Below are positions 1 to 64,000 of a stretch of 64,000 nucleotides of DNA, piece after piece (within the stretch, counting starts at the first letter, position 1; each line of letters begins with the position of its first letter). The notes under the pieces are model-generated. The model did no database searches. It had not been told where the DNA came from and was given only the letters and a program-made list of their open reading frames with translations. Source of the DNA: Bowmanella denitrificans (GTDB lineage: Bacteria; Pseudomonadota; Gammaproteobacteria; Enterobacterales; Alteromonadaceae). Made by a program: the position numbers and the translations under genes. The stretch spans positions 372,001-436,000 of the forward strand of contig NZ_PEBU01000001.1 of assembly GCF_002887595.1 (NCBI RefSeq), read 5' to 3'.

Positions 1-1583
1 TATTGGGACTAGGCATGCTGTACTGGTTTTTTGGTGGAGATCCTGCCACGGCCCATGTTATCCATGGTTTTGGTATGGGGGCCTCCAGTGTGGCATTGTT
101 TTCAAGGGTCGGTGGCGGAATTTTCACCAAGAGCGCAGATGTAGGCGCTGACCTGGTCGGTAAAATTGAAGCCGGCATTCCTGAAGATGACCCTCGCAAC
201 CCAGGCGTAATTGCCGACAATGTGGGTGATAATGTGGGTGACGTGGCTGGAATGGGCTCAGATATATTCGAGTCTTACTGCGGCGCGATGATTGCGACCA
301 TCGCTATTGCTTCCACCATGGCGCTGGATGGTCTCGGCAGCCGGGAGTCTATGATGTTCCTGCCCCTGGCGCTCGCATCAACCGGGTTATTATGTTCAGT
401 GCTGGGTATTTTACTGGTCAAGGCGATGTCGGCCAGTAAACCCGATGTTGCATTGCGTGCTGGAACCATAGGCGCAGCAGTACTTTTTGTCGTGGCCGCT
501 TATTTTGTTATTCAGCAGGTGGGCATTGACTATCATGTCTGGTGCTCAGTGGTCACTGGCGCTGTGGGTGGTATTGTCATAGGTCTGGTGACAGAATATT
601 ACACAGCGGCTTCTCCGATTCGTAAAATAGCTAAATCCGGTGAAACCGGCCCTGCAACCGTCATGATTACCGGCCTGTCGGTCGGTATGCAGTCTGTGGT
701 GATCCCGGTGCTGACGCTGAGCGCTATTATCTATATTTCCACCAGCCTGTCTGGCCTGTATGGCGTAGGTATCGCGGCCGTAGGTATGCTGGCGACCGTG
801 GGTATCACCATGGCCATTGATGCATACGGCCCGGTGGCTGATAACGCTGGCGGCATCGCAGAAATGGGTGGGCTAGGCAAAGAAACCCGGCAAATTACCG
901 ACTCGCTGGATGAACTGGGCAACACTACTGCGGCCATCGGTAAAGGTTTCGCCATTGGCGCGGCAGCCCTTGCTGCGCTGGCCATCATCGCCGCTTTTGT
1001 GGAAACCATGACCCATCACTATCCCGGTTTCACATTGCATTTAGGCAATCCTGAAGTGCTGGTGGGTATGTTTATAGGCGGTATCCTGCCGTTCTTAATT
1101 GCTTCAATTACCATGACCGCTGTGGGTGATGCTGCTTTTGAAATGATCCACGAAATTCGTCGCCAGTTTCGCGAGATAAAAGGCCTGATGGAAGGCGAAG
1201 CCAAACCTGATACTGCCCGCTGTGTGGACATTGCCACCACCGCAGCACTAAAGAAAATGATTCTACCTGGGGTGTTGGCTGTTGCCGTACCGCCACTGGT
1301 TGGCTTTGGCATTGGTCCCCATGCCTTAGGTGGCATGCTGGGCGGTGCACTGCTGGGTTGTGTGCTGCTGGCATTGATGATGGCAAACGCTGGCGGCGCC
1401 TGGGATAACGCCAAAAAATATGTTGAGAAGGGCAATCACGGTGGCAAAGGATCTCCAGTACACGCTGCCGCCGTGGTGGGCGACACTGTAGGTGACCCAT
1501 TCAAAGATACCTCCGGGCCGGCCATGAATATCCTGATTAACGTAATGGCCATTGTCAGTCTGGTGATTGCACCACTGCTTTAA
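1..1583 (+). CDS. hppA: Membrane-bound ion-translocating pyrophosphatase, 3' part
   Basis: Inner-membrane pyrophosphatase that couples PPi hydrolysis to H+ and/or Na+ export. The gene enters from the left edge (first full codon at base 3), so only about 526 C-terminal residues of a family usually near 680-700 aa are present. Numbered from that codon, the PPi/Mg-binding segment [13 protein letters not shown] lies at about 46-58 and the second acidic motif DNVGDNVGD at 72-80, followed by many hydrophobic helices to the C-terminus. The segment [10 protein letters not shown] (306-315) has Ala where the K+-independent subfamily carries Lys, so a K+-dependent enzyme is expected. The transported ion cannot be settled by eye. 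A strong terminator follows the stop codon. Confidence 0.95.
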
Positions 1584-1595
1584 GCGCTATCCCCC

Positions 1596-1621
1596 AAAAA
1601 GGCTGCAGTAGCAGCCTTTTT
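1596..1621 (+). terminator. Rho-independent terminator of hppA
   Basis: An A-rich run, a GGCTGC / GCAGCC stem with an AGTA loop and a run of five T form a canonical intrinsic terminator 12 nt after the hppA stop codon. The flanking A and T runs pair too, so it could also serve the convergent small gene that ends at 1670. Confidence 0.85.
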
Positions 1622-1669
1622 CGTTTGCGAGGACCAGATTTTTTACTTTCACCGACTTTTCGCCAGCGC

Positions 1670-1891
1670 TTAATGCTTAACAGGCGTCTTTTCAAGCAAC
1701 TTAACTATCTCCGCTTTTTGATTTAATTCGGCCAGATCAAGCAAGTAACTTTTTTGTAGTTTGTCCAACACCTGATTAGCCAGTAATTGCCTGACCCTGT
1801 CCACTTCACCATTGGCAATGGCCATTTGTAATCCTTCCATTCTGGCGATGGCGTTGGATTTTGCATCTTTTACGCAATGGGAATCTGTCAT
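1670..1891 (-). CDS. Small conserved-type hypothetical protein, 73 aa
   Basis: Function unknown. The ATG at 1891 is chosen because AAGGAGAG lies just upstream at good spacing; a reading frame extending to 1918 has no such site. The protein is soluble and helical: residues 19-40 (GLQMAIANGEVDRVRQLLAN) and 49-66 look like ankyrin-type helix pairs, so it may be a single degenerate ankyrin-like unit. It has one Cys, no signal peptide and no membrane segment. It is divergent from yebG, and the 133-nt gap holds the LexA box, so SOS influence on this gene is possible but unproven. Confidence 0.6.
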   Translation of the reverse strand: MTDSHCVKDAKSNAIARMEGLQMAIANGEVDRVRQLLANQVLDKLQKSYLLDLAELNQKAEIVKLLEKTPVKH

Positions 1892-1962
1892 TGTCTCTCC
1901 TTTCAAGTTCATTAACACCTACCTCTTGAGCATAGAAGATTTAATCCTAATCACAAAAATAA

Positions 1963-1978
1963 CTGTTCATTTATACAG
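1963..1978 (+). promoter_or_regulatory. LexA (SOS) box upstream of yebG
   Basis: CTGTTCATTTATACAG matches the gammaproteobacterial LexA operator (CTGT-N8-ACAG) at all eight conserved positions. It lies 46 nt upstream of the yebG ATG and overlaps a TATACA that could be the -10 element, the geometry expected for repression. YebG is a known SOS gene in enterobacteria, so site and gene support each other. Confidence 0.85.
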
Positions 1979-2024
1979 TATCCGTGTTAATCTTCTGAAC
2001 AGATTTCCAACAAAGGAGGCTGTG

Positions 2025-2315
2025 ATGGCCATCATCGTACGCTATGTGGTTGAGCACAAAGGGGTAGAGAAGCTGGTGACAACAGATAAAAAAGAGGCGG
2101 ATCTCTATGACAAGATGCTGGATGTTGCCGACAATCTGGCTGACTATATTCAGGCCAAGGGCATTAAACTGGAAGAGTCTGTAATGGAAGAACTGTCCGT
2201 TATGCTGGCGCAAAACAAAGATGCGGTTGGCAAGCTACTTAAAGGAAGTGCCGCAGCCGGTTTACTGGAAGAAGAAAAAGCCGAAGTGGTGAAGTTGGAA
2301 AAGAAACAGGCCTGA
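2025..2315 (+). CDS. yebG: YebG family SOS-induced protein
   Basis: 96-aa protein of the YebG family, DNA-damage-inducible in E. coli; its molecular role is not settled. The N-terminus MAIIVRYVVEH is followed by the typical charged helical region (KEADLYDKMLDVADNL) and an acidic/lysine-rich tail. The ATG at 2025 has AAAGGAGG 5-7 nt upstream; the frame is open further upstream but lacks a ribosome site there and would cross the LexA box. Expected to be derepressed in the SOS response through the box at 1963-1978. Monocistronic, convergent with fbp. Confidence 0.85.
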   Translation: MAIIVRYVVEHKGVEKLVTTDKKEADLYDKMLDVADNLADYIQAKGIKLEESVMEELSVMLAQNKDAVGKLLKGSAAAGLLEEEKAEVVKLEKKQA

Positions 2316-2377
2316 ACCAATAACGACAGGGGCTGGATTTGAACGATATCGATATTTGAAAGATAAACAGCCCTGAT

Positions 2378-2397
2378 ACCCGGCCAAGCGGCCGGGT
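2378..2397. terminator. Hairpin between convergent yebG and fbp
   Basis: ACCCGGCC / GGCCGGGT is a perfect 8-bp stem with an AAGC loop, placed between the convergent ends of yebG and fbp. There is no long T run on either side, so it may terminate weakly in both directions or only stabilise 3' ends. Confidence 0.5.
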
Positions 2398-2413
2398 GAA
2401 TCATTTGCCGCAA

Positions 2414-3385
2414 TTAGTCTTTGTAATAGCTGACACAGGCTTCCACTTCGTCGGCCGAGCCAAGCAATACAGGTACACGCTGATGAATGTCGGTAGGCAT
2501 CACTTCCAGAATACGACCCCGACCAGTTGACGCGCCGCCACCGGCTTGTTCCATCAGAAATGCCATTGGGTTGGCTTCGTACATCAGGCGCAGTTTACCT
2601 GGCTTGTTCGGTTCACGGTTATCCCAGGGGTAAGCGAAAATACCGCCCCGGCACAATACCCGGTGGATGTCCCCTACCATGGCCGCCACCCAGCGCATAT
2701 TGTAGTTTTTGCCCCTTGGGCCCTGATCACCAGCCAGCAGATCTGCCACATACTCTTGCATGCAAGGTTCCCAGTGACGCTGGTTAGAAGTATTGATAGC
2801 AAACTCCTGGGTTTCCTTCGGAACCTGCACATTGTTGCGGGTCAGCAGGAAGCCACCGTGGGTTTTATCCAGGGTATATAAATGTGTACCCCGACCTGTG
2901 GTCATGGCCAGCATGGTCGACGGGCCATACAATACGTAACCTGCAGCTACTTGCTGAGTGCCCGGCTGCAGAAAGGCAGATGGATCATCAGGTTCCATCC
3001 ACTGCGGTGCATGCATCACAGAGAAAATTGTCCCGATCAGGCTGTTGATGTCGGTGTTGGAAGAACCATCCAGCGGATCAAAACTAATCAGATATTTACC
3101 GTCAGGATTGCAACCAATAACATGGTCCTCTTCTTCAGAGGAAATAGCTTTGACATAGCCAGATTCACTGAGGATATCCTTAAGAATTTGGTTAGAGATC
3201 ACATCCAGCTTTTTTTGCCTTTCGCCCTGCACGTTGTCACTCAGGGTAGACCCCAGTACGCCGGCCAGGGCGCCTTGGCTGACCCTGAAGGATATCTCCT
3301 TACAGGCCGCCAACAGGGTGCGAATAAGCAGAATAAGTTCTAGGGGACAACCGTCTTCCTGTAACTGTGTGTTGAGTCGTTTCAT
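2414..3385 (-). CDS. fbp: Fructose-1,6-bisphosphatase, class 1
   Basis: Cytoplasmic gluconeogenic enzyme converting fructose-1,6-bisphosphate to fructose-6-phosphate. 323 aa, normal for class 1. The metal- and substrate-binding motifs are intact: EEE at 84-86, DPLDGSSN at 103-110, and [15 protein letters not shown] from 269 with the metal ligand Glu270 and Glu279. The start is the only reasonable ATG. Single-gene unit, divergent from mpl. Confidence 0.96.
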
Positions 3386-3577
3386 AAACTTCAGACCTTA
3401 GAGAATTTTTATTGATGTAGGGACTGCCCATGGGTCTAAGCCGTAGGGCTTTGTTTTTATTTTTGTTCTTTTATTGTAACCAGTTTGACCACAGATGTCG
3501 CCGGGCATGGTCACAGGTATTATTCAAAGTCGAAGTTTCTGATAGGCTTGGCGCAGATTCGAATTGACCTGTTAATT

Positions 3578-4936
3578 ATGCATATACATATTCTCGGCAT
3601 TTGCGGCACCTTTATGGGCGGTATCGCCGCGCTGACCAAAGCACTCGGCCATCGCGTAACCGGCTCCGATGCCAATGTTTATCCTCCCATGAGCACTCAG
3701 CTTGAACAGTTGGGTATTAGTCTTACGCAAGGTTATGACCCTAAGCAATTAGACCCGGCACCCGATCTGGTAGTCATAGGTAATGCCATGAGCCGCGGCA
3801 ACCCGGCTGTAGAATATGTGCTGGATCGCAATCTGCCCTACACCAGCGGCCCGCAGTGGCTGCTGGAGAATCTGCTCAAAGACCGTTGGGTGCTGGCGGT
3901 GTCCGGTACCCATGGTAAAACCACCACAGCCAGTATGCTGGCCTGGATTTTGGAGCATGCCGGGCTTAATCCTGGTTTTCTGATTGGCGGTGTGCCGGAA
4001 AACTTTGGTATTTCAGCCCGCCTGGGCGACTCGCCCTTTTTTGTCATTGAGGCCGATGAATACGACAGCGCCTTTTTCGATAAACGCTCTAAGTTTGTGC
4101 ATTACCGCCCGCGCACCCTGATTATTAATAATCTGGAATTTGATCACGCCGATATCTTTGACAATCTGGCCGCCATTCAGAAGCAATTTCATCATTTACT
4201 GCGTATGGTACCGGGTAATGGTCTGGTGATCTCTCCTGCCGTTGATGACAATGTTGAAAATACATTACGGATGGGCTGCTGGACCCCCATACAGCAGACC
4301 GGAAAAGAGTGGCAATTAGCCCAGGTTTCGGCCGATGGCAGTAGCTTTGACATTCTGCTGAATGACGTCAAACAGGGCCGCATAGACTGGCAACTGCAGG
4401 GCGAACACAATCGCCACAATGCTCTGATGGCTGTGGCTGCGGCGCGTCATGCTGGGGTGCAACCTGCATTGGCCATAGAGGCATTGAACAGCTTTAAAAA
4501 CGTAAAACGTCGTATGGAAGTCAAAGGCAAGGTAGCGGATATCACCTTATATGATGACTTCGCGCATCACCCCACCGCCATCGCCCTGACCATTGCCGGA
4601 CTGCGCGCCAAGGTGGGCAACGCCCGCATTCTGGCGGTGCTGGAGCCCCGTTCCAACACCATGAAACAGGGCGTCTTTAAAGACCAACTGGCAAACGCCT
4701 GGCAACAGGCAGACAACGCCTTTATATTTGAACCTGAGGGACTTCGCTGGTCCTTACAGCAAAGTTGCCAGGCCAGCACCGTACCCAGTCAGGTGTATCG
4801 CGATATGGACGCATTGCAACAAGCCGTCATTCGCGAAGCCAAGCCTGGCGACCACATTCTGGTGATGAGTAACGGCGGTTTTGGCGGCCTGCATCAGAAA
4901 CTACTCAGTGCATTGGAGAACCAGCATGGCCTTTGA
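3578..4936 (+). CDS. mpl: UDP-MurNAc:L-Ala-gamma-D-Glu-meso-DAP ligase
   Basis: Mur-ligase family enzyme that attaches recycled murein tripeptide to UDP-MurNAc in peptidoglycan recycling. 452 aa from the ATG at 3578 ([15 protein letters not shown]), the conserved start of the family; an upstream in-frame extension to 3485 is not Mpl-like. The ATP P-loop GTHGKTT is at 110-116 and the Mur motif [16 protein letters not shown] follows near 160-175. The divergent neighbour is fbp, as in many gammaproteobacteria. The last 11 nt overlap ubiX, so the two are probably translationally coupled. Confidence 0.95.
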
Positions 4937-5552
4937 CAGACAGATTACCCTGGCCATTACCGGTGCTTCGGGGGCGCCATATGCCTTGCGCCTGCTGGAA
5001 TTGCTGGTAAGAGCTAATTGCCAGGTGTTTGTACTGATTTCCTCGGCGGCCAAAGTGGTGCTGGCCACCGAAGAGAATCTGCAAATCCCGGCCAAGCCAG
5101 ATGCAGCAGCCGCCTGGCTGATTGAGCGTTATCAGGCCCAACCTGAGCAAATCAGGGTATTTGGCAAGGATGAATGGTTCTCACCCGTGGCCTCGGGCTC
5201 TGCGGCTCCGAAGCAAATGGTGGTATGCCCCTGCTCTACTGGCACTTTGTCTGCTATTGCGGTGGGTGCCAGCGACAATCTGATTGAGCGGGCGGCGGAC
5301 GTAGTACTTAAAGAAAGAGGGCAACTGCTGCTGGTGCCAAGAGAAATGCCCTTGTCCAGCCTGCATCTGGAAAACATGCTGAAGTTGTCAAATCTTGGCG
5401 CCACCATTATGCCGGCCAGCCCGGGCTTTTATCACCAACCGCAATCCATCCAGGATCTGGTGGATTTTGTGGTGGCCCGTATCCTTGACCACCTTGGTAT
5501 CGACCAGCAATTAATGGCCCGTTGGGGTTATCAGGGAGCCGCCAGCAAGTAG
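4926..5552 (+). CDS. ubiX: Flavin prenyltransferase UbiX
   Basis: Makes prenylated FMN, the cofactor of the UbiD decarboxylase in ubiquinone synthesis. 208 aa from the ATG at 4926, inside the mpl end (11-nt overlap). N-terminal [15 protein letters not shown] (11-25) is the FMN-binding motif, and the [16 protein letters not shown] and LVPREMPLS segments are typical of UbiX/Pad1. The stop lies only 4 nt from the end of the convergent downstream gene. Confidence 0.95.
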
Positions 5553-5556
5553 GTAG

Positions 5557-6159
5557 TTAACGCAGCCGCCCTACTTTTTCCAGTAGTGTGGACTGCGCAA
5601 TGGCCTGGGGCGAGGTGAAATGATTAGGGTACAGAATATCCAAGTCACGACCCGCTCTGCTATAGATGGCGGAAACAAACTCAGAACAAAAGTAGGCGCT
5701 GGCAATATCGTGATCTTGCCAGCCCCGGTATTTGTGCAGCTTGTTCAACACCAGCCTGAAAAAGAAGGGTACCAGTTGCCAGAAGTTGTATTTCTTACCC
5801 AGCTGTAACAAAGCGAAATCCAGCATTTTCTTGCGTGCAACAGGGTCCAGAACTTGTTCCGGCCTGAGTCTGAAATAATCAATATTGCCAGCATAGTGAC
5901 AGAGATTGTCTGAGATCGGGCTGGTCACTACGCCCGGCCCCTTAGCTTCCAGTACCATCAGTCGCTCGCCCCACCAGGCCACAATACCTGCATGTGAATA
6001 GTCTGATTTGCAGGCCCAGCGGATTAAACGAGAAAAGGCATTGGTCCCGCCAAATAGCAATATGTCGCCATCCTGCATGGTCTGACGAACCTGGGCATAA
6101 TCCAGCTTAATATGTTGTACAGATGGCGTTGCTTCTGCCGCTAACACAGCGTCTGACAT
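5557..6159 (-). CDS. Permuted papain-like hydrolase (YiiX/YebB type)
   Basis: 200-aa protein with the circularly permuted NlpC/P60-papain fold: MQDGDILLFGG at 28-38, His56 in YSHAGIV, Glu71 in VLEAKG, and Cys158 in FCSEFVSAIY near the C-terminus. The order His-Glu-Cys is that of the YiiX/YebB group of amidases or thioesterases acting on lipid- or peptide-linked substrates; the substrate is unknown. There is no signal peptide, so it may be cytoplasmic. It lies 53 nt downstream of the PepSY-linked small gene on the same strand and could be cotranscribed. Confidence 0.75.
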   Translation of the reverse strand: MSDAVLAAEATPSVQHIKLDYAQVRQTMQDGDILLFGGTNAFSRLIRWACKSDYSHAGIVAWWGERLMVLEAKGPGVVTSPISDNLCHYAGNIDYFRLRPEQVLDPVARKKMLDFALLQLGKKYNFWQLVPFFFRLVLNKLHKYRGWQDHDIASAYFCSEFVSAIYSRAGRDLDILYPNHFTSPQAIAQSTLLEKVGRLR

Positions 6160-6212
6160 TGGTAGTCCCTTGCAAAAAAACCGGGAGTTTACCCTATTGC
6201 TGACAACCTATG

Positions 6213-6683
6213 CTATGGCAGAAAAAGCGCTGTCGGCACTGGCCACTGCGCCTGGTACTGATTGCCCTGCCAGTCTTCGATTACCAGCCAGATGCGATCC
6301 TCTGCTGCTAACTTTGGCTTGGCGATGGCATGTACATGCTGACCATGGCGGCTGCCATGCAATATACCGGACTCACCTTGCTGCAGTGTGGCTAAAGGTA
6401 GCGGGCTTGGCCCAATATTCAGATAAGCCTGGCGAATATCGGCGATATCCCCCTGGTTAAATGTCAGCAGGAAGTCTTTAACAAACTCATCGTGATGTTG
6501 ATAAGGTGGCTTGTGATCAAAAGGCATAGGGGTCACCAAAAAAGGACCCGCCTGACGACTTTCCAATGCAGGTGGAAATTCCGGGGTCAGGCTCTGATAT
6601 AGAAACCAGAAAGGGAGCACCAGAATCAGACCACTTAATTTATATTTATTGCGTTGCCAGAAGGTGTTTTTCAGCCTTGCCAT
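6213..6683 (-). CDS. Membrane-anchored hypothetical protein next to a PepSY gene
   Basis: 156 aa. A positively charged N-terminus (MARLKNTFWQRNKYK) precedes one membrane helix at about 16-30, with the rest outside the cytoplasm. The soluble part is rich in His, Pro and Gln and includes HGSRHGQHVHAIAKPK, a His-rich stretch that might bind metal or haem (inference). Its ATG overlaps the stop of the upstream PepSY gene by one base, so the two are coupled and probably act together. Family not recognised. Confidence 0.65.
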   Translation of the reverse strand: MARLKNTFWQRNKYKLSGLILVLPFWFLYQSLTPEFPPALESRQAGPFLVTPMPFDHKPPYQHHDEFVKDFLLTFNQGDIADIRQAYLNIGPSPLPLATLQQGESGILHGSRHGQHVHAIAKPKLAAEDRIWLVIEDWQGNQYQAQWPVPTALFLP

Positions 6684-7840
6684 CAGACGGTCTCTCCCAA
6701 CTCTGCCTGTACCACCTGAGCCCTGGACTTACTGGCACCTTTTAAGGTGCGACGTCCCCACATCATAAAGCCGGTAATCGACATGCCACTTAAAACTAAA
6801 CCAAATACAAACCACAAGATCTTGGTCCATAGCCCGCCAAGGGTACCGTAGTGCAGAGGGTCGGCAATATGGCTGATAACCTGAAGAGTATTCATATCAG
6901 CAGGTGAGCGACTGTCAGCCACTTCCCCGGTCCAGGGATTAACGCTGACCTGATAAGCATACTGATCATAGAAAATATGATCACCACCGCCCATCAATTG
7001 ATACATATCACGATTGTGCTCGGGCAAGCGCAAGTAGGCAGGGGCGAATTGCGGGTACAGCTGCTGGGCCTTGTCCATTGCCTGTTGAAAGTCAACCACT
7101 GGTATGGGTGTTGAATCAGTCTGGCTGGGTAACTGAGACGCTGCCACCAGCGGCGCATGGGGCTCAATATCAATATCTGCATGCCAGAATATCGCTTGTA
7201 CTAAATACCAAAGCCCGGTCAGGCTCATTATCAGTAAAAACCAGATAGACCAGACGCCGGCTAAACGATGCAGGTCAGCCAGCAGAGTGCGCTGGCCCTG
7301 ATGGGTGCGTATTTTCGGCCGGGTAAAGGCCTGCCAGAAATGCTTGTAAACAATAAGACCGGTAATCAGCGAGCCCAGCATCATCACCGACATCAGGCTC
7401 ACCAGGTAATAGCCTATGCTGTAACTGCCATGCCAGGGAAATAGCAGCCAGCCATGCAGGGCGCGCATAAAGCCGATAAAGGTCAGCCCTTGTTCCACCG
7501 CCTGAATTTCGCCACTGTATTGATTGACGTAGGCAATGGCCTGGGGTTTGTCTGCGTCGGTGAAAACCACCGCATTTACCAGATAGGGTTCAAACACCAT
7601 CACCGCTCCCACTGCCGCAGTGGGATGCGCCTGCTGTACCGTCTGCACCAGTTCTGCAACAGGTTTAGCCGGTAACTTATGCGGATTATCGGCACGGGCC
7701 GCCGGGTTGGTTAACCAGGTTAACTCATGGCTAAGCACCGCGATAGTGCCGCTCAGACAAATAAAACTGAACAGCAGCCATACTGGTAAAGCGAACCAGC
7801 CATGCAGTTGGAACCAGAAACGGTTGGAAATTCTCGCCAT
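6683..7840 (-). CDS. PepSY-associated TM-helix protein (PiuB-like)
   Basis: 385-aa inner-membrane protein of the PepSY_TM family. The first helix follows RFWFQLHGWFALPVWLLF (about 8-25, with His13); further helices lie at about 135-165, 190-215 and 345-362, with PepSY-like periplasmic segments between (PVAELVQTVQQAHPTAAVG; YVNQYSGEIQAVE). Several His near helix ends fit a haem-carrying reductase. Family members are often linked to iron or siderophore uptake as ferric reductases; that role is inferred. A Fur site upstream is not convincing. Its stop overlaps the next start by one base. Confidence 0.8.
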   Translation of the reverse strand: MARISNRFWFQLHGWFALPVWLLFSFICLSGTIAVLSHELTWLTNPAARADNPHKLPAKPVAELVQTVQQAHPTAAVGAVMVFEPYLVNAVVFTDADKPQAIAYVNQYSGEIQAVEQGLTFIGFMRALHGWLLFPWHGSYSIGYYLVSLMSVMMLGSLITGLIVYKHFWQAFTRPKIRTHQGQRTLLADLHRLAGVWSIWFLLIMSLTGLWYLVQAIFWHADIDIEPHAPLVAASQLPSQTDSTPIPVVDFQQAMDKAQQLYPQFAPAYLRLPEHNRDMYQLMGGGDHIFYDQYAYQVSVNPWTGEVADSRSPADMNTLQVISHIADPLHYGTLGGLWTKILWFVFGLVLSGMSITGFMMWGRRTLKGASKSRAQVVQAELGETV

Positions 7841-7935
7841 CTATCCAATGCCAAATCAACAAACACAGGCCCAATGGTAAATGTAACGAGAACTACTATC
7901 AACAACACTTATAAAAGCAATAGTTTTTATTGGTT

Positions 7936-9387
7936 CTAAACGCCACCCATACACAGATATTTAACTTCCAGATAATCATCCAGGCCGTATTTAGAGCCCT
8001 CCCGGCCGTTACCGGATTGCTTCACGCCACCAAAAGGCGCTGCAGGGTTGGATATTGCTCCTTCGTTTATGCCGACCATGCCATACTCCAGTCCTTCAGC
8101 AACCCGCCAAATACGCCCAATATCCCTGGCATAAAAATAAGCAGCCAGACCAAAGTCGGTATCATTTGCCATTTGCAGCGCCTGTTGTTCGTCTTCGAAG
8201 GGGATTAGGGGCGCCACCGGACCAAAAATTTCCTCACGGGCCACCGGCATTTGGTTGCTTACCCCGGTCAACACAGTAGGCTGATACAACCAACCACCAC
8301 TCTGGTGCAGTTGTCCACCCACTTTTACCTGCGCACCTTGCTGAACCGACTGCTTTATCAGTTCATCGACTTTATCCACCGCTTGCTGGGAAATCAGCGG
8401 GCCGATATTGACACCCTCTGCCAAACCATTGCCGGCTCTTAAACCCTCAACGGCTTTCAACAGCTTGTGGCAAAATTCCGTATAGACGCTTTGTTGCACA
8501 AAAACCCGATTTGCACAGACACAGGTTTGCCCGGCATTGCGAAACTTCGACACCAGTAAGCCTTGCACAGCAGCATCCAGATCGGCATCGTCAAATACCA
8601 GAAAAGGCGCGTTGCCACCCAGCTCCATAGACACCCGTTTAACGGTGCTGGCACATTGTGCTATCAATAATTTGCCAATGGCTGTCGAGCCGGTAAAGCT
8701 GAACTTACGCACCAGCGGATGTTCCGTCAGTACCTTGCCTATCGCCTTGGCGTCTTTGCCTGGCACCACATTAAATACCCCGGCAGGAATGCCTGCGCGC
8801 TGAGCCAATTCGGCCATTGCCAGGGCAGACAAGGGCGTTTCTGAAGCGGGCTTAACCACAAAGGTGCAACCCGCAGCCAGGGCGGCGGCAGCTTTACGGG
8901 CAATCATAGCATTGGGGAAATTCCATGGGGTGATAGCGGCCACCACGCCAACAGGTTGCTTGATGATCAGCAGACGCTTATCTGCGCCCGGGGCGGGTAT
9001 GGTGTCACCGTAAACGCGCTTGGCTTCCTCGGCAAACCATTCCACATATTGCGCACCGTAGGCAATTTCGCCTTTTGCTTCTGTCAGGGGCTTGCCTTGT
9101 TCCAGGGTCAGCAAGCGGGCCAAATCGTCCTGATGCTGCATCATCAGTTCAAACCACTTTCGCAGCAACTGACTGCGTTCCATGGCGGCCTTCTTTGACC
9201 AGGCAGAAAAGGCTTCAGCCGCACTCTGCACTGCCAGTTCAGCGTCTTCAGGGCCCAAATCCGCCACTTTGAGCAGTTCCTGCCCATCAGCCGGATTAGA
9301 CACCACAAACTGCTTGTCACCAATGTGCCAATGGCCATTAATAAAACCGGCTGATTTGATCAGGCCGCTGTCGATTATTCCCAGCAT
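7936..9387 (-). CDS. gabD: NADP-dependent succinate-semialdehyde dehydrogenase
   Basis: Oxidises succinate semialdehyde to succinate, the last step of GABA breakdown. 483 aa, the family length. Aldehyde-dehydrogenase signatures: PWNFP at 155-159 (Asn157), MELGGN at 254-259 (Glu255), and [11 protein letters not shown] with the catalytic Cys289 and its redox partner Cys291, the pattern typical of GabD. An AGGAG site precedes the ATG at 9387. No gabT or GABA transporter is nearby, so a broader semialdehyde substrate is possible. Confidence 0.93.
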
Positions 9388-9597
9388 CTGACTCTCCTGT
9401 TAAGACTGTATTCAACACCATAGCCGTTTAATCATCGCATTCAATAGCAAAGGTCTAAACTTTAGGTAAGGGGTTTCTTATCTGCTATCGGCGACTGCAC
9501 ATTGTCCACGCAATCGCACCATTTAGGTGCCGATAGTCGTTGGTATTGCCACTTTTCGCTGGTAGATTGTGGTTTCTAAGTAATACGGGCAATTTAC

Positions 9598-10491
9598 ATG
9601 AGAATCTACAACCTGGGGTCCATCAACTGGGATCACTGCTACAGAGTTGAACACTTCGTTCGTCCAGGCGAAACCCTGATGTCCAGCGCTTATGCACTGC
9701 ACCTTGGCGGCAAGGGCGCAAATCAATCGGTGGCCGCTGCCAAAGCCGGTGGCCAGGTCATTCACATCGGTTGTGTTGCCAGCGCCGATTCAGCGCTCAG
9801 CAAGCTGCAGGAATTGGGTGTAGAGACCGGCGGTATCTACCAACAGGATCAGCACGCCACAGGTCACGCACTTATTCAGATTGATGACGAGGGCGAAAAC
9901 GCCATAATTTTGCATGCGGGCGCGAATCGGGCATTACAACAGGATTGGATAGCCAGCCAGTTGCAGTCAGCCGAAAAGCAGGATTGGTTGCTAATGCAAA
10001 ATGAAACCAACTTGCTGCATGAAAGCGCCACATTGGCCAGGCAAAAGGGTATGCAGGTCGCATTTAACCCGGCGCCAATGGACCGGGATTTAACCCTTAA
10101 TCTGTTGGATAAACTGGATCTATTAATTGTTAACCAGATTGAAGCTCAGGACTTAACTGGTGCGTCGGATCTGGATACAGCAATTGAAAGAATGCAGCAG
10201 CAAGCGCCAGATCTGGCATTGCTTATCACTCTGGGAGCAAAGGGCGCCTGTTATTGTCAGGGCAACCAGCGCCATAGCGTAAATGCGTTTAAGGTGGATG
10301 CAGTCGACACAACGGCTGCTGGAGATACCTTTATCGGCTATTTCCTGGCTAGTCTTACTGCCGGACTCGCGGTACCAGATGCGCTGCCCAGAGCCAGTGC
10401 TGCTGCCGCACTGGCGGTAACTCGTGCTGGCGCCATCCCCTCTATACCCAGTCGTCAGGAAGTCGATGATTTCCTGGCCAGACAACCATAA
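9598..10491 (+). CDS. PfkB-family carbohydrate kinase, ribokinase-like
   Basis: 297-aa cytoplasmic sugar kinase, probably phosphorylating D-ribose. PfkB signatures: the N-terminal GGKGANQSVAAAKAG (37-51) and the C-terminal DTTAAGDTF (237-245) with catalytic base Asp243. The next gene, 50 nt downstream on the same strand, is a nucleoside hydrolase, which releases ribose; ribokinase is therefore the likeliest function, although exact substrates within PfkB cannot be read from motifs alone. The 209-nt gap upstream separates it from divergent gabD. Confidence 0.85.
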   Translation: MRIYNLGSINWDHCYRVEHFVRPGETLMSSAYALHLGGKGANQSVAAAKAGGQVIHIGCVASADSALSKLQELGVETGGIYQQDQHATGHALIQIDDEGENAIILHAGANRALQQDWIASQLQSAEKQDWLLMQNETNLLHESATLARQKGMQVAFNPAPMDRDLTLNLLDKLDLLIVNQIEAQDLTGASDLDTAIERMQQQAPDLALLITLGAKGACYCQGNQRHSVNAFKVDAVDTTAAGDTFIGYFLASLTAGLAVPDALPRASAAAALAVTRAGAIPSIPSRQEVDDFLARQP

Positions 10492-10541
10492 TAATGCTTT
10501 GCGATGCTCAGGCTTCGCAGATTTAAAAGTAAGGAATGACA

Positions 10542-11486
10542 ATGAGCAGAAAAATTATCATCGACACGGATCCTGGGGTAGATGACGCCCTGGCTATCGT
10601 GATGGCGGCCAACTCTCCAGAATTAAATGTATTGGGTCTGACCACGGTATTCGGCAATGTCTCAGTAGAGCAGGCCACCACCAACGCACTGATACTGTCA
10701 GAGTTTGCCAGCTATGACATACCGGTTTACAAAGGCGAAGCCGTGCCAGTCACCCGAACTCCTGCCCCTTATGCTGACTTTGTGCATGGTGATGATGGAT
10801 TTGGCAATATCAACTGGCCTGAATCAGATAAACAAGCACAGACCCAACATGCCGTCGACTTTATCATTGAGCAGGTACGTAAGTATCCGGGTGAAGTGAC
10901 ATTGGTGCCGCTCGGTCCCCTGACTAATATCGCCCGTGTTCTGGAAAAAGCACCGGATGTGGCCGCCCTTGTCAAAGAGGTGGTGCTAATGGGCGGTGCA
11001 GCCCGCCATTGTGGCAACGTATCCCCCGTTGCCGAAGCCAATATTATGGGCGACCCCCATGCGGCAGATAAGGTTTTCACTGCAAATTGGCCAGTGGTCA
11101 TGATTGGTCTGGATGTCACCAGCCAGGTACTGCTTAAACATGACGATATGCAAAAAATCGCTCAGCTCAATCCCAAGCAGGGAGAATTCCTGCGTCAGGC
11201 ATGCGACTTCTACATTGACTTCTATCAGCAAACGCTGGGTATTGCAGGTTGTATGGTACATGACCCATCCACCATCGCTTATATTCTTGATCCTTCGCTG
11301 TTCGAAGTGGAACAAGGACGAATTCGTGTAGTGACGGACGGTCTGGCAATAGGTCAAACCACGTTTGCACCAGATGACAGGAAATTCCCCTACCCGGGCT
11401 GGGATAATCTGCCACAACAGAAAGTATGTATGAAAGTACGAGCGCAGGCCCTGCTGGATTTGGTGACTGGTCGTCTGAGTGCCTGA
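10542..11486 (+). CDS. Inosine/uridine-preferring nucleoside hydrolase
   Basis: Hydrolyses ribonucleosides to base and ribose. The N-terminal IIIDTDPGVDDALA (5-18) is the calcium-binding aspartate cluster of the IUNH family, with the later VVLMGGA and a second metal-site Asp region present. 314 aa. The ATG at 10542 is preferred because TAAGGA lies 6 nt upstream; an in-frame ATG at 10536 abuts that site. It forms an apparent two-gene salvage unit with the upstream kinase. Base preference (purine or pyrimidine) cannot be decided. Confidence 0.92.
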   Translation: MSRKIIIDTDPGVDDALAIVMAANSPELNVLGLTTVFGNVSVEQATTNALILSEFASYDIPVYKGEAVPVTRTPAPYADFVHGDDGFGNINWPESDKQAQTQHAVDFIIEQVRKYPGEVTLVPLGPLTNIARVLEKAPDVAALVKEVVLMGGAARHCGNVSPVAEANIMGDPHAADKVFTANWPVVMIGLDVTSQVLLKHDDMQKIAQLNPKQGEFLRQACDFYIDFYQQTLGIAGCMVHDPSTIAYILDPSLFEVEQGRIRVVTDGLAIGQTTFAPDDRKFPYPGWDNLPQQKVCMKVRAQALLDLVTGRLSA

Positions 11487-11515
11487 GCGCTCAGCTTAGC
11501 TGACAGAGGTATATT

Positions 11516-12328
11516 ATGAGTCCGCCGTCAGGGTCGTATAACACCTCAGACCCTTGTGATTTTGCCAGTTTGCTGGAACGTATTGCCGACGGCGACAGAG
11601 CGGCTGAACAAGAACTGGTGCATAGATTCTGGCGGGGGTTGCAATTTATATTGCATCGCCAGACTCAGGATCCTGAACTGGTGGCGGATATTTGTCAGGA
11701 CACCTTTGTTATTGTGCTGGAAAAAGCCAGGCGCGCAGAGATAGACAATCCCCTTGGCCTGGCAGCCTTTATCCATCAGGTTGGGCGCAATCTGCTTAGC
11801 GGATATTTTCGTAAAGAGAAGCGCCGCGCAACAGATTCGGCCGACTGGCTATTCACCGTGCCTGACCCTGGCATGGAGGTGTATCAACAGGTTTATGCCG
11901 ATAAAGTTGTTGGCTGGGTATCTGCAATGATGGACAGTCTGCCGACTGAACGTGATCGGGATATTTTACGCAGCTACTTTTTACATCAGCAAAGTAAGGC
12001 GGACATCTGTGCCCGCCTATCATTAGAAGCCGATCATTTTGATCGTATCCTGTCGCGGGCCAGACAAAGACTAAAGCAAGTCATACTGCATAAATTGCAG
12101 GACCCGGATAACAAGGTACCCAGTGGGGAAATTCCCGGCCTGTTGATATTGGCGTTGGCCATCAACACACCACACCTTGCCCAGCTACCCGATTTATTTT
12201 CAAACAAAGTGGGAGGAAATGCCGTCAGCCAACACCTTTTGACTGACACCTCTGCAAGCCGCTTCAAAACTGGCATGGATGTTTCGGAGGATATTACAGA
12301 CTCATCAGACAATGGAAGGACAGCATAA
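11516..12328 (+). CDS. ECF-type RNA polymerase sigma factor with C-terminal extension
   Basis: 270-aa sigma-70-family factor. Region 2 spans about 18-100 (LVADICQDTFVIVLEKA, then LAAFIHQVGRNLLSGYFRKEKRR), and a region-4 helix-turn-helix is near 135-190 (LPTERDRDILRSYFLHQ ... ADHFDRILSRARQRLKQ). It lacks region 1 and most of region 3, as in ECF factors. About 80 extra residues follow region 4, with a short hydrophobic patch (PGLLILALAI) and an acidic tail; this is longer than the usual ECF size near 180-200 aa. Its stop overlaps the start of the next gene by one base (TAATG), the usual coupling of a sigma factor with its anti-sigma factor. It probably controls its own cluster. Confidence 0.88.
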   Translation: MSPPSGSYNTSDPCDFASLLERIADGDRAAEQELVHRFWRGLQFILHRQTQDPELVADICQDTFVIVLEKARRAEIDNPLGLAAFIHQVGRNLLSGYFRKEKRRATDSADWLFTVPDPGMEVYQQVYADKVVGWVSAMMDSLPTERDRDILRSYFLHQQSKADICARLSLEADHFDRILSRARQRLKQVILHKLQDPDNKVPSGEIPGLLILALAINTPHLAQLPDLFSNKVGGNAVSQHLLTDTSASRFKTGMDVSEDITDSSDNGRTA

Positions 12329-12954
12329 TGGACATGGAATCCTTGCAAGTGCAGCAAGAAACGGCCTTGCGTTATTTAAGAGGCGAGCTATCAGAGCAGG
12401 AAAGCCAGGCATTTGAAATCTGGCTATTGGATAAACCCGATGTGGTGGAACAACTGGCGTTGGATCAAATGATGATTCAGGCACTGCCTGCTCAAGGACG
12501 GCGTGCTAAGCCTTTCATAAGCCTGGGTAAGTTGTTTTCTACACCAATCAGGGCCAGTCTTGTTACCCTGGCCTGCTGTTTGCTGGTTGGTGTTCTGAGC
12601 TGGCATGCCATGACGCCAACTCAATTTGCCGATGTTAATATTTTTTACCTGGAGCAAACCCGCAGTCAGAGCACGGCAGCCAACCATATACAAATACATG
12701 CAGGTCAGAGCCTGCTGGTATTGTCTGTTCAGCCGGTTAGCCCAGATAGTGCTTATCAGGTCGAGTTAAAGGCAATGGCGACCCAAAGCACCGTTGCCCA
12801 ATTTGAACATCTGGCCCCCCAACCTGATAGCGGTGAACTGACGTTATCTGTTCCCGTATCAAGACTGAAGGCCGGTGAATATAAGCTACTGTTAACGCCC
12901 GATGCGCATCAGCAACCACAGGTGTTTGACCTTATCCTGTCCAGAGTGGAATAA
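12328..12954 (+). CDS. Single-pass membrane anti-sigma-like protein
   Basis: 208 aa. The N-terminal cytoplasmic helices (ALRYLRGELSEQESQAFEIW, about 13-32) resemble the sigma-binding domain of anti-sigma factors but lack the zinc-binding His/Cys motif. One membrane helix lies at about 75-92 (ASLVTLACCLLVGVLSW). Residues 93-208 would be periplasmic and beta-rich. One-base overlap with the sigma gene. The role as anti-sigma factor is inferred from position, topology and the N-terminal helices. Confidence 0.72.
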   Translation: MDMESLQVQQETALRYLRGELSEQESQAFEIWLLDKPDVVEQLALDQMMIQALPAQGRRAKPFISLGKLFSTPIRASLVTLACCLLVGVLSWHAMTPTQFADVNIFYLEQTRSQSTAANHIQIHAGQSLLVLSVQPVSPDSAYQVELKAMATQSTVAQFEHLAPQPDSGELTLSVPVSRLKAGEYKLLLTPDAHQQPQVFDLILSRVE

Positions 12955-13018
12955 GCTCTGCTGCGAAATGCAAATTTAGCGCGCGTTGGGGGTTGGCAGA
13001 AATTTAAAGGAGACAATC

Positions 13019-14467
13019 TTGGCTCTTTCCCATGGACAACCACTCAACGGCCAGTTTTATTCACTATTTAACTTGCCTGCTACCCGCTATCAGAAGGCAG
13101 TGCTTATTGCATTAGGTGAAGCCATGAAACAGGCTTCGCCTTCAGGACGACAGCAAAAAGTAGCGGCTGGCTATGTCTACTTCGGCCAGTTTGTCGACCA
13201 TGATATTACCCGGCTCAAACGTGGCAGCGAACCTGCGGGTGATGCGCAACTCCCGATTGATCAACTGATTCAGGTGCGCACCCCGGCAATGGACCTGGAT
13301 TCAATATATGGACTGGGTTTTGCAGACCCCACAATCCCCTTGAATAAGGATACCGGAGAGCTATTGCTGGGCCATGCCATAGCAGACGATGGCCGACTGC
13401 TGGCTGGTGCAGATCTACCCAGAGTCAGCGCGGACAAACGCCCTCTGATTGGCGACGACCGCAATGATGAGAATCTGATTGTCGCACAGATGCACCTTAA
13501 GTTTATTAAGTTACATAACCGCTTTGTTCAGCATTACCGTCAACTGGAGCCTCGCAGCACACCCAGGCATTGGTACGACAACGCCAGGCAGTCCATGGTG
13601 CGATGTTATCAGGAGGCCGTCATTTATGATTTTATGCCGACCTTGATGGATGCCAGGGTGCTGCACCATCTGCTGCTGGACAAACAACCCGGGCTACTTA
13701 ATCCCATTGCTGCAGAAGAACCCCGTATCCCTTTAGAGTTCTCTGCTGCGGCTTATAGGTTTGGCCACTCCATGGTCAGATTCCGCTACACATTAAACTC
13801 TGGCAAAGCAGCAACATTACAAGAAATGTTTCAGATGACCGGCAAGGGCGGCATGCTGGGCAGTCCCTACCTTCCTGCAAGCTACTTGATTGACTGGGAC
13901 TTGTTCTTCCCACCCGCAGATCAAACTTTACCGCGGTTTTTCAATTTTGCTCTGGCCATAGATCCGTCTGTCGATGTGCGTCTGTCAGAAACCCAGGACC
14001 TGCACGTTAACCTGGCCGTACTCAATTTGCTCAGAGGTAATGAATTAGGGTTGCCGGATGGCCAGTCATTGGTACGGCATCTGTTCAAACAGCATGCACA
14101 ACTGGCCGAACGTATCGGCCTTCGCGAACTAACCGACCTGGAGTTAAACCCCGCCATACTGCGTGATGAAAATGGTCAGAAGCTGGGGATAATGGATGCG
14201 GTGGCCAGAACATTTCCGGCTCACGGCCTGACACACAAAACCCCGCTTTGGTATTACCTGCTGGCAGAGGCCGACAGTGTTGGTCAGGGGGTACGCATGG
14301 GACCGTTAGGCAGTTTAATCATCGCTGAAGTGTTGTTATCCCTTTGCCTGCAAAGCCATCCCTCCGTTTTACTGGAAACGGAAAGAGAAACATTCACTTG
14401 GTTGACCCGTAGCGGGCAATTTCTGGATAAAGCCGTTTATAAGATTGCCGACCTACTCAGACAATAA
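13019..14467 (+). CDS. Animal-type haem peroxidase (peroxinectin-like), cytoplasmic
   Basis: 482-aa member of the animal haem peroxidase superfamily. FGQFVDHDIT (55-64) carries the distal Gln57, Asp60 and His61; GDDRNDEN (145-152) carries the catalytic Arg148 and Glu151; YRFGHSMV supplies the proximal His250. Asp60 and Glu151 match the ester-linked haem residues of mammalian peroxidases; the Met of the third link is replaced by Asn152. TTG at 13019 is chosen as start because AAAGGAG lies 6 nt upstream; an in-frame TTG at 12986 lacks this. No signal peptide is visible, unlike most family members. It follows the anti-sigma-like gene by 64 nt and precedes the 121-aa gene by 22 nt, suggesting one operon. 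Confidence 0.85.
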   Translation: MALSHGQPLNGQFYSLFNLPATRYQKAVLIALGEAMKQASPSGRQQKVAAGYVYFGQFVDHDITRLKRGSEPAGDAQLPIDQLIQVRTPAMDLDSIYGLGFADPTIPLNKDTGELLLGHAIADDGRLLAGADLPRVSADKRPLIGDDRNDENLIVAQMHLKFIKLHNRFVQHYRQLEPRSTPRHWYDNARQSMVRCYQEAVIYDFMPTLMDARVLHHLLLDKQPGLLNPIAAEEPRIPLEFSAAAYRFGHSMVRFRYTLNSGKAATLQEMFQMTGKGGMLGSPYLPASYLIDWDLFFPPADQTLPRFFNFALAIDPSVDVRLSETQDLHVNLAVLNLLRGNELGLPDGQSLVRHLFKQHAQLAERIGLRELTDLELNPAILRDENGQKLGIMDAVARTFPAHGLTHKTPLWYYLLAEADSVGQGVRMGPLGSLIIAEVLLSLCLQSHPSVLLETERETFTWLTRSGQFLDKAVYKIADLLRQ

Positions 14468-14489
14468 GGCCTTTCAAAAGGAGAAAACT

Positions 14490-14855
14490 ATGTCCCTCGA
14501 ACAAAAGCTCAACATGTTTTGTGGCCAGTTTCACGCCCTGGGTGATCTTCCTGACACCACAGACCCCGCCAAAGAACCTTATTACCCTGCCGCGGGTACG
14601 CAAATTACCCTGAATAAAGTCAAGCGTTTTGGCCGCTGGGTGATTCAGATGGAGTCCAGTGACCCTTCTATCAATAGCGCCCTGTCCACCGCCAGCTTTT
14701 TCTTAATCGGCGAGCGACTGGTATCAACGCCGATTGAAATCCAACCGGGACTCTCCATGACAGAGGTTGTAGAATGGAATGCTACCGCGGATAAAATGAA
14801 TCATTACTTGTTATGGTCCGATGGCGAACTCGGCAATTGGAAGTGCACCCCCTGA
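14490..14855 (+). CDS. Hypothetical protein of the sigma-peroxidase-CHAT cluster
   Basis: 121 aa, family not recognised. AAAGGAG lies 6 nt before the ATG at 14490. The protein is soluble, without signal peptide, and beta-rich by eye, with YYPAAGTQITLNKVKRFGRW near 26-45 and Trp-rich segments (VVEWNATADKMNHYLLWSDG). Cys12 and Cys119 lie near the two ends. Its 3' end overlaps the possible ATG start of the CHAT gene by 43 nt (13 nt if the alternative GTG at 14843 is used), implying translational coupling. It may be a partner or substrate of the peroxidase or CHAT protein (inference). Confidence 0.7.
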   Translation: MSLEQKLNMFCGQFHALGDLPDTTDPAKEPYYPAAGTQITLNKVKRFGRWVIQMESSDPSINSALSTASFFLIGERLVSTPIEIQPGLSMTEVVEWNATADKMNHYLLWSDGELGNWKCTP

Positions 14856-17800
14856 AAAATGGATGGTGGCAGGGCGGCTTGTTCGCTCTGCTGCTTGTAT
14901 CACTGACATTAGATGCGCAAGGTTGTCCGGACTATTTAGGCCATCGCCCGTTATTGTCTCAGCAGCACATTAGCAGTCACTCACAACAGCCAACACTTTT
15001 GCAGTGGCAGCAATTGGACCTGGATATCACCCTGCATATCCAGACTCAGGCGCAAGACCTGACCCTGGATCAACCCGGTGGCCGCAGCAGCACTGAGTAT
15101 TTTTTTCTTCCCCCCGCCAGCCCCGCAATTCAAGCCTGCATCTATGCCAGTTTTGCGCATAGTGGCAAAGGTGACTGGCGCTTCAGTCAGGTCATACTGC
15201 CACCAGGCAATGATCTGGCTGGCAAACTGTTATCGCAGGCAGGACAGCTTTGGGCCGAAGAGCACACCGCCGCCAGAATACAAGCTTTAGCACTGTATGA
15301 GCGCGTTGCGGCGATGCACCAGGATGCGCCGGTACTTGCAAATTCAGCTGATCACCTATTGCTTCTTGCCTATGCACACCGTCATCAATTGGACAAAGCA
15401 ACCGCCAGGCTACAACACGCTCCCTTAGTGGAACTCCCTGAATTACTGCATAAAATGGCTGAACTTAGAGCTCGCATAGCGCTGGCCAAAGGGGATCTCA
15501 TACAAGCAGGACAATGGACAGATAAAGCCATTGCCGCAGCCGATAAGTTACAAAGGCGCAACGAAAAAGCAGAACTATTCACTCTGAAAGGCTTAATAGC
15601 TCTGCTAGCAGGCCAGCTTACTGAGGGTCAATCATATCTTAGCAACGCACAACAACTGGCTCCAGACGACTTCAAAATTCTGTCTTATGTACACAGTAAT
15701 CTGAGCTTTGCTGAACTGCAAAAATCCGTGGGAAAGCCCCAGTCAGACAGAAACAAGGCCATGGCTAAGGCGTTACAGTTCGAATTGCAGGCGGCGGATT
15801 ATGCCCGTCAGGCAGGCTTTTACCGCAACCTGGCCAATATCGAGAATAACATCGGCTCAATCCACGAACGTCATCGCGGTCTGCGTAGCGCCCTAGTTTA
15901 CTATACCCGGGCCTTGTCCAGAATTGAGCATAGGGATGAACCAGAACTTAAAGCGCTGCTGTTAAGAAACCTGGGCACGGTTAGTTTGTACCTGGGAGAT
16001 TATTTAAAAGCGCGGCAATTTTTATATGCGGCGTTGTCCATCATCGACAAAGCAGAACCTGTTGAAGCGGCATTACTGCATTGCAGAATCGGGCAATTGC
16101 ACGAAGCGCAGAATATGCCGGATGATGCTACCAATGCTTATCAAGATTGCCTGACCATGGCATTGGCGCTAAGTGATGCCAATCTCGAAGCGACAGCAAG
16201 GTTAGGGCTGATCACCACGGATGCTGTCAAGCAATTACATCAGATACAGGCACTGGCGAACAAGCTAAGCAATGCCGACCTGTCGACCAGGCTCAAAATG
16301 GCAGTGGCCAAGCAGCAAGCGGCAAACAATGATTGGCAATCCGCCACTGAGACTCTCGCACAAGCACAACACGATGCCGCCATCAGCCGGGATGCGACGC
16401 TGGAAATAGAGGTGCAGCACTTATCCAGCCAGATTCTGGCCGAACAGGGGCATTCAGAGGCAGCCATTGCAGCAGGGAATATGGCCATAAACGGGGTTGA
16501 ACAATTACATCAACATCTGGAAGCGCAACGATACGGCCCGGCCTGGAGTCATAAGACCAACAGCATCTATAACCTGCAGGCGCAGTTATTACTTAAGCAG
16601 CACAAAACAGCCGATGAAAAAGCTCCTGCACTGTTCAACTTAATTGAGCGATTTAAAGCCGTCAGCTTACGTCAGCACTTGCAAAAAACGCCGACAGGTT
16701 ACCCAAGTAGCAACGCTGATATGAATCAGGCCAGCGAACTTGCCGGATACAGTGCTGCTCAAAACAGCCAGGCCATGCCACTGGACTTCTACTTATTGGA
16801 AACCCTGCATAGTGGGCAAGTTTTGGGAGAATCACCTCAACAACCTCCCGAGTTGCTGGATATGACGCAAGTCCAGGCTAAACTTTCCCCCCGCCAGGCA
16901 ATATTGTATTACCTGGTATTGCCTCAACGCTTAGTCATACTCACCCTCACCAAGACCAGCCTGCACATGCAGCAGCAGGCATTGTCTGAGCATCAACTAA
17001 ATACCCTGATTGCCCAGGCCCGCAGCCAAATGGTGGAATTTAAGCAAATACACAGTAGTGCGATGACCGCATTAGCGTCGCTGATACCTGACGAGTTGGC
17101 AGACCAACAAGACATTACTGAGCTGATGCTGGTGCCACATGCTAATTTGCATATCTTACCTTTTGCTGCACTGCCGCTAAAGAATGGGACCAGACTGGGA
17201 GAGCGATTCGCCTTAACACGAATTCCTTCTGCCAATACGATTCTGCAGGCCAGACCCGTGCGACATGACAACGGCGAAATGGCATTCTTCGCCGATCCGC
17301 TGTTCTCCTCAGCAAGCACTGCAGCGCCAGAACAAGCCGTGTTTCGGAACTGGAGTGAGAGAGTCAGCCCGTTGCACTACACTGCAACAGAAGCCCGGGA
17401 TATTGCCCGGCTTTTCACCAATCAGAAGGCAACCTTATATGTGGGTGCCGAAGCAAACCGTCGTAACCTTTTTAGTGCCCAGGTACGCAACGCAAGAGTT
17501 CTGCATATTGCCACCCATGGCTATTTCAATCCCGTCAATCCCGACAATATGGGCTTTCAGTTAGCAGCATTGGATCAGTCAGGAATACCAATTGAAGGTT
17601 TTGTTACGCTACCTGAATTATTCAGCTATCCGTTTAGTAATGAATTGGTAGTCATCAATGGCTGTGATACGGCAATGGGTAAAGCCCAAACTGGGGAAGG
17701 TATGGTTGGACTGGTACATGGCTTTATGGCTCAGGGCACCAAACACGTTGTTTCAACCCTGTGGCCGGTGGCAGACAAGGCGTCCGCCTTGTTTATGCAG

Positions 17801-17959
17801 GCATTTTATCAGAGCCTGCTTACGCAGGGCTCACTGCCCGAAGCATTAAAAGATGCCCGCAGTCACCTTCGTCGCCATCCCAGATATCGTAGCCCTTATT
17901 ACTGGGCGCCTTATGTATTGCATTCCACTGTCCCTGATGTACAGATGCGATTTGAATAG
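14813..17959 (+). CDS. TPR-repeat CHAT-domain (caspase-like) protein
   Basis: 1048 aa if started at the ATG 14813; a GTG at 14843 is an alternative. The N-terminus has a signal-like segment GGLFALLLVSLTLDAQGC (about 21-38), suggesting export. About 150-640 is built of TPR helix pairs (KALALYERVAAMH-type units, e.g. AATARLGL, AALVYYTRALSRIE). The C-terminal CHAT domain (about 715-1045) has the catalytic His902 in LHIATHGYF and Cys951 in VVINGCDTAMG, then the diagnostic GEGMVGLVHGFMAQGTKHVV and TLWPV segments. CHAT is a caspase-like cysteine protease fold of Csx29/separase relatives. Last gene of the sigma-linked cluster; convergent with a patatin gene 15 nt away. Confidence 0.88.
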   Translation: MVRWRTRQLEVHPLKNGWWQGGLFALLLVSLTLDAQGCPDYLGHRPLLSQQHISSHSQQPTLLQWQQLDLDITLHIQTQAQDLTLDQPGGRSSTEYFFLPPASPAIQACIYASFAHSGKGDWRFSQVILPPGNDLAGKLLSQAGQLWAEEHTAARIQALALYERVAAMHQDAPVLANSADHLLLLAYAHRHQLDKATARLQHAPLVELPELLHKMAELRARIALAKGDLIQAGQWTDKAIAAADKLQRRNEKAELFTLKGLIALLAGQLTEGQSYLSNAQQLAPDDFKILSYVHSNLSFAELQKSVGKPQSDRNKAMAKALQFELQAADYARQAGFYRNLANIENNIGSIHERHRGLRSALVYYTRALSRIEHRDEPELKALLLRNLGTVSLYLGDYLKARQFLYAALSIIDKAEPVEAALLHCRIGQLHEAQNMPDDATNAYQDCLTMALALSDANLEATARLGLITTDAVKQLHQIQALANKLSNADLSTRLKMAVAKQQAANNDWQSATETLAQAQHDAAISRDATLEIEVQHLSSQILAEQGHSEAAIAAGNMAINGVEQLHQHLEAQRYGPAWSHKTNSIYNLQAQLLLKQHKTADEKAPALFNLIERFKAVSLRQHLQKTPTGYPSSNADMNQASELAGYSAAQNSQAMPLDFYLLETLHSGQVLGESPQQPPELLDMTQVQAKLSPRQAILYYLVLPQRLVILTLTKTSLHMQQQALSEHQLNTLIAQARSQMVEFKQIHSSAMTALASLIPDELADQQDITELMLVPHANLHILPFAALPLKNGTRLGERFALTRIPSANTILQARPVRHDNGEMAFFADPLFSSASTAAPEQAVFRNWSERVSPLHYTATEARDIARLFTNQKATLYVGAEANRRNLFSAQVRNARVLHIATHGYFNPVNPDNMGFQLAALDQSGIPIEGFVTLPELFSYPFSNELVVINGCDTAMGKAQTGEGMVGLVHGFMAQGTKHVVSTLWPVADKASALFMQAFYQSLLTQGSLPEALKDARSHLRRHPRYRSPYYWAPYVLHSTVPDVQMRFE

Positions 17960-17974
17960 GGCGTGTTAACCCAA

Positions 17975-18892
17975 TCACGCCATTCTTCGCTCATCTTTAT
18001 TCCATTGACGCAAAAAGCGCTGTCCCTCTCTTCGGCCAATCAGATAATCCAGTTTAAGGGCCTGCGGCGGAGAACCCAGCACTAAACTACGCAACTCTTG
18101 CGGTGGCGCTATTTGCCATACCTGCACGCCATCCGGTGGCTGATTGATAAAAGCTAACGCATCAGCATACTGACGCTGATAATGTAAATACATTTCCATC
18201 ATTCTCGGCGAATGACGCACCTTCTTCAGCAAGGGTTTGAGCCTTTCCAGTAAAGGTACCTGCCCTGAGTAGTCGGCCGCTACCGTGCGAATCACCACAA
18301 TACGTTTGGCTCCCTGAGCATGAGCCCAGCGTACCGGCAGCGGGTCTGCCACTCCGCCATCTACCAATTGCCTTCCTTCCAGCCAAACACCGGGCCGATA
18401 CAGAAATGGAATGGCACTGGAGGCTTTCAGATGATGAAAAAGATTACTGTTATTGGTTGGCAGATAGACCGGCTGAAAGTCGGCAGCATCGGTGGCAACA
18501 GCATAGAAACCCGATTCCCCATTCAGATGACTCACATCGGTTGGAAAACGCATCTCGCCCTGTTCCTGCACCTGACGAAAATACCAGTCAAGATCAATAA
18601 CATTGCCGCCCATAAAAAACTTGGCCGGTCGAAAAAAATCCTGCTTAGTGGTCAAGTGCTGTATGGCCTGACTGGCATATTGCCTAGCCCTGGCACTGAA
18701 TGCGGCCAGATTCTGCGCGCCGGCAGAGACGCCAATTTTAAGATCAAAAGGCCAGAATTGTTGTTCTAAAAATGCATCCAGTACACCAGCTGTAAAGATA
18801 CCTTTCTGCCCCCCACCTTCAGCCACCAAGGCAAAAGCAGGGCCGACCTCAGTGTTACTTTGCAATGCTAATCCTTGGTTTTTCTCTTCCAT
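17975..18892 (-). CDS. Patatin-like phospholipase, YjjU type
   Basis: 305-aa patatin-family hydrolase. Oxyanion motif GGGQKG at 26-31, nucleophile elbow GVSAG at 54-58 (Ser56), and catalytic DGG at 178-180 are intact. Flanking phrases such as GIFTAGVLDAF, FDLKIGVSAGAQNL and GGNVIDLDW closely resemble enterobacterial YjjU, a predicted lipid-acyl hydrolase. ATG at 18892 is chosen; the frame extends to a TTG at 18928 without a ribosome site. Convergent with the CHAT gene, so it is not in that operon. Confidence 0.87.
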   Translation of the reverse strand: MEEKNQGLALQSNTEVGPAFALVAEGGGQKGIFTAGVLDAFLEQQFWPFDLKIGVSAGAQNLAAFSARARQYASQAIQHLTTKQDFFRPAKFFMGGNVIDLDWYFRQVQEQGEMRFPTDVSHLNGESGFYAVATDAADFQPVYLPTNNSNLFHHLKASSAIPFLYRPGVWLEGRQLVDGGVADPLPVRWAHAQGAKRIVVIRTVAADYSGQVPLLERLKPLLKKVRHSPRMMEMYLHYQRQYADALAFINQPPDGVQVWQIAPPQELRSLVLGSPPQALKLDYLIGRREGQRFLRQWNKDERRMA

Positions 18893-19028
18893 AGTCTTAA
18901 TGGTTAGGGACAAAAGTGACAGATTCAAGACAACATAAGCATTTTGCGCAAAAAGATTGATTAGAGCGCATTGACCGCCATATGAGCCAGACTCTAAAGT
19001 GATGGGCTATAACAACAGGAGAACAATA

Positions 19029-20312
19029 ATGAAAACCGCCTTATCCGCAATTGCCCTGATTTGTCTTAGCAGCGCCGCAGTTGCCGACCAGGTCAGTCAA
19101 CAAGCCACACAACTGGAGCCTCAGGTTATCGAATGGCGCCGTCACTTTCATCAGCATCCAGAGCTGTCTAACCGTGAGTTTGAAACGGCCAAGTATATCG
19201 AAAACTACCTTAAGGGACTGGGTCTGCAGGTACAAAGCGGCGTAGCTCATACCGGCGTGGTGGCCATTCTGGATTCGGGGAAGCCTGGGCCAGTGGTGGC
19301 ATTGCGGGCCGATATGGACGGTTTACCGGTAAAAGAACAAAACGAGCTTCCGTTTCGCTCACAAGCAATAGGCGAATATAACGGTGAAAAAGTTCCGGTA
19401 ATGCATGCCTGTGGTCATGACACTCATATGGCCATGTTAATGGGCGCAGCTAAAATCCTCACCGACATGAAGTCGCAGCTCAGCGGCAAAGTAAAGTTTG
19501 TGTTCCAGCCCGCTGAAGAAGGCGCACCTGTCGGAGAAAAAGGCGGTGCAGAACTCATGGTGGCAGAAGGAGTAATGAAAGGTGTGGATGTCGTATTCGG
19601 CCTGCATATAAGCTCTGACACTGATGTAGGCACGGTAGAATATCGCCACGGCGGCATCATGGCCGCTGTGGATCCTTATAAAATCGTGGTCAAGGGCAAA
19701 CAGGCGCATGGGGCATATCCTTGGTTAAGCGTTGACCCTGTGGTGACCAGCGCACAGATCGTGATGGGGCTGCAGACTATCGTCAGTCGCGAGCTACCTC
19801 TTACCCAGGATGCGGCAGTGATCACCGTGGGTTCTATTCACGGTGGTAACCGTTCCAATATCATCCCCAATCAGGTCGAGCTGGTTGGGACCATCCGTAC
19901 TCTGGATGATGCTATGCGTGAGGACTTGCATGCCGCGGTGCACCGCAAGGCCAAAGGCATTGCCGATAGCATGCGGGCCGAAGCAGAAGTCATTTTACCT
20001 TATGGCGACAGTTATCCAGTAACGTACAACGACCCAACGCTGATGGACAAAATGCTGCCAACTCTGCATCGTACTGCTGGTCAGGGAAAAGTTCAGGAAG
20101 TGAAAGCCGTGACCGGGGCCGAGGACTTCTCATTTTTCCAAAAAGAAGTCCCCGGACTGTATCTGTTTGTTGGTGGAAAGTCGGTGGATTTACCCAAGCA
20201 CCAGGCTCCTGCCCATCACACACCTGAATTCAGAATTGACGAAGCCGGCATGAAACTGGGTGTGGAATTGCTCACTAACCTGACGCTGGACTATATGCAG
20301 CAACGTCAGTAA
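19029..20312 (+). CDS. Exported M20-family amidohydrolase
   Basis: 427-aa M20D metallo-amidohydrolase of the hippurate / N-acyl-amino-acid hydrolase group. Start at 19029 has AGGAG 7 nt upstream; residues 1-19 (MKTALSAIALICLSSAAVA) are a clear signal peptide, so the enzyme is periplasmic or secreted. Metal-site motifs MHACGHDTHM (125-134) and PAEEGAP (161-167), plus GAEDFSFF near the end, are present. Single gene; convergent with gppA. Confidence 0.9.
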   Translation: MKTALSAIALICLSSAAVADQVSQQATQLEPQVIEWRRHFHQHPELSNREFETAKYIENYLKGLGLQVQSGVAHTGVVAILDSGKPGPVVALRADMDGLPVKEQNELPFRSQAIGEYNGEKVPVMHACGHDTHMAMLMGAAKILTDMKSQLSGKVKFVFQPAEEGAPVGEKGGAELMVAEGVMKGVDVVFGLHISSDTDVGTVEYRHGGIMAAVDPYKIVVKGKQAHGAYPWLSVDPVVTSAQIVMGLQTIVSRELPLTQDAAVITVGSIHGGNRSNIIPNQVELVGTIRTLDDAMREDLHAAVHRKAKGIADSMRAEAEVILPYGDSYPVTYNDPTLMDKMLPTLHRTAGQGKVQEVKAVTGAEDFSFFQKEVPGLYLFVGGKSVDLPKHQAPAHHTPEFRIDEAGMKLGVELLTNLTLDYMQQRQ

Positions 20313-20331
20313 CTGCAGACCACCGGGTCGG

Positions 20332-21843
20332 TTAGTGAATTTGCAGTTCCCAACCGGCCCGATGCTGCAACCATTTCTCATTGGCAAGCTCTGCATCCAG
20401 TAAAGGATGTGATTTCAGCCAATTTGCCGGAAATGTCAGTGTCAGGATGTCAGTAGCCAGACTGGTTTTTATCTGCGGTAACAAGTTATCTTTTCTGCGA
20501 ATAGACAGCACATGTGCAATACGCAGCACACGGCACAGAAGCTTAAGAAGCTGTGCCACTTCCTGCTGGAACTGAGCGAAGCTCTGAGGATTAATATCCT
20601 GACGATGGCTGCCAACCAGTTCGCTAATGCACTCCTGCTGAATCTTGGTAAAGCCAGACATACTTAAATGCGACAGGATGTACTTACCGTGGCAGTGACT
20701 GTGTTTGAAATCAATGTGCAGACCTATCTCGTGAAGCCTGGCTGCCGCCAGCAGTATACCTTCGGCATCCAGCTGACAGGCTATTGCGTCCTGCGGCAAT
20801 TGTCGGTACAGGGATAAGGCCGTTTCCGCCACCCTGTGTGCCTGCGCTTCTTCTATCTGGAAACGTTGGGTCAGCGAGTCCAGCGTGCGCTGACGAACAT
20901 CATGGTGGTGAATGTTTTCCAGCATGCCGTAGAGCAGACCTTCCCGCAGTGCCCCGCCCGATATTTGCATCTGTTCAATACCTAACAGCTCGAAAAGCAC
21001 AGTGAGGATACTCAGCCCACTGGCAAATACCGGTTTTCTGGCCTCGGACAGGCCATGAATATGCAAGTCACCCAGACTACCGCAGGCAACACATTGCTGC
21101 ATCAGGTCCTTGAGATAACTTAAACGTATAGTGTCATTGATACCCTGTGCAACCAGAATTTCGGTGATGGCTTGCGGTGTACCCGACGCGCCCAGACACT
21201 GACGCCATTGATGGCAGGTGAAATCCCCGGCAACCCCGCAAAGCAAGTCTCTGGCGGCCTGCTGGGCTAAATCAAAGTTGGCCTGGGTTAACTGACCATT
21301 GGCAAAGTAACGTTCCATAAAGGTCACGCAGCCCATGTCCAGACTCACCAGTTTCTTCGGTGTAAAGTCTTTGCCCAGAATAATCTCGGTACTGGCGCCA
21401 CCAATATCAATCACCAGGCTGTTGCCCTGATTAGCCGAAGTGTAAGCAACGCCAAGATAAATTTGCCGGGCTTCTTCTTCACCACTAATCACATCGATGG
21501 GGTGGCCGAGAATTTGTTCGGCTTTGTGCAGGAACTTTGCGGCGTTACGAGCCAAACGCAGCGTGGCAGTAGCAACCACCCGAATGTTGGCGGCGGGAAT
21601 ATCCTGAAGGCGTTCAGCAAAGGTTTCCAGGCAGCGCCAGCCTCGCTCCATGCTCAGTTCATCGAGCTGCATTTGCGGATCCAACCCAGCGGCAAGGCGA
21701 ACTTTCTGCTTCACTTTACCGACGATATGGATGCAACCATGCACCACCCGGACGACCACCAGATGGAAGCTGTTAGAACCCAGATCCACCGCAGCATAAT
21801 ATTGCTGCGGCTCGGGCATGGCCAGCATGGACTCTCTGCTCAT
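20332..21843 (-). CDS. gppA: Ppx/GppA phosphatase (pppGpp / polyphosphate)
   Basis: 503 aa. The ASKHA phosphate-binding motifs are intact: [10 protein letters not shown] near 19-28, [13 protein letters not shown], and [10 protein letters not shown], followed by the C-terminal HD-like region. The family splits polyphosphate and/or the gamma-phosphate of pppGpp in the stringent response. GppA is chosen over Ppx because the gene sits directly after rhlB in the gppA-rhlB-trxA-rho order known from enterobacteria. Its ATG overlaps the rhlB stop by 4 nt (ATGA). Confidence 0.88.
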
Positions 21844-23102
21844 CGGTTTCTTGGACTTCTGCTCCTGGGCTTACCTTTACTGAGATTCTTACCACTTTGC
21901 ATACGTTTTCTGTATTGCTGGCGCGGGGCTTTAACGTCGTCCAGTAACGCGCTGTGGTCATAGTCAGTCACCACAATAGTATGACGAATATATTCCTCAA
22001 TAGCGGGCAGATTCAACGCATATTTTTCACAGGCAAAACTGATGGCATGGCCACTCTTACCCGCCCGGCCGGTACGACCAATTCGGTGCACATAGTCTTC
22101 GGCATCGTCGGGCAGATCGTAATTGAACACATGCGTGACCTTTTCAATGTGCAGGCCCCGGGCCGCCACATCTGTAGCGACTAATACGTCCAATTGGCCC
22201 TTGCTGAATCCGTCCAGAATACGCAGACGTTTATGTTGCGGAACATCGCCGCTAAGCAGTCCCACACGGTGGCCGTCGGCCTGCAGCCAATCAAAGATGT
22301 TTTCACAGCTGTGCTTGGTATTGGCGAATACAATGGCTTTTTCGGGCCATTCTTCTTCCAGCAGAGTTAACAACAACAGCATCTTGTCATCGTTGGAAGG
22401 ATAAAACAGCTCCTCCCTCACCCGACTGGCAGTCATTTGTTCCGGCTCTACCTGCACATGCACAGGACTGTTCATATGTTCATATGCCAGTTCCTGCACG
22501 CGCATGGACAGCGTGGCAGAAAACAACATGCTCAAGCGCTCAGACGGCGCCGGCATACGTCGGAACAGATAGCGAATGTCCTTGATAAAACCAAGGTCAA
22601 ACATACGGTCGGCTTCATCCAGCACGGCCACCTGAATATGCGCCAGACTGAAAATGCCTTGTTTGTAATAATCAATGATTCGCCCGGTGGTACCAATAAT
22701 GATATCCACCCCTTTTTCCAGGCTTTCACGTTGACTCTGGTAACCTTCACCCCCATATATCAAACCCAGGCTGATGCCGGTGTGCTTACTGAGCAGCTCC
22801 GCATCCTTATGGATCTGCACCGCCAGTTCCCTGGTTGGAGCCATAATAATGGCTCTTGGCTGGGCTTTTTCCTGTTGGGGGTGAGTCAGTAGATGATGGA
22901 AAGTCGCGGTCAGAAAGGCGATGGTTTTACCCGTACCTGTCTGTGCCTGGCCCGCCACATCACGCCCCTCCAATAATGGAGGCAGGCTTAATGCCTGAAT
23001 CGGTGTACAATGTTGAAAGTTGGCCGCTGACAATGCCTTAATAACATCAGCATGCATCGGCAGGTCAGAAAAATGTGTTTCAGTTAGATGAGTTGTTTGC
23101 AT
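21840..23102 (-). CDS. rhlB: ATP-dependent RNA helicase RhlB
   Basis: 420-aa DEAD-box helicase, the RNA-degradosome helicase of gammaproteobacteria. Q motif and FQHCTPIQ near 29-36, Walker A AQTGTGKT (53-60), DEAD at 162-165, SAT, and the C-terminal [10 protein letters not shown] box are all present. The C-terminal tail is basic ([19 protein letters not shown]). Divergent from trxA and overlapping gppA by 4 nt, as in the conserved block. Confidence 0.94.
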
Positions 23103-23122
23103 AGCTTATAGCTTATCAGTGC

Positions 23123-23150
23123 TTGCATTAAAAAACAGTTTCTATATAAA
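23123..23150 (+). promoter_or_regulatory. Probable trxA promoter
   Basis: TTGCAT, a 16-nt spacer and TATAAA lie 58 nt before the trxA ATG, between the divergent rhlB and trxA genes. Fits a sigma-70 promoter; assigned by eye only. Confidence 0.45.
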
Positions 23151-23207
23151 TAGCCACAATCGCTTGCCCGGCTTTTTCTGCCGAGGCAGCCAAGTTTGGA
23201 GAAAAGA

Positions 23208-23534
23208 ATGAGCGACAAAATTATCCAGTTGACTGATGACAGTTTTGAGGCAGATGTTATCAACGCCGAAGGTCCTGTACTAGTTGACTTCTGGGCGGAA
23301 TGGTGTGGCCCGTGCAAAATGATCGCGCCAATTCTAAATGAAGTGGCTGACGAATTCGAAGGCAAGTTAACAGTTGCCAAGCTGAATGTCGACCATAATA
23401 CCGAGACTCCACCAAAATATGGTATTCGTGGCATCCCCACTCTGCTGCTTTTTAAAGGTGGAAACGTAGCAGCAACCAAAGTCGGTGCACTTTCTAAGAC
23501 GCAATTAAGCGAATTTTTGAAAGAAAATATCTGA
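23208..23534 (+). CDS. trxA: Thioredoxin 1
   Basis: 108-aa disulfide reductant of the cytoplasm. The active site WCGPCK carries Cys33 and Cys36; the cis-Pro loop [11 protein letters not shown] is present. Start at the ATG 23208, preceded by a GGAG at about 8 nt; an in-frame TTG at 23196 is less likely. It lies between divergent rhlB and downstream rho, as in E. coli, and ends in its own terminator. Confidence 0.97.
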
Positions 23535-23536
23535 TT

Positions 23537-23565
23537 AAAAATGCCCGGCCAAGCCGGGCATTTTT
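23537..23565 (+). terminator. Terminator of trxA
   Basis: An AAAAA run, a TGCCCGGC / GCCGGGCA stem with a CAA loop and a TTTTT run, three nt after the trxA stop. Canonical intrinsic terminator. Confidence 0.9.
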
Positions 23566-23858
23566 AATCATCCTGTAAAAAGCTACCGCGAATGAATAAA
23601 TTAGCAGCGAAAGATTACTAGACGCTGTTAATTTTTGGTGCTAAGTTAGATTTCGTTCTCAGCGTCGAACCCATTCGATTCGAACAAAAGGCTGTCTGGA
23701 ACAGTGTTTATCGCCTGCAGTCGGCCCGCTTGACGGGTGGCGCATGGAGCGCAGAGCTTAATCCCCGCGTCACACCGACGCAATCTGACGTTTACGACCC
23801 TGTTTAAGTCTGAACATACTTGCATTAAGAGCATTTTCAATCATTAAGACCCACCGAT
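23566..23858 (+). other. rho leader region, no gene seen
   Basis: 293 nt between the trxA terminator and the rho ATG. No supported reading frame is visible. A long leader before rho is also found in enterobacteria, where Rho terminates its own transcription there; a similar autoregulatory leader is likely here (inference). The stretch 23790-23858 is relatively A/T-rich with C residues spread through it, as Rho entry sites tend to be. Confidence 0.4.
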
Positions 23859-25124
23859 ATGAACCTAACGGAACTCAAAAATAAACCCGTCAGCGAGCTG
23901 GTAGAACTGGCCGAAAAAATGGGCCTGGAAAACATGGCCCGCGCGCGCAAACAAGACATCATCTTTTCTATCCTCAAAGCCCATGCAAAGAGCGGCGAAG
24001 ACATTTTCGGTGATGGCGTGTTGGAAATACTGCAGGATGGCTTCGGCTTTTTGCGCTCAGCTGATTCCTCTTACCTGGCCGGTCCGGATGACATTTACGT
24101 CTCTCCCAGCCAGATTCGACGTTTTAACTTACGCACCGGTGATTCCATTTCTGGCAAAATCCGACCGCCGAAGGACAGCGAGCGTTATTTCGCTCTGCTG
24201 AAAATCAGCGAAGTCAATTTTGACCGCCCAGAAAATTCCCGCAACAAGATCCTATTCGAAAACCTGACCCCACTGCATGCCAAAGAGCGTTTACGTATGG
24301 AACGCGGCAACGGCAGTACTGAGGACATTACCGCCAGGGTTTTGGATTTAGCCTCACCTATCGGCCGCGGCCAACGTGGTTTGATTGTGGCTCCGCCCAA
24401 AGCCGGTAAGACACTGTTGCTACAAAATATTGCCCAAAGTATCGCCGCCAACTACCCAGAGTGTGTGTTGATGGTGCTGCTGATTGACGAACGTCCGGAA
24501 GAAGTAACGGAGATGCAACGCCTGGTACAAGGTGAAGTGGTTGCATCAACCTTTGATGAACCGGCCAGCCGCCACGTTCAGGTTGCCGAGATGGTGATTG
24601 AAAAAGCCAAGCGCCTGGTCGAGCACAAGAAAGACGTGGTAATTCTGCTGGATTCCATTACCCGTCTGGCCCGTGCCTACAACACTGTAATTCCTTCCTC
24701 TGGCAAGGTATTGACAGGTGGTGTAGACGCCAATGCCCTGCACAAGCCCAAGCGCTTCTTCGGTGCAGCGCGTAATGTGGAAGAAGGCGGCAGTCTGACA
24801 ATTATTGCTACGGCCCTTATCGACACTGGCTCGAAAATGGACGAAGTGATTTATGAAGAGTTCAAAGGAACAGGTAACATGGAGCTGCACCTGAACCGTA
24901 AGATTGCAGAGAAACGTGTGTTCCCGGCCATCGACTTCAATCGTTCAGGCACTCGCCGCGAAGAGCTGCTGACCACTCAGGATGAGCTGCAGAAAATGTG
25001 GATCCTGCGTAAGATTGTTCATGAGATGTCAGAAATTGATGCCATGGAATTCCTGATCGACAAGCTGTCCATGACCAAAACCAACAATGAATTCTTTGAC
25101 GCTATGCGTCGTCAGAAGAGTTAG
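23859..25124 (+). CDS. rho: Transcription termination factor Rho
   Basis: 421-aa hexameric RNA-dependent ATPase that ends transcription. The N-terminal RNA-binding domain carries DGFGFLRS and the [10 protein letters not shown] primary RNA site. Walker A APPKAGKT is at 178-185, Walker [11 protein letters not shown] follows, and the Q-loop/R-loop region [20 protein letters not shown] is intact. Length equals typical short Rho proteins. Only a 51-bp tandem repeat and a terminator separate it from convergent rsd. Confidence 0.98.
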
Positions 25125-25130
25125 CTTTAA

Positions 25131-25242
25131 TCCTGAACATCGCCGTTCCTGTTCATCCATGAACCCACGGCATACCGTTCATCCTGAACATCGCCGTTCC
25201 TGTTCATCCATGAACCCACGGCATACCGTTCATCCTGAACAT
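25131..25242 (+). repeat. Tandem repeat, 51-bp period, 2.2 copies
   Basis: Copy 1 at 25131-25181, copy 2 at 25182-25232 and a 10-bp start of a third copy at 25233-25242; the copies appear identical. Each unit contains the self-complementary GTTCATCCATGAAC, and the junctions form GTTCATCCTGAAC. It lies between the rho stop and its terminator, so it is transcribed as the rho 3' untranslated region. Confidence 0.9.
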
Positions 25243-25269
25243 AAAAGGCGCCTGATTGGCGCCTTTTTT
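25243..25269 (+). terminator. Terminator between convergent rho and rsd
   Basis: AAAAGGCGCC / GGCGCCTTTT stem with a TGATT loop and a six-T run. It overlaps the last two bases of rsd and can act in both directions because the A run gives a U run on the opposite strand. Confidence 0.85.
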
Positions 25270-25732
25270 ATAAATGGTCCTGATACAGGGTGTGGATTAA
25301 GCGGTCCTCTAATTCAAAACGCTCCTCCATTGCCTGACCCAGTTCTGAAAGATGTTTATCGAAGCCCTGCATATCCTGGTCTTCATCAATGTCCGCATAG
25401 CAGTCGTTAAAATTCAGTGCCTGCTCGGTGGTATCAGAAATCTTCGGATACACTTCATCAGCCAGTTGCTTACCCGCGCCATTGGCCTGACTGCCATCGA
25501 CAATCTTGTCATAAAATTCAAAATGACCTGCCGAAACATAATCCATCAACATTTCGCAAAATGTCTCTACGCTTTCCTTGCTGGGCAAGGCTTGTCGACG
25601 CGCATCGAATGGTGGCAAACCTGCCAGTCGGCAATATTCCACCAGCAGTGCCTTACGGGCGTCAATCCAATTGTCAATGGCGTCATGGGCGCCACCCCAT
25701 TTTTGTTCGGCTTGTTCGACTTTATTCAGCAT
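25268..25732 (-). CDS. rsd: Regulator of sigma-70 (Rsd/AlgQ family)
   Basis: 154-aa anti-sigma-70 protein. Start is the ATG at 25732 (MLNKVEQAEQKWGGAHDAID), with GAGGGT upstream; an upstream extension to 25813 is not Rsd-like. The conserved N-terminal helix with WGGAHDAIDNWIDARKALL and the LPPF turn match the family. It binds sigma-70 and helps shift polymerase use in stationary phase. Divergent from nudC-hemE, as in E. coli. Confidence 0.9.
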   Translation of the reverse strand: MLNKVEQAEQKWGGAHDAIDNWIDARKALLVEYCRLAGLPPFDARRQALPSKESVETFCEMLMDYVSAGHFEFYDKIVDGSQANGAGKQLADEVYPKISDTTEQALNFNDCYADIDEDQDMQGFDKHLSELGQAMEERFELEDRLIHTLYQDHL

Positions 25733-25966
25733 AGCTACCCTCTCACACCGGTTGAATACCAGATGAGGTAAATCAGTTGTAAATGCCAGTATATCAAAAT
25801 GCCTCAATTGCAAAAGCGTTTAACCTCTCGGTCAGACCAATGTCGGTATCAATCGCTAAGCTGGTCAACCTTTATAGGTATAGATTTTAAGAAAATTTCC
25901 TTGGCATTCAGTACTTCAGCCCTCATATGTTAAAGTCTGCCGCCTAGCCGATTATCTGAATTGCCT

Positions 25967-26773
25967 ATGAAACACCGTCCCGATATAGATGAACAAGCCT
26001 ACTGGTTGATTTTGTCGCAAGACAAGCTGGTACAATGCAAAGGACAGGCTTGTCTGATAAAGCAAAGCTGGTCAGAGTTATCTTTTATCTCTGCTTATGC
26101 CGACGATGTGGTTAAGGTTGGCGAGTATCGCCAAAGCAACTGCTATATGGTGGATTTGGGGCAGGAAACCCCTGAACATGACGACCTGGAACTTGTTAGT
26201 CTGCGTGCCGCCCTGATGAGTGAGCAGCAAGACGCATTTAATATTCTGGCCCGTGCCTGGCAAGTCGCATTGTTTCTTCGTACCCACAAATATTGCGGGC
26301 AGTGCGGCAGCCAGATGGAAGCCGTCAACTGGGAACTGGCGATGCATTGCCATCGCTGCCAGCACCGCTGTTATCCACGCATTTCTCCTTGCATTATCGT
26401 CGCCATCAGAAAAGGGCAACAAATTTTGTTGGCGCAGGGAGCTCACCACAAAGGAGGCATGTATTCGACCCTGGCTGGCTTCGTGGAAAGTGGAGAAAGT
26501 CTGGAGCAGGCCGTACATCGTGAAGTAATGGAAGAAGTAGGCATAAAAGTTAAGAACCTACGTTATTTTTCCAGCCAGCCCTGGCCCTTCCCCCATTCGC
26601 TAATGGTCGGCTTTTTGGCCGAATGGGATGAAGGTGAGATCCAGGTAGATGGTAAAGAAATTCTGGCGGCTGACTGGTTTGACTTTAATAACCTACCATT
26701 GATACCACCCAGCTTTTCCATTGCTGGTCAATTAATCCAGACTACCATCAATGCGCCTGACCAATCTTTTTGA
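25967..26773 (+). CDS. nudC: NAD+ diphosphatase / RNA deNADding enzyme NudC
   Basis: 268-aa Nudix hydrolase cleaving NAD(H) and removing NAD caps from RNA. Zinc ribbon Cys110, Cys113, Cys128, Cys131; Nudix box GFVESGESLEQAVHREVMEE from 171; and the NudC-specific SQPWPFPHSLM at 203-213. Start at the ATG 25967; a TTG two codons earlier is possible. Followed by hemE in the conserved rsd / nudC / hemE order. Confidence 0.93.
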   Translation: MKHRPDIDEQAYWLILSQDKLVQCKGQACLIKQSWSELSFISAYADDVVKVGEYRQSNCYMVDLGQETPEHDDLELVSLRAALMSEQQDAFNILARAWQVALFLRTHKYCGQCGSQMEAVNWELAMHCHRCQHRCYPRISPCIIVAIRKGQQILLAQGAHHKGGMYSTLAGFVESGESLEQAVHREVMEEVGIKVKNLRYFSSQPWPFPHSLMVGFLAEWDEGEIQVDGKEILAADWFDFNNLPLIPPSFSIAGQLIQTTINAPDQSF

Positions 26774-26810
26774 AGAAGATGTCAACCCGGGCATTCCCCC
26801 ATTGAAAATA

Positions 26811-26839
26811 AAAAAGCCTTACCCCGAAAGGTAAGGCTT
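26811..26839 (+). terminator. Hairpin after nudC
   Basis: AAGCCTTACC / GGTAAGGCTT, a perfect 10-bp stem with a 6-nt loop, 40 nt after nudC and followed by an A/T-rich stretch rather than a pure T run. A probable intrinsic terminator. The rest of the 326-nt nudC-hemE gap shows no gene. Confidence 0.65.
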
Positions 26840-27054
26840 AAATATTTTAGCGTGGAGGTCCCGTGACCGGGCTTCTTTTATTTAGATTTCACTAGCGCAA
26901 CGGTTTTATAGCAAAGAATACCGAAGCAGTGCAAGCTTTCATGCCTCAAATAGGACGAATAACATTTAATTTACAGCTTCAACCTAGAGCGTGGTGGTCT
27001 TTTGAGGCTTTAAATTCAACGCAAGGATTGTCTGATGTATCCATCTCGTATAGC

Positions 27055-27063
27055 TGGTAGAAT
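27055..27063 (+). promoter_or_regulatory. Possible hemE promoter (extended -10)
   Basis: TGGTAGAAT fits an extended -10 element (TGn-TAGAAT) 36 nt before the hemE ATG; no good -35 hexamer is seen at the usual spacing. Confidence 0.4.
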
Positions 27064-27099
27064 GCGCCGGTTTTTAGCGCAGCCGACCAGGAGAACATC

Positions 27100-28167
27100 A
27101 TGCAAGCACTACAGAATGACAGGTATCTAAGGGCCCTGTTAAAGCAGCCCGTGGATATCACGCCTGTGTGGATGATGCGCCAGGCTGGCCGCTACCTGCC
27201 GGAATATCGGGCCACCCGTGCACAGGCTGGCGACTTTATGTCGCTGTGCAAAAATCCTGAACTGGCCTGCGAGGTGACTCTGCAGCCACTCCGTCGCTTT
27301 GACCTGGATGCGGCCATTCTATTTTCAGACATTCTGACCATTCCCGATGCCATGGGCCTGGGCCTGTATTTTGAAACAGGCGAAGGCCCCAAGTTTGAGC
27401 GGCCACTCAGAGATATGGCAGCCATCCAGGCCCTGCCGATTCCCGATCCAGAGGGCGAGCTCGGTTATGTGATGGATGCGGTTCGCACTATTCGCAAGGG
27501 ATTAGCGGGTAAAGTGCCTTTAATAGGCTTCTCCGGTAGCCCCTGGACGTTGGCCACTTATATGGTGGAAGGCGGTTCCACCAAGAGCTTCAGCCTGATC
27601 AAAAAAATGGCTTTTGCTGAACCTGCCGCATTGCATCTGCTGTTGGACAAGCTTGCCGACTCAGTCATTCTGTACCTGAATGCGCAGATAGCCGCTGGTG
27701 CGCAATCGGTAATGGTGTTTGATACCTGGGGCGGCGTCCTGTCACCAAGGGATTATGAAGAGTTTTCGCTGCGTTATATGCACAAAATTGTCGATGGTCT
27801 GACAAGAGAAAACGAAGGGCGCCGGGTGCCCGTCACGCTGTTTACCAAAAACGGTGGCATGTGGTTGGAAGCCATTGCTGCCACTGGCTGTGATGCAGTG
27901 GGGCTGGACTGGACCATCAATATTGCCGACGCCAAGGCCCGAATCGGCGATAAAGTAGCGTTGCAGGGCAATATGGACCCATCCATGCTGTATGCACCTG
28001 CAGACCGAATTGAGCAGGAAGTACAATCTATTCTGGCTGGTTTTGGCCAGGGCGAGGGCCATGTATTTAATCTCGGTCACGGTATTCACCCGGATGTGCC
28101 GCCCGAACACGCCAAGGTATTTGTTGACGCCGTGCACCACTACAGTGCGCAATACCACAAAGCTTAA
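27100..28167 (+). CDS. hemE: Uroporphyrinogen decarboxylase
   Basis: 355-aa haem-pathway enzyme converting uroporphyrinogen III to coproporphyrinogen III. The N-terminal [15 protein letters not shown] (substrate-binding Arg loop), the [14 protein letters not shown] segment, [13 protein letters not shown] and the C-terminal [15 protein letters not shown] are all family signatures. An AGGAG site precedes the ATG at 27100. Confidence 0.97.
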
Positions 28168-28221
28168 AGTTATCAGTTAAATCAGCCACCAGCAGAACTG
28201 ACTGATAACAACAGGCATCTA

Positions 28222-29358
28222 TTACGCGTCTCTGGGCAGACCTTTTTCCACACTACGGATTAACCTGAGGGTCTGCCGGTCTGCTTGCCCCGGCTTTCTT
28301 TGTGCTTGCTGGACCAGCGCCCAATCAATATGTTCCCTGACCAGTTCCGAGGCAGACTCTCTGGCTGCTTGCAGTGAGGCAACAATCTCGTCGGCATAAG
28401 GTGCATTGCCCAACCCCACGGCAATATTGCGTTGCCAGCGCTCAAAGCCAATACGGCGAATAGGCGAGCCTTCGGTATTTTTCAGAAACTTCTGCTCGTC
28501 CCAGGCAAACAGCTCTAATAAGGTTTTACCATGCAACTGCTGGCGGGGATGAAAGTCTGCTTCATCGGTAATTTGCGCATAACGATTCCAGGGGCAAACT
28601 AGCTGGCAATCATCACAACCGTAAATGCGATTACCCAGCAGCGGGCGAAATTCCTCGGGAATCGGGCCTTTCTGCTCAATGGTCAGATAAGAAATACAGC
28701 GCCTGGCATCCACCACATAGGGTTCCACTATGGCACCAGTAGGGCAGATCGTCAGGCAGGCGGTACAACTACCGCAGCCCTCAGCCACCGGACTGTCTAT
28801 CGGCAAAGGCAGGTTAATAAACAATTCGCCCAGAAAAAACCAGGAACCGGCTTCGCGGTTAATGGTCAGAGAATGCTTACCCGTCCAGCCGATACCAGCC
28901 TTTTCCGCCACCGCATGTTCCAAAACAGGTGCCGAGTCGACAAACGGGCGAAAAGCCAGTTCACTGACTTTCTGCTGAATTTGTTCGCCAAACTTTTTCA
29001 GCCGCTGTCTGATCAGTTTATGGTAGTCGCGCCCAAGCGCGTAACGGCTAATGTAGGCCAGCTGACGATTTTTCAGATTGCGGGCAAAGCCGGCATCCGG
29101 CGGCAGGTAATCCATGCGCACGCTGATAACCCGCAAAGTACCAGGCACCAGTTCATGGGGGCGGGCGCGTTTCATGCCGTGTTCTGCCATATATTGCATC
29201 TCACCGTGCATGCCTTTGTCCAACCAGGCTTGCAAATGCCCCTCATGGCGGCTTAAATCCACATCACAAATACCGACCTGCTGAAAACCCAGCGATTTAC
29301 CCAGGTTCTTGATATGCTCGGTCAGGTCAGCTAATAACTTGTCGCAGAGTTCAGCCAT
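28222..29358 (-). CDS. queG: Epoxyqueuosine reductase
   Basis: Cobalamin- and [4Fe-4S]-dependent enzyme of the last step of queuosine tRNA modification. 378 aa. Two ferredoxin-like clusters: Cys195, 198, 201, 205 and Cys221, 248, 251, 255. Asp141 in FRPFVDSAPVLE is the conserved active-site acid. Divergent from nnr with 20 nt between start codons, the arrangement known as yjeS/yjeF in E. coli. Confidence 0.95.
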   Translation of the reverse strand: MAELCDKLLADLTEHIKNLGKSLGFQQVGICDVDLSRHEGHLQAWLDKGMHGEMQYMAEHGMKRARPHELVPGTLRVISVRMDYLPPDAGFARNLKNRQLAYISRYALGRDYHKLIRQRLKKFGEQIQQKVSELAFRPFVDSAPVLEHAVAEKAGIGWTGKHSLTINREAGSWFFLGELFINLPLPIDSPVAEGCGSCTACLTICPTGAIVEPYVVDARRCISYLTIEQKGPIPEEFRPLLGNRIYGCDDCQLVCPWNRYAQITDEADFHPRQQLHGKTLLELFAWDEQKFLKNTEGSPIRRIGFERWQRNIAVGLGNAPYADEIVASLQAARESASELVREHIDWALVQQAQRKPGQADRQTLRLIRSVEKGLPRDA

Positions 29359-29378
29359 TGAATCGATTCACTATCACA

Positions 29379-30860
29379 ATGCCCGCCAGTCTAGCATATA
29401 AAGCCTTTACCGCGGAGCAGGTACGCCAACATGAAGTCACTGCGGCCAAACATGTGGGTATCAGTATGTATGAGCTGATGGAAAGAGCTGGGGCTGCTGC
29501 ATTTATCACCTTACAAAGCGAATTCCCGCAGGCCAGGCGTATATTAGTGTTAAATGGCCATGGCAATAACGGTGGTGATGGCTTTGTCTTGGCGCGCATG
29601 GCTAAAAAAGCCGGCCTTAAGGTTTGCCTGGTATCATTGGGCGACCAATCAAAGTTTAGTCCGGATACGTTGCAGGCCTGCAATAACTGGCAACAGGCTG
29701 GCGGTGAAATCAGCAGCTGGCCTCAGCCACTAGAAGACTTCGACCTGATTGTGGATGCGATGCTGGGCACCGGCACCAAAGGGCAGCTCAGAGAACCTTA
29801 TGCCAGTGTGATCAAGGTACTGAAAAACACTGACATTCCGGTCTTAAGCCTGGATGTGCCCTCTGGACTGCTGGCCGATAGCGGTGCAGAAGCTGATATA
29901 GCGCTTAGCGCCACACACACCCTGACCTTTGTCGGTATTAAACCTGGTCTTGTCACCGGTCAGGGCAAGCAGTTTTCCGGCAAACTTAGCTTTGCCGATT
30001 TAGGCATAGCCGAGTCCTTTGGTGCACTGGCTACCCCCAGTGCTCAAATCGTCGACTTTACTCAGCTTCCCCCTCTGCCAGCCCGGCCGCTGAATAGCCA
30101 TAAAGGCGCATTTGGCCGCCTGCTGTGCCTGGGCGGCAATCTGGGCATGCCAGGGGCAATCAGGCTCACAGGTGAGGCGGCATTGCGCACTGGGGCAGGG
30201 CTGGTTAACGTCCTGTGTCACCCGGATAATCAGATGTTGGTGGGCCTGGGGCGGCCCGAACTGATGCTGGCGCAACAGAATCAGCTAATAGCCTTGCTGG
30301 ACTGGGCCAGCTGTCTGGTTCTGGGACCCGGCCTGGGGCAGGATGACTGGGCGCAGCAACTATTTGATGCAGTATTAACCTATCAGCAAACCAGTCATAA
30401 ACCCCTGTTGCTTGACGCCGACGCATTAAATCTGCTGGCAAAAGCGCCCCGCAAACTCTCTTGCAATGTGGTAATCACCCCTCACCCCGGAGAAGCCGGC
30501 AGACTGTTGGCCATCACCACTCAACAAGTACAAGCTGATCGGTATGCAGTGCTTCAGCAGTTGCAGCAACAATATCAATGCCATGTGGTGTTAAAAGGCG
30601 CCGGTAGCCTGGTATCAGGTCAGGATCATTGCTATGTCATTAGCAATGGAAATCCGGGTATGGCCATCCCCGGCATGGGGGATCTGTTAAGCGGTGTGAT
30701 TGGAGCTTTGATGGCCCAGGGCATGGATAGCGCCGCGGCGGCAGTTTATGGTGCAAGCCTGCATGCAGCTGCGGGCGACCTGGCTGCACAACAGCATGGC
30801 GAACGTGGTATGATAGCCAGCGATTTGTTGCCCTTTATACGTAAGCTGGTAAACCGCTGA
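29379..30860 (+). CDS. nnr: Bifunctional NAD(P)H-hydrate epimerase / dehydratase
   Basis: Repairs hydrated NAD(P)H. The N-terminal epimerase domain (about 1-215) has NGHGNNGGDGFVLAR and the C-terminal ADP/ATP-dependent dehydratase domain (about 225-490) has GAFGRLLCLGG, HPGEAGRLL and the GMGDLLSGVIGAL motif. 493 aa from the ATG at 29379; a TTG at 29358 would add seven residues but would overlap the queG start region. tsaE follows with no gap. Confidence 0.93.
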   Translation: MPASLAYKAFTAEQVRQHEVTAAKHVGISMYELMERAGAAAFITLQSEFPQARRILVLNGHGNNGGDGFVLARMAKKAGLKVCLVSLGDQSKFSPDTLQACNNWQQAGGEISSWPQPLEDFDLIVDAMLGTGTKGQLREPYASVIKVLKNTDIPVLSLDVPSGLLADSGAEADIALSATHTLTFVGIKPGLVTGQGKQFSGKLSFADLGIAESFGALATPSAQIVDFTQLPPLPARPLNSHKGAFGRLLCLGGNLGMPGAIRLTGEAALRTGAGLVNVLCHPDNQMLVGLGRPELMLAQQNQLIALLDWASCLVLGPGLGQDDWAQQLFDAVLTYQQTSHKPLLLDADALNLLAKAPRKLSCNVVITPHPGEAGRLLAITTQQVQADRYAVLQQLQQQYQCHVVLKGAGSLVSGQDHCYVISNGNPGMAIPGMGDLLSGVIGALMAQGMDSAAAAVYGASLHAAAGDLAAQQHGERGMIASDLLPFIRKLVNR

Positions 30861-31316
30861 ATGACAACACAAATACAAGTTAACGACGAACAAGGTACAG
30901 CAGAGCTGGCGGCTAAACTGGCAAAGGCCTGTAAGCAGGCAACCGTAATTTATTTGCACGGCGATCTGGGAGCTGGCAAAACCAGTTTTTGCCGTAGCTT
31001 CATCCAAGCTTTAGGCTATCAGGGCAGAGTAAAAAGTCCCACTTATACGCTAGTAGAACCCTATGAAGCAGCCGGCTGGCGTATTTTCCATTTTGACTTG
31101 TACCGATTGGCCGACCCGGAAGAACTGGAGTTTATTGGCATTCGTGATTATTTCGAACAGGACTGCCTGTGTTTGATTGAATGGCCACAAAAAGGTGGTC
31201 AACTCTTGGCCCCGGCGGATTTGCAGATTAACATAGCTTTTAGTGACCCTGGCCGAACCATTGAGCTGCTTCCCTTGTCAGAACAGGGAGAAGCGTTGCT
31301 TGCACAACTACAATAG
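30861..31316 (+). CDS. tsaE: tRNA t6A modification ATPase TsaE
   Basis: 151-aa P-loop protein needed for the universal t6A modification of ANN-decoding tRNAs with TsaB/C/D. Walker A GDLGAGKT at 34-41, then VKSPTYTLVEPY and HFDLYRL, typical for TsaE. Its ATG directly follows the nnr stop (TGAATG), and amiB starts 5 nt after its end, so translation is probably coupled along the operon. Confidence 0.95.
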   Translation: MTTQIQVNDEQGTAELAAKLAKACKQATVIYLHGDLGAGKTSFCRSFIQALGYQGRVKSPTYTLVEPYEAAGWRIFHFDLYRLADPEELEFIGIRDYFEQDCLCLIEWPQKGGQLLAPADLQINIAFSDPGRTIELLPLSEQGEALLAQLQ

Positions 31317-31321
31317 AGCAC

Positions 31322-32641
31322 ATGGCACATAGAAGACTGATTCCCTGGCTGGCAACAGCGCTGATGTTATTCAGCAGCCTGGCATTTGCCAAGAATAAGA
31401 TGGAAGGCGTACGTATCTGGCCTTCACCCTCCAATACCAGGGTGGTGTTTGATATGCGTGAAGCGCCCGATTACAGCTACTTTACCCTCAGCAACCCCAC
31501 CCGTCTGGTGATTGATCTGGCCGACACCAGTAAAGGCCTGGACTTTGACAAGATCCAGAACGACAGCAAATTGATTAAGCGCCTGCGTTACAGCAATGCC
31601 AAGGATAAGCACAGCATCAGAGTGGTATTTGACCTGAATGAGGCTGTCGACACGCAGATTTTTTCCTTACCTCCTACCGCCCCTTACGGCAATCGTCTGG
31701 TGATTGATATCGGCAGTAAAGGAGAAACGGCGTCAAGCAATGTTAAACGCAGTGACCAGTTAGCTGACCGGGACATCATCATTGCTATCGATGCCGGCCA
31801 TGGTGGCGAAGACCCTGGCTCTATTGGCTATGCTGGTAGCTACGAAAAAAATGTCACGCTCAGCGTGGCGAAGATGCTGGCGCAGAAAATCGATAATACG
31901 CCGGGCATGAAAGCAGCTATGATCCGCACCGGCGACTATTATATTCACCCGAATAAAAGGGCGGATATGGCCAGACGGCAAAAAGCCGATCTGTTTGTAT
32001 CCATTCACGCTGACGCCTACACCACGCCGCAGCCCAGTGGTGCATCGGTATGGGTATTGTCTATGCGCCGGGCGAATTCTGAGTTGGGCCGCTGGCTGGA
32101 AAACAGCGAGAAGCATTCAGAACTGCTGGGGGGCGCTGCCGAGGTGATCCAGGATACCGCCAGCGAGCGCTATCTGACTCAAGCCTTGCTGGATATGTCG
32201 ATGGATCACTCCATATCTACCAGCTACGAGGTCAGCCGCGAAGTACTCAAAGAAATGCGCCAAATTACCAAATTGCATAAATCCGTTCCTCAGGCCGCCA
32301 GCTTAGCCGTGCTGACGTCACCGGATATCCCGTCCATTTTGGTGGAAACAGGCTTTATCTCTAACAAAGATGAAGAGAAAAATCTTAATTGGTCGAAGTT
32401 CCGCGAGAATCTGGCCGACGCCATGTACAATGCGGTACAACGCTATTTCAAACGTATGCCCCCGGATGGCACAATGTGGGCCAGGCTGAAAAGAGAAAAC
32501 CGCACTCACAAAGTGTCTGCCGGTGAATCTTTGTCCCTGCTTGCACAGCGTTACAATGTACCGGTCAGCAAGTTGAAGGCCGCCAATAATCTTGACTCGG
32601 ATTTGGTGCGCATCGGACAAGTGCTGACCATTCCCAACTAA
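31322..32641 (+). CDS. amiB: N-acetylmuramoyl-L-alanine amidase AmiB
   Basis: Periplasmic zinc amidase that splits septal peptidoglycan. 439 aa: signal peptide 1-23 (cut after AFA), AMIN domain about 28-130, amidase_3 domain about 155-385 ([30 protein letters not shown]), and a C-terminal LysM domain about 395-438 ([18 protein letters not shown]). It is in the conserved tsaE-amiB-mutL order. Confidence 0.95.
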
Positions 32642-32654
32642 AAGTAACAATATC

Positions 32655-34346
32655 TTGTCGATACAAATCTTACCCGCCCGCCTTGCCAACCAGATTGCTG
32701 CAGGTGAGGTGGTAGAGCGCCCGGCTTCGGTTATTAAAGAACTGGTTGAAAACAGCCTGGATGCTGGCGCCGATAAAATTGAACTGGAAATTGACCGCGG
32801 TGGCCACAAGCGCATTCTGATCAGAGATAACGGCAACGGTATCGTTCAGGACGAACTGGAGCTGGCTTTAAGCCGTCATGCCACCAGTAAAATCAGTTGT
32901 CTGGACGATCTTGAACAAATTCTTAGCCTCGGTTTTCGCGGCGAAGCGTTGGCCAGTATCAGCTCGGTCGCGCGCCTTACCTTGACGTCCAAGCCCGCCA
33001 GTCAAGCGCAAGCCTGGCAGGCCAGGGCCGAAGGACGGGACATGGCAGTGCAGCTTCAACCTGTCGCACACCCAAACGGCACCAGCGTTGAAGTGCTGGA
33101 TCTGTTTTTTAACACGCCAGCCAGACGCAAGTTCCTACGCAGTGAAAAAACCGAATTCCAGCATATTGATGAAACAGTCAAACGTATTGCTTTGTCGCGC
33201 TTTGATGTGGCATTCAGCCTGAAACATAACGGCAAGCTCTTACGTCACTATCCTAAAGCGGAATCGCAGGTAGCCCGGCAAAAAAGACTGTCACTGGTAT
33301 GTGGACAGGCCTTTGGCCAGCAAGCCCTGAGCATTCAGAGTGAATATCAGGGTTTGATATTGAACGGCTGGCTACTGAATCAGGGCAGCACCAGCCAGGA
33401 TCAACAATATTTTTACGTTAATGGCCGGATGATGCGCGATAAGCTGATTAACCACGCCATTCGCCAGGCGTTTGAAGGTATCCTCGCTGCGGATTGCCAC
33501 CCTGCCTATGTTTTGTATTTGCAACTGGACGCCAAAGAGGTGGATGTAAATGTGCATCCAGCCAAGCATGAAGTGCGTTTTCACCAGGCCAGACTGGTGC
33601 ATGACTTTATCTTTCGGGCACTACAGGATGCTATAGAGCGCCCCCAGTTTGAAGAAGAATTAGCTCAGCCACAAGTACGGCAGATGCCGGACGCAGAGCC
33701 CAGACATGACTACATTCGCCCCTTACAAGCCAAAGTCGGCGAAAGTACCGGCATGTATCGGGGTACTGGCTTACCAGCCCGGGCAGCAGATAACTATCAG
33801 CAACTTATGCGCCCCAGCCCCACAGCTGCCACAGCTCCTCAGCTAAATAACCCACCATGGTTATTAGTGCAGGGCCGTTTTCTACTGCTAGAGCAGCAAC
33901 AAAAGGCTTATTTGCTTGAGGTCAGAAAACTGGCCAAGACTCAACTGAAAGAAAGTCTGAAGGCACCTGTCAGCCAGCCACTTTTAATGCCCGTGGCGGT
34001 CAATCTGTCGGACTCAGCAGCAGACCTGACCAACAAGCAGGATGAACTTGAGGCGCTGGGTTTTGTTGTCAAAATTGACAAACATAAGCTGATGCTCAAG
34101 CAAGTGCCTGCAGGCTTTCGCCAATACCACTGGCCTGATTTACTGCCCTTGTTGATAGATTGTCCAGCAGGAGAAGCACTGAATTGCCTGCTCGGTGCTC
34201 TGACAGATACCAAACAGTCCTATACCCACGAGCAAGTGCAGCAATTGTGGCAATGGTGTCAGCAACGCAATCTGCTTAACGAGATACTGACAGCGCAAGC
34301 CACAGAACTGCCCCTGGCAGATTGGATTCAAAACAATGCAGACTAA
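32655..34346 (+). CDS. mutL: DNA mismatch repair protein MutL
   Basis: GHKL-ATPase coordinating MutS and MutH. 563 aa from a TTG start at 32655; the first family residues ([18 protein letters not shown]) begin right there, so no upstream start fits. ATPase motifs [25 protein letters not shown] and [10 protein letters not shown] are intact. The C-terminal dimerisation domain lacks the metal endonuclease motif DQHAAHE, as in MutH-containing bacteria. Overlaps miaA by 11 nt. Confidence 0.95.
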
Positions 34347-35271
34347 TTTGCCACCCGCCATATTCCTGATGGGTCCAACAGCCTCAGGTAAAACCGATCT
34401 GGCTATCAGCCTGGTGCAAAATCTACCCTGTGAAATTATCAGTGTTGATTCAGCCATGATTTACAAAGGCATGGATATCGGCACCGCCAAACCCAGCAGC
34501 GAAGAACTCGCGGTCGCACCGCATCGTTTAATCGATATATTGGATCCGGCCGATGCCTATTCTGCGGCAGATTTTCGCCATGATGCGCTCAGGGAAATGG
34601 CCGATATCAGGGCCAGAGGCAATATCCCCCTGCTGGTGGGCGGAACCATGATGTATTTCAAAGTACTGCTGGAAGGAATTTCACCATTACCTTCCTCCGA
34701 TGCCCAAGTCAGGGCCAAAATTGAAGCCCGTGCCGCCGCTGAGGGCTGGCAGGCTTTGCATGCTGAACTTGCAGAAAAAGATCCTGTCTCAGCGGCACGC
34801 ATCCACCCCAATGACCCCCAAAGGTTAACCCGGGCATTGGAAGTGCTCTATTTAACCGGCAAAAGCCTGACGGTCTTGACTGAGGAAAAATCCCCCCCAT
34901 TACCTTATCAGGTATTCCAATTTGCTATAGCGCCACAGGACCGAGCCGTGCTACATAACAGGATAGCACTGCGTTTTGATCAGATGCTGGCGCAAGGCTT
35001 TGAAGAGGAAGTAAAAAAATTTTACGCTCGGGCAGATCTACATCTAAACTTGCCTTCTGTAAGATGTGTTGGCTACCGTCAGATGTGGGAATATCTTGAT
35101 GGCAGGTATGACCATCAGGAGATGCGTTATCGGGCTATAGTAGCCACCCGGCAATTGGCCAAGCGCCAATTGACCTGGTTGCGCAGTTGGCAACCAATTC
35201 ACTGGCTGGATACCTTTGCTAAGGACAATCTGCAGCAGGTGATGAAAACGCTAAAAAGCCGCGTCCCTTAA
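34336..35271 (+). CDS. miaA: tRNA dimethylallyltransferase
   Basis: Adds dimethylallyl to A37 of UNN-reading tRNAs. 311 aa; P-loop GPTASGKT at 13-20, [19 protein letters not shown] and the [14 protein letters not shown] segment are family signatures. Starts inside the end of mutL (11-nt overlap) and precedes hfq by 111 nt. Confidence 0.96.
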
Positions 35272-35304
35272 CGGGTTGTGGCTATACAGGCGGGACAAAA
35301 ACTG

Positions 35305-35310
35305 TATAAT
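35305..35310 (+). promoter_or_regulatory. Possible hfq promoter -10 element
   Basis: A perfect TATAAT lies 72 nt before the hfq ATG in the miaA-hfq gap. No good -35 hexamer is present at 16-18 nt, so the element is tentative; an own promoter for hfq would match what is known in E. coli. Confidence 0.4.
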
Positions 35311-35355
35311 CAAAAAGCTGGCGAGGTGTCTCCATAAGTGGTGCGGGGGCGCTGA

Positions 35356-35634
<279 letters not shown>

Positions 35635-35656
35635 CCATTCCTTTTGGAGATGACGC

Positions 35657-36949
35657 TTGTTTGACCGTTATGAAGCAGGTGAGCAGGCTGTACTGGTACA
35701 TATAGACTTCCCCGACGAAAGCAGCAGAGAAGACCTGCACGAGTTGCAGATGCTGGTTTCGTCTGCTGGTGTCGAAGCTGTGGGTTTAGTAACGGGTTCC
35801 CGTTCCACCCCCAGTGCCAAATTTTTTGTCGGCAGCGGTAAAGCAGATGAAATCGCCCAGCAGGTACAGCTGACTGGTGCCGATGTGGTTATTTTTAACC
35901 ATGCTCTCAGTCCCTCACAAGAACGCAACCTGGAAAAGCTGTGTAAGTGCCGGGTATTGGACCGCACTGGTCTGATTCTGGACATTTTTGCCCAGCGGGC
36001 CCGTACTCATGAGGGTAAATTGCAGGTTGAGCTGGCTCAGCTCAGACATATATCAACCCGCCTGATTCGCGGCTGGACTCACCTTGAACGGCAAAAAGGC
36101 GGTATCGGCCTACGCGGACCGGGTGAAACCCAGTTGGAAACTGACCGCCGGTTGCTGCGCGCCAGAATAGATCATATTTTAAAACGTCTGGCGAAGGTCC
36201 AGAAACAACGCGAACAGGGACGACGGGCCAGAACCCGGGCTGAGATCCCTACCGTATCGCTGGTTGGCTACACTAACGCTGGCAAGTCCACCTTGTTCAA
36301 TACCCTGACCGCCGCAGGCGTATATGCCGCTGACCAGCTGTTTGCTACGCTGGATCCGACACTACGCAAGATTCAGTTACAAGATGTGGGGCCGGCAATT
36401 CTCGCCGATACGGTTGGATTTATTCGCCACCTCCCCCATGATCTGGTAGCAGCATTTAAAGCCACCTTGCAGGAAACTCAGGAAGCTGACCTGCTGCTGC
36501 ATGTGGTTGACTATGCCGATGAACAGCACAAAGACAATATTGACCAGGTCAATCTGGTGCTGGATGAGATCGACGCGGGTGACGTGCCACAGCTTATGAT
36601 TTGTAACAAGATAGACCTATTACAGGAAGTCACCCCACGCATCGACTACGACGATGAGGGCCGACCTGTGCGAGTATGGTTGTCGGCCCATCAGGGATTA
36701 GGTATTGACCTGCTGTTTCAGGCCCTGACTGAATGTCTGGGACGCAGTATGGTGCAATATCAATTGCGAATTCCCCCCAAGGAAGGAAAACTGCGCGGTG
36801 CACTTTATCGTATGCAGTGTATCTCGGCAGAGTCGTACGCAGAGGATGGCGACTGGTTGGTGGATGTAAGAATGCCGGCCAAAGACTGGCACAGGCTGGA
36901 AAAACATATGACCAGCAATCTGGCGTCTTTCGTCATCCATAAACACTGA
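35657..36949 (+). CDS. hflX: GTPase HflX
   Basis: 430-aa ribosome-associated GTPase (ribosome splitting and rescue after heat stress). The N-terminal HflX domain includes FFVGSGKADEIA and GLILDIFAQRARTHEGKLQV; the G domain starts with P-loop GYTNAGKST at 204-212, and NKID is present. TTG at 35657 is the start, with GGAG 8 nt upstream. Follows hfq by 22 nt. Confidence 0.95.
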   Translation: MFDRYEAGEQAVLVHIDFPDESSREDLHELQMLVSSAGVEAVGLVTGSRSTPSAKFFVGSGKADEIAQQVQLTGADVVIFNHALSPSQERNLEKLCKCRVLDRTGLILDIFAQRARTHEGKLQVELAQLRHISTRLIRGWTHLERQKGGIGLRGPGETQLETDRRLLRARIDHILKRLAKVQKQREQGRRARTRAEIPTVSLVGYTNAGKSTLFNTLTAAGVYAADQLFATLDPTLRKIQLQDVGPAILADTVGFIRHLPHDLVAAFKATLQETQEADLLLHVVDYADEQHKDNIDQVNLVLDEIDAGDVPQLMICNKIDLLQEVTPRIDYDDEGRPVRVWLSAHQGLGIDLLFQALTECLGRSMVQYQLRIPPKEGKLRGALYRMQCISAESYAEDGDWLVDVRMPAKDWHRLEKHMTSNLASFVIHKH

Positions 36950-36987
36950 GCAACTCAATTTTTTTATCTATCAATACGGAGAAACAC

Positions 36988-38142
36988 ATGGCTTGGAATG
37001 AGCCTGGAGGCAACAACAATGACCCCTGGAAAAATCGCGGTAGCCGCGATCAGGGTCCTCCTGATTTAGACGAAGTCTTTAAGAAGTTCTTCGATAAGTT
37101 GGGCGGTTTTGGTGGCGGCAATAAGTCATCAGGTAAAGGCTTTGGCGGCCTGGGTTTGGGCTTAATCGTTGGTATTCTGGTCGCCGTTTGGTTTATCAGT
37201 GGTTTCTACACCCTGAAAGAAGCAGAACGTGGTGTGGTACTGCGCTTCGGCAAGTTCCATAGCTTCCAGGAGCCCGGTCTGCGCTGGAAGCCAACTTTTG
37301 TTGATAAAGTATATCCGGTTAATGTGCAGTCGGTACGTTCCATGCCCTCATCTGGCTTTATGCTGACAGAAGATGAGAACGTGGTGCGCGTTGATATGGA
37401 GATCCAGTATCGGGTTATGGATCCGTTCAAATATACCTTCGCCGTGGTAGATCCTGACGAGAGCCTGCGCCATGCGTTGGATGCAGCCATTCGCTACGTT
37501 GTTGGTCACTCCAAAATGGATGATGTTCTGACCCGTGGTCGTGAAGTGGCCCGTCAGGAAGTGCGCGAGGAACTTAACGGTATCATCGCACCTTACGGCA
37601 TGGGTATTGAAATTCTGGATGTGAACTTTAAAGATGCCCGTCCACCTGAGGAAGTCAAAGCCGCATTCGACGATGCCATTGCCGCCCAGGAAGATGAGCA
37701 GCGCTACATCCGTGAAGCAGAAGCATACGCCCGTGAGATCGAACCGCGAGCACGTGGTCAGGTTAACCGTATGGAACAGGAAGCGACCGCTTATAAGCAG
37801 CGGGTGACCCTGGAAGCCCGCGGTGAAGTGGCACGTTTTGAGGAGCTGCTTCCTCAGTACGTTGCCGCACCTGAAGTAACCCGTCAGCGCCTGTATCTGG
37901 AAACTCTGGAAGAAGTCTATGGCAGCACCAGCAAGATTATTGTCGATACCAAGGGCAGCGGCAATATGATGTACCTGCCACTGGATAAAATTCTGGAACG
38001 CCAGAATGCTAACAATACGGCACCAGTGTCATCCAACACCCTGGAAGGCCTGCGCACTAATACTCAGAACCAGTCAACATCAAATGGCAGTGGCAATGCG
38101 ACGGGCTCAAGATCTGACAGATACCGCACCGGGAGGGAATAA
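36988..38142 (+). CDS. hflK: FtsH modulator subunit HflK
   Basis: 384-aa inner-membrane SPFH/stomatin-type protein that forms the HflKC cage around FtsH. The Gly/Asn-rich cytoplasmic start (MAWNEPGGNNNDPW) is typical, one membrane helix follows at about 53-72, then the SPFH domain and a long helical region, and a Ser/Asn-rich tail. hflC starts 3 nt after the stop. Confidence 0.96.
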   Translation: MAWNEPGGNNNDPWKNRGSRDQGPPDLDEVFKKFFDKLGGFGGGNKSSGKGFGGLGLGLIVGILVAVWFISGFYTLKEAERGVVLRFGKFHSFQEPGLRWKPTFVDKVYPVNVQSVRSMPSSGFMLTEDENVVRVDMEIQYRVMDPFKYTFAVVDPDESLRHALDAAIRYVVGHSKMDDVLTRGREVARQEVREELNGIIAPYGMGIEILDVNFKDARPPEEVKAAFDDAIAAQEDEQRYIREAEAYAREIEPRARGQVNRMEQEATAYKQRVTLEARGEVARFEELLPQYVAAPEVTRQRLYLETLEEVYGSTSKIIVDTKGSGNMMYLPLDKILERQNANNTAPVSSNTLEGLRTNTQNQSTSNGSGNATGSRSDRYRTGRE

Positions 38143-38145
38143 GGT

Positions 38146-39033
38146 ATGAAGAACTTTATTATCGCACTACTGATCGTGCTGGTGATCCTCGGTTTTGGTT
38201 CTGTGTTTGTGGTGGAAGAGGGCTACCGTGGCATCGTTATTCAGTTTGGTAAGGTACGCCGTGATAGCGAAACCGGCCAGACTGTTGTGTATGAGCCAGG
38301 TATTTACCTGAAGCTGCCTTTTATCGATACGGTTAAACAACTGACATCCAAAGTACAGACCTTGGATGACGGCGCTAATCGTTTCGTCACAGCTGAGAAG
38401 AAAGACCTTATCGTTGACTCCTATGTGAAGTGGCGTATCAAGGATTTTGCGACTTACTATCTGGCCACTGGCGGTTTTAAGGATCAGGCGGAAACCCTGC
38501 TGAAACAGAAAGTAAATAACGGCCTGCGTACCGAATTCGGTAGCCGTACCATTTCTGAGATTGTCTCGGGTGAACGTTCTGAGCTGATGAACAAAGCCAT
38601 GAAACAATCTGCTGAAAGTGCGGTGGAACTGGGTATTGAAATTGTGGATGTGCGGGTAAAACAAATTAACCTGCCACTGGAAATCAGTAACTCCATTTAT
38701 GACCGTATGCGCGCTGAGCGGGCTGCTGTGGCGAAAGAGCACAGATCACAAGGCCGTGAGCAGGCGGAAATCCATCGCGCCGATATCGATGCCAAGGTGA
38801 CGGTTATGCTGGCGGATGCAGAGCGTAACGCGCGTAAACTGCGCGGTGAAGGTGATGCCGAAGCCGCAAAAATTTATGCCGATGCTTACACCAAGAATGC
38901 TGAGTTTTACGCTTTCTTACGCAGTATGGATGCCTATCGTAAAAGCTTTAACAATAAGCAAGATGTGTTGATTCTGGAACCGGATAGCGACTTCTTCCGC
39001 TACATGAACGACACTAAAGGTAAGAAAAACTGA
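38146..39033 (+). CDS. hflC: FtsH modulator subunit HflC
   Basis: 295-aa partner of HflK. One N-terminal membrane helix (about 4-20), SPFH domain (YRGIVIQFGKVRR onward), and the helical KIYADAYTKNAEFYAFLRSM end typical for HflC. The stop is followed by a strong terminator, separating it from the PLP-enzyme gene downstream. Confidence 0.96.
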   Translation: MKNFIIALLIVLVILGFGSVFVVEEGYRGIVIQFGKVRRDSETGQTVVYEPGIYLKLPFIDTVKQLTSKVQTLDDGANRFVTAEKKDLIVDSYVKWRIKDFATYYLATGGFKDQAETLLKQKVNNGLRTEFGSRTISEIVSGERSELMNKAMKQSAESAVELGIEIVDVRVKQINLPLEISNSIYDRMRAERAAVAKEHRSQGREQAEIHRADIDAKVTVMLADAERNARKLRGEGDAEAAKIYADAYTKNAEFYAFLRSMDAYRKSFNNKQDVLILEPDSDFFRYMNDTKGKKN

Positions 39034-39034
39034 T

Positions 39035-39058
39035 AAAAGGGCCCGCAGGGGCCCTTTT
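39035..39058 (+). terminator. Terminator of the hflKC operon
   Basis: AAAAGGGCCC / GGGCCCTTTT with a GCAG loop immediately after hflC. Canonical intrinsic terminator shape with a short T run. Confidence 0.8.
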
Positions 39059-39072
39059 GCTATGAGAGGGAC

Positions 39073-40239
39073 GTGACCTTGTACCAGCATCTGTATCAAC
39101 GCTTTCTGGACGCCAATCCAGGTAAACAGCATTTTGCCTGCCACAGTCATCACTACTGGCCGGATGTCACCCGTGACGCCATGTTGCAGTATTGGGATGA
39201 TACCGCCGCCATGGTGGACGACAAATGGCAATATCTGTTTTCGCAAAAACTCCCGCAGGTACAACAGTATATCGCCGACACGCTGCATACCGGCATGCCA
39301 TCTCAATTAGCCTTTGCTCCGAATACCCACGAATTATTGTATCGGATACTCAGTTGCCTGGATTGGCAGAAACCGCTGAAAATTCTTACCACCGACAGTG
39401 AATTCCACAGCTTCAACCGGCAGATTCAGCGCCTGGCCGAACTGGACAATCTGCAACTAACCTGCATTGAAACCTTGCCTTTCAATAATTTTGAGCAGCG
39501 TTTTTTTGATGCCATCGAAAGCGACAGCTGGGATTTAATTTTTATCAGTCAGGTGTTCTTTAATTCAGCTTTGGCAGTCAGAAATCTGGATGCCTTAGTG
39601 GCAAGAGCTGCAGCACATAGCTTGTTTGTGATAGACGGCTATCACGGCTTTATGGCGCTCCCCACTGACTTATCCGCCATTGCCAACAGGGTATTTTATC
39701 TGGCCGGCAGTTATAAGTACGCCCAGGGCGGAGAAGGCTGCTGTTTTGTACACGTGCCGCCCCAATGCCAGCTCAGGCCCGCCTATACTGGTTGGTTTGC
39801 TGAGTTTGGCGAACTTGACCAGGCCAAGACCGGTCAGGTGAACTATGCCACCAATGGGATGCGCTTTGCCGGTGCCACTATGGACTTCGCCCCTCTTTAT
39901 CGCCTTGCCGCAGTACAGGCGCTCTATCAACAACAAGGCTTGGATGTCGCCACTATTCATGCCTATGTGCAAGGCCTGCAACAGGCTTTTCTGCAAAAGC
40001 TTGATGCCATAGGACATCGCGATTTGCACGGCGGCAATCTGCTGATGGCTGACCCCCATCATCACGGTCATTTCCTGACCTTTAAGCTGGCCAGTCAGCA
40101 AAGGGTGCAGGCGCTGCACCAACATTTGCATAAACATGGTGTGATAACAGACGCCAGGGGAGACAGGTTAAGATTCGGCTTCGCCCTTTACCATAATGCC
40201 GCCGAATATGACTTACGCTGCCTGCAGGACATGCCATGA
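39073..40239 (+). CDS. Kynureninase-like class V PLP-dependent enzyme
   Basis: 388-aa fold-type I PLP enzyme. Distant kynureninase features: FACHSHHYWPD near the start, DGYHGF with the cofactor-ring Asp, and GSYKYAQGGEGCCF with the likely Schiff-base Lys. It is clearly shorter and more divergent than true KynU, and no kyn pathway gene is nearby, so the substrate is unknown. GTG at 39073 is the start, with GAGAGGG upstream. The stop overlaps the yjeT start by 4 nt (ATGA), which ties it to a block (hflC-yjeT-purA) where E. coli has no such gene. Confidence 0.75.
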   Translation: MTLYQHLYQRFLDANPGKQHFACHSHHYWPDVTRDAMLQYWDDTAAMVDDKWQYLFSQKLPQVQQYIADTLHTGMPSQLAFAPNTHELLYRILSCLDWQKPLKILTTDSEFHSFNRQIQRLAELDNLQLTCIETLPFNNFEQRFFDAIESDSWDLIFISQVFFNSALAVRNLDALVARAAAHSLFVIDGYHGFMALPTDLSAIANRVFYLAGSYKYAQGGEGCCFVHVPPQCQLRPAYTGWFAEFGELDQAKTGQVNYATNGMRFAGATMDFAPLYRLAAVQALYQQQGLDVATIHAYVQGLQQAFLQKLDAIGHRDLHGGNLLMADPHHHGHFLTFKLASQQRVQALHQHLHKHGVITDARGDRLRFGFALYHNAAEYDLRCLQDMP

Positions 40240-40424
40240 GTGAGATGATCTGGGTTGCCCTGGCGTTGGTGCTGATACTGGAAGGTATCGGCCCTATGCT
40301 GTTTCCCAATAAGTGGCAAAGCTTTATGCGCCAGTTAGCCAGTCAGTCAGCACAACAGTTACGTACTATGGGAGGCACCATGGTGACCATAGGATTGGTG
40401 GCGTTATATTTCCTGCTGAAATAA
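40236..40424 (+). CDS. yjeT: DUF2065 small membrane protein YjeT
   Basis: 62-aa inner-membrane protein with two helices (about 3-22 and 45-61) and the DUF2065 phrase LVLILEGIGPMLFPNKW. Function unknown. Located between hflC and purA as in enterobacteria, but here coupled by a 4-nt overlap to the inserted PLP-enzyme gene. Confidence 0.88.
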   Translation: MSEMIWVALALVLILEGIGPMLFPNKWQSFMRQLASQSAQQLRTMGGTMVTIGLVALYFLLK

Positions 40425-40506
40425 CCGGAAATTCCCTTTGTAGCAAGGAATTAGCTGTCACCGACCGGGAATTACCGGAAAACAGGTGATCTGGCTGGTC
40501 GAAATT

Positions 40507-40515
40507 TGATAGAAT
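40507..40515 (+). promoter_or_regulatory. Probable purA promoter (extended -10)
   Basis: TGATAGAAT is an extended -10 element (TGn-TAGAAT) ending 32 nt before the purA ATG. No clear -35 hexamer or PurR box was identified by eye. Confidence 0.45.
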
Positions 40516-40544
40516 CCCCGCCTAATTTTCTGACCACTTTTTAA

Positions 40545-41846
<1,302 letters not shown>

Positions 41847-41860
41847 GGTGCTGGCAAATA

Positions 41861-41889
41861 AAAAAACGCCGCTGAATGCGGCGTTTTTT
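41861..41889 (+). terminator. Terminator of purA
   Basis: AACGCCGC / GCGGCGTT stem with a TGAAT loop, flanked by A and T runs; it also faces the convergent end of fadA, so it can act in both directions. Confidence 0.88.
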
Positions 41890-41922
41890 GCTTATAGAGG
41901 TAGTTGCTATCAACGCGCTGAG

Positions 41923-43101
<1,179 letters not shown>

Positions 43102-45243
43102 TTAAGCGAAATAGGACTTGCCGGATGCGGCCATTTCGCGCAATCCGTCAGTGATCTGATAAATGGGCCCCAAACTCGCATACTTGTCGGCCAACGCCAC
43201 AAAGTTCTGCAGACCCAGGGTTTCCATATAGCGGAAGATACCGCCACGGAAAGGCGGGAAGCCAAGCCCGTACAGCAGGGCCATATCCGCCTCGGCTGCA
43301 CTACCAACGATCCCCTCTTCCAGACAGCGTACCGCCTCATTGGCCATCGGGATCATCAAGCGGGCAATCACCTCTTCTGCATCAAACTCCTGGTGTTCAA
43401 TGTTGATTAGCTTATAGGCTTCGGCGGAAGGTGCTTTAGTCGGCTTGCCACGCTTATCCACGCCAAAGTCATAGAAACCTTTGGCGTTTTTCTGGCCGAG
43501 GCGGCCCGCCTGGTAAAGACTCTGAATCGGGTCTTGCTGAATACGCTGCATACGCTCGGGAATGCCGTCAGCCATAACACCCGCCGCATGGTCGGCGGTA
43601 TCCAGCCCAACCACGTCCAGCAAGTAAGCCGGGCCCATCGGCCAGCCAAACAGTTTCTCCATCACCTTGTCAACGGCAACAAAGTCAGCGCCGTCCAACA
43701 ATAACTGACTGAATCCGGCAAAGTATGGGAACAGCACCCGGTTTACCAGGAAGCCAGGGCAGTCATTCACCACTATCGGGGTTTTACCCATCTTCAAGGA
43801 AAAAGCCACCACGGCTGCAATGGTTTCATCACTGGTCTTCTCGCCACGGATAATTTCCACCAGCGGCATTTTATGTACCGGATTAAAGAAGTGCATGCCA
43901 CAGAAGCGTTCCGGCTTTTCCAGGGCATCGGCCAAACTGTTGATTGAAATGGTAGAGGTGTTAGAGCAGATAATGGTGTCAGCCGCCACGCTTTGCTCGG
44001 TTTCTTTGAGCACCGCTGCTTTGACTTTAGGGTTTTCCACCACGGCCTCAATCACCACGTCGGCATCTTTGATCGCGCTGTACTCAAGACTGGGTACGAT
44101 ATTGTTTAACGTCGCGGCCATGGTTCTAGCATCGACCTTACCGCGCTCCATACCTTTACCCAGAATCTTGGCCGCTTCATTCAGACCAAGTTGCAGCGCA
44201 TCCTGACGAATGTCTTTCATCACTGTCGGTGTGCCTTTGACCGCAGACTGATAGGCAATACCGCCGCCCATAATGCCGGCCCCCAGCACCGCGGCTTGTT
44301 TGATCTCTTTACTGGCCGCTTTTGCCTGTTTCTTGCCTTTGCTCTTAACCAGTTGATCGGCCATAAAAATGCCAATCTGCGCGGTAGCAGCGTCTGTTTT
44401 AGACAGCGCAACAAAGCCTTCATTTTCCAGCTTCAGCGCACCTTCACGGTCCAGCCCGGCAGCCTTGGCTACGGTGTCAACCATCATATGCGGCGCCGGA
44501 TAGTGACGCCCTGCTACGGCACTGACCATGGCCTTGGCAGTGGCAAAACTCATCATGGATTCATTGGCATTCAGACTCAGTGGCGAGGTTTTCTGGGTAC
44601 GGCGCTTTTGCCAATCTAGCTTACCGGCAATGGCCTGCTTTAACATAGCAAGCGCCGCATCACGTAGCTTGTCCGGAGCCACCACCGCATCCACCGCGCC
44701 ATCGCTTAACGCCTGTTCAGGTTTTTTGTCACGGCCGCTGGTCATCCATTCAAGGGCATTGTCGGCACCAATGATACGCGGCAGGCGCACCGTACCACCA
44801 AAGCCTGGCATTAAACCCAGTTTTACTTCGGGTAGGCCAATTCTGGCGCTGCTATCGGCAAGACGAAAATCACAAGCCAGGGTCATTTCACAACCGCCGC
44901 CCAGCGCAAAACCGTTAATGGCAGCCAATGTGGGGAAAGGCAAGTCTTCAAAGCGGTCGAACACTTTGGACGTTTTGGCCACCCAGCTCAGCACTTCCTG
45001 CTCGGGTAAGGCAAACAAACCATTAAATTCGGTAATATCGGCGCCTACGATAAAGGCGCCTTTGTTAGAACGCACCAGCGCACCTTTCACCTCGCCGTTG
45101 GCTTCCAGTGCTGCGCAAAGTTCGTTGAGTTCGGATACCGTCTGCTGGTCAAACTTATTGACTGAGCCGGCGGCATCAAACACCACTTCGGCAATGCCAT
45201 CTTCCAGCAAGGACGCAGACAGGCTGTTACCTTGATAAATCAT
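43102..45243 (-). CDS. fadB: Multifunctional fatty-acid oxidation alpha subunit FadB
   Basis: 713 aa with enoyl-CoA hydratase/isomerase domain (about 1-190, [18 protein letters not shown]) and 3-hydroxyacyl-CoA dehydrogenase domains (from about 310, [17 protein letters not shown], then [13 protein letters not shown]). Start at the ATG 45243 ([16 protein letters not shown]) with AAAGGAG 6 nt upstream; the frame extends 20 codons further but lacks a site. First gene of fadBA; a PsrA-type box lies upstream. Confidence 0.97.
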
Positions 45244-45353
45244 GTTGCTCTCCTTTGGCCATCTATACTGATGGTGCAACGTCCGGTTTAAACCGGCACG
45301 CAAGTGTAGGGTGGCTCAATTCTTGTTGAAGGCGTATTAAATTTCAACCGAAA

Positions 45354-45371
45354 TTCAAACAATCGTTTAAA
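45354..45371 (-). promoter_or_regulatory. PsrA-type operator upstream of fadBA
   Basis: TTCAAACAATCGTTTAAA contains CAAAC-AATC-GTTTA, matching the published PsrA pattern of CAAAC and GTTTG arms with a 2-4 nt gap. It lies about 110 nt before the fadB start in the 296-nt fadB-slt gap. PsrA is the known fatty-acid regulator of beta-oxidation genes in Pseudomonas and alteromonads, so the target makes sense. Confidence 0.6.
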
Positions 45372-45539
45372 TAATTTTTCATCCTGATAAAAACCTGAAT
45401 AAAGTCAATTAGCTAAGCCTACCTTCAGCAAGTCTGTACAAAAAACAGACAAAATATACACCTAAGATGCTGGTCACATACTTGATTATCCAGCGACTAT
45501 CATTAATCTAAAGGGTCCCTGCGCTTCAGGAGGCTGGTA

Positions 45540-48885
<3,346 letters not shown>

Positions 48886-48911
48886 GTCACAATAACAACA
48901 GGAATAACAAT

Positions 48912-50081
48912 ATGAAGAACAAAATTGCCCTGACCATCGCTGCTTTGCTGGCTTCCGGCAGTGTGCTGGCCATTCAGCCTTCTGAACAGGCGAAGCGGCT
49001 GGCCAAAGATACTATCATTGTTGACGGTCATATCGACGTACCCTACCGCCTGAACGATGAATGGGAAGATGTGACGCTGGCCACAGACAAGGGCGATTTT
49101 GACTATCCCAGAGCAGTGGAAGGCGGCCTGAATGCACCCTTTATGTCTATCTACATTCCGGCCAGCTATGAAGAAGCCGGTGGCAGTGTATTGTTGGCAA
49201 ACCGCTTAATCGACAGTGTTGAGGCCATTGTCGGCCGCGCCCCGGACAAATTTGCCATTGCCCATTCGGTGGCCGATGTAGAAACGGCCTTTAAGAATGG
49301 CAAAATCGCGTTGCCCATGGGGATGGAAAACGGCACCCCTCTGGAAGGTAGCTTTGACAACCTTAAGCACTTCTACCAACGCGGTGTGCGTTACATCACC
49401 CTGGCCCATTCACAAGCAAACCATATCTCGGATTCTTCTTACGACTTGCGCCGCAAATGGCATGGCCTGAGCGACTTTGGTAAGCAGTTGGTTACCGAGA
49501 TGAATAACATCGGCATGATGATCGATATTTCTCATGTGTCAGACGATGCTTTTTATCAGGTTATCGAACTGACCAAAGCGCCAGTGATTGCCTCGCACTC
49601 CTCATTGCGTAAGTTTACTCCCGGCTTTGAGCGCAACATGAACGACGATATGATCAAGGCGCTGGCTAAAAATGGCGGGGTAGTGATGATTAACTTTGGC
49701 TCCAGTTTTGTCTCCAATCAGGCTCAGGCCTGGGGCAAAAAACGCAGTGAAGCCATGAAGGAAGCCGACGTTAAAGATCGCGACGCATTTGACAAAACCT
49801 ACCGTCAGAATAACCCATATCCTTTTGCTACCCTGAAAATCGTTCTGGACCATATTGACCATGTGCGTGATTTGGTGGGTATTGACTACATAGGCATTGG
49901 TTCAGACTATGATGGTGTCGGCGATTCACTGCCCACCGATCTGAAAGACGTGTCCACTTATCCCAACCTGGTTCAGGGCTTACTGGACAGAGGCTACAGT
50001 GAAGCGGATATCCGCAAAATCCTGTCAGGTAACCTGCTAAGGGTTTGGCGCCAGGTGGAAGCTTACGCTGCCGCGCACTAA
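48912..50081 (+). CDS. Exported M19 membrane-type dipeptidase
   Basis: 389-aa zinc dipeptidase of the renal dipeptidase family. Signal peptide 1-20 (MKNKIALTIAALLASGSVLA). Metal motif DGHIDVP at 38-44, then GMENGTPL, the YITLAHSQANHISDSS region, ISHVSDDAF and SHSSLRKF match family M19. Follows pepQ by 26 nt with its own AGGA site, so it may be cotranscribed; together they suggest peptide use. Confidence 0.9.
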   Translation: MKNKIALTIAALLASGSVLAIQPSEQAKRLAKDTIIVDGHIDVPYRLNDEWEDVTLATDKGDFDYPRAVEGGLNAPFMSIYIPASYEEAGGSVLLANRLIDSVEAIVGRAPDKFAIAHSVADVETAFKNGKIALPMGMENGTPLEGSFDNLKHFYQRGVRYITLAHSQANHISDSSYDLRRKWHGLSDFGKQLVTEMNNIGMMIDISHVSDDAFYQVIELTKAPVIASHSSLRKFTPGFERNMNDDMIKALAKNGGVVMINFGSSFVSNQAQAWGKKRSEAMKEADVKDRDAFDKTYRQNNPYPFATLKIVLDHIDHVRDLVGIDYIGIGSDYDGVGDSLPTDLKDVSTYPNLVQGLLDRGYSEADIRKILSGNLLRVWRQVEAYAAAH

Positions 50082-50090
50082 CGAGAAACG

Positions 50091-50119
50091 AAAAGCCGCG
50101 CAATGCGCGGCTTCTTCTT
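50091..50119 (+). terminator. Terminator of the M19 dipeptidase gene
   Basis: AAGCCGCGC / GCGCGGCTT stem with an AAT loop and a CTTCTT tail, 9 nt after the stop codon and before the convergent protease gene. Confidence 0.75.
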
Positions 50120-50134
50120 ACCTAGCTGGGTAGC

Positions 50135-51055
50135 TTATTTGGACAGCGCCTTGCGACGTCCCCCCATCAGCAACAGACCCAAAGCTAATGCAAACATACT
50201 GATAGTGCCTGGCTCCGGTACCGCTCTGGCATTGATCCAGTCAACAAAACTGCTCACCCGGGTAGAGCCATAAGCATCACCGTACTCAGCGTAAATGCCA
50301 CTTCTGTTTATATCAAACCCTACAGAATGCACGCCAGCCAGATGATACTCACCATTTTCGTAGATAAATAACCCGCCACCGGAATCCCCACCAGCGATAG
50401 AGTATTCATAATCGATAGCCAAGTCGTCGAAGGTATACCCGGTGAAGTCAAATGTGTTATACAGCGGGTCGACAGGATGGTCAAAGTCGGAGAACAGAAT
50501 ATGGTCACCATTACCTTCTAATGACCAAGTATCATCAATAATATTCTGTCCGCCGCGACGCTCACCCGGTGGTAAAACGGAGCCCGTCTCCCCAGTGCCC
50601 GTTGCGCCATAGCCTACATGCGTGGCAATAGACAAAAACTCGTTAGCCCCTTCGTACAATTTGGCAAATGGCACAGTCAACGCTTCTTTTACATACATCA
50701 GGCCAATATCCCAACCGGCCAGCAAGTCACCGGTCCAGTTTTCATGGGCGAACCAGCGGCTGGCCTGATAAGCCGTATGTCCCATACCAGAGCCGTTGTA
50801 CTGATAGAACGTCATATTTGTGGCTTCGTCTACGCAATGCGCAGCCGTCAGAATCCAGTTGGATGAAATCGCCGTGCCGCTACAGATATACCCACCGTCC
50901 GGTGTATCAAAGAGTATTTTTCCTACCGAATTGAATGCAGGGTTACTGCCAATGGCTTTATAAATATCGTCACTGACATCGTGGCGAATCACCCCTGCCA
51001 TGGCGGTAGAAGACAGGCACACAAGCCCCATAGCTGCGACTAATTTTTTTATCAT
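50135..51055 (-). CDS. Trypsin-like serine protease with PEP-CTERM anchor
   Basis: 306-aa secreted S1 protease. Signal peptide 1-20. Catalytic triad: His73 in TAAHCVD, Asp116 in GWDIGLM, Ser225 in GGDSGGG. The C-terminal sorting signal starts at VPEPGT (279-284), followed by a hydrophobic helix (ISMFALALGLLLMGG) and a basic tail RRKALSK. This tripartite end is the PEP-CTERM motif processed by exosortase. An AGGGA site precedes the ATG. No exosortase is in this window. Confidence 0.9.
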   Translation of the reverse strand: MIKKLVAAMGLVCLSSTAMAGVIRHDVSDDIYKAIGSNPAFNSVGKILFDTPDGGYICSGTAISSNWILTAAHCVDEATNMTFYQYNGSGMGHTAYQASRWFAHENWTGDLLAGWDIGLMYVKEALTVPFAKLYEGANEFLSIATHVGYGATGTGETGSVLPPGERRGGQNIIDDTWSLEGNGDHILFSDFDHPVDPLYNTFDFTGYTFDDLAIDYEYSIAGGDSGGGLFIYENGEYHLAGVHSVGFDINRSGIYAEYGDAYGSTRVSSFVDWINARAVPEPGTISMFALALGLLLMGGRRKALSK

Positions 51056-51333
51056 TATTGTTCCCTATTATTGTTTTATTACTAATCTGCTGTGCAAGAG
51101 CAGGGGAGGCGTTAAGCAAAATTCAGGCCTTGTATTTTTACACTTATATTTCAATTGGATAAGCAAACATTTAACACTGAACTGTTAAAAAACCTGACAA
51201 TACATTGCCCTTATCTGGCTGCGCTGAACTGTCAATTTATGCTATTAGCGGGTATGCTTGCGCCACAGCAATACGGCTAAGTTCATCAGATTGGTCCATA
51301 TCCAATCATCTCTCCTTAACTACAGGAATAATC

Positions 51334-51951
51334 ATGTCTAAGACTTATACCACCCCAGAGCTGCAGGCCAGCTACGGCATCGGCCTGCAAATGGGCGAGC
51401 AACTGGCATCCAACCCTTTTGAAGGGCTGGACATTGACGCGGTACAAGACGGCCTGGCCACCGCCTTTCACAAACTGCCCAGTGCGGTAAGTAATGAAGA
51501 CCTGCGCGTGGCCTTTAACGCCATTCACCAGAAGATGCAGGCAGCCAAGGCCGAGCAATCCAAAGCCGTGATCTCAGAAGGCGAAGACTTCCTGGCCGAC
51601 AACGCTAAACGTGACGGTGTGACCGTGACCGATTCTGGTCTGCAGTATGAAGTACTGAATGCCGGCAGCGGTGACAAGCCGGTTGCCTCGTCCACCGTAC
51701 GTACCCATTACCATGGCACGCTGATCGACGGTACCGTATTTGACAGCTCCTACGAACGTGGCCAACCAGCCGAGTTCCCGGTAGGTGGCGTGATTAAAGG
51801 TTGGACCGAAGCCCTGCAATTGATGCAGGTCGGTGCCAAGTGGCGTTTGTATGTGCCTTATCAACTGGCCTACGGTGAGCAAGGTGCAGGCGCGGCGATC
51901 AAGCCTTACAGCACCCTGATTTTTGATGTGGAACTGCTGGATATTCTCTGA
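51334..51951 (+). CDS. fklB: FKBP-type peptidyl-prolyl isomerase (FklB-like)
   Basis: 205 aa. N-terminal dimerisation helices (about 1-85, YGIGLQMGEQLASNPFEGLD) and a C-terminal FKBP domain (about 100-205, VRTHYHGTLIDGTVFDSSYE, GWTEALQLMQVG, LAYGEQGAG). No signal peptide, so cytoplasmic FKBP22-like. ATG at 51334; the frame is open further upstream but lacks homology. 278 nt separate it from the divergent protease gene, with no gene in between. Confidence 0.92.
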   Translation: MSKTYTTPELQASYGIGLQMGEQLASNPFEGLDIDAVQDGLATAFHKLPSAVSNEDLRVAFNAIHQKMQAAKAEQSKAVISEGEDFLADNAKRDGVTVTDSGLQYEVLNAGSGDKPVASSTVRTHYHGTLIDGTVFDSSYERGQPAEFPVGGVIKGWTEALQLMQVGAKWRLYVPYQLAYGEQGAGAAIKPYSTLIFDVELLDIL

Positions 51952-51967
51952 GCCACCACTGAAAAGC

Positions 51968-51996
51968 AAAAAGGCCTGAGATATCAGGCCTTTTTT
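51968..51996 (+). terminator. Terminator between fklB and hutH
   Basis: AAAAAGGCCTGA / TCAGGCCTTTTT, 12 perfect pairs with a GATA loop and a T run, placed between convergent genes; it can serve both. Confidence 0.92.
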
Positions 51997-52013
51997 GTTT
52001 TCAAGCAGCGACT

Positions 52014-53543
52014 TTAGGCTTGATGGCTTACCAGCAGCGCCTCAACCAGATGGTTGTAAGCCCCCGTACCGATTTGCGCGGCGATGGCTTCTATATCAGG
52101 CGAGAAGTATCTATCGTGGTCATAAAACCCTACCCGCTCACGCACCAATGCATAGCCCTGCTCTACTTTAGGGCTGGAACGTAGCGGCCGACGAAAATCC
52201 ATCCCCTGGGCAGCGGCCAGTAATTCCACGGCCAGAATACCACGGGTATTTTCCGCCATATCAGCCAGACGACGGCCGGCAAAGGTAGCCATCGACACAT
52301 GGTCTTCCTGGTTGGCAGACGTGGGCAAGCTGTCCACCGAGGCCGGGTGAGCAAAGGTCTTGTTCTCGGAAGCCAGTGCCGCGGCCGTTACCTGAGCCAG
52401 CATAAAGCCTGAGTTCACCCCGCCGTTATTAACCAAAAAGGGCGGCAGCTTAGACAAGCCGCTGTCAATCAGCAGCGCCATTCTGCGCTCGGACAAGGCG
52501 CCGATTTCGGCTATGGCCAGGGCCAGATTATCCGCCGCCATGGCCACAGGTTCAGCGTGGAAGTTACCGCCAGAGATAATGTCGTCACCAAATACCAGTG
52601 GGTTATCGGTCACGCCATTGGCCTCCACCAGCAATACTTCGGCGGCCTGGCGCATCTGAGTTAAGCAAGCGCCCATTACTTGCGGCTGACAACGCAGGGA
52701 ATAAGGATCTTGCACCTTTTCACAGTCATGGTGTGATTGTCCAATTTCGGACTCATCACCCAGCAGGTCACGGTAAGCCGCTGCCATATCTATCTGGCCG
52801 CGCTGACCACGGGCTGCATGAATTCGTGCATCAAAAGGGGCACGGCTGCCCAATGCCGCTTCCACGCACATGGCGCCACCCACGGTAGCAGCAGCCAGCA
52901 AATCTTCGGCATAAAATAACCCTTCCAGGGCAAAAGCCGTTGAAGCCTGGGTACCGTTTAACAGCGCCAGCCCTTCTTTAGGCGCAAAGGTCACAGGTGC
53001 AAGTCCGGCAATTTTCAGGCCCTCGGCCCCGGTTAGAATCTCGCCCTTATAGCGCACATGGCCTTCACCCATCAGAGGCATACTCATATGTGCCAAAGGT
53101 GCCAGGTCGCCGCTGGCCCCCACAGAACCTTTTTTCGGTACACAAGGGTAAACGTCAGCATTCAGCAGCGCGATCAGGTTTTCGATCACCAACAAACGGA
53201 TACCGGAGAAACCACGGGCCAGGCTGTTGATTTTTAATAGCATCATCAGTCTGACGGTATTGTCGTCCATCAACTGGCCGGTACCTGCCGCATGGGAAAG
53301 CACGATACTGCGCTGCAACAATTCCAGCTCTTCAGGCTTGATTCGGGTATTGGCCAGCAAACCAAAGCCGGTGTTAATGCCATACACCACCCGGCCTTCA
53401 TCAAGGATTTTCTTCACTGTAGCGGCCGAGGCGTTAATGGCTGGCTTGGCCTGCTCATCCAGCCTGACATTTACTGCGGCGCGGCTGACGGCACGCAGTT
53501 GCGCCAGATTCAACTGGCCGGGAAATAGCGTTAAAGCTGTCAT
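52014..53543 (-). CDS. hutH: Histidine ammonia-lyase
   Basis: 509-aa enzyme turning L-histidine into trans-urocanate. The Ala143-Ser144-Gly145 triad in [12 protein letters not shown] forms the MIO cofactor. The characteristic YGINTGFG and QEDHVSM segments are present. Its ATG overlaps the hutU stop by one base (TAATG). Last gene of hutC-hutU-hutH. Confidence 0.97.
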
Positions 53544-55207
53544 TATTGATTCTCCAGCATCGGCAGATCCAGACCCTGCTCTTTGGCACAGCGCTTGGCA
53601 ATCTCATACCCCGCATCGGCGTGACGCATCACGCCGGTTGCCGGGTCATTCCACAATACCCGGCTTACCCGTTGGGCCGCGGCGTCTGTGCCGTCACACA
53701 AGATCACCACCCCGGCGTGCTGGGAAAAGCCCATGCCGACGCCACCGCCGTGATGCAAACTAACCCAGGTCGCGCCACCGGCGGTGGACAACAGGGCATT
53801 TAGCAATGGCCAGTCGGATACTGCGTCTGAGCCGTCCAGCATGCTCTCGGTTTCGCGGTTGGGGCTGGCGACCGAGCCGGAGTCCAGATGGTCACGGCCA
53901 ATCACTACCGGGGCTTTCAGCTCGCCATTTTTGACCATTTCGTTGAAGGCCTGTGCGACACGGGCACGATCTTTCAGGCCGATCCAGCAAATGCGTGCTG
54001 GCAGGCCCTGAAACTGAATGCGCTCGCGGGCCATGTCCAGCCAGTTATGCAGGTGCGGATTATCGGGGATCAGTTCTTTGACCTTCTGGTCGGTTTTATA
54101 AATATCGTCTGGATCGCCAGACAAGGCCGCCCAGCGGAATGGGCCAATGCCTTCGCAGAACAGCGGGCGAATATAAGCCGGTACAAAACCCGGGAAATCA
54201 AAGGCATTAGCCACGCCTTCCTCAAAGGCCATCTGGCGGATATTGTTGCCATAATCCAGGGTGGCGGCCCCGCGCTCTTGCAAGGTCAGCATAGCGCGAA
54301 CCTGCACCGCCATGGACTGTTTGGCTGCTTTTACCACTGCCGCTTCGTCCTGCTGGCGCATGTTGGCTGCCTGTTCCAGAGTCCAGCCCTGCGGCAGATA
54401 ACCGTTTAATGGATCATGGGCAGAGGTCTGATCGGTGACCACATCCGGAGTGATATTACGCTCCACCAGCTCAGCAAAGATATCGGCGGCATTACCCAGC
54501 AAACCGACAGAAATCGGGCTCGCGGATGCCTTGAGCATAGCCAACGCCTCATCCAGTGATGCAGCCTTTTTGTCCAGGTAGCGGGTGCGCAGACGAAAAT
54601 CGATACGGGTTTCATCCACATCCACCGCCAGCATGGAGAAACCGGCCATAGTGGCCGCCAGAGGTTGGGCACCGCCCATGCCACCAAGCCCCCCAGTAAG
54701 TACCCACTTTCCGTTTGCTTCCCCATTAAAATGCTGTCTGGCGACGGCTCCAAAGGTTTCATAGGTGCCTTGTACAATGCCCTGACTACCAATATAGATC
54801 CAGCTACCAGCGGTCATCTGGCCGTACATCATCAGGCCTTGTTTATCCAACTGATTGAAGTGCTCCCAGTTGGCCCAGTGTGGCACCAGGTTGGAGTTGG
54901 CAATCAGTACCCGCGGCGCATCCGCATGGGTTTTAAACACGCCAACGGGCTTGCCGGATTGAATCAACAACGATTCATCCAGTTCCAGGCGCTGTAACAC
55001 CTCAACAATCTTATCAAAGCAGGCCCAGTCTCTGGCCGCACGGCCAATGCCGCCATACACCACCAGATCTTCCGGGCGCTCGGCCACATCCGGGTCCAGA
55101 TTGTTCATCAGCATTCGCAGCGCAGCTTCTGCCTGCCAGTGTTTGCAGCTCAGCTGGCTGCCATGGGGCGCGCGGATTACGCGGGCCGGATCATGTCGGT
55201 TGTTCAT
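53543..55207 (-). CDS. hutU: Urocanate hydratase
   Basis: 554-aa NAD+-dependent enzyme, second step of histidine breakdown. The start [16 protein letters not shown], the NAD-binding [12 protein letters not shown] and the [18 protein letters not shown] segments are diagnostic. Its ATG overlaps the hutC stop (ATGA, 4 nt) and its ribosome site AGGAG lies inside hutC. Confidence 0.97.
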
Positions 55208-55938
55208 GCTTGTCTCCTGTTAATTCGTTCACCTGGTACAAAGGTCAAATGACCACCAAGCTGGTATTTTTCACCTGGATGGGTCAGCAACGCATGGCTG
55301 ACCACGCCATCGCGGCTCCAGGTGGTACGGTGTAATCTCAGGCAAGGCGCGCCCTCAGCCATGGCCAGATGTTGTTGCGCCAGTGCGTCGGCCAGCATGG
55401 CCTGCACTTTGTGCTCGGCTTCGGTAAGCGGCGCGGCGCTGCACAGATATTCGTGTGGGGTCAGTTGGCTGAAATCCTGCTTGAGGTAGTCAGGAGCCAG
55501 CGCCGGATTAACGTAGCGTTGCTCCAGTTGCAATGGCTCATCATCCTGCCAATGGCAAATCAGGCTGTAATACAAGGGGGCACCGGGTTGCAAAGCAAAA
55601 TGCACTGCCAGCGCCTTGTCGGCCTTCACTTCGACCAGCTCCAGAACCTCGGCACGGTGTTGATGCTGACGCTCGCGAATTTCATCGGCAATATTGCGAA
55701 TTTGCAGCATCGACGATTGGCTTTTCAGCGGTGCCACGCAGGTGGCAGCACCCTGAGTGCGTTGCAATACGCCTTGTTCCGCCAGTTCCTGCAGCGCGCG
55801 TCGGGCGGTCATCCGGCTGACGCCAAACTCAGCGGCCAACTGGTTTTCAGACGGCACCGCATCCCCTTCAGCCCACAGACCGGTTTCAATCCGCTGCAGA
55901 ATATGGGTTTTGATTTGTTGGTATTTGCTGTCTGCCAC
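55204..55938 (-). CDS. hutC: GntR-family histidine-utilisation repressor HutC
   Basis: 244 aa. N-terminal winged helix (about 5-70: [36 protein letters not shown]) and a C-terminal UTRA ligand domain (about 90-240) that senses urocanate. GTG at 55938 is chosen because AGGGG lies 7 nt upstream and the family begins there; the open frame upstream runs through the operator. Heads the hutC-hutU-hutH operon and is divergent from hutI. Confidence 0.93.
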
Positions 55939-55987
55939 CCGTCGCCCCTGCAAAGTACTTAACTGTCGATTAACATGGTTATATAAA

Positions 55988-56016
55988 TTGACACAAAGAA
56001 CTTGTCTATACAAGAT
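55988..56016 (+). promoter_or_regulatory. hutI promoter with embedded HutC operator
   Basis: TTGACA at 55988, a 17-nt spacer and CAAGAT at 56011 form a likely promoter. The near-perfect palindrome CTTGTCTATACAAG (56001-56014) sits across the spacer and -10 and resembles the GTATATAC-centred HutC sites of other proteobacteria. Between divergent hutC and hutI, it could repress both until urocanate accumulates. Confidence 0.7.
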
Positions 56017-56050
56017 AGGCAACACACATACTCCGTTAAGGAAACTTGCC

Positions 56051-57289
56051 ATGCCGGTTACCCAATCTGCTGACTTACTGCTAACCAATGCTAATTTGGC
56101 CACCCTTGACCCTGCTCTTGGCTCTTACGGCATTATCGAACAAGGCGCATTACTGGTGCGCGAAGGGAGAATTCAATGGCTGGGCCCACAGCAGGACCTG
56201 CCAAGTCTGGGCGAAGTAAAACAGGCGCTGGATTGTCAGGGCCAGTGGCTGTTACCCGGCTTTATCGATTGCCATACGCATCTGGTGTTTGCCGGTAACC
56301 GCGCCGATGAATTTGAGCGGCGTCTGCAGGGCGTCAGCTATGCCGATATTGCCAAACAGGGCGGCGGTATTCGCCGTACGGTTAGCGCTACCCGTCAGGC
56401 CAGTGAAGCGGAACTATTGGCGCTGACGTTAAAACGGGCTGAAACGCTGCTAAGCCAGGGCGTGACTTGTGTGGAAGTAAAATCCGGCTATGGTTTGGAT
56501 ATGGACACAGAACTGAAAATGCTGCGGGTGGCCAGGCAAATCGATAAACACCTGCCAATCACGGTAAAAACTACCTTCTTAGGTGCTCATGCGCTGCCAA
56601 TCGAATTTCAGGACAATGCCCAGGGCTATATCGATAAGGTCTGTCAGCAGATGTTGCCGACCATTGCCGAACAACAACTGGCCGATGCCGTCGACGTATT
56701 CTGTGAAAATATCGGCTTTAGTCTGGCGCATACCCGCCAGGTGTTTGATACCGCCAGGCAACTGGGGTTACCGGTGAAGTTACATGCCGAGCAACTTTCC
56801 AATCTCGGTGGCAGCGAACTGGCAGCCGAATACCAGGCCTTGTCGGTGGACCATATTGAGTTTCTGAGCGAAGCCGGCGTCAAGGCCATAGCCCAAAGCG
56901 GTACGGTCGCTACCTTATTGCCGGGTGCATTCTATTATCTGAAGGAAACGCAGAAACCGCCCGTTGACCTGCTGCGCAAACATCAGGTGCCGATGGCCAT
57001 TGCCACCGACTTTAACCCTGGCTCTTCGCCTATTCTGAACCTGCCACTGATGCTGAATATGGCCTGTACTCTGTTTGCCCTGACACCACTGGAAGCCTTG
57101 CAGGGCATTACCTTAAATGCCGCCAAAGCGCTGGGCGTACAGAAGCAGCTCGGCCAGTTAAAAGTGGGTATGCAGGCCGATATGCAATTGCTGGATATCA
57201 GCCACCCCAACCAGTTGGCTTATCAGGTAGGCCTTAATCCACTGAGCCGCTTATGGCAGGCCGGTAAAGCAATCAAAGGCGGGCGCTGA
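56051..57289 (+). CDS. hutI: Imidazolonepropionase
   Basis: 412-aa metal amidohydrolase, third step of histidine breakdown. Metal motif FIDCHTHLVFAGNR near 74-87, the KSGYGLD substrate loop, LHAEQLS and ATDFNPGSSP are family signatures. ATG at 56051 has AAGGA 8 nt upstream. Divergent from hutC. No hutG or hutF is seen, so the last step (formiminoglutamate) must be encoded elsewhere. Confidence 0.96.
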   Translation: MPVTQSADLLLTNANLATLDPALGSYGIIEQGALLVREGRIQWLGPQQDLPSLGEVKQALDCQGQWLLPGFIDCHTHLVFAGNRADEFERRLQGVSYADIAKQGGGIRRTVSATRQASEAELLALTLKRAETLLSQGVTCVEVKSGYGLDMDTELKMLRVARQIDKHLPITVKTTFLGAHALPIEFQDNAQGYIDKVCQQMLPTIAEQQLADAVDVFCENIGFSLAHTRQVFDTARQLGLPVKLHAEQLSNLGGSELAAEYQALSVDHIEFLSEAGVKAIAQSGTVATLLPGAFYYLKETQKPPVDLLRKHQVPMAIATDFNPGSSPILNLPLMLNMACTLFALTPLEALQGITLNAAKALGVQKQLGQLKVGMQADMQLLDISHPNQLAYQVGLNPLSRLWQAGKAIKGGR

Positions 57290-57305
57290 TATAACTCCTT
57301 GAAAA

Positions 57306-57431
57306 CTCAGTGGTTATTTTTTATTTTTTGGACAGATTTTTCACCGCAGAGCCGCAGAGGGAACGGAGAAGAGCAGGAGATCATTTAGTCCAGGCCCCTG
57401 AGATCTCAGGGTTCTCTGCGTCTCGGCGGTG
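57306..57431 (+). repeat. CGCAGAG-type dispersed inverted repeat, copy 1
   Basis: The 99-bp core 57333-57431 starts CACCGCAGAGCCGCAGAG (57342 on) and ends with its imperfect complement CTCTGCGTCTCGGCGGTG, so it folds into one long hairpin. A shared TGGTTATTT-containing lead extends the unit to 57306. Very similar to copy 2 at 57524. Noncoding; may also end hutI transcription. Confidence 0.85.
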
Positions 57432-57495
57432 CACATCGGTTTCTCGCTGTGACACTCATTTCGTATTAGTACTTTCAAATACTCTGTGTTCTCCG

Positions 57496-57622
57496 TGCCT
57501 CTGTGGTTATTTGTGCTTTTAAGCAGATTTTTCATCGCAGAGCCGCAGAGGGCACGGAGAAGAACAGGAGATCATTCAGTCCAGGCTCTTTAGATCTCTG
57601 GGTTCTCTGCGTCTCGGCGGTG
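57496..57622 (+). repeat. CGCAGAG-type dispersed inverted repeat, copy 2
   Basis: Core 57524-57622, about 90% like copy 1, with the same inverted ends and the same CAGGAGATCATT and GTCCAGGC inner blocks. The lead 57496-57523 again holds TGTGGTTATTT. Between the copies, 57432-57495 has a related CTCTGTGTTCTCCGTGCC segment, so the two units are nested in a longer repeat block. Confidence 0.85.
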
Positions 57623-57760
57623 AATTGCTATCTTGGGTTTGGTTAATGGACGACCCCATTGGTTGCTTATAACAGCAATAGGGCGGAACATCGCCGCCTT
57701 TCCACAGCACCAAGGTGGTGCAACCTGATTAGTCTTGCTAGGCAAGGGCGTCGGGGCATG

Positions 57761-57838
57761 CTACAAAATAGCGATGTAAAAGTACGGCGAAGCGCCCTGT
57801 TTAAACAAGGCGCTTCGCCGTCTATTAAACTGTTAGTT
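57761..57838 (+). other. Possible attC-like site before the first cassette
   Basis: CTACAAAATAG on the left and CTATTAAACTGTTAG on the right are partly complementary and flank a strong hairpin: ACGGCGAAGCGCC (57784-57796) pairs perfectly with GGCGCTTCGCCGT (57809-57821), and the 12-nt loop is itself a near palindrome. The right end GTTAGTT matches the GTTRRRY core in six of seven positions and lies 13 nt before the cassette ATG. Tentative. Confidence 0.35.
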
Positions 57839-57850
57839 TACAGGTATTCC

Positions 57851-58873
57851 ATGAGAGATAAGTTTAAATTGCTAGTCCATGAGTCAACAGGGCAAAAGTA
57901 TGAGGATTTATTCGTAAAAATAATGGGTTATGCAAACTCATCTTTTCAGCCAGTAAAAGCTCATGGAAATATAGGTGATCGAGGTAATGATGGTTGGTGT
58001 GCTAGTGGAGGAGTGTATTACCAAGTTTATGCTCCTGAAGACTTGCCTAGTAACAACGAAACGTCAATAAATAAGATGAAGGCCGACTTTGATAAGCTAG
58101 TTTCCTACTGGAATAATATTTCTCCAGTAAAGGAGTATTACTTCGTTGTGAACGACAAATTCAAAGGTGTGTCTCCTCATATATATAGCGCTATTTCAGA
58201 CTTGAAGAGCCAACATAATCTAGAAAATGCTGGCGTTATATTGGCTATGGACTTAGAAAACCTCTTATTCAAACAGGCACAAGATGTCATTAGCAGTGTC
58301 GTCGGTACTAATAATCTGACTAACCAGAAAAGCATCTATGAGTACATTGTTGAAGAACTAACTAGAAAAATGTACCTGCAATATTGGCCATCTATTAGCG
58401 AAAACTTGATCGCTAATGCAATTGAAGACGATGTAATAGAAGGTTTTTCTGATGCTACTATGCTTATTTTTAGAACGGCATTTCCAAACTCAATTCCTTC
58501 ATTAGAGTCATCAATTCGGGATTTAGCTAATCATACTGAAGCTCTTACCTCACATTTTACCAAATCTAGATTTGCATTTTTAAGCGATGATCAAAAGTGG
58601 TGGCGCAGAGATATGCGCTGGAAGAGAGAGTGGATTGATGATCAAGAAGAATTTCATCGGAAATATGATCTTTATGATAACTGGAGAAAAAATCTATATA
58701 CATTACATGGAAATTTAGTCCATGCGTTAAATGTATTTTCAAATGAAGTGAGGGCTCATATTAATCCTAATTACTTCATGGGCCAACAATTTACGATTGT
58801 TGATTCGATGGGTACATATAATGGCCTCACTGGATATGAAGCGATCCCAAACGAATATACGAAAGTAAACTAA
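57851..58873 (+). CDS. Cassette-borne protein with putative REase-like N-terminus
   Basis: 340 aa, AT-rich and unlike its neighbours in codon use, so probably acquired. The N-terminal 110 residues carry Glu18 (YEDLF), then GDRGNDGW with Asp43 and Asp47, then YYQVYAPED with Gln58 and Tyr60. This order resembles the PD-(D/E)xK nuclease core of Mrr-like enzymes, but the usual Lys is Tyr60, so activity is uncertain. The rest is helical with a Trp/Arg-rich patch (DQKWWRRDMRWKREW). The segment recalls effectors of ABC three-component defence systems (inference only). ATG at 57851 starts the homology-like part. The stop codon is the first three bases of an attC site. Confidence 0.6.
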   Translation: MRDKFKLLVHESTGQKYEDLFVKIMGYANSSFQPVKAHGNIGDRGNDGWCASGGVYYQVYAPEDLPSNNETSINKMKADFDKLVSYWNNISPVKEYYFVVNDKFKGVSPHIYSAISDLKSQHNLENAGVILAMDLENLLFKQAQDVISSVVGTNNLTNQKSIYEYIVEELTRKMYLQYWPSISENLIANAIEDDVIEGFSDATMLIFRTAFPNSIPSLESSIRDLANHTEALTSHFTKSRFAFLSDDQKWWRRDMRWKREWIDDQEEFHRKYDLYDNWRKNLYTLHGNLVHALNVFSNEVRAHINPNYFMGQQFTIVDSMGTYNGLTGYEAIPNEYTKVN

Positions 58874-58938
58874 CAAACGCATGTTGTCGGACTGGTTTTT
58901 CGCTTCGCTACAAACCAGCCGCAAATGCGGGCGTTATG
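58871..58938 (+). other. VCR-like integron attC recombination site
   Basis: Begins TAACAAACGCAT and ends ATGCGGGCGTTATG. The ends pair as AAC-[AAA/GCC]-CGCAT, reproducing the unpaired spacer of Vibrio cholerae repeats; inside, CTGGTTT pairs with AAACCAG around a TTCGCTTCGCTAC loop. The stop codon of the upstream gene forms its first bases, as is usual for gene cassettes. The 3' core GTTATGT departs from GTTRRRY at the third R. Confidence 0.75.
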
Positions 58939-58969
58939 TTTTATTACACCGCCCACTAACGAGGCATTG

Positions 58970-59350
58970 ATGAATCAAAATGAATATAAAGAACCTAAGG
59001 CGCTGAAAACTGCCTGGTTCTATTTTTTTGTCACTCTAGCCATCCATATCACATTGTATTCAACATTTTGGCGCATGGATCCAGTTTGGCGAAATGATGC
59101 GGATGCTGGGACAGTATTCATGAGAGTTGGAGCTCTTGCCTCAGTTTTTATCTTGGCAGTGGATTTTTTGGTTATTAAGTATTTAAGTTCTAAGGCGAAA
59201 ACGCTGGCTATCACACCATCAGAAACTGATAGAAACTACATGTGGTATCAGAACTTACAAAACTCAATTACGTGGCAAGGTGCTCTTTTCGTTCTAGTTA
59301 ATACATTAGTTTGGGGGTTCGGTGATTGGATATATACCCACCTAATTTGA
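58970..59350 (+). CDS. Small membrane protein, probable cassette product
   Basis: 126 aa, function unknown. Three membrane helices by eye at about 10-30, 48-72 and 98-122 (TAWFYFFVTLAIHITLY; ALASVFILAVDFLVIKYL; ALFVLVNTLVWGFGDWIY). ATG at 58970 with GAGG 5 nt upstream, 32 nt after the attC site. AT-rich relative to the core genes. The gene stands alone in a short cassette-like unit, typical of integron arrays. Confidence 0.65.
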   Translation: MNQNEYKEPKALKTAWFYFFVTLAIHITLYSTFWRMDPVWRNDADAGTVFMRVGALASVFILAVDFLVIKYLSSKAKTLAITPSETDRNYMWYQNLQNSITWQGALFVLVNTLVWGFGDWIYTHLI

Positions 59351-59713
59351 GGTCTAATATTTTCGATCTGGCACGAAACATAACAAGGCAATTAACTTCG
59401 CTCCGGCCGGTTATTGCGGGCTACATGGACTCCCCCGTTTGTCAAACAACAGCTACACTATTTGATGTGTGGTATGAGACTGCCGCTCCCGGCCTGTTGG
59501 TGGGCTTACAGTTGCCCTGGCGATGATGACAAATGGGTAAGAAATTCATTTGAACGCCCAAAGGGGGGCCCGCAGGGCGAGCGCAGGGATAGAGCGAGTA
59601 ATCTGCGCGGTTGTGGGACCTTATTCGTTAGAAGGCTTTGTGAAGCCCGCCGCAATTACTGAAACAACATTCCCCTAAGCGGCCCAAGCCGCTTTAATCC
59701 CGCTTAAAATTTC
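59351..59713 (+). other. Gene-free stretch with a degenerate attC-like site
   Basis: 59381-59426 starts TAACAAGGCAATTAAC and has GGTTATTGCGGGCTAC on the right: AAC-[AAG]-GCAAT faces ATTGC-[GGG]-CTA, so the spacer geometry of an attC is kept but the 3' GTTA core is lost. A G/C-rich patch follows at 59558-59600. Short open frames here lack ribosome sites and coding character; no gene is called. Confidence 0.4.
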
Positions 59714-59828
59714 CGGTCAGTTCAGGGCGCTGCTAAAAGGTGGGCAATTTGCCTGGAGCAAATTGAGTGGAAGACGCGTCTGGAACGTCGTTTTCACGAC
59801 CGCCTTTTAGTAGTGCTCTGGACTGACG
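59714..59828 (+). repeat. Long imperfect palindrome with inner hairpins
   Basis: Arms 59716-59740 and 59803-59827 pair over 25 nt, with four non-Watson-Crick positions that are all G-U compatible on the plus-strand RNA. The 62-nt apex contains a perfect hairpin CAATTTGC / GCAAATTG (59745-59765), the palindrome AGACGCGTCT (59772-59781) and GTCG / CGAC (59787-59800). The whole can fold as a stem with a branched head. Noncoding structured element of unknown nature. Confidence 0.75.
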
Positions 59829-59850
59829 TAGTTTGGAATCCAGCGGCGTG

Positions 59851-59893
59851 TTTCTTTTGGTTACTTTGATTTGCACGAGCAAAGAAAAGTGAC
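59851..59893 (+). repeat. Hairpin element next to the palindrome
   Basis: GTTACTTT / AAAGTGAC arms and an inner TTGC / GCAA stem. Probably part of the same dispersed element as 59714-59828; similar TTTCTTTTGGTTACTTT-type sequences are common intergenic repeats in proteobacteria. Confidence 0.5.
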
Positions 59894-59932
59894 TGGCGCG
59901 TGAGGGACCGCGCGTCATATCCAACAGGGAAG

Positions 59933-60028
59933 TTAAGCAATTTCTGCCTTGCCATGGCTGTCTTCGCCGTGGATACTAAAACGCAGTTTGGCTAAATCAA
60001 TGCCATAGATATAGTTGACATCAGATAT
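59933..60028 (-). pseudogene. IS110-type transposase 5' remnant, copy 1
   Basis: The minus strand reads (I)SDVNYIYGIDLAKLRFSIHG... for 31 codons to a TAA: the N-terminus of an IS110/IS116/IS902-type DEDD transposase (first Asp in YGIDLAK). The start codon is ATA, so it is dead even as a fragment. Homology with copy 2 stops after the codons GKA. About 74 nt of matching upstream sequence (to 60102) extends the unit. Confidence 0.7.
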
Positions 60029-60098
60029 GGACAGTTCTCCGCAACACTTGCCACTCAAGCGTGGCAGAACCCCGGGAAACGAGAAGTTCATATCATTC

Positions 60099-60105
60099 GT
60101 TAGGT
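60099..60105 (+). other. GTTAGGT core-like site before the secreted-protein gene
   Basis: GTTAGGT fits the integron core GTTRRRY exactly and lies 19 nt before the ATG of the next gene. Without a convincing left half this is weak evidence for a cassette boundary; it also coincides with the outer end of the IS110 remnant unit. Confidence 0.3.
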
Positions 60106-60123
60106 TTTTAAAGGACTATTTAT

Positions 60124-60477
60124 ATGAAGTTTTTTCTGTGTATTTTTATTCTCACTTTCTCTTTTGCAGTATCTGCACAACATAATTGCGCAGGTAAGGT
60201 GATTTCTATAGATCTTCATGCCCCCGGAGATGTACAAATTACCATTGAAGGTATTGGGACAGGAAACATTTTGTGTTCGTTAACTCAGAAAAAAGGACTT
60301 GTCGAATCTGAAACCTGCAAGGCAATGTTCAGCCTTTTACTCACAGCCAAGGCAACAGTGACCCCTGTAAGGCTGTGGTTTAATAATGACAATAATACAT
60401 CTTGCGACAAAGGTAACTATCAAGATTTAAACAAATTTGGCTTTTATTATCTTAGACTTGAACCAACACAAACCTAA
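60124..60477 (+). CDS. Small secreted protein with four cysteines
   Basis: 117 aa. Signal peptide about 1-18 (MKFFLCIFILTFSFAVSA). The mature part has Cys in NCAG, ILCSL, ETCKA and TSCDK, enough for two disulfides, and looks beta-rich (VQITIEGIGTGNILCSL). Family not recognised; such short AT-rich exported proteins are common in alteromonad and Vibrio cassette arrays. AAAGGA lies 9 nt before the ATG. Set among attC-like and IS remnants, so probably acquired. Confidence 0.65.
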   Translation: MKFFLCIFILTFSFAVSAQHNCAGKVISIDLHAPGDVQITIEGIGTGNILCSLTQKKGLVESETCKAMFSLLLTAKATVTPVRLWFNNDNNTSCDKGNYQDLNKFGFYYLRLEPTQT

Positions 60478-60880
60478 TCGGGTAACCGGGGGTTTCTAGC
60501 CCCCAGCCCCCACAACGCCCTGCATGTGGCTGTGCACACGACTGCTAGGATGCAGGAGGTAGGGCGAAGCAGGAGCCAGAGCCGAGGGCGTTTCATCCAG
60601 AATAGTGAAGCTTGATCCATCCATCATGCAGTGAGACCAATCCGGCCTGCTTTAGGTAGGCGTCGGATAGTGCCTGATTGATACCGGGCGTTTTCGCACT
60701 GGAAGCAAGTTAAGTCGACAATCTCTATACGCCCACAGTGGTAATAAAATAGACGACCACGAACTACACCAAAAGTCACGAACCGGCCCAGGGCCGATGT
60801 TGAAATGCCTCTCGCTGTGACACAGAGGGCGCAGAGAAAAGCTCGCTGGGGTAGTTGTTGTTTTCAATTACTCTGAGCTC
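60478..60880 (+). repeat. Gene-free repeat stretch with inverted-repeat elements
   Basis: 60514-60592 is bounded by AACGCCCT and AGGGCGTT, with an inner CCTGCAT / ATGCAGG pair: a structured element. 60811-60900 (running into IS remnant 2) is a diverged third copy of the CGCAGAG-type inverted repeat (CTCGCTGTGACACAGAGG ... CGACTCTGCGAGAAGG). Short open frames show no ribosome site. No gene is called. Confidence 0.6.
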
Positions 60881-61015
60881 TCAGCGACTCTGCGAGAAGG
60901 GCTTCCTCGAGGTGAAACGAATAACATACATGGCCTTGCCACGACAGGCTTCGTTGTGGATACTAAAACGCAGTTTGGCTAAGTCAATGCCATAGACATA
61001 GTTGCAATAAGACAT
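60881..61015 (-). pseudogene. IS110-type transposase 5' remnant, copy 2
   Basis: Starts ATG at 61015 and reads MSYCNYVYGIDLAKLRFSIH..., the N-terminus of an IS110-family DEDD transposase. IS homology ends after GKA near 60933; the frame then runs into the adjoining CGCAGAG repeat and stops at 60881. The matching noncoding part upstream extends to about 61086. Diverged from copy 1 but cut at the same codon. Confidence 0.7.
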
Positions 61016-61106
61016 GGACGGTTCTCCTCAATGGTTACCCGTTAAACGCAGCCCCACAGGAAAAGGGCAGTCCATATCAATCCTTATGCTCTTATAGGAA
61101 TTCACA

Positions 61107-61601
61107 GTGATTAGAAAAGCATTGAAAAGCGATTGTCTGGGGCTAGCGGCTTTGTCACTTCAAGTTTGGTTACACACATACGCAAAGCAAGGTATTCGAC
61201 CTCAAATATCCCAATATGCTTTGTCCACATTTACTGAAGAACATTTCATAAGGCTATTAGAAAGAGAGTCCATTGATATCAGGGTATTTGAAGAGGACAG
61301 CCATCTTATAGGTTTCGTTGTTGCTGACCTGAACGCAAGGTTTGATAGCCTTGCAGGCTACGAAATTGCAACGCTATACGTCTCTCAACATTTTCATGGC
61401 AAGGGTGTTGGTCGACAACTTTTGAAAGAAATAGAGAGTGTACATGGTCTGCCCTTTTGGTTATCCACTTGGGTTCACAATCAGGATGCAATCGGTTTTT
61501 ATCAAAAGTTAGGTTTTAACATCGTTGGCGAGCTTAATTTCAATCTGCAGGGTGAGTTGCACCGTAACCACGTTTTAGCATACAACGGCCCTAATGGCTG
61601 A
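61107..61601 (+). CDS. GNAT-family N-acetyltransferase
   Basis: 164 aa. GNAT fold with acetyl-CoA loop HGKGVGRQLL near 95-104, preceded by YEIATLYVSQHF, and the C-terminal DAIGFYQKLGFNIVGE motif. Substrate unknown. GTG start at 61107 with AGGA 8 nt upstream. It lies directly after IS remnant 2 at the edge of the accessory zone and may itself be a cassette gene; no clear attC follows. Confidence 0.8.
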   Translation: MIRKALKSDCLGLAALSLQVWLHTYAKQGIRPQISQYALSTFTEEHFIRLLERESIDIRVFEEDSHLIGFVVADLNARFDSLAGYEIATLYVSQHFHGKGVGRQLLKEIESVHGLPFWLSTWVHNQDAIGFYQKLGFNIVGELNFNLQGELHRNHVLAYNGPNG

Positions 61602-61843
61602 CGGTTCGTCCTGGCGATTCACTGTTAGATTCACTGTTATATGCTGTCGCACTGGGCAAGTGGCTTTACTGCACCGCCGCTGACATTTGTGCACTTAGGC
61701 CGGTATTTAAGGGCACTGGCTAGCTGGCATTCCATCCAGCATGTTTGCCAGGTTGAAGGCATCGGTCTGGATGCGTATCGTTAAGCTGCGAATAACCAAG
61801 ACAGCAAAAAACAAGCACTGCCGAATAACATAAGCGCCTGAAA

Positions 61844-62347
61844 ATGATACCAACATTAGAAACAGATCGACTGAGATTAATCCCGTCAAACCTGGACAGC
61901 TTTGATGTTTATCAGCACTTTTATACCGATCCGGAAGCATCCGCCCTGTATGGCGGTCCCATAGGTAAAGAGCAGGTCTGGGCCAGGTTAAAGGCAGATA
62001 TTGGCTCATGGCACCTGTTGGGTTTTGGTGTCTGGGTTATTCAGCAAAAATCCGACCATCGTCAGATTGGCACCTGCGGTTTCTGGCAAGGGGCAGACTG
62101 GCCCAGGGAACTCACCTGGTGGGTTATGCCGGACAGCCGCGGTAAGGGTATTGCCACCGAAGCATCCAAAGCGGCGTTATTGTATGCTTATAACCAGTTC
62201 AAATGGGATCAGGTGGAAACCTATATGAATGATGAAAATGTCGCTGCCCGTCATCTGGTTGAAAAGCTGAGTGGCCGTAAGATCCGGCGGCAGACCTTTA
62301 GTGACGGCCTGAGCCGGGATATTTACGCATTGCCGAAACCCGCTTAG
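61844..62347 (+). CDS. RimJ/RimL-type GNAT acetyltransferase
   Basis: 167 aa. The start MIPTLETDRLRLIPSNLDSF and the acetyl-CoA loop SRGKGIATEASKAALLYA are typical of the RimL-like branch, followed by NVAARHLVEKLSGRK. Such enzymes acetylate protein N-termini or small amines; substrate unknown. The 242-nt gap before it shows no gene. Confidence 0.85.
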   Translation: MIPTLETDRLRLIPSNLDSFDVYQHFYTDPEASALYGGPIGKEQVWARLKADIGSWHLLGFGVWVIQQKSDHRQIGTCGFWQGADWPRELTWWVMPDSRGKGIATEASKAALLYAYNQFKWDQVETYMNDENVAARHLVEKLSGRKIRRQTFSDGLSRDIYALPKPA

Positions 62348-62395
62348 TTGGCTGCTCCCCCTGACCAGACAACATTCAAAGGACGCAGGTAAAAT

Positions 62396-62773
62396 ATGAA
62401 CCACAAGGAATTTAATCTGTTCTGCAGCACTTTTTTGGCCACCACCCATGTCGTTCAATGGGGTAATTCCGATGTGTGGAAAGTAGCAGGAAAAGTCTTT
62501 GCCATTGGCAGCCATAGTAAGGTGTTAACACCTGCATTTACCTTTAAAACCTCTGACCTGAACTTTGAGTTTCTAAGCCATAAAGACGGCTATATTCCAG
62601 CCCCTTACCTGGCCAGCCGGGGGATGAAATGGATACAGCAAACAGCAACAGATGGTGAACTGGATGAAGAGTTAAGGTATTACCTGTCCGAGTCTTATCG
62701 GATTGTGGCGGGTGGGCTCAGTAAGAAAAAGCAAAAAGAACTGGGCATTATTCCAACAACAAGCACCATTTAA
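62396..62773 (+). CDS. MmcQ/YjbR family protein
   Basis: 125-aa protein of the MmcQ/YjbR (DUF419) family with a CyaY-like fold: VVQWGNSDVWKVAGKVFAIG, then PAPYLASRGMKWIQ and the final LSESYRIVAGGLSKKKQKEL. Role not established; possibly DNA binding. 48 nt after the acetyltransferase, probably cotranscribed. Followed by a strong convergent hairpin. Confidence 0.85.
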   Translation: MNHKEFNLFCSTFLATTHVVQWGNSDVWKVAGKVFAIGSHSKVLTPAFTFKTSDLNFEFLSHKDGYIPAPYLASRGMKWIQQTATDGELDEELRYYLSESYRIVAGGLSKKKQKELGIIPTTSTI

Positions 62774-62819
62774 GTAGCATCAAGGCTTGCTGAACTCTCC
62801 ACTGCGATGAACAACGAAC

Positions 62820-62856
62820 AAGCCGGGCCTTTGGCAATTTGCCAAAGGCCCGGCTT
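62820..62856. terminator. 16-bp perfect hairpin between convergent genes
   Basis: AAGCCGGGCCTTTGGC pairs without mismatch with GCCAAAGGCCCGGCTT around AATTT. It separates the MmcQ/YjbR gene from the convergent gene ending at 62892. No T run on the plus strand, some T on the minus strand; likely bidirectional. Confidence 0.65.
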
Positions 62857-62891
62857 GGGAAATAGTCAAACCTACTCCACGATTTAGGTGG

Positions 62892-64000
62892 TTATTGCGC
62901 CAGTGGCGTCAGACTACCCAGCCCCAACATCGCCTTTTGATAACACATACTCATATCGCCGTTATCACAAGTATGGCTGATGGGGCCGTCATAAATACCA
63001 CCAAACAGTAACTGCATCTGCTCAGTGACGACCACGGATTCAATAGACACATTACGCGGCTGATGAAGAAACATGGTCCGGGTGATTTCGCCGTTGGCCG
63101 TGACTTCCAGCGCCATGCCCTGACCATCTGACACCTGACTGTTACTGTCCACCTGGCGATAGCCATTCTGACCGGCAAACAAAAAACGTTGATTGGGCAT
63201 CGGCACAAACACAGTAGCGTAATCTTCCTGATTGATGTCCAGCACATGGTAGTCAAGAATATCGCCAGAGGCCGGATTGGTGCGCATTAACACCAGGTCA
63301 AACTCTGTGGTGTAATTGGGCTTATCAAATTTTTTCACATGCGTGTTGGCGCCGATAAACAGGCTGCCCTGCTGATAGGTCAGATCCACCAGCTTTTCAA
63401 AGCGACCTTCACTCAACAAGCGAAAATCACGTAAAAATTCCCCCTGTAAATCATAAGCCGCCAGCGTAATATTCTTATACCCTTGCTTATCCCCCCCGCG
63501 TAACGGCAGATTGCGACCGAAATGCCAGTTATAGGCTTTGGCTTCTGCATCCGTTGACTCAAATGCCAGCAGAATTTCATCATCGGAAAAAGTAAAAGCA
63601 GGATTAAAGAATCCCAGCCGGGAATGCAATAAACTGTAATTGGGCGCAACCTGTTTGACCCAGCGTTGCTCAAGATTAGCGTCAAAGCGGTACAGTGAGA
63701 CTCCATCAATATAGGAAAGCATATACAGTGACTGCGCATGCCATTGCAGCTTCACCGTGCTGATATCAAACAACAGTGCGTTGCCCTGTTTAGCGGTGTT
63801 ATTCAGTGTAAAGCGGTAAACCCCTTCCGGCCCGGCCTCATACTCCGGACTTGCATCAAACACATACAGGTACTGTTCGTGTTTGCTGGCATCATGGCTG
63901 ACCAGCTTTTGCTGCAACACCTCTCCCTGACTATTGTGCAATGTCAGTTGCAGATAGTATTGGAGAAACCTTGCACCATCCGCAGTGGCCTGAATTAACT
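62892..64000 (-). CDS. Hypothetical protein, 5' end beyond the window
   Basis: At least 369 codons; the frame is open to the right edge, so the start is missing. Repeated short beta segments of the type YLYVFDASPEYEAG, SLYMLSYIDGVSLYRFD, NITLAAYDLQGEFLRDF and LFIGANTHVKKFD suggest a beta-propeller. Near the end HTCDNGDMSMCYQ has two Cys that could form a disulfide, hinting at an exported protein. Family not recognised. Confidence 0.6.
   Translation of the reverse strand, partial: LIQATADGARFLQYYLQLTLHNSQGEVLQQKLVSHDASKHEQYLYVFDASPEYEAGPEGVYRFTLNNTAKQGNALLFDISTVKLQWHAQSLYMLSYIDGVSLYRFDANLEQRWVKQVAPNYSLLHSRLGFFNPAFTFSDDEILLAFESTDAEAKAYNWHFGRNLPLRGGDKQGYKNITLAAYDLQGEFLRDFRLLSEGRFEKLVDLTYQQGSLFIGANTHVKKFDKPNYTTEFDLVLMRTNPASGDILDYHVLDINQEDYATVFVPMPNQRFLFAGQNGYRQVDSNSQVSDGQGMALEVTANGEITRTMFLHQPRNVSIESVVVTEQMQLLFGGIYDGPISHTCDNGDMSMCYQKAMLGLGSLTPLAQ

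What the first reader, a model, noticed from the sequence alone, without database searches (positions are those of the whole stretch)
11516..17959. Five-gene cluster: ECF sigma, membrane anti-sigma, animal-type haem peroxidase, orphan, TPR-CHAT protease
The sequence shows five same-strand genes with one-base overlap, 64-nt and 22-nt gaps and a final overlap, so one operon is likely. CHAT is a caspase-like protease fold; TPR-CHAT proteins are known effectors (Csx29 of Craspase), and in that system the protease target acts on an associated ECF sigma factor. Here a TPR-CHAT gene is joined to an ECF sigma/anti-sigma pair and a peroxidase. Inference: an oxidative or envelope signal leads CHAT to cut a partner, freeing the sigma factor. 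I know of no described system with this exact set.
Basis: partly seen in the sequence, partly recalled or inferred. Interest (0 to 1): 0.82.

Follow-up and report, generated by a model that had tools for sequence, protein, structure and literature searches.

The report
Sigma-controlled peroxidase and CHAT-protease cassette
A marine-type bacterium carries a five-gene unit, shared by many relatives, that couples a stress-type transcription switch to a myeloperoxidase-like enzyme, a small protein predicted to be a fatty-acid-binding-protein-like barrel, and a caspase-like protease that looks exported; the set is real and conserved, but what it does is still unknown.

Summary
In detail: five same-strand genes at 11516-17959 with the stated gaps and overlaps. 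It is no chance grouping. Of 37 places of this sigma subfamily in 295 genomes of the family, 26 carry all five components and 34 a CHAT gene or remnant by the sigma; the window's genome has a second, diverged copy. In two genomes the orphan is fused to the peroxidase. At its site in the genus the block is wholly present (2 species) or absent.

Two points change the reading. The TPR-CHAT protein is predicted exported. And peroxidase and CHAT trees agree closely (rho 0.83), while CHAT follows the anti-sigma only weakly and the sigma not beyond chance; the payload looks like a module of its own. The orphan models as a calycin/FABP-like barrel, so it looks like a peroxidase partner rather than a protease target.

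CHAT cutting the anti-sigma remains possible: R112, its only invariant periplasmic residue (39 of 39), lies in a separase-like (E/D)xxR-(S/G) site just past the membrane helix. But two CHAT-less relatives keep it too.

Verdict: real, conserved cassette, not described in the papers I could search; mechanism unproven.

The parts
11516..12328 (+). ECF-type sigma factor, 270 aa, with a ~75-aa C-terminal extension (residues ~195-270) holding a hydrophobic stretch; many relatives also have a VRE-x5-H-like signature there
   Evidence: Pfam Sigma70_r2 and NCBIfam sigma70-ECF over cut-off; alignment A2; hydropathy
12328..12954 (+). membrane anti-sigma-like protein, 208 aa: N-terminal helical part, one membrane helix (~74-92), periplasmic Ig-like beta-sandwich (confident core from about residue 114-130 on)
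   Evidence: hydropathy, AF2 model and fold search, weak NCBIfam anti-sigma
12661..12663 (+). codon of R112, the only invariant periplasmic residue of the anti-sigma family, in a (E/D)xxR-(S/G) site about 20 residues past the membrane helix, at the edge of the Ig-like domain; candidate cleavage site
   Evidence: 39 of 39 anti-sigmas, next residue S/G in 38 of 39; 39 of 50 VIA alignments start at residue 112 or later
13019..14467 (+). animal-type haem peroxidase, 482 aa, no signal-like N-terminus, complete active site (Q57, H61, R148, H250, N336)
   Evidence: PF03098 E 4e-22; active-site columns; PDB profile hits and alignment; N-terminus
14490..14855 (+). orphan 121-aa protein, predicted calycin/FABP-like beta-barrel; fused to the peroxidase C-terminus in two relatives
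   Evidence: AF2 model pLDDT 83, Foldseek and VIA, fusions
14813..17959 (+). TPR-CHAT protease, 1048 aa, predicted exported
   Evidence: CHAT E 2.6e-60, TPR_1 E 1.1e-7; N-terminus and Cys pairs
14813..14923 (+). signal-peptide-like N-terminus of the CHAT protein (residues 1-37, before Cys38); the true start codon is not known
   Evidence: hydropathy
17516..17518 (+). catalytic His codon (H902) of CHAT
   Evidence: His in 38 of 38 CHATs other than the remnant L179
17663..17665 (+). catalytic Cys codon (C951) of CHAT
   Evidence: Cys in 38 of 38 CHATs other than the remnant L179

Best explanation
A two-module, envelope-signal-controlled cassette. Module 1: an ECF sigma is held by a single-pass anti-sigma whose Ig-like domain lies in the periplasm. 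Module 2, the payload: a cytosolic haem peroxidase working with a calycin-like small-molecule-binding barrel, plus a Sec-exported, disulfide-braced TPR-CHAT protease in the periplasm. SHOWN by sequence: gene content, order, block presence/absence, intact active sites, co-inheritance of peroxidase and CHAT. PREDICTED: membrane topology, export, disulfides, barrel fold. INFERRED: an envelope signal leads to cleavage of the anti-sigma just past its membrane helix (best candidate R112-S113, with the periplasmic CHAT as a possible protease giving positive feedback); the freed sigma transcribes the block; the peroxidase-barrel pair then makes or handles an oxidised small hydrophobic or halogenated compound while CHAT processes envelope proteins.
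Against: CHAT follows the anti-sigma only weakly (0.356, 1 of 1000 permutations reach it; 0.204, 24 of 1000, without three divergent rows) and the sigma hardly or not beyond chance (0.170, 79 of 1000; 0.242, 19 of 1000). R112-S is kept in two sigma/anti pairs of G461 with no CHAT nearby, so it may be structural or cut by another protease. Separase's P1-Arg aspartate was not shown to be present here. No shared promoter motif upstream of sigma above shuffles in 28 loci, so self-activation is unsupported; sigma lies 29 nt behind a nucleoside-hydrolase gene and may be read through from it. The exported CHAT and the signal-less peroxidase/orphan would sit in different compartments although peroxidase and CHAT co-evolve, which this model does not explain. 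The barrel model rests on 4 sequences and its five models range from pLDDT 83 to 49.
Confidence: 0.4

Rival explanations
1. Payload-only model: sigma/anti-sigma simply switch the operon on, and CHAT has nothing to do with freeing sigma. Peroxidase, barrel and CHAT act together against an invader, competitor or damaged envelope (a conflict or self-killing device).
For: Peroxidase and CHAT trees agree closely while sigma and most of the anti-sigma signal go another way; the trio occurs without a match to this sigma subfamily in the fetched 17 kb in Povalibacter uvarum and in rotated order in a Rhodospirillales MAG; patchy block presence.
Against: A CHAT gene stays with this sigma even where the peroxidase is absent (5 CHAT-sigma-anti loci in the family sample), and anti-sigma~CHAT is weakly above chance, hinting at a direct link; the only PADLOC match of the five is BovA, E 1e-10, to part of the CHAT domain; no phage or toxin evidence.
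Confidence: 0.3
2. One reading: CHAT cuts the anti-sigma or the 121-aa protein in the cytosol upon an oxidative signal, freeing sigma.
For: Nearest solved CHATs by sequence are TPR-CHAT/Csx29-type proteins (7zoq E 1.4e-5; that these entries are Csx29 is recalled), and Csx29 cuts the sigma inhibitor Csx30 (PMC10028731, passages).
Against: CHAT predicted exported; orphan is a predicted barrel partnered with, even fused to, the peroxidase; no CRISPR-type PADLOC match in the five genes or six flanking genes of the window; by eye the orphan's types follow the CHAT/peroxidase clades.
Confidence: 0.1
3. Ordinary oxidative-stress operon: ECF sigma induces a detoxifying peroxidase; CHAT is a quality-control protease riding along.
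For: ECF sigmas often control envelope or oxidative stress genes (general knowledge); related peroxidases are widespread without CHAT: 77 of the 80 loci kept (out of 540 or more relatives; several are short contigs) had no CHAT or sigma match.
Against: Conserved five-part content, orphan fusion, and peroxidase-CHAT co-inheritance are more specific than a stress operon needs; the sigma is in only about a tenth of the family's genomes (30 of 295).
Confidence: 0.2

Closest known systems
Craspase (type III-E CRISPR: Cas7-11, Csx29 TPR-CHAT, Csx30, CASP-sigma)
   Same: A TPR-CHAT protease genetically tied to an ECF-type sigma factor and a sigma inhibitor (PMC10028731, passages); TPR-CHAT entries are the nearest solved relatives of the CHAT domain
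   Different: No CRISPR-type match in the window cluster or its flanks; CHAT here is predicted exported; inhibitor is a single-pass membrane protein; peroxidase and barrel present; CHAT co-evolves chiefly with the peroxidase
Regulated proteolysis of membrane anti-sigmas (RseA/DegS/RseP type)
   Same: ECF sigma with single-pass anti-sigma; an invariant Arg just past the membrane helix, where site-1 cleavage would fall (the known system is named passages and recall)
   Different: Candidate site-1 protease would be a CHAT cysteine protease rather than a PDZ serine protease; cleavage untested
Separase (clan CD, C50)
   Same: Caspase-like catalytic domain; anti-sigma site resembles the (D/E)xxR motif cut by separase (PMC10317155, PMC12609080, PMC4626109; passages)
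   Different: Weak sequence match (E 0.13-0.16); S1 aspartate not shown; different compartment
Peroxidase-cyclooxygenase superfamily (PF03098), bacterial members
   Same: Complete peroxidase active site; profile hits lactoperoxidase, eosinophil peroxidase and myeloperoxidase
   Different: No signal-like N-terminus; the columns that by my recall carry the covalent-haem Asp/Glu are not conserved (D60 in 7 of 30, E151 in 18 of 30); fixed partner orphan and CHAT

Membership tests
CHAT proteases (PF12770) | CHAT domain over curated cut-off | tested here: met
   E 2.6e-60, 204.8 bits against cut-off 24
CHAT proteases (PF12770) | catalytic His-Cys dyad | tested here: met
   H902 and C951 in 38 of 39 relatives; the 39th (L179) is a remnant
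CHAT proteases (PF12770) | proteolytic activity | not testable with these tools
   needs purified protein
Craspase / type III-E CASP | Cas7-11 effector and csx30 in the locus | tested here: not met
   none of the five genes or six flanking genes matches a Cas model of PADLOC, and none of the seven scanned has such a Pfam domain; the rest of the genome was not searched for Cas genes
Craspase / type III-E CASP | TPR-CHAT plus ECF-type sigma and inhibitor | tested here: met
   the inhibitor role is inferred
ECF sigma factors | sigma-70 region 2 and 4, no region 3 | tested here: met
   region 2 over cut-off; region 4 only E 0.0094 in Pfam, NCBIfam sigma70-ECF 50.8 bits over cut-off 42.9 spanning 31-188
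class I membrane anti-sigma | N-terminal sigma-binding helices, one membrane helix, periplasmic sensor domain | tested here: inconclusive
   topology and fold fit, family match weak (E 0.014), sigma binding untested
animal haem peroxidase (PF03098) | distal Gln/His/Arg, proximal His and Asn | tested here: met
   Q57, H61, R148, H250 in 30 of 30, N336 in 28 of 30; roles of the columns from the alignment and recall
calycin/FABP-like barrels | closed antiparallel beta-barrel fold | tested here: inconclusive

The most novel reading that the evidence does not exclude
A self-amplifying envelope switch built on a separase-like exported TPR-CHAT protease: CHAT cuts the anti-sigma after the invariant R112 in the periplasm, releases the ECF sigma, and sigma in turn raises CHAT together with a myeloperoxidase-like enzyme and a FABP-like barrel that carries its oxidised hydrophobic product. 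It would be an RNA-free, extracytoplasmic counterpart of Craspase, with a bacterial myeloperoxidase as payload.
Probability: 0.2. Interest if true: 0.88.

Novelty: new variant of a known kind. Interest (0 to 1): 0.7.

Why it matters
It ties three things rarely discussed together: caspase/separase-like proteases, ECF signalling and animal-type haem peroxidases, in one conserved bacterial unit. It suggests that CHAT proteases may regulate sigma factors outside CRISPR and outside the cytosol, gives a concrete cleavage site to test (R112), names a peroxidase-calycin pair joined in nature by fusion, and offers 28 natural variants to compare.

Tried and rejected
Shared promoter: gapped-motif count in 250-nt stretches reaching 220 nt upstream of 28 sigma starts (near-copies L166, L169 left out; one stretch at a contig start was shorter); best motif in 10 of 28, shuffle maxima 8-11, so nothing. 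Sigma-70 promoter and terminator scan: 6 against 9.6 and 11 against 8.9 expected. Flanking repeats at the two ends or a GC shift marking an insertion: none seen.

S1 aspartate as proof of Arg specificity: dropped. D988 (in TLWxVxD, 37 of 38) is 37 residues after Cys951, and separases match this block (table only), but the published aspartate is Asp2070 with Cys2029 as the residue mutated in human separase, 41 apart, and I could not print the separase alignment.

R112 as a CHAT-only mark: weakened, as L193 and L194 (no CHAT in the fetched 17-18 kb; the CHATs of that genome lie on other contigs) keep R-S.

Two fully separate modules: softened on recount. Anti-sigma~CHAT is weakly above chance, and the anti-sigma tree nearly recovers group 2.

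Sigma C-terminal extension as a true membrane helix: undecided; hydropathy is moderate, and L058, L069 and L188 lack it although peroxidase-linked.

Known-system search, listings only (capped at 8 to 25 rows): CHAT domain + sigma factor + anti-sigma + TPR, animal haem peroxidase + CHAT + sigma, ECF + CHAT domain + neighbourhood, CHAT domain + signal peptide + periplasm, bacterial heme peroxidase + operon, separase + ExxR (79), TPR-CHAT + sigma + caspase-like, CHAT domain + heme peroxidase + gene cluster (91), CHAT domain-containing protein + sigma + Alteromonas. No listed title or abstract start describes this set; only the Craspase paper held all terms. The library lacks most subscription papers, and the ECF re-classification paper (PMC7826278) is not held, so a prior description cannot be excluded.

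Full report
OBSERVATION. Sigma (11516-12328) and the next gene (12328-12954) share one base; the peroxidase starts at TTG 13019 behind an AAGGAGA; the orphan starts at ATG 14490; the TPR-CHAT frame opens at 14813, 43 nt inside the orphan. Pfam gives Sigma70_r2, An_peroxidase, CHAT and TPR; genes 2 and 4 have no family. NCBIfam supports an ECF sigma over its cut-off and only weakly an anti-sigma.

CONSERVATION. In 98 related genomes the peroxidase has 15 places; the 11 with E<=2e-14 all lie beside a sigma of this subfamily, and the other 4 (E 4e-7 to 7e-6) are longer, unlinked peroxidases. One of the 11 is a second cassette in the window's own genome (G000:C3, L048), 32% identical in the peroxidase. 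A profile of 14 sigmas (A2) found 37 places in 30 of 295 genomes of the family at E<=1e-25. Mapping all 37: 26 have sigma, anti, peroxidase, orphan and CHAT (24 with a separate orphan, 2 with it fused to the peroxidase); 1 ends at a contig edge inside the orphan; 5 are CHAT-sigma-anti without peroxidase; 2 have a CHAT near sigma-anti but no intact peroxidase (L185 keeps what by eye is a peroxidase stub joined to an orphan-like end; in L183 CHAT is on the other strand, about 1.3 kb off); 1 keeps only a CHAT remnant (L179); 2 have no CHAT next to sigma (one on a 4.4-kb contig, one with a CHAT about 9 kb away). In class and phylum samples the sigma is rare (7 of 369; 6 of 398; own genome counted in both). 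In the family sample, 12 of 20 CHAT rows lie in such loci.

BLOCK PRESENCE. At one chromosomal site in the genus (sugar-kinase-like gene, nucleoside hydrolase, [cassette], patatin-like gene in some, M20 peptidase) G000 and G004 carry all five genes; G001 and G002 have hydrolase then peptidase directly, and G003 hydrolase-patatin-peptidase. Direction of change was not tested.

OPERON GEOMETRY. Of 28 loci chosen for having sigma, peroxidase and CHAT (L165 and L166 are near copies), 28 are on one strand, 25 in the window's order, 2 with fusion, 1 rotated; gaps are mostly under 60 nt, reckoned from longest-ORF starts.

COMPARTMENTS. Anti-sigmas have one hydrophobic helix (the L050 row there is a wrong frame). 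CHAT N-termini carry an uncharged hydrophobic 12-mer in 32 of 37, against 0 of 30 peroxidases, 0 of 27 orphans and 0 of 36 sigmas (L179 and L062 left out; of the 5 below the threshold, 4 are just under it and L059 starts at the edge of its locus). The CHAT of the window has five Cys: 38, 109, 424, 446 and catalytic 951. Cys424 and Cys446 are both present in 14 and both absent in 25 of 39 (two of these by gaps), never single, as expected of a disulfide; the 14 are chiefly the members of one CHAT group and their near-copies plus L055, so independent events are few. Together this argues for export. No dedicated signal-peptide program was run.

ACTIVE SITES. CHAT His902 and Cys951 are kept in 38 of 39 relatives, the 39th being the remnant L179; peroxidase Q57, H61, R148, R247, H250 in 30 of 30 and N336 in 28 of 30. 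PDB profile hits are lactoperoxidase, eosinophil peroxidase, myeloperoxidase, peroxinectin and dual oxidase.

MODULES. Tree distances over 27 cassettes: peroxidase~CHAT rho 0.765 (largest of 500 permutations 0.312); sigma~anti 0.633 (0.522); sigma~peroxidase 0.182 (0.314); sigma~CHAT 0.240 (0.290); anti~peroxidase 0.237 (0.204); anti~CHAT 0.344 (0.312). Over 21 representatives without near-copies (permutations of 1000 reaching the value): peroxidase~CHAT 0.827 (0), sigma~anti 0.516 (1), anti~CHAT 0.356 (1), anti~peroxidase 0.254 (8), sigma~CHAT 0.170 (79), sigma~peroxidase 0.131 (106); without L188, L069 and L055: peroxidase~CHAT 0.774 (0), sigma~anti 0.415 (8), anti~CHAT 0.204 (24), anti~peroxidase 0.202 (47), sigma~CHAT 0.242 (19), sigma~peroxidase 0.100 (216). 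Three groups seen in the first CHAT/peroxidase trees fall out again in both (SH-aLRT 99/98/92 and 99/96/86; L055 and L188 ungrouped), and orphan C-terminal types follow them by eye. Sigma rejects group 1 (AU p 0.015) and 3 (0.029), not 2 (0.118); anti rejects group 1 (0.011), not 3 (0.209), and nearly recovers group 2 (p 0.474; 2 changes, reached by 0 of 500 shuffles). So peroxidase-(orphan)-CHAT travels as a unit, with sigma largely and anti-sigma partly recombined against it. Branches are long and sigma/anti signal is weak.

MECHANISM. I commit to a sigma-controlled payload cassette with proteolytic release of the anti-sigma near R112. CHAT as that protease is possible (about one in five for the full positive-feedback version); the weak anti-sigma~CHAT link and the CHAT-sigma-anti loci without peroxidase speak for it, the much stronger peroxidase~CHAT link and the CHAT-less R112 against it. 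The weak point is that CHAT looks exported while its co-evolving partners carry no export signal.

NOVELTY. In the searches listed under Tried and rejected I found no description of this set; the library is partial. ECF/anti-sigma and CHAT-sigma links are known kinds (Craspase, PMC10028731, passages), so I rate it a new variant; the peroxidase-barrel-CHAT trio itself has no counterpart that I can recall.

Noticed in passing
L048 (G000:C3:170500-184500): A second, strongly diverged copy of the whole five-gene cassette in the window's own genome, followed by a 210-aa protein.
   Followed up: partly
L204:6159-10102 (G027:C4): An ECF sigma (174 aa) that gave no match to this subfamily's profile, a 140-aa gene and a TPR-CHAT with a signal-like N-terminus form another same-strand ECF-CHAT cluster.
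   Followed up: partly
L191 (G461:C5): A sigma of this subfamily lies near a TIR-domain protein and a DUF4062 protein, a possible defence setting.
   Followed up: no
window 11516-12328 and relatives: The sigma has a C-terminal extension with a hydrophobic stretch and, in many copies, a VRE-x5-H-like signature; L058, L069, L188 and the CHAT-sigma-anti loci L059 and L060 lack it.
   Followed up: partly
L185:7504-7908 (G647:C14): A short gene that by eye joins a peroxidase N-terminal stub to an orphan-like C-terminus sits between anti-sigma and an intact CHAT: a natural loss of the peroxidase core.
   Followed up: partly
window 9598-11486: The sugar-kinase-like and nucleoside-hydrolase genes end 29 nt before the sigma start, so the cassette may be read through from that operon.
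   Followed up: partly
L062 (G097:C2): Here sigma and anti-sigma are followed by a 615-aa protein and a separate CHAT-domain protein (442 aa), as if the two halves of a TPR-CHAT were split (or by a frameshift).
   Followed up: no
window 17975-18928: The patatin-like gene after the cassette gives weak PADLOC phospholipase-effector matches (best E 6.3e-5) and is present in G003 without the cassette.
   Followed up: no
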